This document shows positions 1 to 46,006 of a DNA stretch of 46,006 bases, piece by piece (positions within the stretch are counted from its first letter, which is position 1; every line of letters begins with the position of its first letter). The DNA comes from an uncultured Clostridia bacterium. GTDB taxonomy: Bacteria; Bacillota; Clostridia; Lachnospirales; Lachnospiraceae. The stretch spans positions 1-46,006 of the forward strand of contig CANDNA010000026.1 of the NCBI GenBank assembly GCA_947385955.1, read 5' to 3'. Made by a program: the position numbers and the translations under genes. Below the pieces are notes generated by a model. It was not told the DNA's origin, did no database searches, and saw only the letters and a program-made list of their open reading frames with translations.

Positions 1-1824
1 CGTACTGATCCCGCCGGTCTGTAAATTCACCTCATTGAAAAAATCGCCGTAACTGTAATGTCTTGTATTCATCAGTCCCAGCACCGCCTTATAGACAGCC
101 AGATAAGGGAACCAGGGCTGCGGAATATTGCTCACATCAAATAACAGACGCACATAACCGATCCCGTTTGTAAAAATATCATGATGCAAAATGACAGTAC
201 CGTCACATACCTCCTCCCGGTTATGATAGGCTTCTGCCTTCTGTGTCATATCTTCCCGGCGCAGCAGGGGGATGGTCTCCACGGCTTCCCTGGAATCCGG
301 TGTTTCCTGATATGCCTCCAGTTCTCTGGTTTCCCTGACAAGAGCTTCCAGCTCTTCTCTGCTCATGGAAGCCTTCAGCGCTGCCAGTCTCTCTTTCTGC
401 TCTTTTTCTTCTCTGGCCGCCAGATTTCTCACCGGCTCCACCATCACCACCGACCTGTGGGTATTGTCCAGCAGATACCTGGCAATCAGCCCTTCAAAAT
501 AGTCTGTCCCGGCCTTTTCTTTCATATCGGAAAAGGTCTGCGCTGCCTCTACATGAAGAAAAGGCGCCCGCTCATCATACAGCCAGCTGTCCAGTGCCTG
601 CAGGCCGTACATCAGTCCCTTTGGATAAGAGCCAAAGTCCGCTTCCCTGTACTTAAATTCATAATAATTAATGGCTGCCCGCAGCGCTTTTTTGTCAATA
701 CCGTCCCTGCACAGCCCCTCCAGCGTACTGCGGATCAGGGACAGAAACGCTTCCTTCCTGGAAATATCCGTATGCCTGGATACAATGCTGAAATAAGGCT
801 GTTTGATACCGTTTTCATATATGCTGTAAATTTCCCTGCCAATGCCTGCATCCGTCAGCGCCTGCTTTATCGGCGCTCCCGGTGCGGAGCAGAGCACATA
901 ATCCAGTATCTGAAACGCCACATACAGTTCCCGGTCCAGACTGCTGCCAATCACCGTGTTGTATGCCAGATACCCATTGTCCTTCAACGGCTCGCTGTCG
1001 GTTATGGGGTATTGCTTTTTTACTTCCACAGGCGTTTTGAAATGCTCCTGGTCCCGGATCCCGGAATCCACGGAAATGGCATCAAAATGAGACAGATAGG
1101 CCCGGTCTATAAAATCCAGCCGCTCTGCCATATCCATATTGCCGTACAGATAAATATAGCTGTTGGAAGGATGGTAATATCTGCTGTGGAACGCCAGAAA
1201 ATCTTCATAGGTCAGATCGGGAATGCAGGCCGGGTCACCGCCGGATTCCACGCCGTATGGCGTGTCCGGAAACAGGGAGTTAAACACTTCCCGGTCCAGC
1301 ACATCATCGGGAGAAGAAAAGGCGCCCTTCATCTCATTGTATACCACTCCGTTGATTTTCAGCTCCTGCGCTTCATCCTCCAGTTCATAATGCCAGCCCT
1401 CCTGCCTGAAAATCTTCTCTTCCCGGCTGATATTGGGATAAAAAACAGCATCCAGATAGACATGCATCAGATTCTTAAAATCCTGATCGTTGCAGCTTGC
1501 CACCGGATACACCGTTTTATCCGGATAGGTCATGGCATTGAGAAAGGTATTCAGAGATCCCTGGGCCAGCTCAATAAACGGATCCTTTACCGGAAAGCTG
1601 CGGGAACCGCACAACACGGAATGTTCCAGAATATGCGCCACTCCCGTACTGTCTTTGGGAGGCGTGCGGAATCCGATGTAAAATACCTTATTGTCATCCT
1701 CATTGGACAACAGCGCCACTCTGGCCCCTGTCTTTTTATGCCGGAGCAGAAAGCTCTCCGAAGCCAGCTCTTCGATCCTGTGTGTCTCTATCACTTCATA
1801 TGCCGTACATGATTTGATGTCCAT
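1..1824 (-). CDS. M16C metalloprotease (presequence protease/insulinase family), N-terminal part
   Basis: Partial gene: the frame is open for 608 codons and runs off the left edge of the window. The protein carries the inverted zinc motif HILEH (H64, E67, H68) inside the family signature around HSVLCGS. That context, together with the later segments GVVYNEMKGAFS and TPYGVESGGDP, fits the M16C branch (PreP, about 970 residues), a clam-shell zinc protease that degrades peptides inside its chamber. No signal peptide is seen, so it is probably cytoplasmic. The ATG at 1824 was chosen because GGAGG lies just upstream (about 1830-1835). At the window edge the frame reads NLQTGGIS, a conserved stretch of the C-terminal half. 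The family is clear; the physiological substrate is not. Confidence 0.92.
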   Translation of the reverse strand, partial: MDIKSCTAYEVIETHRIEELASESFLLRHKKTGARVALLSNEDDNKVFYIGFRTPPKDSTGVAHILEHSVLCGSRSFPVKDPFIELAQGSLNTFLNAMTYPDKTVYPVASCNDQDFKNLMHVYLDAVFYPNISREEKIFRQEGWHYELEDEAQELKINGVVYNEMKGAFSSPDDVLDREVFNSLFPDTPYGVESGGDPACIPDLTYEDFLAFHSRYYHPSNSYIYLYGNMDMAERLDFIDRAYLSHFDAISVDSGIRDQEHFKTPVEVKKQYPITDSEPLKDNGYLAYNTVIGSSLDRELYVAFQILDYVLCSAPGAPIKQALTDAGIGREIYSIYENGIKQPYFSIVSRHTDISRKEAFLSLIRSTLEGLCRDGIDKKALRAAINYYEFKYREADFGSYPKGLMYGLQALDSWLYDERAPFLHVEAAQTFSDMKEKAGTDYFEGLIARYLLDNTHRSVVMVEPVRNLAAREEKEQKERLAALKASMSREELEALVRETRELEAYQETPDSREAVETIPLLRREDMTQKAEAYHNREEVCDGTVILHHDIFTNGIGYVRLLFDVSNIPQPWFPYLAVYKAVLGLMNTRHYSYGDFFNEVNLQTGGIST

Positions 1825-1904
1825 ATATGCCTCCGTATCCGCCGCCCCGCGTACAGTATATAAAAAGCCATATGCGGAACATCGCCTGTTATTGTTTGTT
1901 TTTT

Positions 1905-1933
1905 AGTATAACACTTCACCGGAAAATTATAAA
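1905..1933 (-). promoter_or_regulatory. Candidate promoter of the M16C protease gene
   Basis: On the minus strand TTTATA (1928-1933) and TATACT (1905-1910) are separated by 17 bp, about 80 bp before the M16C start. The -35 is weak and the call is by eye. Confidence 0.4.
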
Positions 1934-1974
1934 GAAGATTCTGAGGGAGATGCGGGAAACACACAGGGAATAGT

Positions 1975-2207
1975 ATTCTGAAAGGGATGGCATCTGCCGC
2001 TTCTGCTTCAGACTACGGGAATAAGATATTCTAACTGTTGTGGCATATATTGGGAAAAGCATGCAACCGAACTCTATGTGCCATCCAGGCACAAAGAGTT
2101 CTTTTCCGGGCATCCATGCCCGGAAATTGCATAGCCAGACACAACAGTAAGAATATCTAATCCCCTCCGTAGGCGCAGGAAGCAGCAGATACCATCCCTT
2201 TCAGAAT
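1975..2207 (-). repeat. Structured palindromic element, copy A
   Basis: About 233 bp with imperfect terminal inverted repeats of roughly 80 bp: ATTCTGAAAGGGATGG begins the sequence on both strands, and GATATTC..ACTGTTGTG follows inside each arm. The centre holds two compact hairpins, at 2070-2100 (13-bp arms, one mismatch, 5-nt loop) and 2103-2126 (arms of about 10 bp). The reverse complement aligns along its length with copy B (4220-4450), and the first hairpin shows paired base changes between copies. It fills most of the 485-bp space between the M16C gene and the AT-rich cassette. It codes for nothing convincing; a 65-codon frame at 1916-2113 follows from the palindrome. It could be a MITE-like element or a structured RNA. 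Confidence 0.75.
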
Positions 2208-2309
2208 CATATCTTTATGGCAAGACGTTTCTTTAACCATTTCTAACCAATAGTTCCAGAACAATTTAGAAACTTGGGATAAAAATGAGCATTCTATTAT
2301 TCTATTTGA

Positions 2310-3437
2310 TTAATATTTGTTTTTTATTGGCTTCCATCTTTTCTCTGGTTTAAAGAGACTAAATATGAAAATTATTTTCCAAAAAATAAATATAAATGGA
2401 AAAATGAAAACATATCTGATATTTTTACCAATTTCATATCGTATAAATATCAAATTAATAATAAAACTCCACAAATATAATGATATCATAATAAATAAAT
2501 ATATTTTGGGATTGATTAGCGAAATGGTTGCTAAACAAAAAACAGCCATGTTTATATATCCTATCAAAAGAAATATTCTTGCAACTCCTATTAACCTTTT
2601 ATCCAACATATATGAATGATACTTTTTTATAATTAATATTTGTCCTGAAAGCCATCGCCTTTGTTGAATCCACAAATCCGAAAACTTATATGGATGTTTT
2701 GTTTTCACTTTCATTTCATGACAATAATAAATTTTATATCCTTTCAGTAACGCATCAAAAGAAAAGCCAATATCTTCAACCAGCGTTTTTCTATCCCATT
2801 TCACTTGTTTAAGTACATCTGGAGATATTAATACTCCTTTTCCACAAATAATTACTGATCTTTCTAATTTATTTTGATAAAACATAAAATTATTTATTAT
2901 TTGCTGAAAAAAAGTCATAAAATATGATACTGTACTTCTTTTATATTGTATATTACAGATTTGACCTTGTACAATTTTATATCCATTTTCAAAATTATTA
3001 TGAGCAAATATAAAAAATTTTTCATCAAAAATCGTATCTGCATCAGATATACATAAATAATTATAATCACATATCTTTTCTTTATAATTACTACAAAAAG
3101 ATTTTAATAATGAACCTTTCGTATTTTCTTTATTATCAATACTATATATTTTTACTTCTCTTGACCTAGCAATTTCAATTGTTTTATCTGTACATCTATC
3201 ATTTAATAAAATAATATCAATAAAATTTTGTGGATAATCTGCTTTTCTAATGGAATCAATAGCATCCAATATTTGAATTTCTTCATTATGCACTGGAATA
3301 ATAACTAAAAATTTCGTATTAACATGACTTTCGTATTTTTTATTGTACTGATAATCATGCAAACATTTAGAAATTTTCAAAGAAAATAATATCAAAATCG
3401 CTTCACTTATTATAAATAACATTAAAATATATATCAA
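2310..3437 (-). CDS. Membrane-bound GT2 glycosyltransferase, processive type
   Basis: The 375-residue protein has one N-terminal membrane helix, a cytoplasmic GT-A domain and a cluster of C-terminal membrane helices. Visible GT2 motifs are IPVHNE, NDRCTD, the metal-binding DAD in ISDADT, the catalytic-base segment VEDIGFS and the acceptor-site QQRRW. The D,D,D,QxxRW set is typical of processive enzymes such as cellulose, hyaluronan or poly-GlcNAc synthases. It should move sugar from a nucleotide-sugar to a polysaccharide or lipid at the cytoplasmic membrane; the sugar cannot be told. A TTG at 3437 after AGGTGA is the likely start, with ATG 3422 as alternative. It lies 15 bp after the small membrane-protein gene, as one operon. 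Base use is far more AT-rich than the flanks, which suggests acquisition by transfer. Confidence 0.85.
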   Translation of the reverse strand: MIYILMLFIISEAILILFSLKISKCLHDYQYNKKYESHVNTKFLVIIPVHNEEIQILDAIDSIRKADYPQNFIDIILLNDRCTDKTIEIARSREVKIYSIDNKENTKGSLLKSFCSNYKEKICDYNYLCISDADTIFDEKFFIFAHNNFENGYKIVQGQICNIQYKRSTVSYFMTFFQQIINNFMFYQNKLERSVIICGKGVLISPDVLKQVKWDRKTLVEDIGFSFDALLKGYKIYYCHEMKVKTKHPYKFSDLWIQQRRWLSGQILIIKKYHSYMLDKRLIGVARIFLLIGYINMAVFCLATISLINPKIYLFIMISLYLWSFIINLIFIRYEIGKNIRYVFIFPFIFIFWKIIFIFSLFKPEKRWKPIKNKY

Positions 3438-3452
3438 TTTTTATCACCTATA

Positions 3453-3998
3453 CTATATTTTATTTTGAGTATGAAGTAAATTTTCACATTCAATATATAC
3501 TTCACTTAATTTCTGATAAGTTTCGTTTAACATGTCAGAATTATTTAGACTATTATTTGAAAGCTTTAAATTACTATATAAAATACTGTCTTCCATTTTT
3601 ATACAACATTCAGAAAATAAATCAACAAATTTTTGCAATGGAAATAATAAATTTATACCATCGCATAACGCCGCAAAAACTAATAAAGCATTTGAAAATT
3701 TTGATTTATCAACCAGACTATATATAATAAAAAAAGTTGTTAAAACTCCTAATATTCTTAATCCATAAGATAAAAATGTAAAAAAATATAATATTCTCCT
3801 GTAGGCTGCTGTTTTATCTAAGAAAAACCAATACTGTTCATACTTTAATACCTCTATATCTCCCCAATAGTTTATTAATCTTTTTTTCAATGGCCTAAAT
3901 GGCATGGAAATAAAAAGCAATAAAATACCAATCAAAAAAACGCCTAAAAATAGTATTACATAAAATAGCATATTTCCATCAACTGAAGTACGGCTCAT
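3453..3998 (-). CDS. Small membrane protein, possibly SLATT-like
   Basis: The protein has 181 residues: an N-terminal hydrophobic helix (about 10-32), a basic segment, then two adjacent hydrophobic helices (about 70-92 and 99-118) and a polar helical C-terminus. Two close helices followed by a cytoplasmic helical tail, with an aromatic and basic lead-in (YWFFLDKTAAYRR), resembles the SLATT family of predicted two-helix effectors. That resemblance is by eye and weak. The gene is first in a two-gene AT-rich operon with the GT2 enzyme 15 bp downstream, so it may instead be a partner or regulator of that synthase. AGGAG lies about 9 nt before ATG 3998. Confidence 0.6.
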   Translation of the reverse strand: MSRTSVDGNMLFYVILFLGVFLIGILLLFISMPFRPLKKRLINYWGDIEVLKYEQYWFFLDKTAAYRRILYFFTFLSYGLRILGVLTTFFIIYSLVDKSKFSNALLVFAALCDGINLLFPLQKFVDLFSECCIKMEDSILYSNLKLSNNSLNNSDMLNETYQKLSEVYIECENLLHTQNKI

Positions 3999-4035
3999 AA
4001 AAAGTAACTCCTTAATATTATTAGATATTTTTTAT

Positions 4036-4044
4036 ATTATAGCA
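4036..4044 (-). promoter_or_regulatory. Extended -10 promoter of the AT-rich operon
   Basis: On the minus strand the sequence reads TGCTATAAT, a perfect extended -10, 38 bp before the start of the 181-aa gene. There is no good -35, as expected for this promoter type. Confidence 0.65.
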
Positions 4045-4105
4045 TAAACCATACATAGATTGCATTGCCATTAATAGCACCAACACTGACGTATTCTGTC
4101 TCGGT

Positions 4106-4276
4106 TTACTGGAACTCTTTGAATTCCAGTAAAATACATACAATTAGTACAGCAATCAAAGTGTACACCAACATTCCAATAGCATAAAAAGAAATCGCAA
4201 AAATCTGCAATGTCGATATACTTCTGGCAGGGATAAATATTCCTGCACCTGCTCCTACGAAAGGTATTAGACATTC
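4106..4276 (-). pseudogene. C-terminal remnant of a polytopic membrane protein
   Basis: An open minus-strand frame of 56 codons without a start codon reads as the end of a membrane protein: a Gly/Ala-rich turn (VGAGAGIF), a long hydrophobic stretch (about 30 residues, including FYAIGMLVYTLIAVLIV) and a short charged tail ending in EFKEFQ. Its upstream part overlaps the outer arm of structured element B, and a stop codon lies directly upstream at 4277-4279. The simplest reading is that the 5' part was lost when element B or the AT-rich cassette arrived. The original family is not recognised. Confidence 0.4.
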
Positions 4277-4450
4277 TTACTGTTATCATACCCCAGTAAT
4301 TTCCGAGCATGAAAACCCGAAAAAGGACTCTATGCGCCCGGACGGCGCATAGAGTCCGGTTGCACGCTTACCAGAACTTATGCCACAACACTCAGAAAAT
4401 CTTATACCTGTAATCCTGCATAGGCACAGAAATATCCATCCTTGTCGGAG
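4220..4450 (+). repeat. Structured palindromic element, copy B
   Basis: About 231 bp, aligned with the reverse complement of copy A. Shared landmarks in order are CTACG..GG.ATTAGA.ATTCTTACTGTT, AATTTCCG.GCATG, ACTCT.TG.GCC with its partner strand, CGGTTGCA.GCTT, and ATGCCACAACA. The central hairpin (4325-4357) is a perfect 14-bp stem with loop CGGAC. Against copy A it has paired changes (AA/TT to GG/CC at the base, T-A to C-G near the loop) and repairs the one mismatch. The outer arms also pair with each other imperfectly. It faces copy A in opposite orientation across the AT-rich cassette, and no coding function is seen. Confidence 0.75.
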
Positions 4451-4501
4451 AGTCGCCATTATCATAGCTTTCTAATATCCATCTTCCCGCTTCTGGAAAA
4501 T

Positions 4502-4530
4502 TTGACAAAAAACCTCATTTTGTGTATCTT
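4502..4530 (+). promoter_or_regulatory. Promoter of the EamA transporter gene
   Basis: A perfect TTGACA (4502-4507) and TATCTT (4525-4530) are separated by 17 bp, 46 bp before the start codon. Confidence 0.7.
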
Positions 4531-4576
4531 TTTGTAAGCTGATAAAATCCACCCCGTCAACAGAGAGGAGCCCAAT

Positions 4577-5485
4577 ATGAAACAACAAAAAAACCTCAAA
4601 CGAACAGGAATCCTGATCACTCTGGCAGGCGGCTGTCTGTGGGGACTGTCCGGAGCCTGCGGGCAGTTTTTGTTTACGGCAAAAAATGCCTGCTCCGACT
4701 GGCTGGTGCCCATCCGTCTGGTTCTGGCAGGCTTTTTACTGACAGCATGGTATCTGCTGCGCAGGCCCGCACTGACCCGGCAGATCTGGAGCAACCGGAA
4801 AAGTGCCTTTACGCTGCTTTGTTATGGCATACTGGGTATGATGCTCTGTCAGTATTCCTATTTTAAGGCAATCGAATATTCCAATGCCGGAACGGCAACC
4901 GTACTGCAGTACCTTTCTCCTGTGCTGATTATGCTCGTTATGTGCCTCCGGGAAAGACGTCTGCCCGGCATCGTCGATGTGGCTGCCGTACTCCTGGCCC
5001 TCTCGGGCATTTATCTTCTGGCAACCCACGGACAGTCCGGCCAGCTGGCAGTGTCCGGTCAGGCTCTGTTCTGGGGACTGTTTTCCGCCGTCACTGTGGT
5101 ACTTTACAATATGATTCCGGAAGGGCTGATGAAAACCTATCCCACCCCGTTTCTGCTGGGATGGGCCATGCTGATTGGCGGTACTGTCCTGTGCTTTCTG
5201 CGCAGACCCTGGCAGTACCATCCGGTCATGGACAGGGAAACGCTTCTGTTTCTTGCCATCATTATCCTGTTTGGCACCATCCTTTCCTTTTCCCTGTATA
5301 TGCAGGGAGTCAAACTGATCGGGCCGGAAAAAGCCAGCCTGTATGCCTGCGTTGAGCCGGTAGCCGCCACCCTGTTTTCTGCATTCTGGCTGCATGCGTC
5401 TTTTCTCTGGATCGATATCCTGGGATTTGCCTGCATCGTATCCACCCTATTTCTGATTACACTGTGGGGAAACCGGAAACAATAA
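4577..5485 (+). CDS. EamA-family (DMT superfamily) metabolite transporter
   Basis: The protein has 302 residues, the usual length for a ten-helix drug/metabolite transporter with two EamA repeats. The first repeat begins with the typical GGCLWGLSGA segment. The second starts near residue 155 (GQALFWGLFSAVTVVLYN) and ends with GPEKASLYACVEPVAA, the signature near the end of the second repeat. Members export amino acids, purines or other small metabolites; the substrate here cannot be inferred. GAGAGGAG precedes the ATG. It is a single-gene unit with its own promoter and is convergent with the DUF4132 gene. Its base composition matches the main chromosome, unlike the AT-rich genes just upstream. 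Confidence 0.9.
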   Translation: MKQQKNLKRTGILITLAGGCLWGLSGACGQFLFTAKNACSDWLVPIRLVLAGFLLTAWYLLRRPALTRQIWSNRKSAFTLLCYGILGMMLCQYSYFKAIEYSNAGTATVLQYLSPVLIMLVMCLRERRLPGIVDVAAVLLALSGIYLLATHGQSGQLAVSGQALFWGLFSAVTVVLYNMIPEGLMKTYPTPFLLGWAMLIGGTVLCFLRRPWQYHPVMDRETLLFLAIIILFGTILSFSLYMQGVKLIGPEKASLYACVEPVAATLFSAFWLHASFLWIDILGFACIVSTLFLITLWGNRKQ

Positions 5486-5497
5486 GTCCTGTCCTTT

Positions 5498-5582
5498 AAA
5501 GGAGGCAGTCATGGAAATTCTGTGCGGTGCTGTCACCATAGTATCCCCACAGCCGTCATTACCTGCAGCACAACTTCGCTGA
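5498..5582 (+). other. Strong ribosome site with a 23-codon frame
   Basis: A textbook AAAGGAGG (5498-5505) sits 5 nt before an ATG at 5511, opening a frame of only 23 codons ending at TGA 5580-5582. It lies just after the EamA gene and runs antisense to the 3' end of the DUF4132 gene. It may be a tiny peptide gene, or the surviving start of a gene replaced when the DUF4132 locus arrived. The peptide has no recognisable motif. Confidence 0.25.
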
Positions 5583-8500
5583 AATATCGGGGACTCACCT
5601 TCGAAAGGGGACATGCAGGAGCTTTCTGAAGCGCCGTTTCGTCCACAGCCTCCTCTGAAAACCGGTAAAAACACAGCTCGGATAGCATTACCTCTCCCTC
5701 TTCGTATTCCCAGCCTGCCGCACAGCCGGAAACGGTAAGTTCTGCGGCCCTGGTTTTGTCATTGCGAAAAAACCGGGTATAAACCCCCGCGCCCAGGGCA
5801 GTCTCCTGTATCCACCCCTCTGCCAGAAGCCTCTCTGACAGTACCCTGCCATTTTTCCTTGTTCCGTAAAACCGGGTAAACGCCGTTTTCTCCTTGTCCT
5901 CTTCTGCTGGCCGGTACACAGGACGCTCCAACTGAGGGAAAGGCTGTATCACCTCATAATCGGAAAGCTGCTCCTTCCAGGCGGCGAGCTCCTCATCCGC
6001 CAGTTCCAGAGGATGTACCAGCCCTATCATCCCGGCTTCCGGAAGTGTACATTCCTCCCCGTTTGCCGTATTAAAACTGCCGTCCTCCATATAACGGAAT
6101 GTCCTCTGTAAACTGTTATCCTGATAAACACCCCAGATCAGTTCCGTTGCAAACAGACGCATTATGGGATTTTTCACAAACAACGCCTGCCATTTCTCCA
6201 CCTGCCAGAATCTGACTTCCACAAATGCCTGTTCCAGACGCTTCTTCTGATCTGCCACCACTGTCTTTACCTGCTGCTTCATCTGTTTCAAAGCACTGAC
6301 AGCCCGCTCCGGATCGTCCCGCTTTCCAGGGACAGATGGGCCCAGATCCGGTACCAGACGATCTCTCAGCTCTTCCTGATCAATCCCCAGCCTGGCTGCC
6401 ATACCCGCAAACACCTCTGCTGCCGCATGTTTCACCTGACGGAATCCGGACTTTCGGGACATCTGTTCTATGTAAAACAGGGCATCCTGACTGCCGTTTT
6501 CAGCCAGGGCATGTACAGCCTCCATCGCCACCGTACCTCTGGACTGACCTGCCCAGATATCAATCTGGCGATACAAAACAGAAGCGCTTTTCTCACCTCC
6601 ATGAATGGAAAAGGCATAGAGTATCCACCTTTTTTTCGCTTCCGCCCCCATCTCCAACCAGCCTTCATATACGGCATACATATAATCAGCAAGCATATCC
6701 TGAGCCAGGAACCGGGCCAGTCCGGCTGCCGTTTCCTTTATCCCCGGCGTATCCATCTGTGCATAAGCAGCCAGCAGAGAAAGCATGTAGTCCGGCGATA
6801 CCGTCATGCCGTTTTTCCATCTCACCTCCGGAAGCGCCAGATTTTTCACCCATTCCACTTTCCGCGCAGCCGCGCCCCGTAAAATCCCTGCGGCAATCCG
6901 TTCCGTTTCCCTTCCGGGCTGCCACGAACCGTCCTGTGAACCTGCCGTTCCTGCATCCGTTTCCTTTTTCAGCGCTCCTGCCACTTCCTCCATCAGTCTG
7001 GCCAGCTTTGCATTTTTCTCTTTTTCCAGTGCTTCCCTGAGCCAGGAAAGATAACAGGGTTCTTCCCATGTTTCCAATACCAGCACTGCCAATTCCCGTT
7101 CTCTTACTTTTTTTGATGCCAGAAGTGACAAGATTTCCCCTTCCCACTCTCTGTGGCTTTCGCAAAGAAAAAGCAACAGCTCCCTTACCTGTTTGACCGG
7201 ATTTCCCGCGCAGGAAAAAAGGAGCGCTCTGTATGACCCGTCAATCCGGGCAAATATGTGCAGACACAGGCAGCAGGCTTCCGTACTTCCCCTCTCCATC
7301 GCCTCTTTCAGCCCCGCTTCCCAGGCTTCCCCGTTTTGGCCTTTGAGCTTTTCCTCAACTACCTGTATACATCGTTCCAAAAATGCCGCCTTTTCTTCCT
7401 GATCTTTCAGTCCATCCCACATACCGCTCAGCCCTTCCGCCATCAGTCCAACCGGTACCCCTTCCTCCTCCAGGACGCATATCATTGCTCTGACCTGTTC
7501 CTGGTCTGTCAGCAAAGACTCCTCTTTGGGTACCCGTCTGCCGGGCTTTTCCTGGTCAGAAAGACGGTAATACTTAAAATAACCGCTTTCTTTTCGCATA
7601 ATTTCCAGAACCACGGCCCTGCGGTACATGGAAACTGCCCCGATTTCCTTCAACTTTTCTATTTTAAGGCAAATCTGTTCCCGAAAAACATCAAAAGATT
7701 TCCACTTTGACATGCAGGGCTCCAATACCTCCAGCGGATTCGTCCCCATCAAATATCCGGCAGCTTCCTCCTGCCACAGATAAGCATTTTCTCTGGCAAG
7801 CTCTCCGGCAAGTTTCGCACAAAGCACCTCTTTGCAGGATACCTGCAGCTCCTGATACAAAACCGGATTGATCGTCCGTACCCGCTTTAACAGCTCACAG
7901 TAATCTTCCGACTCCAGATTTTCTCCTGCCGCTCTGACAGTCTCCGGCTCTCCGGCAATAACACGATTGATCCCGCCTTCATATTGTTCTTTCATGCACC
8001 AGATCAGATACGCCCCATCCGGAGCAGGCAGCATCTTCTCAATCTCCGCCATCTGTTCATCAAACCGCTCCGGTTCCGTGACCTCCATGCAGATTTTCAG
8101 CACCGTACTCTCCGGCCCCCTGTACCCGGCATCCACAGCCGACACAATCCGCAGCAACAGTTCCAGACGCACCGAATGTCGGATGGTCAGAAATGCACAT
8201 ATGCCAATCATTACTCCCAGCATCCGGTTCATCCCGCCTTTGCTCAAAACAGACAAAAGGCGCCGGGGAAAGGGCGTACCCCGGTCTGCAGTCCTGAGCC
8301 AGGAAAGCAGTTCCCCCTCCTCTGCATTCGGAAGCCGGATGGCAGCAAATACAGCGTCAGTCAGTCTTTTTTCCAGATATCTGACCATCTCCGGAGCAGC
8401 TTCCGGCGGCATATGATGCAGATATACAGCAGACAGAAACATTCTGTTCTCCGCCCCTTTTTCTGCAGTCAATTCTCTGCCAAAGTCATAACACATCCCT

Positions 8501-8982
8501 ATCGCATCCGGAAACACCTCCTGATGTTCCCTTCCCCACAGGCACAGCGCCCTTGCTTCCTCCGTATGACCGCATCTCAGCTCTGACACACACAATCCGC
8601 CCCGGACAGCCAGTCTCTCTGCCCAGGCATTTTCCCCACCCAGGAGCGGAAGCGTTTCCTCCAGATCTTCTGCCCTGGCTTTGTAAGCATCCTCCAAAAA
8701 CCAGGGCCATGCCATCGCGCCGCCTACTTTGACAAGAAACCGCAAATACCGCCCCAGCTCCTGTGTCCGTTTCTTTTTCCACAGCATTTCCACATAATCC
8801 CCGCTGCCTCTCCGGAAAGGAAAAAAGTCCTGTGGTTCTGCTTCTGCAAGCAATCCCATATCTTCCGGTGTTTCCATATCCAGATACTTTTCCGCAATGT
8901 TCTGGTTGGTTGTTGACAATTTTAACTGCTCAAACAGATTCTGCCGCCACTGTTTTTCGGTTCCTTTTTTCTGGATTCCCAT
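5533..8982 (-). CDS. Large DUF4132-domain protein
   Basis: The protein has 1149 residues from ATG 8982; the frame extends upstream to a TTG at 9036, but that codon lies inside a terminator hairpin and has no ribosome site, whereas AGGAAG precedes 8982. The bulk is alpha-helical with repeat-like character (HEAT/ARM style). The last 250 or so residues carry the DUF4132 pattern: a basic helix with RLEQAFVEVRFW, then NPIMRLFATELIWG, and the late SDYEVIQPFPQLERPVY. DUF4132 proteins are often linked to WGR domains and were once named after molybdate metabolism, but their biochemical role is unsettled; no WGR domain is seen here. No signal peptide or membrane helix is evident. It follows the rhomboid/sigma-like genes on the same strand but behind a terminator. 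Confidence 0.8.
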   Translation of the reverse strand: MGIQKKGTEKQWRQNLFEQLKLSTTNQNIAEKYLDMETPEDMGLLAEAEPQDFFPFRRGSGDYVEMLWKKKRTQELGRYLRFLVKVGGAMAWPWFLEDAYKARAEDLEETLPLLGGENAWAERLAVRGGLCVSELRCGHTEEARALCLWGREHQEVFPDAIGMCYDFGRELTAEKGAENRMFLSAVYLHHMPPEAAPEMVRYLEKRLTDAVFAAIRLPNAEEGELLSWLRTADRGTPFPRRLLSVLSKGGMNRMLGVMIGICAFLTIRHSVRLELLLRIVSAVDAGYRGPESTVLKICMEVTEPERFDEQMAEIEKMLPAPDGAYLIWCMKEQYEGGINRVIAGEPETVRAAGENLESEDYCELLKRVRTINPVLYQELQVSCKEVLCAKLAGELARENAYLWQEEAAGYLMGTNPLEVLEPCMSKWKSFDVFREQICLKIEKLKEIGAVSMYRRAVVLEIMRKESGYFKYYRLSDQEKPGRRVPKEESLLTDQEQVRAMICVLEEEGVPVGLMAEGLSGMWDGLKDQEEKAAFLERCIQVVEEKLKGQNGEAWEAGLKEAMERGSTEACCLCLHIFARIDGSYRALLFSCAGNPVKQVRELLLFLCESHREWEGEILSLLASKKVRERELAVLVLETWEEPCYLSWLREALEKEKNAKLARLMEEVAGALKKETDAGTAGSQDGSWQPGRETERIAAGILRGAAARKVEWVKNLALPEVRWKNGMTVSPDYMLSLLAAYAQMDTPGIKETAAGLARFLAQDMLADYMYAVYEGWLEMGAEAKKRWILYAFSIHGGEKSASVLYRQIDIWAGQSRGTVAMEAVHALAENGSQDALFYIEQMSRKSGFRQVKHAAAEVFAGMAARLGIDQEELRDRLVPDLGPSVPGKRDDPERAVSALKQMKQQVKTVVADQKKRLEQAFVEVRFWQVEKWQALFVKNPIMRLFATELIWGVYQDNSLQRTFRYMEDGSFNTANGEECTLPEAGMIGLVHPLELADEELAAWKEQLSDYEVIQPFPQLERPVYRPAEEDKEKTAFTRFYGTRKNGRVLSERLLAEGWIQETALGAGVYTRFFRNDKTRAAELTVSGCAAGWEYEEGEVMLSELCFYRFSEEAVDETALQKAPACPLSKVSPRYFSEVVLQVMTAVGILW

Positions 8983-9030
8983 ACCTGTTTTCTTCCTGTC
9001 CTTTCCGGGTCTGCCCCGATATAAAATAAA

Positions 9031-9069
9031 ATGCAAAAAATCTGCCCCGGAATCCCAACGGCAGATTTT
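9031..9069 (-). terminator. Intrinsic terminator before the DUF4132 gene
   Basis: On the minus strand the arms AAAATCTGCC and GGCAGATTTT form a 10-bp stem followed by a T-rich run. It closes the rhomboid/sigma-like/136-aa operon 10 bp after the last stop codon. Confidence 0.8.
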
Positions 9070-9078
9070 CTCTCTTTT

Positions 9079-9489
9079 CTACAGACTCATCATCATCATA
9101 TGAAGTTTGGTCAGCACCATTTCCTCCACCACGATCTCGTCCTGCCTGGCCTTCCATTCCCCATTCCCTGCAATCTCTTCAATGGTATGGTATTCGCTCC
9201 GGTACTGCCATGTCCCTTTGGAAGAACGCACGGGAAAATCCAGTTTGAATCTGGCTTTCAGTTGTTTGTAAACCAGATAGGACAAATCTGTGTCTTTGAT
9301 ATAGAAGATATGGTTTTCCGGTGTGGTATCTCCCGCCACTTCCTTCAAAATATAATGGCTTAAAATGGCTTTCAGCTTAAACGGAATCTCATCAGTATCC
9401 ATCATTTCCTGATACGTATACTTGGCCCCGATATATACTTTGGACACATCCTGCATCACATACTTAAAATCACGGTTTTCTTCTGTCAT
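9079..9489 (-). CDS. Conserved-looking 136-aa protein of unknown function
   Basis: I do not recognise a family. The 136-residue product is soluble and charged, with a mixed alpha/beta look, and ends in a Met-rich tail (KLHMMMMSL). Its start overlaps the end of the sigma-like gene by 20 bp, with GAGGAT just before the ATG, so translation of the two is probably coupled. It is last in the rhomboid/sigma-like operon and is followed by a strong terminator. The tight overlap suggests a partner of the sigma-like protein, for instance an inhibitor or adaptor, but this is inference from position only. Confidence 0.75.
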   Translation of the reverse strand: MTEENRDFKYVMQDVSKVYIGAKYTYQEMMDTDEIPFKLKAILSHYILKEVAGDTTPENHIFYIKDTDLSYLVYKQLKARFKLDFPVRSSKGTWQYRSEYHTIEEIAGNGEWKARQDEIVVEEMVLTKLHMMMMSL

Positions 9490-10225
9490 TTCTATCCTCT
9501 ATCCCATCTATTTTTCCACCGCTGAGCCGCAGCGCTTCCTCTATCTCTTCCACGGTCATTTCCGTTTCCCGGGCCAGCTCCTGTACCGTTATCTTACGCA
9601 GCAGCGCATCCGAAAGCTCTTTTGCCGCATCTGCCACCTGATTTACCTTTTGTGCCGCTATTTTTCCGATGTCCCCGTTTCGGGCATGTTCGGCAACCAG
9701 TCTGTCCATTGCATCCATAACCTGACGTCCCAGCATGCCCCATGCTTCATGGGGCGACTCCAGAGCGCCCAAAAGTTCCACGCCCAGTACCAGAGCCATA
9801 TTCCCCTCTCCCACCAGATCCTCCAGATCGGCCCCCTGTCCTGCATACAGTCTGGCCATATCCGCCACCTGGGGCAGAAACAGGCTGATCAGTTCTTGTT
9901 TGGCAGATGCCTCCCCTGCCATAGCAGACAGAATCACCGCTTCCTGTATTCCTTCCCCCGGCTGCTCCGGTAGTGCAATCTCCTGCAGATACCATTCCAG
10001 ATAATTTCTGTCTGCTTCTTCCATATTCCCGAAGACATCCACCGGCTCTCCTATCCCGATACCATGCTTCTGCAAATACTCATGGATCATTGCCAGTTGA
10101 TCCTGAGCCAGAGAAAAGGAGGCAAACGCCTGTGCGATCTCTTCGGCGCTGATCATGCCTCCCTGCTCCTTCCCCTTTTTCCTGACCTGCTCCAATGTCC
10201 GGCCAAAAGCCACTTCTCTGTCCAT
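9470..10225 (-). CDS. Sigma-70-like protein with regions 1.1, 2 and 3 but no region 4
   Basis: The product has 251 residues from ATG 10225, chosen because AGAGG lies 5 nt upstream; ATG 10237 is possible. The N-terminus (residues about 8-55, with QVRKKGKEQGGMISAEEIAQAF) resembles sigma region 1.1. The middle (AKQELISLFLPQVADMARLY, then LEDLVGEGNMALVLGVE) matches the core-binding part of region 2. The C-terminus (VQELARETEMTVEEIEEALRL) matches the region 3 helix-turn-helix. Region 4, which reads the -35 box, is absent, and the usual aromatic residues for -10 melting are not obvious. It may bind RNA polymerase without acting as a classical sigma, as a decoy or co-factor. It overlaps the next gene by 20 bp and follows the rhomboid-fold gene by 48 bp. 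Confidence 0.8.
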   Translation of the reverse strand: MDREVAFGRTLEQVRKKGKEQGGMISAEEIAQAFASFSLAQDQLAMIHEYLQKHGIGIGEPVDVFGNMEEADRNYLEWYLQEIALPEQPGEGIQEAVILSAMAGEASAKQELISLFLPQVADMARLYAGQGADLEDLVGEGNMALVLGVELLGALESPHEAWGMLGRQVMDAMDRLVAEHARNGDIGKIAAQKVNQVADAAKELSDALLRKITVQELARETEMTVEEIEEALRLSGGKIDGIEDRNDRRKP

Positions 10226-10273
10226 ATAACCTCTCATACCTGCACCGCGGCAAAACTGCCCGCAGCAGACTTT

Positions 10274-11149
10274 CTAATGCTTCTTTACATGTTCATGGGT
10301 AAACAGATGGTCCTGGCAATATTCGTAATTGCCTTCACATTTGGAGCAGAACCTGAACTCCAGATTTCCGTCCAGCTCCGTGCGTCCGCAGACCGCACAC
10401 TTATGCCTGGTGACACCGGCGCTTTTTTTCACCTCATGCCGGAACACCTGACGCCTGCGCATCTGCTTTGGACTCATCTGCATACTGCTGCGGGTACCCA
10501 GGAAAAAAATCACCAGATTCAGAAGGGACGCACCGATGATAATCCGTCCCGCAATCCCGCTCTGGAAAAAAGCCACCAGTGTGACTGCCGCATCCAAAAG
10601 CCCCAGCCATTTGATTTTCACAGGAATAATAAGAAACAGATAAATCTGCATCTCCGGGTAGGTCAGCGCAAACGCGAGAAAAATGGACAACTGCACATAG
10701 TAGGTACTGAAGGCACTGAAAAAAGATCCTACAATATCCCGGAAAAAGACAGGCGCCCCATATGTGGCAATCTCTGCCGGAAACACCAGATAACAATACC
10801 CCAAAAGCAGAAAGCTGCCCAGAATCGTAAATAGAATACCACTGAACAAGTATAGATTATAACGGAATACACCCCAGGTCCGCTCCAGTGTGGTACCCAG
10901 CCAGTAATAAAAATACAGCGATATCAGCAAAAACACACTCAGCTCTCCCGGCGGTATAATCAGCCATGTCACCAGCCTCCATACCTGTCCATGCAGGATC
11001 AGATACGGGTTCAGTGTCAGATATTCCAAAAATCCCCGGTTGACCAGCTTAATGGCATACCCGAATCCATAGCAGGTCACCAGGATCAGAGAAAGATTCG
11101 AAATGGCATACCTGCCGAATTTTCGTTCCAGCTTATCTAAAAATCTCAT
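10274..11149 (-). CDS. Rhomboid-fold membrane protein with C-terminal zinc ribbon
   Basis: The protein has 291 residues with about six membrane helices in the first 215, including the rhomboid-like loop HGQVWRLVTWLIIP and the following tyrosine-rich helix. I see no GxSG serine motif and no matching catalytic histidine, so it is probably an inactive rhomboid (pseudoprotease/Derlin-like). The cytoplasmic tail has two Cys pairs (CAVCGRTE and FCSKCEGNYEYC) followed by HLFTHEH, which looks like a small zinc ribbon. It leads the operon with the sigma-like gene, so a membrane-to-transcription link is an attractive but unproven idea. A GAAGG-type site precedes ATG 11149. Confidence 0.85.
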   Translation of the reverse strand: MRFLDKLERKFGRYAISNLSLILVTCYGFGYAIKLVNRGFLEYLTLNPYLILHGQVWRLVTWLIIPPGELSVFLLISLYFYYWLGTTLERTWGVFRYNLYLFSGILFTILGSFLLLGYCYLVFPAEIATYGAPVFFRDIVGSFFSAFSTYYVQLSIFLAFALTYPEMQIYLFLIIPVKIKWLGLLDAAVTLVAFFQSGIAGRIIIGASLLNLVIFFLGTRSSMQMSPKQMRRRQVFRHEVKKSAGVTRHKCAVCGRTELDGNLEFRFCSKCEGNYEYCQDHLFTHEHVKKH

Positions 11150-11242
11150 GTTTCTCTACCTTCATCCTCGTCTTTCCTGCAGACGGCCCCTGAAAAAAGA
11201 AAAGGAAAATTCTTCCACATGTTCCGCCGCATATATGAATAT

Positions 11243-11271
11243 ATTCTATCATTCGAATATACAAAAGTAAA
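11243..11271 (-). promoter_or_regulatory. Promoter of the rhomboid/sigma-like operon
   Basis: On the minus strand TTTACT (11266-11271) and TAGAAT (11243-11248) are 17 bp apart, with a TG one base before the -10. The leader to the start codon is about 90 bp. Confidence 0.55.
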
Positions 11272-11320
11272 CCGAACTTTTTCTAAACATTTTACTCATA
11301 CAATTTTAATATTTGAAACG

Positions 11321-11349
11321 TTGCATTTTGTCAGAAGCTGTCGTATAAT
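11321..11349 (+). promoter_or_regulatory. Promoter of the dehydratase-activase gene
   Basis: TTGCAT (11321-11326) and a perfect TATAAT (11344-11349) are 17 bp apart, 52 bp before the start codon. A second TATAAT lies at 11370-11375 without a good -35. Confidence 0.7.
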
Positions 11350-11401
11350 AGTCAAGGTTTTCGTGTACGTATAATAAATAAGAAGAAAGAGTGATAATTT
11401 T

Positions 11402-14400
11402 ATGGATAACGCTCGTTATTATTTAGGAATTGACATCGGTTCCACCACTGTTAAGATAGCGATTCTGGATGGCAGCCATGCCATTCTTTTTTCCGATTAC
11501 AAAAGACATTTTGCAAATATAAGGGAAACGCTTTCTGATCTACTGCAGGAGGCATATACCAAACTTGGAAACATTACGCTTCATCCCGTAATCACAGGCT
11601 CCGGCGGACTGGCACTGGCCAATTATCTGCAGATCCCTTTTGTGCAGGAGGTCATCGCAGTGGCCGCTTCGCTGGAAACCTTTGCACCCAAAACCGATGT
11701 GGCCATCGAACTGGGCGGCGAAGATGCCAAAATCATTTATTTCGAACACGGCAACGTGGAACAGCGCATGAACGGAATCTGTGCAGGAGGCACAGGCTCT
11801 TTTATTGATCAGATGGCATCCCTGCTGCAGACCGATGCATCCGGTTTAAATGAGTATGCCAGAAATTACCAGTCTTTATACACCATTGCAGCCCGCTGCG
11901 GCGTATTTGCCAAGTCGGATATACAGCCGCTGATCAATGACGGCGCTACAAAAGAAGATCTGGCTGCTTCCATTTTTCAGGCGGTGGTCAATCAGACCAT
12001 CAGCGGACTGGCCTGCGGCAAGCCTATCCGGGGACATGTGGCTTTTCTGGGCGGCCCCCTGCACTTTCTGACCGAACTGAAGGCTGCTTTTATCCGTACC
12101 CTGAAGCTGGATGAAGAACATATTATCGACACCGACAATTCCCACCTGTTTGCAGCAATGGGCTCTGCGCTGCAATATAAAGAGACTACATTCTGCACCA
12201 TGCAGGAAATGGCGGAAAAACTTTCCCGGACGATACAGATGGAATTTGAAGTGGAGCGTATGGAACCCCTCTTTACCACCCGGGAAGAATACGAAGCATT
12301 CCGCAGGCGGCACAGCAGCCACCGGGTTGCCACAGCCGATCTGGCCTCCTGTCACGGGAACTGCTATCTGGGCATTGACGCAGGCAGCACCACAACCAAG
12401 ATCGCACTGGTGGATGAGGACGGCTCTCTTTTGTACTCCTTTTATTCCGGCAATAACGGCAGTCCTCTGAAAACTGCCATTGCCGCCATCAAAGACATCT
12501 ATGCCAAACTGCCGCCGGATGTAAAGATCGTCCGTTCCTGTTCCACCGGATACGGCGAAGCGCTGATGAAAGCCGCCTTTTTGCTGGATGACGGAGAAGT
12601 GGAAACGGTGGCCCATTACTATGCCGCCGCATTTTTCAATCCGTCCGTAGACTGTATTCTGGACATCGGCGGACAGGATATGAAATGTATCAAAATCAAA
12701 AATCACACGGTGGACAGCGTACAGTTAAATGAAGCATGCTCCAGCGGATGCGGTTCTTTTATCGAAACCTTTGCCAAATCCCTGAACTTCAGCGTGGAGG
12801 AATTTGCCTCTGCCGCTCTCTTTGCCGCCCATCCCATTGATCTGGGAACGCGCTGTACCGTATTTATGAATTCCAAGGTGAAACAGGCACAGAAGGAAGG
12901 CGCCGAAGTATCCGATATTTCCGCCGGACTTGCCTATTCCGTTATCAAAAATGCCTTGTTCAAAGTCATTAAAGTATCCGATGCCTCTGAGCTGGGACGC
13001 CATATCGTCGTACAGGGCGGCACCTTTTATAACGATGCCGTCCTGCGGAGCTTTGAAAAGATCGCAGACTGTCAGGCCATCCGTCCGGATATCGCAGGCA
13101 TTATGGGCGCCTTCGGTGCGGCGCTCATCGCAAGAGAACGTTTCCGGTCCGAAAAAAATTACCGGACAACCATGCTGACCATCGACAAAATCAACCGGCT
13201 GCAGTTTGAAACCAGTATGGCCACCTGCAAGGGCTGTACCAATAACTGCCGCCTTACCATCAATCAGTTTACCGGCGGCCGGCAGTATATTTCCGGCAAT
13301 CGCTGCGAAAGAGGCATTGGCAAAAAGAAAAATGAAAACAATGTACCCAACCTTTTCGCCTATAAGCTGCAGAGAATGTTTGATTATGAACCTCTTTCGG
13401 CCGACAATGCGCCCAGAGGACGGGTCGGCATTCCCAGAGTGCTGAATATGTACGAGAATTATCCATTCTGGTTTACCTTTTTTACGGATCTGGGCTATCA
13501 GGTGGTCCTTTCCCCGGTATCCAACCGGAAGATTTACGAACTGGGGATTGAATCCATCCCCAGCGAATCCGAGTGTTACCCTGCCAAACTGGCACATGGG
13601 CATGTGACCTGGCTGCTGCGGCACAAGGTATCGTTTATCTTCTATCCTGCCCTGTTTTATGAGCGAAAAGAATTTGAAGACGCCAGCAACCACTATAACT
13701 GTCCCATTGTCACATCCTATTCGGAAAACATCAAAAACAACATTGATGAAATCCGGCAGGGAAAAGTGATCTTCCGCAATCCGTTTCTGTCCTTCCGGGA
13801 TCTTGATACAGCAGCCGCAGCTCTGGAAAGAGAGTTTTCCGAAATCCCGGCAGACGAAATCCGTGCTGCAGCGGCGCACGCATGGCAGGAACTTGACAAC
13901 GCCAGAAACGATATGCGAAAAAAAGGCGAAGAAACTCTGGAATATCTGAAAACCACCGGAAAGCATGGGATCGTCCTGGCCGGACGCCCCTACCATATCG
14001 ATCCGGAGATCAATCACGGCATCCCGGAGCTGATTACCGGCTATGACCTCGCTGTCCTGACAGAGGATGCAGTTTCCCATCTGGGCAGGCCCCAGCGCCC
14101 TCTGCTGGTTTCCGACCAGTGGATGTATCATTCCCGCCTGTATGCAGCAGCGGCTTATGTGCGTACCACCCAAAACCTGGATCTGATCCAGCTCAACTCC
14201 TTTGGCTGCGGCCTGGATGCCGTGACGACCGATCAGGTAAACGATATTTTGTCAGGCTCCGGCAAAATCTATACCTGCCTGAAAATTGACGAAGTGAACA
14301 ACCTGGGGGCCGCCAGGATCCGTGTACGCTCCCTGATCTCTGCACTCCGTGTACGGGAACAGCAGGGAACCCGGCCGGTCCCCGTTTCCACTGCCGCCGG

Positions 14401-15658
14401 CAAAGTTCCTTTTACGGAGGAAATGCGCAAAGAGTATACCATACTCTGCCCCCAGATGTCCCCGATTCATTTTGAACTGCTGGAAACAGCCATCCGTTCC
14501 TGCGGCTATCATCTGGAGGTGCTGCCCAATGACAACCGGCATGCAGTGGAAATGGGATTGAAATATGTAAATAATGACGCCTGTTATCCTTCTCTGCTGG
14601 TGGTGGGACAGATTATGGAAGCACTCCATTCCGGCAGATATGATTTAAACAAAGTGGCTGTTATTATGAGCCAGACAGGAGGGGGATGCCGCGCCACCAA
14701 TTATGTAGGCTTTATCCGCCGGGCACTGGAAAAGGCAGGGATGCAGCAAATCCCGGTGATCTCTCTGAACCTGGCCGGCATTGAAAGCAATCCCGGATTC
14801 CATCTCAGCATGGGACTCTTTATCAGGACCGCCTATGCGGCTGTACTGGGAGACATTTTTATGCGCTGCCTGTACCGTATGCGCCCCTATGAAAAAGAAG
14901 CCGGTTCCGCTCAGGCCCTGCACCGGAAATGGGCCGGACAGTGTAAAGCCTTCCTGTCAGGCAGGCACCCGGATTACTTCCGGTTCCGCCGCCTGTGCAA
15001 AGACATCATCCGGGAATTTGATGCGCTGCCCGTCACAGATACCCCAAAGCCCAGAGTGGGAATCGTAGGGGAAATTCTGGTGAAATTTTCTCCTGCGGCA
15101 AACAATGATCTGGTCAGACTGCTGGAGGCGGAAGGGGCGGAAGCCGTGGTACCTGATCTTCTGGACTTCATGCTGTACTGTTTTTACAACCAGATTTACA
15201 AGGCAGAAAACCTGGGAACCAGTAAAAAGGCCGCACGACTTTCCGCACTGGGCATTCGGGGACTCTCTTTCCTGCGCAGGCCCGCTGCATCGGCCTTCAG
15301 AAAAAGCCGGCACTTTACGCCGCCGGCCAATATATACGAACTGGTTTCCTATGCAAAGCCCATCGTTTCCATCGGCAATCAGACCGGAGAGGGCTGGTTC
15401 CTGACCGGAGAAATGATGGAACTGATCCACAGCGGCGTACACAACATCGTATGCACCCAGCCTTTCGGCTGTCTGCCCAATCACGTGGTGGGAAAAGGGG
15501 TTATCAAAGAACTGCGCCGCCGTTATCCCACTTCCAACATCGTAGCCATCGACTATGATCCGGGAGCCAGTGAAGTCAACCAGCTCAACCGTATCAAGCT
15601 GATGTTGTCAACCGCTCAGAAAAATCTGAAAAAAGAGAGAAAAACAACAACAGAATAA
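11402..15658 (+). CDS. 2-hydroxyacyl-CoA dehydratase activase/dehydratase fusion (BadF/BadG/BcrA/BcrD family)
   Basis: This 1418-residue protein joins parts that are separate in classical systems. Residues about 5-270 and 320-590 are two ASKHA ATPase domains ([14 protein letters not shown] and [14 protein letters not shown]), each with the Cys-containing glycine loop ([21 protein letters not shown]) that holds a bridging [4Fe-4S] cluster in dimeric activators. Near residue 600 is a Cys cluster (CKGCTNNC). Residues from about 670 carry a DUF2229-type domain, and the last 400 resemble the Fe-S dehydratase subunit, with several conserved Cys. Activators of this family use ATP to push one electron into a dehydratase. 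Proteins of this giant form are common in gut anaerobes but their substrate is unknown. It is monocistronic with its own promoter and terminator. Confidence 0.92.
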
Positions 15659-15695
15659 TACTTGTTCCTGTATTGCTTTTCTTTCCTGTATTTCT

Positions 15696-15749
15696 AAAGC
15701 GTCAAAAAAGATACTTGTTCCGTATACTTTTTTGACGCTTTTGTTTTAC
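15696..15749 (+). terminator. Intrinsic terminator after the dehydratase-activase gene
   Basis: A perfect 15-bp stem (15696-15710 with 15727-15741) is followed by TTTTGTTTT. It lies between convergent genes and probably also stops the AmmeMemoRadiSam operon from the other side. Confidence 0.9.
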
Positions 15750-15773
15750 AGGGAGGAGCTTGCTGCTATTCAT

Positions 15774-16625
15774 TCAGCAGTTTCCCACATAAACATAACG
15801 GAGAAACTCTCCTGCCGCCTCTGCAAGACGATACACCTGACCTACCTCTGTGGCTTCTCTGTCCCTCATATGATAACGGGGGAAAAAACGGGTGACATGT
15901 AACGGGATTTCCCTGTCAAGGGAAGCGATCCACCCGGCCTCCCTGCGCATTTCCGCCTCACTGTCATTTTCCCCCGGCACAATCAATGTGGTTAGCTCCA
16001 CATGACATCCTTCCTGTGCCCGTCTGATAAATTCTTTTACTGCTTCCAGACTGCCTCCCAGCTTCTGATAATATGCCTCTTCAAATCCTTTCAGATCAAT
16101 ATTCATCGCATCCGTCAGAGGCAGCAGCTCCTCCAGCACTTCGGGCGCCGCCGTCCCATTGGTTACAAGCACCGTTTTCATCCCACAGGCTTTCACCCGT
16201 TCTGCCGTATCCCGTACATATTCCCAGCCGATCAACGGTTCATTGTAGGTAAATGCCACCCCAATGTTTCCGTCCCCTTCATATGCCTGTGCCAACTCTG
16301 CCAGCTCCTGCGGGGACAGAAACCTCCATTCCGGTTTCCTGTCACGGGATTCCCCTTTTCCGGCCCCGGACGGCATGGAAATTTCATGATTCTGGCAAAA
16401 AGGGCATCGCAGATTGCATCCGTAGCTGCCCACAGACAAAATCCGGCTTCCCGGATAAAATCTCCGCAGTGGTTTTTTCTCAATGGGATCCAGTGCTAGA
16501 GAGGTAACCCGGCCATAGTTTTCGCATACCACAACGCCGTCCACATTTTTCCGCCCTCTGCAAAGCCCCATCTGGCCCGGCTCCAGAGCGCAGTGATGCA
16601 GACATACCTGACAAACTGTTTTCAT
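15774..16625 (-). CDS. amrS: AmmeMemoRadiSam system radical SAM enzyme
   Basis: The 283-residue protein opens with a Cys-rich segment (CQVCLHHC and later GLCRGRK) typical of this family. It then has the radical SAM motif CX3CX2C in CNLRCPFCQN near residue 75. Later segments (VAFTYNEPLIGWEY, TNGTAAPEVLEELLPL, DLKGF) follow the pyruvate-formate-lyase-activating-enzyme-like pattern. It cleaves S-adenosylmethionine to start radical chemistry; the target in this system is not established. AGGAGG precedes ATG 16625. The gene begins 15 bp after the Memo/AMMECR1 fusion, so the system is complete in two genes. Confidence 0.93.
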   Translation of the reverse strand: MKTVCQVCLHHCALEPGQMGLCRGRKNVDGVVVCENYGRVTSLALDPIEKKPLRRFYPGSRILSVGSYGCNLRCPFCQNHEISMPSGAGKGESRDRKPEWRFLSPQELAELAQAYEGDGNIGVAFTYNEPLIGWEYVRDTAERVKACGMKTVLVTNGTAAPEVLEELLPLTDAMNIDLKGFEEAYYQKLGGSLEAVKEFIRRAQEGCHVELTTLIVPGENDSEAEMRREAGWIASLDREIPLHVTRFFPRYHMRDREATEVGQVYRLAEAAGEFLRYVYVGNC

Positions 16626-16640
16626 AAGATTCCTCCTGCG

Positions 16641-17981
16641 TTACTGATGGCGGACCACTTCAAAGCGTTCCAGATCCACACGCTCTCCTTCCCGGATGCC
16701 TGCCTTCTGCTTTGCGATTGCCACCTGCTCCATAACCGTATCCACTCCCTCCAGATTGGGCAGCAGCAATCCCCGTTTATACCCGCTGGTCACGATTACC
16801 CCATATCGTTTCACGTCCAGTTCTTCCGGACTGTCAATTTTCTCCGCCTCTCCCAGCACATCCACACTGATCACCAGATCCTCCAGCTCCCATGCCTCAA
16901 TCGGTTCGAATCTGGGATCCCGGACAGCCGCACTGACCGCATTGCAGATCAGCTCCTGTGCTATGGAATTCCGGGTAGAGCGAATCGTCCCGATGCATCC
17001 TCTCAGACATCCATTTTCCTTGATGGAAACAAAAACACCTGCCCTTTGTCCGTACATCTCTTCCGGCAGCCCTCCGGGCACTTCCATCTGCCTGCCAGTC
17101 CGCACATAAGTTTCGATGGTCTTTCTGGCAAGCTCCACATAGGCATCCTTCTGCTCCCCGAATCCCCGGTCAGGGACACTTTCTCCTGCCTCAAAAGCAC
17201 AGATCCCATAGCCTACGCCAAAGGGGCCTTCATAAGAAAGCCGCCGGGACAGAACATCTCTTCCGTCCATCGTTCCTGCCATAATGACAAAACTACGATG
17301 CCCGCACTCTCCGGCCCTGTCACAGAAATCCTCCGAAAACCCAAACAACTCTCCAAACCTGCCGTTTCCCATCACATCCATAATGCGGCTGTCATAAACC
17401 GGGCCCTCTTCCCGGTAGCCATACGGCCCGTCCTCCTTCAGTCTGTGTGACAGATCCCCGCTGGCAATCACCACCGTTTTCCTGTTCAGCTTCTCTGCCG
17501 TTTCCTGAATATACTGTCCCAGCTCATAATGCCTGCAAAACGGCAGACCTGACAGCCCGATCCGCACCAGGCGGTATGTGCTGTAACACTGATTGACAAA
17601 ATACAGCGGTACCATAGTTCCATGATCCAGCCGTTTCTCCCGCTCCCCCTGTGTCCCGGCCGGCAGCCCTTTTGATTTTGCCAGATCGCACAGCCTGTCC
17701 ACAAACACCCTATCATAAGAAACGTTAATCCTGACATGAGGAGCCCCGAACTGCCCGAAGTCCCCTTCCGCCCCCTCTCCCGGTGAAATATGAAAATAAT
17801 CACGGTACATAATCTGATGTGGTGTCAACAAAACAATGGTTTCCGGCTTGTGTGTGCGTACTTCAGACGCCACCTCCCGATATGCCTCTATCGTACTTTG
17901 AATGTTCTGTTCCTCTCCCCTGCCGATCTCCGGTATGATCAGAGGAGGGTGCGGAACCATATATGCTGCTGTAATTCCCAT
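16641..17981 (-). CDS. AmmeMemoRadiSam protein: Memo-AMMECR1 fusion
   Basis: The protein has 446 residues. The N-terminal half (about 1-265) is a Memo/LigB-like domain with the start AAYMVPHPPLIIP, the LDHGTMVPLYF segment and SGDLSHRL, positions that hold metal-ligand histidines in extradiol-dioxygenase folds. The C-terminal half (about 275-446) is an AMMECR1 domain with the hallmark LRGCIGT and the ending KQKAG. These parts are often separate proteins A and B; here they are fused and sit just before the radical SAM gene, supporting direct cooperation. AAAGGAG precedes ATG 17981. The biological role of the system remains open. Confidence 0.93.
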   Translation of the reverse strand: MGITAAYMVPHPPLIIPEIGRGEEQNIQSTIEAYREVASEVRTHKPETIVLLTPHQIMYRDYFHISPGEGAEGDFGQFGAPHVRINVSYDRVFVDRLCDLAKSKGLPAGTQGEREKRLDHGTMVPLYFVNQCYSTYRLVRIGLSGLPFCRHYELGQYIQETAEKLNRKTVVIASGDLSHRLKEDGPYGYREEGPVYDSRIMDVMGNGRFGELFGFSEDFCDRAGECGHRSFVIMAGTMDGRDVLSRRLSYEGPFGVGYGICAFEAGESVPDRGFGEQKDAYVELARKTIETYVRTGRQMEVPGGLPEEMYGQRAGVFVSIKENGCLRGCIGTIRSTRNSIAQELICNAVSAAVRDPRFEPIEAWELEDLVISVDVLGEAEKIDSPEELDVKRYGVIVTSGYKRGLLLPNLEGVDTVMEQVAIAKQKAGIREGERVDLERFEVVRHQ

Positions 17982-18028
17982 GTTACAGACTCCTTTCGAT
18001 AAATTTTAGAAAATTTTTCAAAATATAC

Positions 18029-18057
18029 TTGATTTTTTTGCCTGAAAAGGTTACAAT
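18029..18057 (+). promoter_or_regulatory. Promoter of tRNA-Pro
   Basis: TTGATT (18029-18034) and TACAAT (18052-18057) are 17 bp apart, 38 bp before the tRNA. The rest of 17982-18390 holds the tRNA and two terminators and no gene. Confidence 0.65.
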
Positions 18058-18094
18058 ATCAGAGTTGCCGGATATAGTACATCGTAAGGCATAA

Positions 18095-18169
18095 CGGGGT
18101 GTGGCTCAGTTTGGTTAGAGCGCCGTCTTAGGGAGGCGGAGGCCGCAAGTTCGAATCTTGTCACTCCGA
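18095..18169 (+). tRNA. tRNA-Pro (anticodon AGG)
   Basis: The cloverleaf closes by eye: the 7-bp acceptor (CGGGGTG with CACTCCG) has one G-T pair, the D arm is GCTC..GAGC, the anticodon stem CCGTC/GGCGG encloses loop TTAGGGA, and the T arm is GCAAG/CTTGT around TTCGAAT. Loop positions 34-36 read AGG, decoding proline CCU directly. The discriminator is A and CCA is not encoded. Confidence 0.92.
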
Positions 18170-18216
18170 TTCAGGATTTCAAAGGTTTGGTCAGGTCACA
18201 AATTTTTCAGAACAGG

Positions 18217-18246
18217 ATACACTCGGAGAACGGGTGTATTTTTTTA
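18217..18246 (+). terminator. Terminator after tRNA-Pro
   Basis: An 8-bp stem (ATACACTC with GGGTGTAT, one mismatch-like pair) with a 7-nt loop is followed by a run of T residues. Confidence 0.75.
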
Positions 18247-18310
18247 TGATATAGGAAATCCCTGTTGCTATATTGTATCATCCTTAACAGGTTTCTACAA
18301 TTATGAAAAC

Positions 18311-18379
18311 AAAAAACAGGCTTATTTCCGGCCTCAGTCCCACGATATGGCAGAAGCCGGAAAAATCACCTGTTTTTTA
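18311..18379 (-). terminator. Terminator of the beta-galactosidase operon
   Basis: A two-part hairpin has outer arms AAAAAACAGG/CCTGTTTTTT and inner arms CCGGC/GCCGG. Read on the minus strand it follows the GH2 stop codon by about 12 bp and ends in a T run. It is symmetric enough to work in both directions. Confidence 0.75.
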
Positions 18380-18390
18380 TTCTCTTCTCC

Positions 18391-21300
18391 TTAAATTCCT
18401 CTCATAGCAAAGCAAAATGACATGGGTCCGGATGCATCCAGCAAAAACTGCTCCAGTGTCCTGGCTCCCCAGCTGTCATCCCCTGCCACTCCCATCTGGG
18501 ACAGAGAAGCCCTGATTACCGTATAATGCACCGGCGGAAGCTCATAGGCATGTCTTGCCGCCTCCAGTTCCTGGGGCAGATAAGGCAGTGCCGAAAAATG
18601 CATCCCATCACCGGTAAAGAGCAGGCCATGTCCGAAAGCATCCATCACTTTGGCATACCGCACCCCTGTCCTGTTGCCGCACTCCTGGGGCACCAGATAA
18701 CGGGCCATATTGTCTCTGACAGTGCTTTCATAAATACCAAGTCTGGCCCCCTGCATCCTGTCAACATAAGTTTCTCCCGGCCCCATACCATACCACTGCA
18801 TCCTGTCATACTCTGCCTTCATCCGCAGCAGTACGCCAAACTCCGGCATATCCCCCAATTCCGGAACCGGATCATAGGTAAGCAGCGTCCGGACGGTTCC
18901 GTCCCCAAAGACTTCATAGACCATCCGGCACTGGCTTGCAGGCACTGTGGGCATATAATAAATATACGAAATCTTTACCGAATCCCCCGTTTCTTCCACC
19001 TGACAGCCGGCCTGCTCTGTCCAGTCCCTGGACACATTCTCATCCAGCCTGTGAAACGTATTGTATTCACTGGCTATTTTCCACTGGGCATACCGCTGCG
19101 GCATCAGATTGCCGATGTCATTGCTGGTGGGAGCCCGGAAAAAATTGGGCCTGGGCATGGTTGCAATCATCTCCCGTCCATCGTATACGTAAGAAACCAG
19201 GCCGCCCTGCAGTGCAGAAAACAAAGCGGTAAAATGTGTCCCCCGGACACCCAGGTTCATAGCGCCGTGAATCACTTCCGGTCTGCTCTCTTTCCTTCCC
19301 CCAAAACCTGCCAATGTCTGATGCCAGAAAAGTCTTTCCGGTAAAAGCTCCTCTTCCTGCGTAAAAATACACTCTCCAAAGGCCACCTCATGTCCCGCCT
19401 TTGCCCAGAGCATGTCCTCTTTTAAATGAAAGGAAACGGTCACTGCATATTCCGCTCCGCCAGGCAGCACCGGAAGGGACAGCGCCACCTCCGCTTCTTT
19501 CATAGGGCCGATATCCACGGGCAGTTCCTTCTGCAAAAATACGGTTCCGTTTTTCCGGACTTCCACCCTGCCGTAAAAACTGCCGGTGGACAGAAACAGA
19601 TGACGGTTTCGAATCCGTACAGAAATCGGCTTTTTTCCCTGTTCCATTTCTATTTTAATATTCTGGTAATTGTATTTCACTGCAGCCATCTTCGGAGTGG
19701 GCTTCCTGTCGCTGCCATAGACAATCCCATTGCCGCTGAACTCATAATCCGTGGGTCTGTCATCAAAATCACCGCCATAGCCTTCAAACCGTTCTCCGTA
19801 GCGGTTCACAGTCTCTATGCTCTGGTCGATATAATCCCACAGAAAACCGCCCTGATACAAAGGCTCCCGTTCCATCAGATCTGTATACAGAAACATACCT
19901 CCACAGGAATTTCCCATCGCATGGGCATATTCGCAACAGATAAAAGGCTTGTCCCGGTGCTCCTGCAAAAAATCGGCAATCGCGGCGGCCGACGGATACA
20001 TCTGAGATTCCATATCACTTGTTTCGTTATAACTCCGGTCCTGAAATACCCCCTCATAGTGAACCGGCCTTGTGGGATCCAGCCGTCTGAACTCCTGAGC
20101 CATGCGGCAGATCACCGGCCCCCCATGAGATTCATTGCCGCAGGACCAGATCAGAATGGACGGATGGTTTTTATCCCTCTCATAGCAGGACCGGACCCGG
20201 TCCAGCAGCATGGGCAGCCATTCCCTGTGGCTGCCGGGCAATACAGAAGAAGCATCTGCCTGGCCGCCTCCTGCCCTGGCCCAGGTGCCGTGGGTCTCCA
20301 TATTGTTCTCCGCAAGCAGATACAGCCCATAAGTATCACACATATGATACAGGGGCGTATTGTCCGGATAATGGCTGGTACGGATGGCATTGATATTGCT
20401 GCGCTTCATCGTTACCACATCCTGCAACGTTTCCTGCTCTGTCACTGCCCGTCCGTGCCGGCTGGAAAAATCATGCCGGTTTACTCCTTTCAATTCCAGC
20501 CGTCTGCCGTTTAACAAAATCAGACTGTCCCGGATCTCCACCTTCCGGATTCCTACCGCCTGGGGAATCACCTCATACACGCTGCCACTCTCATCTTTCA
20601 CATACAATAACAGTTCATACAGATAAGGATCCTCCGCACTCCAGAGCCTGGGCTCTTCCACCGGAAGGGAGACTTCTCCCCCTTCCTCCACGCACACTGC
20701 CTCTGCGATCACTTCTCCCTCCTGCAGAAGCTGCGCCTGAATCTGTCCAAAGTTTCCCTTTACTGTTACCGTAACATCTGCTTTTTTATAATCTCCCGTC
20801 AAATCCGTCCTGACAGTCAAATCCTCCAGATAACATTCCGGCCGGGTATAGAGAAAGACATCCCGATAGATACCGGAAAACCGGAAAAAATCCTGATCCT
20901 CACACCAGCTCCCCGAAGTCCATTTGATCACGGTAACGGCCAGTTTATTGATTCCCTCCTGCACATAAGGCGTCAGGTCAAACTCGGAAGGCGTAAACGA
21001 ATCCTCACTGTATCCCACATACTGTCCGTTCAGATAAAGAATCATGCCGCTTTCCACTCCCTGAAAGGAAATCAGCACAGGCCGTCCCTTCATCTGCTCC
21101 GGAACTTCAAAATATTTTACATAACATGCGATTGGATTAAATCGCTCCGGGATTTCTCCCGGTACGATTTCCTCTCTGCCATCCCAGGGATACTGTATAT
21201 TGACATATTGGGGCCTGTCATAGCCCTGGAGCTGAATGTGGCCCGGCACCTGAATATCTGCCCACCCGCTGCAGTCCACCTCCGTTTTCTCATATCCGTA

Positions 21301-21501
21301 CAAGGTTCCCTGAGGACAATTTACACTTTCCAGATTTTCCCCATATGCCATTTTCCATGTACCATTGAAAGAGGCATACAAGGTCCGCCTGTCCTCTTTC
21401 CGATCCTGCAGGCTCTCATATGCAATAAACTCCGCATGGGCCGGCAGACAATATTCCCTGAAATATAAGGGATCTTTAATTTTTTCAAATGAAAATTCCA
21501 T
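18391..21501 (-). CDS. lacZ: GH2 beta-galactosidase, LacZ type
   Basis: At about 1036 residues it has the full LacZ length and five-domain order: an N-terminal sugar-binding jelly roll, two Ig-like domains around the (beta/alpha)8 catalytic barrel, and the C-terminal Bgal_small_N domain (about 750-1036). The barrel has GVNRHDFSSRHGR, the acid/base Glu in SCGNESHGG (near residue 457) and the nucleophile Glu in CCEYAHAMGNS (near 522). It hydrolyses lactose or other beta-galactosides in the cytoplasm; no signal peptide is present. ATG 21501 was preferred over GTG 21504 for its spacing to GAGG. It is the last gene of an operon with a sugar ABC importer, 39 bp after the second permease gene, which supports import of intact galactosides followed by internal cleavage. 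Confidence 0.95.
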   Translation of the reverse strand: MEFSFEKIKDPLYFREYCLPAHAEFIAYESLQDRKEDRRTLYASFNGTWKMAYGENLESVNCPQGTLYGYEKTEVDCSGWADIQVPGHIQLQGYDRPQYVNIQYPWDGREEIVPGEIPERFNPIACYVKYFEVPEQMKGRPVLISFQGVESGMILYLNGQYVGYSEDSFTPSEFDLTPYVQEGINKLAVTVIKWTSGSWCEDQDFFRFSGIYRDVFLYTRPECYLEDLTVRTDLTGDYKKADVTVTVKGNFGQIQAQLLQEGEVIAEAVCVEEGGEVSLPVEEPRLWSAEDPYLYELLLYVKDESGSVYEVIPQAVGIRKVEIRDSLILLNGRRLELKGVNRHDFSSRHGRAVTEQETLQDVVTMKRSNINAIRTSHYPDNTPLYHMCDTYGLYLLAENNMETHGTWARAGGGQADASSVLPGSHREWLPMLLDRVRSCYERDKNHPSILIWSCGNESHGGPVICRMAQEFRRLDPTRPVHYEGVFQDRSYNETSDMESQMYPSAAAIADFLQEHRDKPFICCEYAHAMGNSCGGMFLYTDLMEREPLYQGGFLWDYIDQSIETVNRYGERFEGYGGDFDDRPTDYEFSGNGIVYGSDRKPTPKMAAVKYNYQNIKIEMEQGKKPISVRIRNRHLFLSTGSFYGRVEVRKNGTVFLQKELPVDIGPMKEAEVALSLPVLPGGAEYAVTVSFHLKEDMLWAKAGHEVAFGECIFTQEEELLPERLFWHQTLAGFGGRKESRPEVIHGAMNLGVRGTHFTALFSALQGGLVSYVYDGREMIATMPRPNFFRAPTSNDIGNLMPQRYAQWKIASEYNTFHRLDENVSRDWTEQAGCQVEETGDSVKISYIYYMPTVPASQCRMVYEVFGDGTVRTLLTYDPVPELGDMPEFGVLLRMKAEYDRMQWYGMGPGETYVDRMQGARLGIYESTVRDNMARYLVPQECGNRTGVRYAKVMDAFGHGLLFTGDGMHFSALPYLPQELEAARHAYELPPVHYTVIRASLSQMGVAGDDSWGARTLEQFLLDASGPMSFCFAMRGI

Positions 21502-21540
21502 CACTTACCTCTTTCACACCTTTAAACAGTTCTGTTTTTT

Positions 21541-22356
21541 CTATTTTACCGCACCTGTGATACCTTCTGCAAAACTTTTCTGTAAAATAAAGAAAATCAC
21601 TATGGTGGGGATGGTACATAAGAGCACGGCCAGCATCAGCATACCGTAATCTGTTACATATCCTTCTGTCAGATTGGCCACCAGCATAGGCATCGTCATA
21701 CTGGAGGTATCCTGCATAATCACCTTGGGCCACAGATACGAGTTCCAGGCATTCATAAATGTAATTGTCATTGCTGCCGCATAGGTAGAACGCATAGTGG
21801 GCACAAACATACGGAAGAAAATCTGCAGTTCGTTCAGCCCTTCCAGCCGGGCCGCTTCCAGAATATCATGAGGAAAGGACCGGGCCGACTGCCGGAACAT
21901 CATAATCAGAAACGGCGTGGAAAGGGTGGGCAGGATAAATCCCAGTGTGGTATTTAACAGATGAAACCCCGAAAACATCTGGTACAGGGGAATCATCGTC
22001 GCTGCGAACGGCACCATCATGGCCAGCAAAAGCAGTGACATCACCGAGTCTTTCATCCGGTCATGGTATATTTCAAAACCATAGCCGGCCAGAGAACAGA
22101 TCACCAGGGAAATCAGTGTCAGAATCACAGAATACTTCAGAGAATTAAACATCCCTCTTCCCACATTCTGCGCCGCCAGCAGATTTTTGATGTTTTCCAG
22201 AAGATAGCCGCCGGGCAGCATCCTGCCGCCGATCACTTCCGCACTCCGGTTGGTGGCAGAAACCGCCATCCAGTACAAAGGAAATACAGAAAAAACAGAC
22301 GCCAGAATCAGAAATCCATATTGCCATACTTTCTTCCTCTTAATCACGCTTATCAC
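21541..22356 (-). CDS. Carbohydrate ABC transporter permease, MalG type
   Basis: The 271-residue inner-membrane protein has about six helices. Near the middle is the EAA loop that docks the ATPase (EAARLEGLNELQIFFRMFVPTM region, with EAARLEG at its start). The N-terminal pattern (FPLYWMAVSATNR) is typical of the CUT1 family MalG side. Its start overlaps the end of the upstream permease gene by 17 bp, indicating translational coupling. It should form the heterodimeric channel with that protein and receive sugar from the lipoprotein. The adjacent GH2 enzyme suggests a galactoside. No ATPase gene is in the operon, so a shared one must serve it. Confidence 0.92.
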   Translation of the reverse strand: MISVIKRKKVWQYGFLILASVFSVFPLYWMAVSATNRSAEVIGGRMLPGGYLLENIKNLLAAQNVGRGMFNSLKYSVILTLISLVICSLAGYGFEIYHDRMKDSVMSLLLLAMMVPFAATMIPLYQMFSGFHLLNTTLGFILPTLSTPFLIMMFRQSARSFPHDILEAARLEGLNELQIFFRMFVPTMRSTYAAAMTITFMNAWNSYLWPKVIMQDTSSMTMPMLVANLTEGYVTDYGMLMLAVLLCTIPTIVIFFILQKSFAEGITGAVK

Positions 22357-23233
22357 CTACTTTCATCTGTATAAATGCAAGGGCCGCCACCAAAAACAAA
22401 ATCAGATAGGACATAGCCGCCGCATAGCCGAAGTTGGGCACATATTTAAAGGACATATTGTAAATATAATGGGACATGGTAATAGTGGCATTGGCCGGCC
22501 CCCCGTTGGTAAGATTCACCGATTCATCAAATAACTGAAGGGTTCCGTTGGTTGACATAATGGCAGTCAACAAAATGGTGGGCTTCAGAAGCGGTACTGT
22601 AATTTTCCAGAAAGACTGGAAGGGTGTTGCCCCGTCTATTTTAGCCGCTTCATATACAGAGTATTCGATGTTCTGCAATCCGGATAAGTAAAACACCATA
22701 TTGTATCCGGTCCACCTCCAGATCAGAGCAAGGATAATCACAATCCGGGCGCTGAAGGCATGTCCCAGAAAATTATAACCGGTATCCAGAATATGCAGCC
22801 GGACCAGCACTGTATTGATAAACCCGTCCACTGCAAACAAAGACCTGAAAATGATGGCATAGGAAACCAGCGAAGTGGCGCAGGGCAGAAAGATGGCTGT
22901 CCTGAATACCCCTTTCAACCGCAGATCCTTATGATTGAGCAGAGAAGCCAGCACCAGGGCCAGTACCAGCATAATCGGCACCTGAATCAGCAGGTAAATA
23001 AAATTATTGGCCAGTGAACGTAAAAATACCGCATCCTGAAACATACGGATATAATTGTAAAGCCCTGCAAAGCTCATCCGGTTTCCCACACCGGCCTGAA
23101 AAGATAAGAGCAGCGCCCGCAGCATGGGAATAAAATTCATTACGACAATCAGTACCACCGCAGGTGTCAGAAACCCCCATCCGGTCAGACTGTGCCGCTT
23201 TTCCAAAGTCATCCGCTTTCCTTTCCCGTTCAA
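22340..23233 (-). CDS. Carbohydrate ABC transporter permease, MalF type
   Basis: This CUT1 permease has about 297 residues and six helices after a basic N-terminus (GWGFLTPAVVLIVVMNFIPM starts the first). The EAA loop is present as YEAAKIDGATPFQSFWKITVP. The frame is open up to 23278, but AAGGAGG lies 7 nt before a TTG at 23233, which I take as the start; ATG 23212 is the conservative alternative. The gene lies 28 bp after the binding-protein gene and overlaps the MalG-type gene by 17 bp. It acts with those partners to import a sugar, probably a beta-galactoside. Confidence 0.9.
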   Translation of the reverse strand: MNGKGKRMTLEKRHSLTGWGFLTPAVVLIVVMNFIPMLRALLLSFQAGVGNRMSFAGLYNYIRMFQDAVFLRSLANNFIYLLIQVPIMLVLALVLASLLNHKDLRLKGVFRTAIFLPCATSLVSYAIIFRSLFAVDGFINTVLVRLHILDTGYNFLGHAFSARIVIILALIWRWTGYNMVFYLSGLQNIEYSVYEAAKIDGATPFQSFWKITVPLLKPTILLTAIMSTNGTLQLFDESVNLTNGGPANATITMSHYIYNMSFKYVPNFGYAAAMSYLILFLVAALAFIQMKVGDKRD

Positions 23234-23261
23234 AGAACTCCCTCCTTCCCCATTTTCCGTG

Positions 23262-24599
23262 TTATTTTCCCATGACAAAATTTACGGTATCCTCAGCGTT
23301 TTTAAGCTCTCTGTCCGGGTCTCCTCCGGCCACCACGTTGGTAATTGCCACGGCTATGGCATCCTTCGCTTCATAATAGTAAACGCCGGTATGATTGCCT
23401 GGTGTCTGCGCTGCATAATCTGTAATCAGCGTAAACACGGACTGTCCGTTGTAAAATTTCTGAGGTTCACTGTATACCGGACTGTCAGCCGCCGGCAGAT
23501 AGCATGTCAGCGCCCCTGTGGCAGGCAGAATCTCCTCATACAGCTCAGTACTTCCGGCAAAGGTCTCTGCCATAAAATCCTGAGCCAGTTCTTTGTTTTT
23601 GCAGTTGGTCGTAATGGCCCAACTGGAACCGCCGTTGTTGGAATAATTGGTCGCCCCCGGCACATTGTCCAGGCGAGGGATATTGGTAATCTCCCACTTT
23701 CCTGCCTGATCCTCCGCCGTCTGTATGGAAGCCATAATCCAGCAGCCATTGATCGTTCCCGCCACCGAACCGTTTGTCATACTTCCGATATACTGGTCCC
23801 AGTCATTGACTTCCACCATAACGCCGGCCTTTACCAGTTCTGCATAGGTGGATACCACTTCTTTCAGCGCTTCATTGTCTGCCATATCCGGCTCTCCGTT
23901 TTCATCAAAGAAGGAAGCGCCGGCAGACTGGAGCATCATAGCTGCCACATCCGATTCATTTCCTTTGCAGGTAAGCAGCGGCAGGCCTGTTTTTTCCAGA
24001 ACCACCCTCCCTTTTTCCAGATATTCACTCCAGGTGATATCCGTAAAGTCCTCTATTGTATAACCTGCCATCTCCAGGATATCGGTCCGATAGGCGGCAA
24101 TGACCGCGCCATTGTCGAAAGGAACGCCATAATTTTTCCCATCTACCGTGGAATAAGCTACTTTTGCCTGGGAAAATTCCGAAAAATCAATTCCGGAAGA
24201 AGAAAGGTCCAGAAATGCGTCCGGATAAGAGATTACATTTTTCTGAAAGGCATTGTCCTGCATCAGCAGAATATCCGGCAGTGTATCCAGATTACCGGAG
24301 GTGGCCGCCGTGGTCAGCTTGGTCTGTACATCTTCCCAGGGCGTTTCGATAATCTGCAGGTTAAAATCAGGATGATCCTTCTGATACAGCTTTCCTGCCG
24401 TCTCTATGGCACGGATATTAAAAGCCGGATCCCAGCACCATACTGTCAGCGTGTTTTCATCGGCTGTACCGCTCTCCCCCTGGTTCCCGCCTCCTGATGC
24501 AGCAGATGTCCCGTCAGATGCGGATGTTCCGCAGCCGGTCAGGGATACTGCTATGGCTGCCGCTGTCAACATTGCCACAATTCGTTTTTTCTTCATCAT
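23262..24599 (-). CDS. Sugar-binding lipoprotein of a CUT1 ABC transporter
   Basis: The protein has about 445 residues. After a Met/Lys-rich start there is a hydrophobic signal ending in the lipobox SLTGC, so the mature Cys is lipid-anchored outside the membrane, followed by a Ser/Gly-rich linker. The body has the family 1 solute-binding features LTVWCWDPAFN and the hinge-region NGCWIMASI. A GGAGG sits just before a run of three ATG codons (24602, 24599, 24596); 24599 gives the best spacing. It is the first gene of the operon and captures the sugar for the two permeases downstream. The nearby GH2 suggests lactose or a galacto-oligosaccharide. Confidence 0.93.
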   Translation of the reverse strand: MMKKKRIVAMLTAAAIAVSLTGCGTSASDGTSAASGGGNQGESGTADENTLTVWCWDPAFNIRAIETAGKLYQKDHPDFNLQIIETPWEDVQTKLTTAATSGNLDTLPDILLMQDNAFQKNVISYPDAFLDLSSSGIDFSEFSQAKVAYSTVDGKNYGVPFDNGAVIAAYRTDILEMAGYTIEDFTDITWSEYLEKGRVVLEKTGLPLLTCKGNESDVAAMMLQSAGASFFDENGEPDMADNEALKEVVSTYAELVKAGVMVEVNDWDQYIGSMTNGSVAGTINGCWIMASIQTAEDQAGKWEITNIPRLDNVPGATNYSNNGGSSWAITTNCKNKELAQDFMAETFAGSTELYEEILPATGALTCYLPAADSPVYSEPQKFYNGQSVFTLITDYAAQTPGNHTGVYYYEAKDAIAVAITNVVAGGDPDRELKNAEDTVNFVMGK

Positions 24600-24824
24600 C
24601 ATTTTCCTCCATTCCATCACTCGTTACCTTCTCAATGGTTTCATACGAAAAGCTGTCCGCGGACTTTTGTATCAACCGTACAGTCAACCCCTGCTTTCAC
24701 TGGATTGTATCTACATCATAGCAGGGGCCGGAAAATGATAATTGATAACTTCAACCCTAAAATTTACAATTTCGACCTTTTATTCCGGGCGCCTGAACAT
24801 CACAGCAACAATAAAAAGTACACT
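24600..24824. promoter_or_regulatory. Leader and control region of the galactoside operon
   Basis: This non-coding stretch must hold the promoter of the binding-protein gene, though I see no convincing -35/-10 pair. It contains an inverted repeat CCCCTGCT/AGCAGGGG (24688-24695 and 24720-24727, 24-bp gap) and a short palindrome GTACACTGTAC (24818-24828). Either could be an operator for the adjacent AraC regulator; this is inference from position. Confidence 0.4.
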
Positions 24825-24913
24825 GTACACAACAAAACAGCCAGGCAGAGCTGCCAACGGCGGTGCCGAAAACACTGTTTCTCCCGCCTGTTGGCTGCTC
24901 TGCCTGGCTGTTT
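24825..24913 (-). terminator. Long hairpin terminator of the AraC regulator gene
   Basis: Arms at 24835-24866 and 24884-24913 pair over about 30 bp with only two small interruptions. Read on the minus strand it follows the AraC stop codon by about 20 bp and ends in TTTTGTTGTG. The outer 17 bp are perfect. Confidence 0.75.
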
Positions 24914-24936
24914 ACCAGATCACCTGATTTATGTTA

Positions 24937-25866
24937 TCACCAGCCTTTATATGCAGATATTTTAAATTCTTTCATCTTATCCTCTTTTTCTGCCTGTTTT
25001 TTCCATTGGTATGGGGTGATGCCCAGGTATTCCTTAAAATTCCGGATAAAGGAGGCCTGAGACTGAAATCCCACCATTTCCGCAATCATCTCCATAGAAT
25101 AGCCGGTCTTTAAAATCTGTTCGCATGCTTTTTCCACCCGCACAAAATTCAGGTATTCCAATGGGGTCATATGCATACATTCTCCGAAAAGACGGCGGAA
25201 ATGGGACTCGCTCATATGACAGGCGCCGGCAATATCTTCCACCGCAAGATCATTTTGATAGTGCAGCTCCAGATAACGGACTGCCTTCATAACCTGTCGC
25301 AGCTTCCCCCTGTTTCCCGTATCTGTTTTGTCTGCCCTTCCATTCCCTCTTGCCAGCATCAGAAGCAGCGCCCCCAGAATCCCGTTGACGATTTCCCGAT
25401 ACCCCGGTTTCTGCTCCCGCTCCTCTTCCATAATCGCTTCTGTCAGCCGGTAAATATGGAAAATCTCTTCCTTCCGGAAAAAACCCGCCTGTGCATTGAC
25501 CCCTGCCGCTGTCCACTCTGCTTTTCTGACATCCTCCCGGTAATATTCCCGGAAAAATCCTTCCACATCCACAAACAGATATTCCCAGAAACAGATTCCC
25601 CCTTCCCCGGAATTGGTGGTATGGAGTGTATTCTGCGGCAGTACAGAAATCATTCCGGGCTGATAGGGCAGACACCTTTCTTCCACAATCAAGGTTCCTG
25701 CCCCTTCTCTGCAAATACCGATTTCCAGATAATTATGAAAGTGAAGCTCACTGATATCACCTCCGTAATTTCTTCGCCAGCTCTCTCCCAGAAGAGCAAA
25801 TACATGCTGGCCGGAAGGCATATCATAATACCGAAACTGCACCGGAATCCGCCGTTTTTTCGCCAT
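24937..25866 (-). CDS. AraC-family regulator with cupin sensor, adjacent to galactoside operon
   Basis: The 309-residue protein has an N-terminal cupin-like domain (HFHNYLEIGICREGAGTLIV, with the LHFHNYLEIG turn) and a C-terminal pair of helix-turn-helix motifs (about 195-295; DLAVEDIAGACHMSESHFRRLF and MIAEMVGFQSQASFIRNFKEYLG regions). Such proteins bind a sugar and activate the neighbouring transport and hydrolase genes. It sits just upstream of the binding-protein gene on the same strand but behind its own long terminator, so it is the likely activator of the beta-galactosidase operon. AAAGGAGG precedes the ATG. Confidence 0.92.
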   Translation of the reverse strand: MAKKRRIPVQFRYYDMPSGQHVFALLGESWRRNYGGDISELHFHNYLEIGICREGAGTLIVEERCLPYQPGMISVLPQNTLHTTNSGEGGICFWEYLFVDVEGFFREYYREDVRKAEWTAAGVNAQAGFFRKEEIFHIYRLTEAIMEEEREQKPGYREIVNGILGALLLMLARGNGRADKTDTGNRGKLRQVMKAVRYLELHYQNDLAVEDIAGACHMSESHFRRLFGECMHMTPLEYLNFVRVEKACEQILKTGYSMEMIAEMVGFQSQASFIRNFKEYLGITPYQWKKQAEKEDKMKEFKISAYKGW

Positions 25867-25898
25867 CGTTCCTCCTTTTTTCTGTAGCTGCCCCCTTT

Positions 25899-26531
25899 TT
25901 ACTCACATCTGCCCTGTATCACCGAAAGCAGCTCCGCCGGCCTGTTCAAATCATATACTGCCCTGATCAGCCGACCCCGGCTTCCCCATTTCGCCAATGC
26001 AAAATCAATCCCGGCGCTTTCGGCACATCTGCCATCATATTCACTGTCTCCGATATAAAGGAGCTGACTGCTGTCTGCACCTGACATCTCCATATACTTG
26101 TACAGTGGTTCCGGATGCGGTTTATGCTCCCTGGTATCATCTGCACAGACTACCGTTTTAAAATAGCGGTCGATACCGAAAGGGCAAAAATCCTGTTCCC
26201 ACTCCGCTTTTGTCTTTGAAGTCACAATCCCCATTTCCAGATCCCATTTTGACAAAGTTTCCAGTACTTCCGCTATGCCGTCAAAGACTGCCATCGTATC
26301 TGCATATTGTAACATATTCTCATTCCACAGAGCAATGGCAGAAAAAACCTCCTCTACCTCCAGTCTTTTTAACGCATCCGCCCCGGTAATTCCCAGCGCA
26401 AATGTCAGTTCATCAACCGGCCTTTCTCTCCCGGTTATGGTCCTGAGCGTATCCTGAAGAGAATGCAAAACCGCATATTCCGTATCAATCAATGTTCCGT
26501 CAATATCAAATATGATCTGTTTATATTTCAT
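25899..26531 (-). CDS. HAD-superfamily phosphatase (phosphoglycolate/pyrophosphatase PpaX-like)
   Basis: The 210-residue protein has all four HAD motifs: FDIDGTLIDT with the nucleophile Asp near residue 9, the motif II segment IVTSKTK, the Lys in HKPHPEP, and GDSEYD for the magnesium-binding acids. A helical C1 cap lies between motifs I and II. It removes phosphate from a small metabolite; phosphoglycolate, beta-phosphoglucomutase-like substrates or pyrophosphate cannot be told apart by eye. It lies 32 bp before the AraC gene and about 90 bp after the other AraC gene, so it may be co-transcribed with either. Confidence 0.88.
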   Translation of the reverse strand: MKYKQIIFDIDGTLIDTEYAVLHSLQDTLRTITGRERPVDELTFALGITGADALKRLEVEEVFSAIALWNENMLQYADTMAVFDGIAEVLETLSKWDLEMGIVTSKTKAEWEQDFCPFGIDRYFKTVVCADDTREHKPHPEPLYKYMEMSGADSSQLLYIGDSEYDGRCAESAGIDFALAKWGSRGRLIRAVYDLNRPAELLSVIQGRCE

Positions 26532-26621
26532 ACGTTCACCCGTCCTGTCTGATGCTGCATTTTCCTGTTGCAGATATCATCATAATGGAGTTTGTATGAA
26601 ATAAATATCTTATTTCTGCCT

Positions 26622-27533
26622 TTATCTGTTACAATCCTGCCATTTACGCCGATACTCAAGGGGCGTACATCCGGTATATTCCCGAAAAAGTTTTCCAAAA
26701 TAACTGCTGCTCCCCAGCCCGCAGGAATGCCCTACCACAGTGACAGGCTCCTGTCCCTGCGCCAGCATCCGGCAGGCCATCTGCAGCCGGTAACTTCTCA
26801 GATATTCTATGGGCGTCATATGCAGGCAGACCTGAAATACCCGGAAGCATTCCCGCTCACTTAAAAAAGCGGATGCTGCAAGCTCCGGAACGGAAATTTT
26901 TTCAGCATAATGCGTGTGCATATAAACCATCATCCGTTTGATTTTGTCCTCATTTTTATGCGCTTCCCCTTTCCGGTCCAGAACCGGACGGGATTGTTCC
27001 AAAAGCAACAGCCATATTTCTGTCAGCGCCTCTCTCAGCCTGACCTCATACCCAAACCTGTCATCGGCAAAGCAGAATGCCTCACGGATACGTTTTAAGA
27101 TATCTCCCTGCACAGGATCTTCCGGAAAAAGCGCTATCATTTCAAGCTGGGGAGCCGTCACAAGCGGCGTAATATATTTCTGCCCGATCCGGCTCCCCGC
27201 TTCTCCCGCCAGCAGAGAAACATCAAACATATGAAGAAACTGAATATTCTGTTTATCCCCGGATGCGGGCCTTGTCATATGAAGTACATTGGAATTGACC
27301 ATCCCTCCCGAACCTGCCGGAAACACCCATTTTCCTCCCGGCGTATCATAAATAAGCGTGCCGCTCTCCATATAAAACAGCTCCACCGTTCTGTGCCAGT
27401 GCCACGGTACAAACCGCCCCATAAACCGGTCAAGCTCCACCCGCGAAGCCAGATAGGGAAAATCAGCGGCAAAATCCGGGAGCCGTTCTTCCTTGCTTCC
27501 GCTGTAAAATTCAATATTGTGTACATTTTTCAT
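26622..27533 (-). CDS. AraC-family regulator with cupin sensor (second)
   Basis: The 303-residue protein has an N-terminal cupin domain (PWHWHRTVELFYMESG) and a C-terminal AraC double helix-turn-helix (about 200-300), with ISVPELAASAFLSERECFRVF and the closing GCTPLEYRRKW. The recognition pattern GLGSSSYFGKLFREYTG is typical. It is similar in plan to the regulator at 24937-25866 but clearly different in sequence. No sugar gene lies directly beside it; the HAD phosphatase is the nearest downstream gene. Its target is therefore unclear. GGAGAAG precedes ATG 27533. Confidence 0.9.
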   Translation of the reverse strand: MKNVHNIEFYSGSKEERLPDFAADFPYLASRVELDRFMGRFVPWHWHRTVELFYMESGTLIYDTPGGKWVFPAGSGGMVNSNVLHMTRPASGDKQNIQFLHMFDVSLLAGEAGSRIGQKYITPLVTAPQLEMIALFPEDPVQGDILKRIREAFCFADDRFGYEVRLREALTEIWLLLLEQSRPVLDRKGEAHKNEDKIKRMMVYMHTHYAEKISVPELAASAFLSERECFRVFQVCLHMTPIEYLRSYRLQMACRMLAQGQEPVTVVGHSCGLGSSSYFGKLFREYTGCTPLEYRRKWQDCNR

Positions 27534-27563
27534 ATTCGCTTCTCCGATATTTTCCGGCCCGTG

Positions 27564-27603
27564 GAAGTCCTGTATGAAAAGCGGCAGAACTGAACAGGAC
27601 TTC
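27564..27603. repeat. Perfect 10-bp inverted repeat between metA and the AraC gene
   Basis: GAAGTCCTGT and ACAGGACTTC are separated by 20 bp. There is no T run on the minus strand directly after it, so it may be a weak terminator of metA or an operator of the AraC gene. Confidence 0.45.
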
Positions 27604-27644
27604 TCTGTCCCGTAAAAATAACATGCGTTTTTTCATAGCCGCCG

Positions 27645-28562
27645 CTACCCGATCTTATCCAAATCATAGGGCGTGGTCTGATATACATAATAGTTCAGCC
27701 AGTTGGAGTACAGCATATTACAGTGGGCCCGCCATTGCAGGTTAGGCCGTATCGTACAGTCATCATCCGTATAATAATGCTCCGGCAGCGCGATCTTCAG
27801 CCCCTTGTTTTTATCCCTCATATACTCATTGTGCAATGTTACCCGGTCATATTCCGGATGCCCCATCACAAAGATCTGCCGGCCTCCTTCCGTCATACAC
27901 AGATACACTCCCGCCTTTTCCGACTCGGCCAGTACCAGAAGCCGGCTGCAGCTATGGATGTCCGTATCGGATACTGCCGTATGTCTGCTGTGAGGCGCCA
28001 GAAAAATATCGTCAAATCCCCGTACCAGCGGCACTTTCCGGTTCATCACTCTGTGTTCAAACAAACCGAACAATTTACTGTCCAGCAGATGCTTGCGGAT
28101 GCCGAAATGATGGTACAGCCCTGCCTGGGCTCCCCAGCAGATATGAAACACGGAAGTCACATGCTTCCTGCTCCAGTCCATGATCTCACACAGTTCTTCC
28201 CAATAGTCCACCTCTGTAAAATCAATCTGCTCCACCGGGGCTCCGGTAATGATCATCCCGTCAAACTTGCGGTTCCGCAGTTCGTCAAAGGTATTGTAAA
28301 AATTGTTCAGATGGGTAACCGGCGTATGAAGAGACACATGGCTGTTCATCTTCATAAAGGTAATCTGAATCTGCAGGGGAGTATTGGAAAGCGCCCGCAG
28401 AAGCTGCAGTTCCGTATCCTGCTTTACCGGCATCAGATTCAGGATACAAATCTGCAAAAGCCGGATATCCTGATGAATCGACCTGTTTTCATCCATCACA
28501 AATATATTTTCATTTTCCAATATCTCCTTGGCAGGGAGATCATTCTGTACTTTAATCGGCAT
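27645..28562 (-). CDS. metA: Homoserine O-acetyltransferase, MetA type
   Basis: The 305-residue protein matches MetA throughout, beginning MPIKVQNDLPA. It activates homoserine for methionine synthesis in the cytoplasm. The catalytic residues fall at the known positions: Cys142 in HICWGAQAG, and His235 and Glu237 in GHPEYDR. Residue 111 is Glu (GAPVEQIDF), which in studied MetA enzymes selects acetyl-CoA, whereas Gly111 selects succinyl-CoA, so it should be an acetyltransferase despite common naming. It lies 20 bp after ligA on the same strand, and is probably transcribed with it. No riboswitch was seen upstream because no space exists. Confidence 0.95.
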   Translation of the reverse strand: MPIKVQNDLPAKEILENENIFVMDENRSIHQDIRLLQICILNLMPVKQDTELQLLRALSNTPLQIQITFMKMNSHVSLHTPVTHLNNFYNTFDELRNRKFDGMIITGAPVEQIDFTEVDYWEELCEIMDWSRKHVTSVFHICWGAQAGLYHHFGIRKHLLDSKLFGLFEHRVMNRKVPLVRGFDDIFLAPHSRHTAVSDTDIHSCSRLLVLAESEKAGVYLCMTEGGRQIFVMGHPEYDRVTLHNEYMRDKNKGLKIALPEHYYTDDDCTIRPNLQWRAHCNMLYSNWLNYYVYQTTPYDLDKIG

Positions 28563-28582
28563 CGTGTCCTACTCCTTTTTTC

Positions 28583-30574
28583 TTATTGCAGATACTTCCG
28601 GCGGAATGTTTCCTCGGAAATCACCGGAATCCCCAATTCTCTGGCTTTTTTATTTTTGGAGGAACCGGATGTGGTATCATTGTTAATCAGCCCGGTGGTT
28701 TTGGAGCTGACACTGCCAGATACCTTTCCGCCTCTTTTTTCGATTTCTTCCTTCAGTGCATTTCTGTTTTCATAGTACTGCAGGCTGCCGGTGATGACAA
28801 ATACCATTCCCTGCAGTGTCAGTTCACTCTCCGGTATCTGTTCCACCGAAATGGACAGCTCCGGCAACAGCAGTTCCAGTTCTTTTTTGTTTTTTTCCTC
28901 TGTAAAATAGTCGTGAAAAGCGGCGGCAATTACCTCACCGATACCGTCGATCTCACCAAGCTCCTCTGTCCCGGCACTGCGCATCCGTTCCAGATCATAT
29001 CCAAACGCCCTGCAGATCACCCTGGCATTGGCCAGCCCGATGTTTTCGATTCCCAGACTGTATATCAGCCTGGGCAGTGTGGTATTTCTGGCACGCTCGA
29101 TACTGTCTGTCAGATTTTGAAAAGAACGCTCCCCAAATCCCTCCATCTCTACAATCTCCGCCCTGTGCCGGTCCAGGTGAAACATATCCGCGTAATGATG
29201 GATCAGCCCCTTCCCGATCAACTTTTCCAGCGTAGCCTCACTCAGCCCGTCAATATTCATGGCATCCCTGCTGGCAAACAGGGTAAACGCCTTGATCTTT
29301 TTGGCATCACAGTCAGGATTCACGCAATACAGGGCTTCCACCTCATTGGTTTTGCGTACCTGGGTGGTCCCTCCGCACACCGGACAGACCAAAGGCGGTA
29401 CAATACTGCCGCTCTCTGTCAGATTCCGGGCGATCTGGGGAATGATCATATTGGCTTTATAAACCACAATCCGATCCCCATACCCCAGCTTCAGGGACTT
29501 TACAATACTGACATTGTGTACGGAAGCACGGCTCACGGTCGTCCCTTCCAGCTCCACCGGTTCAAATACCGCCACCGGGTTGATCAGACCGGTACGGCTG
29601 GCACTCCACTCAATTTCCTGCAATGTGGTTTCCGCCTGCTCATCCGCCCATTTAAAAGCAATGGAATCTCTGGGGAATTTCGTGGTACTTCCCAGCCTCC
29701 TGCCGTATTCCAGATCGTCCAGGCAAAGCACCAGCCCATCGGAAGGAATGTCATAGGTCTGTATGGCCTGTTCAAATCCCTCAACTGCCTCCAATATCGT
29801 ATCACCTGTTACCATACGATATTCCACAGTTTCAAATCCCTGTTCTTTTAAAAATAACATTTGTTTTTCCCTGGAATTTTCAAATGTCATCCCTTCTGCA
29901 CGAACAAGAGAAAAGGCATAAAACCGCACCCGCCTTCCGGCTGTAATCTCATTGTTTAACTGTCTGACCGAACCGCTGCAGAGATTCCTTGGATTTTTGT
30001 ATTTTGCCGCATCCTCGCCGATTTCTTCGTTGATCCGTGCAAAATCAGAATACGTGATAATCGCTTCTCCCCGCAGAACCAGTTCTTTTGGAAACGCGAT
30101 CTGAAGAGGGATATTCTGAAACACTCTGGCATTGTTGGTGACGATCTCTCCCACCTCTCCGTTCCCTCTGGTCACTGCCTTTTGCAGTTTTCCCTCCTGA
30201 TAATGCAGCACTACCGTCAGCCCGTCCAGTTTCCAGCTCAGCATCCCCCTGTTATCTTTCAAAAACTCCCGCAGCTCTTCCCGCTCTTTTGTCTTATCCA
30301 GAGAGAGCATCCGGCTCTCATGCCGCTCTTTGGGCAGCTCATCCACTGCCTCATACCCCACATGTGTGGTAGGGCTGCCGGCAAGTATCACGCCGGTGGC
30401 AGCTTCCAGCTCTTCCAGACGTGAGTAAAGACTGTCATACTCCAGATTGCTCATCATCTCGATATCCTGCGCATAATAAGCCCTGGATGCCTCATTCAGC
30501 TTTTCCGCCAGCTCTTTCATTTCCCGTATCTGTTCTGTTTCCGGCTGTAGCCCTGTTTCTTCTTTCCATACCAT
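28583..30574 (-). CDS. ligA: NAD-dependent DNA ligase LigA
   Basis: The protein has 663 residues from ATG 30574, or 673 from ATG 30604, which lacks a ribosome site. Order of parts: the Ia NMN-binding helices (RAYYAQDIEMM), the adenylation domain with the nucleophile Lys in SWKLDGL (near residue 115), the OB fold, a four-Cys zinc finger (CPVCGG and CVNPDC), helix-hairpin-helix repeats (EMEGFGERSFQNL, DGIGEVIAAAF) and a C-terminal BRCT domain. It seals nicks in replication and repair. Some positions differ from the textbook form, for example SNLEYDSLY in place of the usual SDAEYD, so a second LigA elsewhere is conceivable. It lies 40 bp after rluF. Confidence 0.95.
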   Translation of the reverse strand: MVWKEETGLQPETEQIREMKELAEKLNEASRAYYAQDIEMMSNLEYDSLYSRLEELEAATGVILAGSPTTHVGYEAVDELPKERHESRMLSLDKTKEREELREFLKDNRGMLSWKLDGLTVVLHYQEGKLQKAVTRGNGEVGEIVTNNARVFQNIPLQIAFPKELVLRGEAIITYSDFARINEEIGEDAAKYKNPRNLCSGSVRQLNNEITAGRRVRFYAFSLVRAEGMTFENSREKQMLFLKEQGFETVEYRMVTGDTILEAVEGFEQAIQTYDIPSDGLVLCLDDLEYGRRLGSTTKFPRDSIAFKWADEQAETTLQEIEWSASRTGLINPVAVFEPVELEGTTVSRASVHNVSIVKSLKLGYGDRIVVYKANMIIPQIARNLTESGSIVPPLVCPVCGGTTQVRKTNEVEALYCVNPDCDAKKIKAFTLFASRDAMNIDGLSEATLEKLIGKGLIHHYADMFHLDRHRAEIVEMEGFGERSFQNLTDSIERARNTTLPRLIYSLGIENIGLANARVICRAFGYDLERMRSAGTEELGEIDGIGEVIAAAFHDYFTEEKNKKELELLLPELSISVEQIPESELTLQGMVFVITGSLQYYENRNALKEEIEKRGGKVSGSVSSKTTGLINNDTTSGSSKNKKARELGIPVISEETFRRKYLQ

Positions 30575-30614
30575 ATTTCCTGTCTGTCTCTCCTTTTGCC
30601 GCATTCTGCCCCGC

Positions 30615-31358
30615 TTATTTTATGTTGCTGTCCATACTGCCATAAGATTCCCGATACAGTGTATCCAGTTCGTTACCGCCGATCACCCGGTATTCTCCCG
30701 GCTTCAGCCCGCCCAGCATAATGTTCATGACCCGGACCCGTTTCAGAAAGACCACATCCATCGACAATGCCCGGCACATTCTCCGAATCTGCCGGTTCAG
30801 ACCCTGGGTCAGCGTAATATGAAATGAATACTTCCCTGTTTTCTCAATCCGGCAGGGCCTGGTCTGTACTTCCAGATCGGGCAGATACACCCCTGCTGCC
30901 ATTTTGTCCAGAAAATCCGGGGTAATCTCCTGTCTCGTCCGGACCATATATTCCTTTTCATGGCCATTAGAGCCTTTCATCATCCGCTGAATCAGATCCC
31001 CGTCATTGCTCAGAAGGAGCAGTCCTTCCGAATCCTTATCCAGCCTGCCCGCATACGTAACACGCACAGGATACCCGATTTCCTTTGTTACCATACGATC
31101 CGCAAACCGGTCCTTCTCCGTACAGGTCACTCCTGCCGGCTTATAATAGGCCAGCACCACCCGCTCTTCTCTTCCTGCCAGCACCCTGCCGTCCACGCTT
31201 ACCCGATCCCCGGTCCGCACCCGCACCCCCGGAACCGCCGCAGTACCATTGACACACACACGCCCTGCTGCAATCAGACGGTCTGCCTCCCGTCTGGAAC
31301 AGATCCCACAGACAGCCAGATATTTGTTTAACCGTACTTCTTCCTTTTCCACTTCCAT
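30615..31358 (-). CDS. rluF: 23S rRNA pseudouridine synthase, RluF-like
   Basis: The 247-residue protein has an N-terminal S4 RNA-binding domain (about 8-60; RLNKYLAVCGICSRREADRLI region) and an RsuA-family catalytic domain. The catalytic Asp lies in YAGRLDKDSEGLLLL. The GRLDKDS form and the later QGLNRQIRRMCRAL and RVRVMNIMLG segments fit the RluF branch (pseudouridine 2604 of 23S rRNA in Escherichia coli) better than RsuA or RluB; the exact site here is inference. GAAGG precedes ATG 31358. It is followed at 40 bp by ligA and preceded by the amylosucrase-like gene and a hairpin. Confidence 0.88.
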   Translation of the reverse strand: MEVEKEEVRLNKYLAVCGICSRREADRLIAAGRVCVNGTAAVPGVRVRTGDRVSVDGRVLAGREERVVLAYYKPAGVTCTEKDRFADRMVTKEIGYPVRVTYAGRLDKDSEGLLLLSNDGDLIQRMMKGSNGHEKEYMVRTRQEITPDFLDKMAAGVYLPDLEVQTRPCRIEKTGKYSFHITLTQGLNRQIRRMCRALSMDVVFLKRVRVMNIMLGGLKPGEYRVIGGNELDTLYRESYGSMDSNIK

Positions 31359-31395
31359 CCTTACCTTCTTTGCGAGAGAAATTTCCTATATCAGA

Positions 31396-31432
31396 ACAAG
31401 AGAGATTCCCGGAAGCCAAGAATCTCTCTTGT
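31396..31432 (-). terminator. Hairpin between the sucrose operon and rluF
   Basis: A perfect 13-bp stem (ACAAGAGAGATTC with GAATCTCTCTTGT, 11-nt loop) lies 16 bp after the amylosucrase-like stop codon. There is only a weak T tail, so it may end the operon inefficiently. Confidence 0.55.
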
Positions 31433-31447
31433 CTGCATTGCCTGCAT

Positions 31448-33412
31448 TTATTTTTTTGCTCTGCTCTTTTTACCGGCAGATTCTTTCTTTGCCGGTTCCT
31501 GCTGTTTTGCCGGTTCCTGCTGTTTTGCCGGTTCCTGCTCCTGTTCTTTCACCGGTTCCGTCCCCGCTGTCTGTTTCAACAGCCAGTATGCCCCATATCC
31601 CGGCATCTTCACGCCTCTGGCCTCCATCTTCTCTCCGGTGATCAGATCCTGATAGAGTCCGTCGTCCTCATTGATCCAGGCAATCCGCTCCCCTTCATGG
31701 AAATTAAACAGCGCCACCAGCTTTTCCTCTCCTCTGGCCCGGACCAGTCCCAGAATGGAATCATCCCAGGTGTCAATCGTCCATACATCCGCATCCGAGT
31801 TAAACACCTCCAGGCTTTTGCGGATCTTTTCCAGAGCGCCGATGCCTGCAAAGAGCTGCTGCGCAACACTGCCCTTCTCCGTCCTTTTCTCTGCCTGCTC
31901 CCAGGGGAACTTCCCTCTGTGCAGATACCGGGAGTCTTCCCATTTATCCGGATCCTGATGATATGTATAGTCATTTTCCTGTCCGATCTCATCGCCGCTG
32001 TAGATCACCGGGATGCCGGACTGGGTGAACATATAGGCATGCAGCATAAGATCCAGACGGATGGCCGCCTCCAGCGCCGCCTCATCCTGTTCGTAAGCCG
32101 CTTTTTCAATCCCGCAGAGAGAGGCTGTGGTGCCGCACAGTCTGGCATCCCCCGATACCGGATCCGAATTGTACAGTTCTCCTCTGGCAAAAGAACCGGG
32201 AAACTGCCCTGTCAGAAAATCATTCAGATACTTTTTATGGCTCACTTCTCCAATGCCAAACTGCATCAGAAAACGGTAATCCAGTCCCCAGCCGATGTCG
32301 TCATGGCACCTCAGATAATTCAGGAATACATACTCCCTGGGCAGCCGGTTTACGATGTCCATCTGCAGGCGCAGAAGGCGTACGTCCCTTGTCGCCACCG
32401 TATTCCATGTGCTCGCCATAGTGGTCACATTATACAGCATATGACACTCCGGCTTTTCCACTGTGCCAAAGTAAGGCACTACCTTCTCCGGCTCCATTAC
32501 CACTTCACCCAAAAGCAGCACACCCGGACACACGATTTCACCGATAATGCGCATCATACGCACAATCGTATGTACCTGTGGCAGATTCCGGCAGGAAGTA
32601 GAAAGCTCTTTCCAGATATAGGGAACCGCATCCAGACGTACGATATCAATTCCCCGGTTGGCAAGAAACAGGAAATTGTACATCATCTCATTAAACACTC
32701 TGGGGTTTTTATAGTTCAGATCCCACTGATAGGGATAAAACGTCGTCATCACATGGTAGCCGATGTCTCCATGCCAGGTAAAATTTCCCGGCGCAGTGGT
32801 GGGAAATACCTGGGGCACTGTTTTTTCATACGCTGCCGGTATCTCCCCATTGTCAAAAAAGAAATACCGGCTCATATATTCCCCTTCGCCCGCTCTGGCC
32901 CTTCTGGCCCATTCATGATCCTCGGAAGTATGGTTCATAACAAAATCCATACAGAGATTCAGTCCCTTTTTATGACAGGCATCCGACAATCTGTCCAGAT
33001 CCTCCATCGTTCCCAGATGCTCCTGCACCTTTCTGAAATCAGAAACCGCATAGCCGCCGTCAGAACGTCCTTTCGGCGTGTCCAGAAACGGCATCAGATG
33101 AATATAATTTACATTGCACTGCATCAGATAGTCCAGTTTTTCCTGAACTCCCTTCAGATTGCCCGCAAAATTATCAATATACAGCATCATGCCCAGCATA
33201 TCATTTTTTTTATACCAGTCCGGTTTTTCTTCCCGTTCCCGATCGCTTTTTTTCAGCCCTGCACTTCTTGCTTCATAATAAGCATACATTTCTGTACACA
33301 ATTCCGCAAACATATCCGAATTATCATACAGCTCCATATAAAGCCATCTCAGTTCATCATGATGCCTGGAAAGCCGTGCCTGAAACACCTCATCCGCTTT
33401 TGACATTATCAT
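31448..33412 (-). CDS. Amylosucrase-like GH13 enzyme
   Basis: The protein has about 654 residues from ATG 33412, after AAAGGGTGGG; the frame extends into the GH32 gene but without support. It follows the plan of amylosucrase: a helical N-terminal domain, then the (beta/alpha)8 barrel with FVMNHTSEDHEW, the nucleophile Asp in DIVRLDAVPYIWKEL, the acid/base Glu in LLLGEVV, and LRCHDDIGWG. GTSCRNLPQ-like and DGSFARG-like amylosucrase segments appear as STSCRNLPQ and PGSFARG. Such enzymes build alpha-glucan from sucrose and release fructose, or act as sucrose hydrolases. There is no signal peptide. The C-terminus is an unusual Lys/Glu/Gln/Ala-rich tail with EPAKQQ repeats. It follows the GH32 gene by 16 bp. 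Confidence 0.85.
   Translation of the reverse strand: MIMSKADEVFQARLSRHHDELRWLYMELYDNSDMFAELCTEMYAYYEARSAGLKKSDREREEKPDWYKKNDMLGMMLYIDNFAGNLKGVQEKLDYLMQCNVNYIHLMPFLDTPKGRSDGGYAVSDFRKVQEHLGTMEDLDRLSDACHKKGLNLCMDFVMNHTSEDHEWARRARAGEGEYMSRYFFFDNGEIPAAYEKTVPQVFPTTAPGNFTWHGDIGYHVMTTFYPYQWDLNYKNPRVFNEMMYNFLFLANRGIDIVRLDAVPYIWKELSTSCRNLPQVHTIVRMMRIIGEIVCPGVLLLGEVVMEPEKVVPYFGTVEKPECHMLYNVTTMASTWNTVATRDVRLLRLQMDIVNRLPREYVFLNYLRCHDDIGWGLDYRFLMQFGIGEVSHKKYLNDFLTGQFPGSFARGELYNSDPVSGDARLCGTTASLCGIEKAAYEQDEAALEAAIRLDLMLHAYMFTQSGIPVIYSGDEIGQENDYTYHQDPDKWEDSRYLHRGKFPWEQAEKRTEKGSVAQQLFAGIGALEKIRKSLEVFNSDADVWTIDTWDDSILGLVRARGEEKLVALFNFHEGERIAWINEDDGLYQDLITGEKMEARGVKMPGYGAYWLLKQTAGTEPVKEQEQEPAKQQEPAKQQEPAKKESAGKKSRAKK
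31491..31544 (-). repeat. Three tandem 18-bp repeats in the amylosucrase-like tail
   Basis: The plus-strand unit GCCGGTTCCTGCTGTTTT occurs twice exactly (31491, 31509) and once diverged (31527). Each encodes a six-residue step of the EPAKQQ tail. The units are in frame, so copy number could vary without breaking the gene. Confidence 0.85.
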
Positions 33413-33428
33413 ACCCACCCTTTCTGTC

Positions 33429-34754
33429 CTATTCTGATTCCAATGTATACATCTGATAGCCTGCCCGTACATCCGCCTGTATCTTGCTGTCCAGGCCATA
33501 TACCACATTGCTCAGCACATATTCTCCGTCATTGACAAAAATCTCGATCAGATTCCGGTCCACGTAAATATCCAGATGGCACCCCTCTTTGATCTCCGGT
33601 GTCATAAACTCCATACGATACTCATTATGACTGCCAAACACATTTCTCCGATCCGCGCAAACATGACATCCATGCCGGTAAATCCAGTACCCGCCGATAC
33701 CGATGGATTCCCCCTCCTCCATATTTACGCTGATCTTATACCCTGCCCGGTCCGCTTCCGACACATACAGGATCTGTCTGGTAAACTGCTTTTCGATATT
33801 GGGATGGACCCGGAAATAAATATGCCCGTTCTTTACCTCCACTACCCTGGGGATACAGAACATACCGGACCAGGCGCCGTCCACAGCCTCCGGCATCCGC
33901 ATCCAGGCTGTCATAACCCGACGGCCTTCCTCATCCACAGTAGTCTGTGTGGCATACAGATCCATACCATAATCCACAAACTGGTAAGTATCCGGAATCT
34001 GCATGGTACAGGTTTCCTCCTCAAACGTAACCGGCATACAGATTGTCTGCGCCGCATCTTTCATACCGTCTCTCATAAGCTGCATGGGAGAAATGATCAG
34101 CACGCCGCCGCCTTTTGTTTCAAAATAATCCGGGCATTCCCACATCCATCCGAGTCCTTTTCTGCCCACAGCATGGTTGACAAACTTCCAGTCTGTCAGG
34201 TCCGTACTCTTATAAAAAAGCAGTTTTCCTCTGTCCTCTCCGGCCGTACTGCCCAGCACCATATACCAGGCATCCTTTCCTCTCCAGACTTTAGGGTCTC
34301 TGGTATGTGCCCGGTCTCCGATTTTTGTATCCGTTATGCAGGGAATCGCCACACTCTTATCGTCAAAATTATCAAAATGCATGCCGTCCCCGGAAGTTAT
34401 CAGCATCTGTGCCGAGTCATACTGTTCCTCCAGGCACAGATGGATATTGGACGGATCCGGCTTCCGGTAATGAACGCCTGTATAATATATGTATAAACGC
34501 CCTCTGTATTCCAGCGCACTTCCTGAAAAACAGCCGTTCTGATCCTCCCGCTTCGTTGGGAACAGTGCAATCCCTTTATGCTCCCAGCTTACCAGATCAT
34601 CGCTTACCGCATGTCCCCAATGCATGGTGCCCCATTGGGGCGCATAGGGAAAATGCTGATAAAACAGATGGTATTTTCCCTTATAATAAATAAAGCCGTT
34701 GGGATCGTTGATCCAGTTTCCCGGCGCTTTCAAGTGTACTTTATCCCTTTGCAT
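33429..34754 (-). CDS. GH32 beta-fructofuranosidase (sucrose/sucrose-6-phosphate hydrolase)
   Basis: The 441-residue protein begins almost directly with the GH32 sucrose-box motif WINDPNGF, whose Asp is the nucleophile. RDPKVW, the transition-state stabiliser motif, and WECPDYF, whose Glu is the acid/base, follow in the expected order. A beta-sandwich C-terminal domain with IEIFVNDGEYVLSN completes it. It cleaves the fructosyl bond of sucrose or short fructo-oligosaccharides and, lacking a signal peptide, does so in the cytoplasm. ATG 34754 was chosen; GTG 34760 is alternative. The gene is preceded by an AAAGGGTGGG ribosome site like that of the next gene. The ABC importer upstream brings non-phosphorylated sugar, so free sucrose is the likelier substrate. 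Confidence 0.93.
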   Translation of the reverse strand: MQRDKVHLKAPGNWINDPNGFIYYKGKYHLFYQHFPYAPQWGTMHWGHAVSDDLVSWEHKGIALFPTKREDQNGCFSGSALEYRGRLYIYYTGVHYRKPDPSNIHLCLEEQYDSAQMLITSGDGMHFDNFDDKSVAIPCITDTKIGDRAHTRDPKVWRGKDAWYMVLGSTAGEDRGKLLFYKSTDLTDWKFVNHAVGRKGLGWMWECPDYFETKGGGVLIISPMQLMRDGMKDAAQTICMPVTFEEETCTMQIPDTYQFVDYGMDLYATQTTVDEEGRRVMTAWMRMPEAVDGAWSGMFCIPRVVEVKNGHIYFRVHPNIEKQFTRQILYVSEADRAGYKISVNMEEGESIGIGGYWIYRHGCHVCADRRNVFGSHNEYRMEFMTPEIKEGCHLDIYVDRNLIEIFVNDGEYVLSNVVYGLDSKIQADVRAGYQMYTLESE

Positions 34755-34842
34755 AACCACCCACCCTTTATATTGATTTACAAGTTTTATTATACAAGGA
34801 GAGGGTATTGTGTCAATACCCCCTCTTTCAAATATTCCTGTT

Positions 34843-35703
34843 TTATTTTACTGCACCGGCCACCACGCCGCCGATAATCTGCTTCTGCAGTACCACATAC
34901 AGAATCAGAATCGGGATCACGCAGAGCAGCAGGCCTGCCATAATCGTACCATAGTCTGCAGAATACGTACCATAAAAACTATAGGTGGAAAGGGGCAGTG
35001 TCAGCAGTTCCTTTTTGCTCAGAACCAGCGACGGCAAAAGGAAGTCATTCCAGAATGCCAGCGAGTTCAGAATCACCATTGTGGAAATAATCGGCTTTAA
35101 CAGAGGGAACACGATCAGGAAAAAGGTCTGGGCATGGGAACATCCGTCAATGCAGCTTGCCTCTTCCAGTGCAATAGGGATATTGCCCTTGATAAAACCG
35201 TGGAACATAAACACCGACATAGCCATCGAAAATCCGGTATGCATGAAAATCAGTGTCAGTCTGTGCTCCAGCACATGCAGTGTACCACCGTAAATACTTA
35301 CCAGCGGAATCATAATTGCCTGGAACGGAATAATCATGGAAGCCACCATCAGGGCAAAGGTAAAATCGGAGATTTTATTTTTATTCCGCACGATATAATA
35401 TGCCAGCATAGCTGCCAGAAGCGTCACCAGGACAGTCGCGCTTACCGTAACCAGCAGTGAATTTTTAAAGGCGTTTAAAAAGTCCATCTGCACAAACGCT
35501 TTTACAAAGTTGTCAAAAGACAGTCCCTTAATGGTAAACAGCCAGGAAAACGGGCTTTTGATAATATCCCTTTTCTGTTTCAGAGAATTGATTACCACCA
35601 TAAGGAAAGGGAACATATACCCTATGAAAATAATTACCAGTACGGCAATTGCCAGTGCATTCATCATTTTTCGTCTGCTGCCGCCAACATTCGTCTGCTT
35701 CAT
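34843..35703 (-). CDS. Carbohydrate ABC transporter permease, MalG type (sucrose locus)
   Basis: The 286-residue membrane protein has six predicted helices and the EAA loop in EEASCIDGCSHAQTFFLIVFP. The N-terminal FPFLMVVINSLKQKRD segment fits the MalG side of CUT1 importers. Its ATG overlaps the stop of the upstream permease gene as TAATG, so the two are translationally coupled. It forms the channel for the sugar delivered by the lipoprotein at 36638-38014. Between its stop and the GH32 start are about 90 bp of non-coding sequence. Confidence 0.92.
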   Translation of the reverse strand: MKQTNVGGSRRKMMNALAIAVLVIIFIGYMFPFLMVVINSLKQKRDIIKSPFSWLFTIKGLSFDNFVKAFVQMDFLNAFKNSLLVTVSATVLVTLLAAMLAYYIVRNKNKISDFTFALMVASMIIPFQAIMIPLVSIYGGTLHVLEHRLTLIFMHTGFSMAMSVFMFHGFIKGNIPIALEEASCIDGCSHAQTFFLIVFPLLKPIISTMVILNSLAFWNDFLLPSLVLSKKELLTLPLSTYSFYGTYSADYGTIMAGLLLCVIPILILYVVLQKQIIGGVVAGAVK

Positions 35704-36575
35704 TATGCTTCCACCTCCTGTTTCTTAGTAAAGTATACCTGAAGTCCGCTGATACATGCCACTACGATAAAGAGTACAAATGCTTCTGCCTGACCCAGAC
35801 CAAACGCTCTGGATGTAAATGCCTTTTCATACACATGCATTGCTGCCATTTCCGTTGTCCCATAAGGGCCTCCTGCTGTCAGAGACAGGTTGACATCATA
35901 TACCATAAAGGCACGGGACAGTGTCAGGAACAGACAGATGGTAATGGAGGACATCATCAGGGGCATCACAATATTGGTCATTTTCTTCCAGCCAGAAGCC
36001 CCGTCGATGCTGGCCGCTTCCATAACATCCTCGCTCAGCCCCATAAAACCTGCCACATAAATCAGAATCATATATCCGGAAAGCTGCCATACCGTTACCA
36101 GCACCAGTGCGGCAAAGGCCTTGCCCGGCGTGGACAGCCAGGAAATCCCGAACAGGCTCCATCCGGTGGATTCTCCCACGCTGACAAAAGCTCTTGAAAA
36201 TACAAACTGCCATATGTAACCCAGTACGATACCGCCGATTAAGTTGGGGGTAAAAAATCCGGCCCGGAAAAAGTTCTGTCCTTTGATGCCTCTTGTCAGA
36301 AGATACGCAATGGCAAAAGCCATCACATTGACTAACACCACTACTACAATCACATATTCAAATGTCAGGATCAGGGACGACCAGAACTGAGAATCCCGGA
36401 CAACGCCGGCAAAATTTCTCAGTCCGATAAAATTTTTGGTGCTTGATACACCGTCCCAGTCTGTCAATGTCAGATATACACCATAGACAAACGGTATGAT
36501 TACCACGGCAAAGAAACAGAACATGCCCGGTAATCCAAACATACAGAAATCTTTTCCACTGTTTTTTGATTTCAT
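35703..36575 (-). CDS. Carbohydrate ABC transporter permease, MalF type (sucrose locus)
   Basis: The 290-residue protein has six helices, starting with MFCFFAVVIIPFVYGVYLTL, and the EAA loop in MEAASIDGASGWKKMTNIVMP. This is the MalF-side partner in a CUT1 importer. It lies 62 bp after the binding-protein gene and shares one base with the next permease gene. GAGGAG precedes ATG 36575. With no ATPase gene nearby, an MsmK/MsmX-like ATPase encoded elsewhere is expected to power it. Confidence 0.92.
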   Translation of the reverse strand: MKSKNSGKDFCMFGLPGMFCFFAVVIIPFVYGVYLTLTDWDGVSSTKNFIGLRNFAGVVRDSQFWSSLILTFEYVIVVVVLVNVMAFAIAYLLTRGIKGQNFFRAGFFTPNLIGGIVLGYIWQFVFSRAFVSVGESTGWSLFGISWLSTPGKAFAALVLVTVWQLSGYMILIYVAGFMGLSEDVMEAASIDGASGWKKMTNIVMPLMMSSITICLFLTLSRAFMVYDVNLSLTAGGPYGTTEMAAMHVYEKAFTSRAFGLGQAEAFVLFIVVACISGLQVYFTKKQEVEA

Positions 36576-36637
36576 ATTCTATCGCTCCTCTCTCGCCTGC
36601 GCCGCCTGACTGCTGCCATGCGGCTTTGGCTCTGTCT

Positions 36638-38014
36638 CTAATTCTGCTGTGCCCAATATTCCTCTATGGAACCGATCAGTTCTGCCCGGTCGCTTCTGTC
36701 TGCCAGATATTTCTGCATTGCCGCACCCAGCACCGCCCAGTGGTCATTGGGGACAATCACCGAGGCATTGAAGGTATTGCCGGAATGTACTTTGGCGTAA
36801 ATATCCGCGCTGAGCGGATCCAGCGGCTCATAAGGATTGTTCTGGAAAGGCGGGATTACATTGCAGGTCTTAACCAGCATCTGCTGCCCGATCTCACTGA
36901 AAACGATCCAGTTCAGAAATTCTTTTGCAGCCGCCTGCTGTTTTTCACTTGCCACGATCCGGTCCAGCATAACCTGTTTGGACGGAGAAGCCTGTATTTT
37001 CTGGTTGGCAAAATCCGTTTCATCATTGTTCATAAAATAAGGCAGAAATCCATATTCGTCCTCCACATCAGCCCCTGCTTCTGCCAGATTGGGCCATGCC
37101 CAGTTACCGTTAAACCAGAATGCCGTCTTACCGTCTGCCAGATCGATGGCCATCTCATCATAATCCGCCCCAAGAGGGTCTCCCTGGGCAACATTGTAGG
37201 TTTTCAGTACGTCAAACATATTCAGAAATTCTTCCAGTCTGGCATAACTGCTTAAATCCAGTGTACCGGCTTTGATCTCTTCCACTTTTTCCTGTGCCCC
37301 CGGTGTGGTACCGTCATACAGTTCATAGATATACTGGAGGTGATGTGCCCCCAGGGACCAGTCCTCTTTTGCCACGGAAACCGGTCTCTGAATACCGGCT
37401 GCTTTCAGTTCTTCCAAAAGGGCTACAAAGCTGTCCTGTGTCCGAATGGATGCCGGATCAAATTCCCGTCCCAATGCCTCTTCAATCACCGCTTTATTGT
37501 AAATAATACCCCGGCCTTCAATACACAGAGGGAAACAATATACTTTACCGTTTACTTCCGTCAGATACCCTTCCGCCTCTGCCACCCAGGGTTCCTCTGA
37601 CAGATCTGCCGCTTTCTCCTCTGCCAGCGCGATCACATCCGTGGTATCCAGAATCGCCAGTGTGGGCGGATTTCCCGAATTGTAAAGACTTACCACCCTG
37701 GTGTACGGGGAATCGCCGTCCGTCACAGGCATAACCTCCACATGTACTCCTGACCTTTCCTCATAGGCTACGCTCATTTTTTCCAGCGCCACCTGGATTT
37801 CGGCTTTTGAGTTCAGCAGCGTAATACTGGTCCCGCTCAGAGAGCTGTCATACGCAAACGAATCCACAGACGTGTCGATGGGAATCTCTTCCACCACTTC
37901 ATTGGGATCATCCGGATCACTTGCAAATCCGAACGTGCACCCGGTCAGTGAAGCTGTCAGAAACGAAGCTGTCAGTACCGACACAATGACCTTTCCCGAA
38001 ATCTTCCTTTTCAT
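36638..38014 (-). CDS. Sugar-binding lipoprotein of the sucrose-locus ABC transporter
   Basis: The protein has 458 residues from ATG 38014, which follows GGAGG at the right distance; the frame continues upstream into the operator region but without a ribosome site. A basic start and hydrophobic segment end in the lipobox SLTGC, so it is anchored outside the membrane. The mature part is a family 1 solute-binding protein with VMPVTDGDSPYTRVV and FWFNGNWAWP, the last forming part of the sugar-binding cleft in relatives. It is the first gene of a five-gene operon with two permeases, GH32 and the GH13 enzyme, so sucrose or a short fructoside is the likely ligand. Confidence 0.93.
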   Translation of the reverse strand: MKRKISGKVIVSVLTASFLTASLTGCTFGFASDPDDPNEVVEEIPIDTSVDSFAYDSSLSGTSITLLNSKAEIQVALEKMSVAYEERSGVHVEVMPVTDGDSPYTRVVSLYNSGNPPTLAILDTTDVIALAEEKAADLSEEPWVAEAEGYLTEVNGKVYCFPLCIEGRGIIYNKAVIEEALGREFDPASIRTQDSFVALLEELKAAGIQRPVSVAKEDWSLGAHHLQYIYELYDGTTPGAQEKVEEIKAGTLDLSSYARLEEFLNMFDVLKTYNVAQGDPLGADYDEMAIDLADGKTAFWFNGNWAWPNLAEAGADVEDEYGFLPYFMNNDETDFANQKIQASPSKQVMLDRIVASEKQQAAAKEFLNWIVFSEIGQQMLVKTCNVIPPFQNNPYEPLDPLSADIYAKVHSGNTFNASVIVPNDHWAVLGAAMQKYLADRSDRAELIGSIEEYWAQQN

Positions 38015-38059
38015 GCAATTTTCCTCCTCCTTTTTTGTGTTCTTCGTATGTAACCAGTT

Positions 38060-38075
38060 AAGTAACCGGTTACTT
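38060..38075. promoter_or_regulatory. LacI-family operator O1 (perfect palindrome)
   Basis: AAGTAACCGGTTACTT is a perfect 16-bp palindrome with the central CG-rich core typical of LacI/ScrR operators. It begins 10 bp downstream of the -10 of the sucrose operon promoter, where a bound repressor would block transcription. Confidence 0.85.
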
Positions 38076-38084
38076 TTCGCTAAT

Positions 38085-38114
38085 ATCGTAGCATATTGAT
38101 GCATGTCCCGTCAA
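38085..38114 (-). promoter_or_regulatory. Promoter of the sucrose operon
   Basis: On the minus strand TTGACG (38109-38114) and TACGAT (38085-38090) are 18 bp apart, with TG one base before the -10. Operator O1 lies over the start of the transcript. Confidence 0.65.
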
Positions 38115-38175
38115 TGCCCTAAATAAATTTTGGAAACCATGCCCAATTTACGGGCATTTTTCTTGTTTACTTTCT

Positions 38176-38191
38176 ACAAAACCGGTTACTT
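38176..38191. promoter_or_regulatory. LacI-family operator O2 (half degenerate)
   Basis: The right half matches O1 perfectly and the left half has three changes. It lies 8 bp from O3, centre to centre 23 bp, about two helical turns. Confidence 0.65.
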
Positions 38192-38198
38192 TCACTTT

Positions 38199-38214
38199 AA
38201 GTAACCGGTCACTT
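38199..38214. promoter_or_regulatory. LacI-family operator O3
   Basis: AAGTAACCGGTCACTT differs from O1 at one base. It ends one base before the -35 of the regulator gene, so it probably mediates autoregulation. Confidence 0.8.
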
Positions 38215-38215
38215 G

Positions 38216-38244
38216 TTGAAATATCTGTTTTTTTCTGCTATACT
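38216..38244 (+). promoter_or_regulatory. Promoter of the LacI regulator gene
   Basis: TTGAAA (38216-38221) and TATACT (38239-38244) are 17 bp apart, with a TG one base before the -10. The leader is about 30 bp. Confidence 0.75.
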
Positions 38245-38279
38245 AAAAGCCAAATATATTTGTTCAATCAGAGGGCTGT

Positions 38280-39329
38280 ATGGGTAAGAAAAAAAATGTA
38301 ACTTTTGATGACATTGCGAAGTTTACAAAGTTTTCAAAAACTACCATTTCCCGTTTTTTCAACAATCCTGATTCCCTTACGCTGGAGAATCAGGAAATCA
38401 TATCCAATGCGCTGGAAGAGCTGAATTACAAGGAGAACAAAGTGGCGAAGATTCTCGCCAATGGCAAGACTGAATTTATCGGCATTGTCATTCCCAATCT
38501 GTTTAATCATTACTATTCCGAAATACTGAATCAAATCCTGCTCACTTATGAGACTTTCGGCTATAAGTTCCTTGTATTTGTGGGAAATGAACGGGAAGAA
38601 GTGGAGCGGCGCTATATCGAAGAGCTGCTCGCTTACAAAATAGAAGGGTTGATTATTTTAAGCTACACCATTCCTTCCAGGGAGCTGGCAGAGCTCCAGA
38701 TTCCGATCGTCACCATCGAACGGGAGGATCAGTATGTATGCAGCGTCAATACCGACAATTATATGGGAGCAGTACAGGCCACCAGCCTGCTGGCAAAGCA
38801 TGGCTGCGATATTTTTATCCACACCAATTCTCCTGTGCTGCCTAATCTGCCCGCTTACGGACGCATCAGAGGATTTCTGGACACCTGTCAGGAAAAAAAT
38901 TTAAAGCACCGTATTATCTTCAAACCCTTCGAAAGTACCTATGAGCAGACACAGAAATATCTGCTGGAAATTCTGGACGAGCTGGAAAATGACTTTTCCG
39001 GACAAAAAAAGGGGATTTTTGTTTCCAATGATACCCATGCCAATATGCTGCTAAATCTGCTGGTACGAAAATACGGTACGCTGCCGGAGGACTATCTGAT
39101 CGTAGGATTTGACAATTCTCCCGTTTCCCTGGAGGCTGTTATCCCCATCAGTACAATCGGGCAGCAGATCGACAAGATTGCCTTTGAAGCTGTCTCTCTG
39201 CTGGTGGATCTTATGAATGAGCGTAAAAAAAGAAAACCGGTCCCTTTGCAGGAACCGATTCACAGGGTCGTGCCTCCTGTCCTGATCCGGAGAGAAACCA
39301 CGGAAAAAACAGGGACATCTCCTGTATAA
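38280..39329 (+). CDS. LacI-family regulator of the sucrose operon
   Basis: The 349-residue protein has an N-terminal helix-turn-helix (about 7-28; VTFDDIAKFTKFSKTTISR) and hinge helix (NKVAKILANGKT), then a periplasmic-binding-like sugar domain (IGIVIPNLFNHYYSEILNQI region through VPPVLIRRETT). The divergent position, the three matching palindromes in the shared spacer and the sucrose genes opposite make it the local repressor, released by a sugar or sugar phosphate. AGAGGG precedes the ATG at 38280. It is transcribed alone. Sucrose-type regulators such as ScrR are the nearest functional analogy, but orthology is not shown. Confidence 0.93.
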   Translation: MGKKKNVTFDDIAKFTKFSKTTISRFFNNPDSLTLENQEIISNALEELNYKENKVAKILANGKTEFIGIVIPNLFNHYYSEILNQILLTYETFGYKFLVFVGNEREEVERRYIEELLAYKIEGLIILSYTIPSRELAELQIPIVTIEREDQYVCSVNTDNYMGAVQATSLLAKHGCDIFIHTNSPVLPNLPAYGRIRGFLDTCQEKNLKHRIIFKPFESTYEQTQKYLLEILDELENDFSGQKKGIFVSNDTHANMLLNLLVRKYGTLPEDYLIVGFDNSPVSLEAVIPISTIGQQIDKIAFEAVSLLVDLMNERKKRKPVPLQEPIHRVVPPVLIRRETTEKTGTSPV

Positions 39330-39351
39330 GCACTGCGGCGGCCTGATGCTT

Positions 39352-39717
39352 TCAGAGCGGCCGCACTGCTTTGGTCGCCACAATCGGCACACCGGTCCCT
39401 GCCACATCTTCCAGCAGTACATCCCCGATCCGCACCGGCGCCTCTGCCACAATCCCATTGATCTGCTGCATACATGCCAGGATCCTGTCTTTGGGAATCC
39501 CCGTTTTCGTTTTCACTGAGGTCAGAGGCCGCTCTCCGCCCAAAATCCTGACTGTGGAAGTTACGGTTCTCACCGGGCTGATCACTTCTTTTTCCGCATA
39601 TTCCTTCCCTTTCCGGCAGGTATAGCCATTTACTTCTCCAATGTTCTTTCCATCCGTCACAACGGTAATCATACAGCCCCTGGGACAGCAGATACAGGTC
39701 AGTTCTCTCTTTTCCAA
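39352..39717 (-). CDS. DUF1667 protein with Fe-S-like Cys motif
   Basis: The 121-residue protein starts with TTG 39717 after AAAGGAG. Residues 8-15 (CICCPRGC) give CX2CX3C and a fourth Cys follows near 34 (YTCRKG), like the [4Fe-4S] motif at the start of molybdopterin oxidoreductases, though no molybdopterin domain follows. This is the DUF1667 family, usually found next to FAD oxidoreductases of glycerol metabolism. It is last in the glpK operon, 7 bp after the second oxidoreductase. An electron-carrier role in a glycerol-3-phosphate oxidising complex is a sensible inference. Confidence 0.88.
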   Translation of the reverse strand: MEKRELTCICCPRGCMITVVTDGKNIGEVNGYTCRKGKEYAEKEVISPVRTVTSTVRILGGERPLTSVKTKTGIPKDRILACMQQINGIVAEAPVRIGDVLLEDVAGTGVPIVATKAVRPL

Positions 39718-39724
39718 AGATATG

Positions 39725-40996
39725 TCACTCCTTTTCTATCTTGATGGCAATGCGTTCGGATCCCGTACAGGCTTCCAGCATAGCTCCCGGCAAAATCACT
39801 TCCTCCATTTCCCCCGGCGCCATCACAGCCTTTCTGCGATGCATGATGCGTTCCCCATTCCGGTATACACTGATATAACTGTCCTGAAACACCGCATCGA
39901 CCCGAAATCGAATCTTTACACAGGGTTCTGTCCGTTCCACACAGATACGCTGGGGAACGGTATAACGTACCCCCTGCCCTGCTGTCAGCGGTATCTGCCG
40001 CCTCTCTCCCTCTGCCGGTCTGCCTGTTACGAATACGGCCGCATTTTTCCCTGCCCGGCCGGCCTCTTCGGATACATAATCCACCAGGTCATGTACATGC
40101 AGCACATTGCCGCAGGCAAATACACCCGGAATATTGGTCTCCAGATTTTCGTCCACCACCGGCCCTGATGTCACCCTGTCCAGCTCCACTCCCATCTCCA
40201 GAGAGAGTTCATTTTCCGGAATCAGGCCCACTGACAGAAGCAGCGTATCACAGGTATATGCCTCTTCCGTCCCCGGAATCGGACGGCCCTTTTCATCCAC
40301 CTGAGCCAGTATCACCCCTTCCAGCCGTTCCCGGCCCTGAATATCCACTACAGTATGACACAGTTTCAGGGGAATGCCATAATCTTCCAGACACTGTACC
40401 ATATTCCGCTTCAGGCCGCCGCAGTAGGGCATCCGCTCCGCCACCACTTTCACCCTGGCCCCTTCCAGCGTCATACGTCTGGCCATAATCAGACCGATAT
40501 CGCCGCTCCCCAGGATCACCACTTCCCGGCCCGGCAGATACCCTTCCATATTGACCAGACGCTGGGCCGTGCCTGCCGAGAAAATACCGGCGGGCCGGTA
40601 TCCCGGAATATTCAGCGCCCCTCTGGCACGCTCCCGGCAGCCCATTGCCAGGATCACGGCGCCGGCCTGTACCCGGAACATTCCCTTTTCCCGGTTCATG
40701 GCCGTCACCACCCGTTCCCGGCTGATCCCCATTACCATTGTATTCAGCTCACAGGCAACCCCCAGTTCCCTGGCCTGCACAATAAACCGGTCCGCATACT
40801 CCGGCCCGGTCAGTTCCTCCTGAAACGTATGCAGGCCAAACCCGTTATGAATACACTGATTCAGGATACCACCCGGTTCTCTGTCCCGTTCCAGAATCAG
40901 GACATCCAAAATGCCTGCTTTTCTGGCCGCTATGGCCGCTGCAAGTCCGGCAGGACCTCCCCCGATCACAACAACGCTATATGTTTCTATGGTCAT
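39725..40996 (-). CDS. FAD/NAD(P)-dependent oxidoreductase of the glycerol operon
   Basis: The 423-residue protein has two dinucleotide folds: an N-terminal FAD motif VVIGGGPAGLAAA and a mid-protein NAD(P) motif VVILGSGDIGLIMA, arranged as in pyridine-nucleotide disulfide oxidoreductases. A conserved-looking LNQCIHNGFG lies near residue 50, where a redox Cys sits in some relatives. The late segment GVFACGNVLHVHDLVD binds the FAD tail. The start overlaps the GlpA-like stop as ATGA, so synthesis is coupled. It probably links flavin electrons from the GlpA-like subunit to NAD(P)H, or the reverse; partners and direction are inferred. Confidence 0.9.
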   Translation of the reverse strand: MTIETYSVVVIGGGPAGLAAAIAARKAGILDVLILERDREPGGILNQCIHNGFGLHTFQEELTGPEYADRFIVQARELGVACELNTMVMGISRERVVTAMNREKGMFRVQAGAVILAMGCRERARGALNIPGYRPAGIFSAGTAQRLVNMEGYLPGREVVILGSGDIGLIMARRMTLEGARVKVVAERMPYCGGLKRNMVQCLEDYGIPLKLCHTVVDIQGRERLEGVILAQVDEKGRPIPGTEEAYTCDTLLLSVGLIPENELSLEMGVELDRVTSGPVVDENLETNIPGVFACGNVLHVHDLVDYVSEEAGRAGKNAAVFVTGRPAEGERRQIPLTAGQGVRYTVPQRICVERTEPCVKIRFRVDAVFQDSYISVYRNGERIMHRRKAVMAPGEMEEVILPGAMLEACTGSERIAIKIEKE

Positions 40997-42468
40997 GCTT
41001 CCCCTTCCTGACTGTTTTTCTCAGATCTTTCCATTGTACTTTCCTTTAACCGGCCTGTTACAATCCGGGAACTGCCTCCGGACTTTGTAATCTCTTCCAG
41101 GCCCACAGAAAGCTCTCTCTGCAGCAGCTCCATAATACGGGGTGCACAGAATCCGGACTGACATCTGCCCATTCCCGCTCTGGTACGCCGCTTGATACCG
41201 TCCAGAGACCTGGCGCCCACCGGCCTGTGAATCGCATCCAGAATCTCTCCTTCCGTAACGGATTCACAGCGGCATACAATCGTTCCATACGCCGGATTGT
41301 CCCGGATCAGTGCACTCTGCTCCTCTTCAGGCAAATCCAGCGGATGCACGATCCCCTTTCTTTTGGCCACAAATCCGTTCTTTTCCTGCAGATCCATCCG
41401 TTCCCGTAAAAGCTCTGCCACCATAGACCCGATGGCAGGCGCACTGGTCAGCCCGGGAGACTCAATGCCTGCCGCATCCACAAACCCTTTCGCATCCTCC
41501 GGTTCCCCGATGATAAATTCGTGGCCGTCCTCATGGGCACGCAGCCCGGAAAAAGAGGTGATCACCTGCCCAAGGGGAATGTCTCTCACCGCCAGGCCCG
41601 CCTGCGCTGCCAGTGTGTCCATGCCCTCTCTGGTCGTATTGGTGCCCTCTTTATTGTCTATGTCCACAGCCGTCGGCCCCACGATCAGATTGCCATGCAC
41701 GGTGGGAGATACCAGAACTCCCTTTCCCATACTGCCGGGAAGCAGAAAAACCGTATGGCTCACATGGGTTCCCGCCCTGCGGTCCAACAGAAAATATTCC
41801 CCTTTTCTGGGCGTCATATGAATGGCATGTCTGCTCACCATATTGTGAAACACATCCGCATAAACCCCGGCCGCATTGACCACATAGCGGCTTTCCACCA
41901 TACCCCGGTCTGTTTCCAGCCGGTAAAAGCCGTCTGCCTTTTCCACGCTCATAACCTTTGTATCAAACCGGAATCTGACTCCGTTTACACAGGCATTTTC
42001 TGCCAGGGCAATGGTCATCAGAAACGGACAGACAATACCTCCTGTGGGTGCATACAACGCCCCTGCCACCGTATTCTGCAGATTCGGCTCTTTTTCCAGC
42101 GCTTCTTTTTGTGACAGAATCCTCAGCCCCTCTACGCCATTTCTCACCCCCCGCTCACAGAGCGCCTGCAGGACCGGCAGCTCTTCCTCATGGAGACATA
42201 CCACCAGTGACCCGTTTCTTCGAAAAGGGAAATCCAGTTCCTTTGCCAACCGGTCCATTTTCCGGTTGCCCTCCACATTCAGTCTGGCCATCAGAGACCC
42301 TTCCTGCGCATCAAAACCGGCATGGATAATGGCGCTGTTGGCCTTGGAAGTGCCACAGCATACATCCTCACACCGTTCCAGAACGCAGATATCCGCCTCA
42401 TATCTGGACAGTTCTCTTGCAATGGCGCATCCTGTCACACCTGCGCCGATAATACAGATATCATACAT
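40993..42468 (-). CDS. GlpA-like FAD-dependent glycerol-3-phosphate dehydrogenase with BFD domain
   Basis: The 491-residue protein starts at ATG 42468, where AAGGA lies 8 nt upstream; the frame extends further into glpK without support. It has the FAD-binding DAO fold (MYDICIIGAGVTGCAIAREL) with GTSKANSAIIHAGFD near residue 40. The C-terminus is a BFD-like [2Fe-2S] domain with CRC near residue 395 and CQSGFC some 35 residues on. This layout is that of anaerobic GlpA-type dehydrogenases, which oxidise glycerol 3-phosphate to dihydroxyacetone phosphate. The gene starts 5 bp after the glpK stop, consistent with acting on the GlpK product. Its partners appear to be the next two genes instead of the classical GlpB and GlpC. 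Confidence 0.9.
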   Translation of the reverse strand: MYDICIIGAGVTGCAIARELSRYEADICVLERCEDVCCGTSKANSAIIHAGFDAQEGSLMARLNVEGNRKMDRLAKELDFPFRRNGSLVVCLHEEELPVLQALCERGVRNGVEGLRILSQKEALEKEPNLQNTVAGALYAPTGGIVCPFLMTIALAENACVNGVRFRFDTKVMSVEKADGFYRLETDRGMVESRYVVNAAGVYADVFHNMVSRHAIHMTPRKGEYFLLDRRAGTHVSHTVFLLPGSMGKGVLVSPTVHGNLIVGPTAVDIDNKEGTNTTREGMDTLAAQAGLAVRDIPLGQVITSFSGLRAHEDGHEFIIGEPEDAKGFVDAAGIESPGLTSAPAIGSMVAELLRERMDLQEKNGFVAKRKGIVHPLDLPEEEQSALIRDNPAYGTIVCRCESVTEGEILDAIHRPVGARSLDGIKRRTRAGMGRCQSGFCAPRIMELLQRELSVGLEEITKSGGSSRIVTGRLKESTMERSEKNSQEGEA

Positions 42469-42473
42469 AATCG

Positions 42474-43970
42474 TTATCCTTCCCTGGCCCATCCATAGGA
42501 ACAGGCAACTGCCCTGCTCCATCCGTCAATGGCCTGTTTTCTTGCTTCTGCTTCCATCTGCGGCTCAAATATCCGGTCCATCTTCCAGTTCCGCTTTATC
42601 TCTTCCCGGCTCTTAAAATAGCCGGTTGACAGGCCGGCCAGATACGCCGCTCCCATTGCCGTTGTTTCCACGCAGACAGGCCGGTTCACCGGCGCATGAT
42701 TCACATCGGCCTGGAACTGCATCAGAAAATTATTGGCGCTGGCGCCGCCATCGACTTTCAATGCCCGCAGGGGTATACCGGAATCCGCTTCCATCGCCCG
42801 GATCACATCATGAACCTGATAAGCCAGAGATTCCAGTGTGGCCCGGACAATATGATTTCTGTTCACGCCTCTGGTAATCCCCACAATCGTTCCTCTTGCA
42901 TACTGATCCCAGTGGGGAGCCCCCAGCCCGGTAAATGCCGGCACCACATAACAGCCATTGGTATCCTTTACCTGACAGGCCATCGCTTCCGAATCCGAAG
43001 CCTTCTCAATCAGATGCATTTCATCCCGCAGCCACTGCAGGGCTGCTCCTGCCACAAAGATAGAGCCTTCCAGAGCATATGTCACCTTACCGTCCAGCCC
43101 CCATGCGATCGTCGTCACCAGCCCGTTTTTAGAATACACCGGCTTTTCACCGGTATTCATCAGCAGAAAACACCCGGTACCGTATGTATTTTTTGCCTCT
43201 CCTTCTTCAAAACAGGTCTGTCCGAACAGTGCCGACTGCTGATCCCCCGCCGCACCGCCAATGGGGATGGGCCCGCCGAAAAAGGACGGATCCGCCTCTC
43301 CGTAAATACAACTGGACGGTTTTACTTCCGGAAGCATACAGGCCGGAATCCCCAGCTCATCCAGGATTTCCTGATCCCATCGCAGATCCCCGATGTGAAA
43401 AAGCATCGTTCTGGAAGCATTGGAATAATCCGTGACATGGACCCTGCCTTTGGTCAGTTTCCAGATCAGCCATGTCTCCACCGTGCCAAACAGCAGCTTC
43501 CCTGCCTCTGCCCGCTCTCTCGCTCCTTCCACATGATCCAGTATCCATTTTATCTTCGTAGCCGAAAAATAGGCATCGATGACCAGACCTGTTTTCTCCC
43601 GGAAGGTATCTGTAAGCCCCTTTTCCCGCAGTTCATCACAATACTTCGAAGTACGCCTGCACTGCCATACAATCGCAGGGCAGACCGGCTCTCCCGTTTC
43701 CTGATCCCAGACGACCACCGTTTCCCTCTGATTGGTAATCCCGATGGCTGCAATGTCCTTCGCACAGGCCCCGATCTTGGACATTGCCTCCACAGCCACC
43801 CCCAACTGGGTGGACCAGATCTCCCTGGCATCATGCTCTACCCAGCCCGGCCTGGGAAAATACTGGGTAAATTCCTTCTGTGCCGCACTGCATACCTCTC
43901 CCTTTTTGTTAAACAGGATACATCTGTTGCTTGTCGTTCCGGCATCCAGTGCCATAATATAATCTGCCAT
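42474..43970 (-). CDS. glpK: Glycerol kinase
   Basis: The 498-residue protein is a full-length FGGY kinase. It starts with [15 protein letters not shown] (ATP phosphate loop), has IGITNQRET, the substrate-binding [11 protein letters not shown], and [16 protein letters not shown] in the C-terminal lobe. It phosphorylates glycerol to glycerol 3-phosphate in the cytoplasm and is the first gene of the redox operon that follows. No glycerol facilitator gene is within the window. A promoter lies about 55 bp upstream, and a GGGGCGG-type site precedes ATG 43970. Confidence 0.96.
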
Positions 43971-44023
43971 AGTTTCCGCCCCTTTTCACATCCCTGATTC
44001 CATGTCTGATGTCACTGACTTCG

Positions 44024-44052
44024 ATTATACTATCCCCCGTCTCAAACCGCAA
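44024..44052 (-). promoter_or_regulatory. Promoter of the glpK operon
   Basis: On the minus strand TTGCGG (44047-44052) and a perfect TATAAT (44024-44029) are 17 bp apart, 54 bp before the glpK start. Confidence 0.7.
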
Positions 44053-44122
44053 TAGTACGGGAAAGCTCCTCTTTCTCATCTTTTGATTCACAACCATTCT
44101 GCCCTGTGATATGCTGATAAAA

Positions 44123-44145
44123 ACAGAGTTTGCTAAAAACTCCGT
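44123..44145. promoter_or_regulatory. Candidate operator dyad upstream of glpK
   Basis: ACAGAGTTT and AAACTCCGT form a 9-bp dyad (one mismatch) around GCTAA. It lies about 70 bp upstream of the glpK -35, in the spacer 43971-44318 between divergent genes. No regulator is assigned. Confidence 0.35.
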
Positions 44146-44267
44146 TTCATTTGGGAGAATACGATCTATTGTGGTATTCTTTGTTGTGGCTGTTGGAGTG
44201 ACTTTGTCCTGACCGTATGTGCTCTTGTCAATCGAAGGTATTGTCATAAATAAAAATTTTTCAATGC

Positions 44268-44281
44268 GACAGCTACATGTC
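44268..44281. promoter_or_regulatory. Candidate WYL-regulator operator (GACA-N6-TGTC)
   Basis: GACAGCTACATGTC is a dyad 37 bp before the start of the WYL regulator gene. Short GACA/TGTC dyads of this type are plausible autoregulatory sites; no clear -35/-10 pair was found nearby. Confidence 0.35.
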
Positions 44282-44318
44282 ATATTAGAAGTGTTATTCT
44301 TTTAACAGGAGGAACCGT

Positions 44319-45227
44319 ATGCAAATTGAGCGACTGGTAAATATGGTTTTTTACATAGTCAATCGAAAGCAGGTTACAGCCAGAGAACTGGCCGATTATT
44401 TTAACGTATCCACAAGAACGATATACCGCGATATTAATACCTTAACGATTGCAGGCATACCGATTACCTCTGCAAAGGGAACCGGCGGGGGAATCTCTCT
44501 GATAGACGGATATACCCTGAACCGTTCGCTCTTTTCCAAAAAAGAGCAGGAAAATATCTTTCAGTCCCTGCAAATGCTGCAGGCTGCAAAATATCCTGAT
44601 GCAGAGCTTACCCTGAGAAAAATCGGGGCTGTTTTCGGCAGAACCTCAGAGCCAAAATGGCTGGATATTGATTTCACATATTGGGGCAGCGATGAAAAAC
44701 AAAAAGCAGAGCTTTCAGAATTACAATATGCAATTGTCCACAAACACACAATAGCCTTTGATTATTTCAATTCTGAACTGCAAAAGTCAAATCGGATCAT
44801 AGAACCTTTGCAGCTGGCCTTTAAATCCCGTGCCTGGTATGTGGTGGGATACTGTCGCTGCAAACAGGAAATAAGGGTTTTCCGTATGTCAAGAATGAAA
44901 CGCATCTGTGTCATGCCGGAAACCTTTGACCGCGCTCTGCCTGACGATTATTCTCTCTTATCAGATTGTCAGGAAGAATGTGATTTACCCGTTTTCAAAT
45001 TGAAGTTTGCTCCTGAAATGGCATACAGATTATATGATGACTTTCAGGAAAATCAGGTTGATGCATGTACAGATGGCAGTTTTATCGTTACGTCCCGGTA
45101 TCAGCTCACTGACTGGACATTTCATTATCTGTTGTCTTTCGGAAAATATGTTGAAATAATCGAACCGGAAATTGCCCGGACCATGTTAAAAAAACGGGCT
45201 TTGGAAATAGCCGCAATCTATGATTGA
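44319..45227 (+). CDS. YafY-type transcriptional regulator (HTH + WYL domain)
   Basis: The 302-residue protein has an N-terminal helix-turn-helix (about 1-60) with the DeoR-like signature VSTRTIYRDINTL, then a WYL domain (about 135-215) in which LAFKSRAWYVVGYCR holds the W-Y and later Arg residues that bind a ligand, and a C-terminal WCX extension. Such regulators sense small molecules or nucleic acid and often control a neighbouring gene. AGGAGG precedes ATG 44319. The YciI-like gene follows after 54 bp on the same strand, the likely partner or target. Confidence 0.92.
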   Translation: MQIERLVNMVFYIVNRKQVTARELADYFNVSTRTIYRDINTLTIAGIPITSAKGTGGGISLIDGYTLNRSLFSKKEQENIFQSLQMLQAAKYPDAELTLRKIGAVFGRTSEPKWLDIDFTYWGSDEKQKAELSELQYAIVHKHTIAFDYFNSELQKSNRIIEPLQLAFKSRAWYVVGYCRCKQEIRVFRMSRMKRICVMPETFDRALPDDYSLLSDCQEECDLPVFKLKFAPEMAYRLYDDFQENQVDACTDGSFIVTSRYQLTDWTFHYLLSFGKYVEIIEPEIARTMLKKRALEIAAIYD

Positions 45228-45281
45228 TTTCAGGCTATAATAACAATCAGACAAAATACTTACTGAAAGGAAAGGAACCCT

Positions 45282-45596
45282 ATGATTTTAACAGAAGGCA
45301 GTATCTTATTCGCAAGAATCGATTACAAAATCGAAGGCAGACAGGAAACAGAACGGGATGCACTGGATTCTATGGAGTATTTGCAGAATATTGCCAGAGA
45401 ACGCTATCTTATGGCAGGAATATTCGGCAGCATGGAAACAGAGTCCGTCGATGGGGCAATGATACTCTTTGAAGCCAAAGACCTGGAAGAAGCATCCGAA
45501 ATTGCCCAAAACGACCCTGTTATACAAAGAGGTTTTTACAGGTGTGAAGTACACCAATGGAATCTGATGCTTTTGTCAGAGAAAGAAACACATTAG
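45282..45596 (+). CDS. YciI-like small protein
   Basis: The 104-residue product has a ferredoxin-like fold pattern ending in the YciI/EthD signature: ILFEAKDLEEASEIAQNDP followed by a short strand with Val and Trp (CEVHQW). In family members the conserved His-Asp pair is thought to support small-molecule binding or catalysis, but activity is mostly unknown. GAAAGGAAAGG lies before ATG 45282. It is probably co-transcribed with the WYL regulator and is followed by a terminator-like hairpin at 45651. Confidence 0.8.
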   Translation: MILTEGSILFARIDYKIEGRQETERDALDSMEYLQNIARERYLMAGIFGSMETESVDGAMILFEAKDLEEASEIAQNDPVIQRGFYRCEVHQWNLMLLSEKETH

Positions 45597-45650
45597 GGGA
45601 TCGGACAGTTCGTATAGTTTCTTCTGTAACGGAGTCAGGTAGGAGGCGGT

Positions 45651-45683
45651 TCAAAAGGACCATCCTCCTTTTGACTTTGTTCT
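45651..45683 (+). terminator. Terminator-like hairpin after the YciI-like gene
   Basis: TCAAAAGGA and TCCTTTTGA pair perfectly over 9 bp with a 6-nt loop, followed by CTTTGTTCT. The tail is only moderately T-rich. Confidence 0.55.
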
Positions 45684-45707
45684 ACAAACAAGGAAGGCTC
45701 TTAGCTC

Positions 45708-45758
45708 TTAGCTTTCTGCAATTTTTTCGTCTATCGGTATTCGTCGTCCTCTTGCCAT
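45708..45758 (-). pseudogene. Short start-fragment of a small basic protein (MARGRR type)
   Basis: A good ribosome site (GGAAG) precedes an ATG at 45758 that opens a frame MARGRRIPIDEKIAES and then stops. This start resembles small coiled-coil proteins carried on Firmicutes mobile elements, from memory and not confirmed. The stop after 16 codons suggests a decayed copy. The surrounding 45597-45900 holds no other gene. Confidence 0.3.
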
Positions 45759-45900
45759 AATTTACTTCCCCAAAATTTTGATCATGAGAATCGAACTCAA
45801 AATGACACCTTCTGTCTATCAATATATCATACATGCAAGATACTCCTTTCTTACGTTTTTTAATCGAACATATGTCTGATTACCTTTTTGATTACTTATA

Positions 45901-45945
45901 AAAACAAAAAGTCCAGAACACTTGTATTTACAAGGTTTCCGGACT
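45901..45945 (-). terminator. Terminator after the tRNA at the right edge
   Basis: On the minus strand AGTCCGGAA and TTCTGGACT pair (one G-U), with inner TTGTA/TACAA, and a T-rich tail follows. It lies about 9 bp after the tRNA. Confidence 0.85.
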
Positions 45946-45953
45946 ATCTACAA

Positions 45954-46006
45954 TAGCGAGAGGGGGATTTGAACCCTCGACACTACGGGTATGAACCGTA
46001 TGCTCT
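45954..46006 (-). tRNA. tRNA with CAT anticodon (probably elongator Met), 3' part
   Basis: The window edge cuts the 5' end. Visible are the anticodon stem TACGG/CCGTA around loop TTCATAC (anticodon CAT), variable loop, T arm GAGGG/CCCCC around TTCAAAT with one A-C mismatch, the acceptor 3' strand TCTCGCT and discriminator A. CCA is not encoded. tRNA-Ile2 with a modified C34 cannot be excluded without the 5' half. Confidence 0.85.

Follow-up and report, generated by a model that had tools for sequence, protein, structure and literature searches.

A 46,006-nt window of DNA from an uncultured Clostridia bacterium (Lachnospiraceae; contig CANDNA010000026.1) contains two short palindromic elements, A and B, which very probably (we put this at roughly 0.88) inserted independently and are now ageing copies of a MITE-like element whose transposase would act in trans. 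Most of the observations come from relatives of A and B, which occur as multiple copies, carry inverted repeats and target duplications, differ in copy number among genomes, pair symmetrically with respect to strand and have no set orientation towards genes; we infer that A and B moved as these relatives did. We use the label MITE-like rather than MITE because no autonomous relative or transposase with the same ends was found.

Two inverted copies of the TwoAYGGAY fold

An Rfam scan of the window placed a match to RF01731 (TwoAYGGAY) within each element, both above the family's gathering score of 43 bits (Table 1). B is 75% identical to A over ~201 nt, and the two share inverted arms at 2011–2128/4298–4415 (118 nt, 79% complementary) and 2143–2179/4248–4284 (37 nt, 86% complementary). 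Together with the Rfam E values, these arms place the inverted pair recognized in an earlier note on this DNA far beyond chance. That note had also described each copy as an imperfect palindrome with a central hairpin whose bases change in pairs, and both descriptions held: A folds back on itself at 1970–2003/2179–2212 and 2017–2042/2140–2165 (88% each), the palindromic fold of B is evident from its Rfam match despite more broken pairs than in A, and the paired changes in the central hairpin (hairpin 2 in Table 1) can be read from the sequence. The AYGGAY-type loops of A contain GGA in both hairpins. In B, the hairpin-1 loop has lost the conserved GGA (CAUGAAAACC, compared with CAUGGAUGCC in A), a difference the earlier note had overlooked.

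The termini of A resemble TATTCTGAAAGGGATGG.../...CCATCCCTTTCAGAATC and are probably an eroded inverted repeat. No target duplication was seen at A or at B, and among the copies of the same genome no end lay within two mismatches of the form found in the related genome G250 or within three of that in G257; A and B are therefore classed by homology. Local alignment of the ends of own-genome copies ran on into flanking sequence, and the element limits do not rely on it.

Table 1 Features of the window around elements A and B
Feature	Position	Strand	Basis or remark
Left flanking gene, M16-family peptidase	1..1824	-	extends past window start; right limit ~1824, from sequence
Stretch A + cassette + B, missing from congeners	approx. 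1935..4505		congener comparison
Element A, full palindromic element	1970..2212	-	inverted repeats; alignment of 17 own-genome copies
RF01731 (TwoAYGGAY) core of A	2010..2172	-	111.9 bits, E 2.2e-19
A hairpin 2, the earlier note's covarying hairpin	2069..2101	-	GGA in loop, minus strand
A hairpin 1	2104..2126	-	loop AUGGAU, minus strand
Cassette gene 1, GT2 glycosyltransferase, 375 aa	2310..3437	-	PF13632, E 2.9e-22
Cassette gene 2, 181-aa protein	3453..3998	-	hydrophobic stretches by eye
Element B, inverted relative to A, more decayed	4215..4450	+	inverted arms
RF01731 core of B	4255..4416	+	63 bits, E 2.8e-8
B hairpin 1	4301..4323	+	loop GGA lost
B hairpin 2	4325..4357	+	compensatory changes relative to A
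Right flanking gene, EamA-family permease	4577..5485	+	

Copies, ends and target duplications in relatives

The genome that contains the window has 17 TwoAYGGAY copies, and the ten genomes of the genus have 17, 0, 55, 0, 0, 0, 2, 0, 8 and 55. In relatives, most of the cores examined lie within 295–315-bp elements with inverted ends GATTCGGGTGTCAAAAG; RF01731 was found inside 15 of 16 end pairs of this length and in none of the 20 shorter pairs scanned. In public genomes, at least 116 stretches contain this exact end and, among the 80 listed, 67 are titled Lachnospiraceae or genera assigned there. Terminal inverted repeats are clear in G250, in G257 and in the public genomes.

Direct repeats of 7 bp lie outside 27 of 39 unique GATTCGGGTGTCAAAAG pairs from public genomes, one of which (L339) is G250's own, compared with a shuffle mean of 1.7 (0/2,000 shuffles), and no comparable signal was present for these pairs at 5, 6, 8, 9 or 10 bp. 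Among the 21 pairs with ends of the G250 type (19 from G250 and 2 from G256), 8 are bordered by direct repeats whose length is exactly 7 bp and which match at 6/7 positions or better (0/2,000 shuffles); among the 17 with ends of the G257 type (16 from G257 and 1 from G256), 5 have repeats of exactly 10 bp that match at 9/10 or better (0/2,000 shuffles). There is a second form of the element, with other ends, CACGACAAACGCATAAATGAACA, and 10-bp repeats. T-runs facing the element lie at most 25 nt away in 35 of 57 cases, compared with 5–12 of 57 beyond 50 nt. The search for a transposase covered the DNA between and beside the inverted ends in L113–L142, where the proteins of seven loci were also inspected by eye, and in the 80 listed GATTCGGGTGTCAAAAG loci (L301–L380); in neither set, which consist of drafts and stretches of at most 8 kb and may therefore have missed one, did a convincing end pair surround a transposase gene.

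The suggestion in the earlier note of a MITE-like element is strongly supported: the copies are dispersed, those of relatives have inverted repeats and duplicated targets, and copy number differs greatly within the genus. The same note had named an absence of further copies and of covariation as grounds for dropping the idea; the 17 copies in this genome and the covariation described below are the opposite result.

In the mechanism that we propose, the element would be a short palindromic DNA that ends in inverted repeats and has the TwoAYGGAY fold as its core. A transposase acting in trans would make staggered cuts, of 7 bp for the main form and 10 bp for the second, with a preference for AT-rich sites that directly follow T-runs, which in some cases resemble terminators. 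The arms would be kept complementary mainly as DNA, either through use of the hairpin as DNA or through self-correction of the palindrome by template switching. The transposase, its type and the cause of the covariation between arms are inferred.

Pairing as DNA or RNA

Covariation is present in 34 of the 35 pairs of the fold. The noncanonical pairs in 61 copies are strand-symmetric (44 GU versus 50 AC), whereas a SAM riboswitch control from related genomes gave 33 GU versus 8 AC (P = 2.9e-4 for the difference; the control uses the 30 of 34 matches that had loci and shares 23 of its 30 genomes with the copy set, which has 32). Folding energy was lower for the sense than for the antisense strand in 38 of 61 copies, compared with 28 of 30 in the control. 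For hairpin 1, scored symmetrically in 148 of 154 copies, GU filled 15 and AC 11 of 1,332 cells; owing to its variable stem length, hairpin 2 allowed scoring in only 18 of 154, and no claim is built on it. Strand-symmetric pairing of this kind, unlike that of the riboswitch, indicates that pairing is kept largely as DNA. Selection at the RNA level was rejected, since neither the GU/AC counts nor the sense/antisense energies show an asymmetry. Where the earlier note had seen selection on a folded RNA or DNA structure, the results point towards the DNA alternative.

Two further features of the copies tell against the proposed mechanism. Loop 1 keeps its GGA on a single strand in 118 of the 148 copies scored (it is absent from 21 of 23 copies in G250), and T.T mismatches are common; plain correction of the palindrome is insufficient as an explanation of either.

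Alternative explanations

The DNA between A and B has a GC content of 0.21–0.26 at ~2200–4000, versus ~0.48–0.56 outside, in agreement with the AT-rich cassette previously described; the product of its second gene had no match in Pfam, NCBIfam or PADLOC. One could imagine that a composite transposon or integron-like unit, with A and B as its two ends, brought the two genes here, which we regard as improbable. Such a unit would fit the absence of A, B and the cassette alike from the site in all four congeners in which both flanking genes have their matches on a single contig, and it is also suggested by the recurrence of outward-facing pairs: a scripted count over the complete genus listing found, among pairs less than 3 kb apart, 10 outward, none inward and 1 in the same direction. 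Other listings, counted by hand, add at least nine outward pairs (two each in G086 and G008, one each in G037, G208, G143, G022 and G433) and at least four in the same direction (G166, G060, G042 and G476), for a combined at least 19 outward and at least 5 in the same direction, with none inward among the matches listed. Against a composite unit stands the difference in age or decay between A (112 bits) and B (63 bits, a loop lost), and no matching repeat was seen outside the whole; by eye there was no target duplication round A, cassette and B, and the congener flanks are too diverged for an exact junction. In G250, C85:24699, which belongs to a close pair, is bounded by its own inverted ends and flanked by its own 7-bp duplication, and argJ, beside argB in an arginine gene cluster, lies between the two members of a close pair. 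The differing decay of A and B, the lack of a visible duplication round the unit and the argJ pair leave both the composite transposon and the cassette-mobilising role proposed in the earlier note unsupported. That A and B flank a foreign two-gene cassette looks incidental, and the cassette's position may be an accident of an insertion-prone intergenic region. The outward excess itself (10 of 11 in the genus listing, P = 8e-6) is far too high for, and counts against, independent insertion; the genus listing contains one further same-direction pair, at 3.07 kb.

The Rfam type line of TwoAYGGAY reads "Cis-reg", and in keeping with a cis-regulatory leader, as also with a non-coding MITE, 87 of 101 cores have no overlap with a called ORF of at least 100 codons (the other 14 overlap called ORFs, mostly of 100–215 codons and possibly spurious). 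In the window, A and B each happen to face their own downstream flanking gene. However, across 101 copies in 8 genomes, with ORFs overlapping the core removed beforehand, the next downstream gene lies on the same strand in 42 cases and on the opposite strand in 59, and a table by the discoverers of the family rates it as not cis-regulatory (Weinberg et al. 2010, PMC2864571). A general cis-regulatory role is contradicted by this count, which does not reach single domesticated copies, and we consider it highly improbable. A more tenable, though still unlikely, alternative is that the core is a sponge-like RNA carried by a mobile palindrome and transcribed from outside, in which two GGA-loop hairpins bind CsrA; the predicted binding would buffer the effect of an insertion on the host or titrate CsrA. 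An earlier publication already proposes CsrA binding by TwoAYGGAY (PMC4333381). The loop-1 GGA of most copies is as this requires, and CsrA occurs in 38 of 39 genomes with the element versus 90 of 211 others in a sample of the family (P ~ 1e-11; 88 of the 211 at Pfam's cut-off) and in 25 of 30 versus 86 of 345 in a class sample outside the family (P = 2.7e-10). Flagellin, however, explains the distribution equally well (present in 33 of the 36 element-bearing genomes of the class sample versus 109 of the 355 others; P = 5e-13). All 125 CsrA genomes of the class sample also have flagellin and, among flagellin genomes, the element is found in 31 of 125 with CsrA versus 2 of 17 without (P = 0.36), a control that weakens the CsrA link. 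Also against it are the loss of the loop-1 GGA in G250, stems with no strand preference and no excess of GU over AC, and the lack of a CsrA match in 5 of 36 element-bearing class genomes (80, 84, 88, 95 and 98% complete). If the tie to CsrA is more than a shared flagellar link, it would supply a trans-acting partner.

Relation to known families

TwoAYGGAY was reported as a candidate RNA with two hairpins and AYGGAY-type loops (Weinberg et al. 2010, PMC2864571), and the passages covered of the literature on it make no mention of mobility. By score A and B are members, but the family is filed as RNA, whereas the relatives described here lie at the centre of palindromic elements that have inverted repeats, target duplications and strand-symmetric pairing. 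Clostridiales-1 (RF01699, filed as an sRNA) resembles it in occurring within elements, here of 193–194 bp, with the same GATTCGGGTGTCAAAAG-type inverted ends, and differs in its distinct, shorter core. In L314, L351 and L368 the RF01699 match spans one end and most of the element, with perfect 7-bp repeats outside; the Rfam scan of the window gave no RF01699 match. A search of the openly accessible literature found no published link of either family to transposition. Two curated Rfam families, one typed as cis-regulatory and one as sRNA, appear to include, and perhaps to be, transposable palindromes, and functions deduced from the conservation and covariation of both should be rethought. Folded RNA can be distinguished from self-complementary DNA at little cost by counting GU against AC relative to a riboswitch control, and the same count could be used on other orphan RNA families.

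Short, dispersed, palindromic repeats mobilized in trans, sometimes in inverted pairs, are familiar in bacteria as Correia elements, RUP, ERIC, BOX and REP/BIME. The TwoAYGGAY elements are likewise short, dispersed and palindromic, but combine one folded core with ends of two kinds and duplications of two lengths (7 and 10 bp), and their core has been curated as an RNA family. Speculatively, and with considerable doubt, TwoAYGGAY might be a DNA-hairpin module that is portable between transposition systems of Clostridia and serves more than one of them, given its two kinds of ends and its 7- and 10-bp duplications, and its RNA form might display CsrA-binding GGA loops; the elements would then be selfish palindromes tuned to their hosts' motility regulator, and RNA families like Clostridiales-1 would be further modules. 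Plant MITEs curated as microRNAs in Rfam and miRBase, as described in part of one account (PMC4383904), offer a parallel: there too transposable palindromes were entered as RNA families, in plants and as microRNAs, whereas here the hosts are bacteria and the entry is a supposed regulatory RNA.

Elements A and B belong to a dispersed family

An earlier note had described A and B as an inverted pair of structured elements. The pair is real, with both members scoring above the cut-off for TwoAYGGAY (Rfam RF01731, a candidate RNA family typed as cis-regulatory), and their covarying hairpin matches the note's description; in the alignment to the Rfam model, B has lost GGA in its other hairpin loop. 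A search for dispersed copies, proposed in the same note, returned 17 in the own genome, which measures 3.16 Mb at 97% completeness, and counts across the ten genomes of the genus were 17, 0, 55, 0, 0, 0, 2, 0, 8 and 55 (among the five zero-copy genomes, completeness is 95 and 99% for two and 79–83% for three). The element occurred in 39 of 250 genomes in a family sample (37 above the Rfam cut-off) and in 36 of 391 in a class sample (27 above); a fuller scan of 40 genomes gave five with 31–50 copies among the matches listed. In G143, copies on contigs C3, C6, C20, C30, C46, C59, C66, C106, C112 and C148 begin no more than about 260 bases from where the contig stops, as would happen if near-identical copies had broken the assembly, and the true number may lie above 50.

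Features of the window, outward-facing pairs of TwoAYGGAY copies, and RF01699 matches
Feature	Position	Strand	Evidence or remark
Element A	about 1970–2212		imperfect palindrome; inverted-repeat search
RF01731 match in A	2010–2172	minus	111.9 bits (cut-off 43)
GT2 glycosyltransferase gene	between A and B		family match
Gene for 181-aa protein	3453–3998		adjoins GT2 glycosyltransferase gene
Element B	about 4215–4450		opposite orientation to A; same fold, more broken pairs; alignment
RF01731 match in B	4255–4416	plus	63 bits (cut-off 43)
Outward pair, window	2010–2172/4255–4416
Outward pairs, elsewhere	G000 (own genome) C18; G257, G250, G086, G037, G008, G208, G143, G022, G433
RF01699 match, locus L314	3093–3259
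RF01699 match, locus L351	2558–2724
RF01699 match, locus L368	4605–4771

In relatives, the fold lies within a probable mobile DNA element

The Rfam model spans only the middle of the element; in aligned copies from two congeners, conservation extends as far as inverted repeats at the termini, which read GATTCGGGTGTCAAAAG for G250 and CACGACAAACGCATAAATGAACA for G257. A pattern search showed that facing end pairs surround core-bearing elements of about 308 and 400 bp and also shorter, core-less ones. We compared the bases just outside unique end pairs, with 2000 shuffled pairings as control. Among 21 pairs of G250-type ends (two from the congener G256), 8 were flanked by a 7-bp match scoring 6/7 or better, a number reached by none of the shuffles, and lengths of 5, 6, 8, 9 and 10 bp gave no comparable signal. 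For G257-type ends, a 10-bp match of at least 9/10 was found in 5 of 17 pairs (one from G256), again in 0/2000 shuffles, with no comparable signal at 6–9, 11 or 12 bp.

Scanning public genomes with the G250 end gave at least 116 stretches; 80 were listed, of which 67 are titled Lachnospiraceae or genera that we assigned there. The 7-bp repeat was present in 27 of the 39 unique public pairs listed (shuffle mean 1.7; 0/2000 reached 27), or 26 of the 38 independent of G250, whose own pair is L339. RF01731 lay inside 15 of 16 public pairs of 295–315 bp (the miss is L317) and was absent from all 20 shorter pairs scanned, of 23 that exist. Among the relatives examined, the RF01731 fold forms the central part of a mobile DNA element. 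The best reading of A and B is as ageing copies from this MITE-like palindrome family. Aligned own-genome copies gave their subtype ends like GATTCTGAAAGGG, and a pattern search found no own-genome copy with an end close to the G250 or G257 form. The G257 loci L053–L072 have the same core with quite different terminal repeats and 10-bp instead of 7-bp duplications, within one genus.

Three of the 20 scanned shorter pairs (L314, L351 and L368) matched Clostridiales-1 (RF01699), which is filed in Rfam as an sRNA but is found here with the ends of the TwoAYGGAY element. Each match takes in one end and the greater part of a 193–194-bp element that has TwoAYGGAY-type inverted ends and perfect 7-bp repeats outside. 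The freely accessible literature we searched held no report tying RF01731 or RF01699 to transposition.

Strand symmetry and the case for an RNA

The earlier note had proposed selection on a folded RNA or DNA. Of 154 distinct copies, gathered across 32 genomes, we kept 61 that are less than 80% identical; in their consensus fold, 34 of 35 pairs have at least two Watson–Crick types, so the covariation is real and strong. GU (44 cells) and AC (50 cells) were equally rare, so pairing is indifferent to the strand read, and folding energy did not differ between strands (sense lower in 38/61, Wilcoxon p = 0.35). In contrast, 30 SAM riboswitches of related genomes treated the same way (23 of the 30 genomes are in the copy set) had 33 GU to 8 AC (p = 2.9e-4 for the contrast) and lower sense energy in 28/30. 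Other mismatches were commoner in TwoAYGGAY (224/2105 cells versus 5/837), so part of the noise may come from misalignment; counted per copy, hairpin 1 had 15 GU and 11 AC of 1332. Strand-dependent features are the GGA loops (GGA in loop 1 of 118/148 copies, mostly ACGAT in G250) and frequent T.T mismatches in CTTAG/CTTAG. In the 61-copy alignment, CTTAG forms a direct, not inverted, pair flanking the outer stem, giving the common T.T mismatch, and a second CTTAG lies about 10 positions away.

TwoAYGGAY was proposed in 2014, from its loop motifs, as a CsrA-binding RNA (PMC4333381). In the family sample, CsrA (PF02599) occurred in 38/39 element genomes versus 90/211 without the element (p = 1e-11, kinship ignored), the exception being G168 (93% complete), and, among class-sample genomes from other families, in 25/30 versus 86/345 (p = 2.7e-10, kinship ignored). 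Flagellin, run as a control in the class sample, was present in 125/125 CsrA genomes and alone in 17. Its association was as strong, with the element in 33/142 flagellin genomes versus 3/249 others (p = 5e-13, kinship ignored), and among flagellin genomes the element occurred in 31/125 with CsrA versus 2/17 without (p = 0.36). The link is therefore with the CsrA/flagellar state or with lineages sharing it. G008, G037, G042, G060, G066, G157 and others have extra, diverged CsrA-like matches in open reading frames of about 60–130 codons (E about 1e-13 to 1e-17).

A general leader role was rejected by gene orientation. With neighbours called simply as longest ORFs after removal of core-overlapping ORFs (101 copies, 8 genomes), the downstream gene was on the same strand in 42/101 and on the other in 59/101. 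Cores were free of called ORFs in 87/101; the remaining 14 cores overlapped one, 6 of them wholly, and the ORFs concerned are mostly short, putative calls.

Outward pairs, the cassette and insertion sites

Where two copies lie less than 3 kb apart, they faced outward in 10/11 cases in the genus, for which the listing is complete (p = 8e-6), and in 19/24 once pairs counted by hand among the family and class matches listed were included (p = 4e-8 assuming random orientation); neither set has an inward-facing pair. One pair brackets argJ and one pair member has a 7-bp duplication of its own; therefore, not all pairs are one unit. Some G257 outward pairs combine two subtypes.

The AT-rich cassette noted earlier between A and B is borne out by a GC content of 21–26% inside and about 50% outside. 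Its 181-aa protein gave no family match; by eye, it has hydrophobic stretches. A, cassette and B are absent in 4/4 congeners in which a single contig matches both flanking genes (G254, G256, G250 and G251), where only about 150–350 bp separate the matched flanks. The comparison left out G255, G080 and G252 (left gene only), G257 (flanking genes on different contigs) and G253 (neither gene matched). Intergenic divergence is too great to place an exact junction.

The 7-bp-duplicating elements (G250/G256 and L301–L380) preferred AT-rich sites behind an element-facing T-run, found within 25 nt in 35/57, at 25–50 nt in 17/57 and beyond 50 nt in 5–12/57. Terminator-like hairpins within 60 nt faced the element in 12/57 and away from it in 4.
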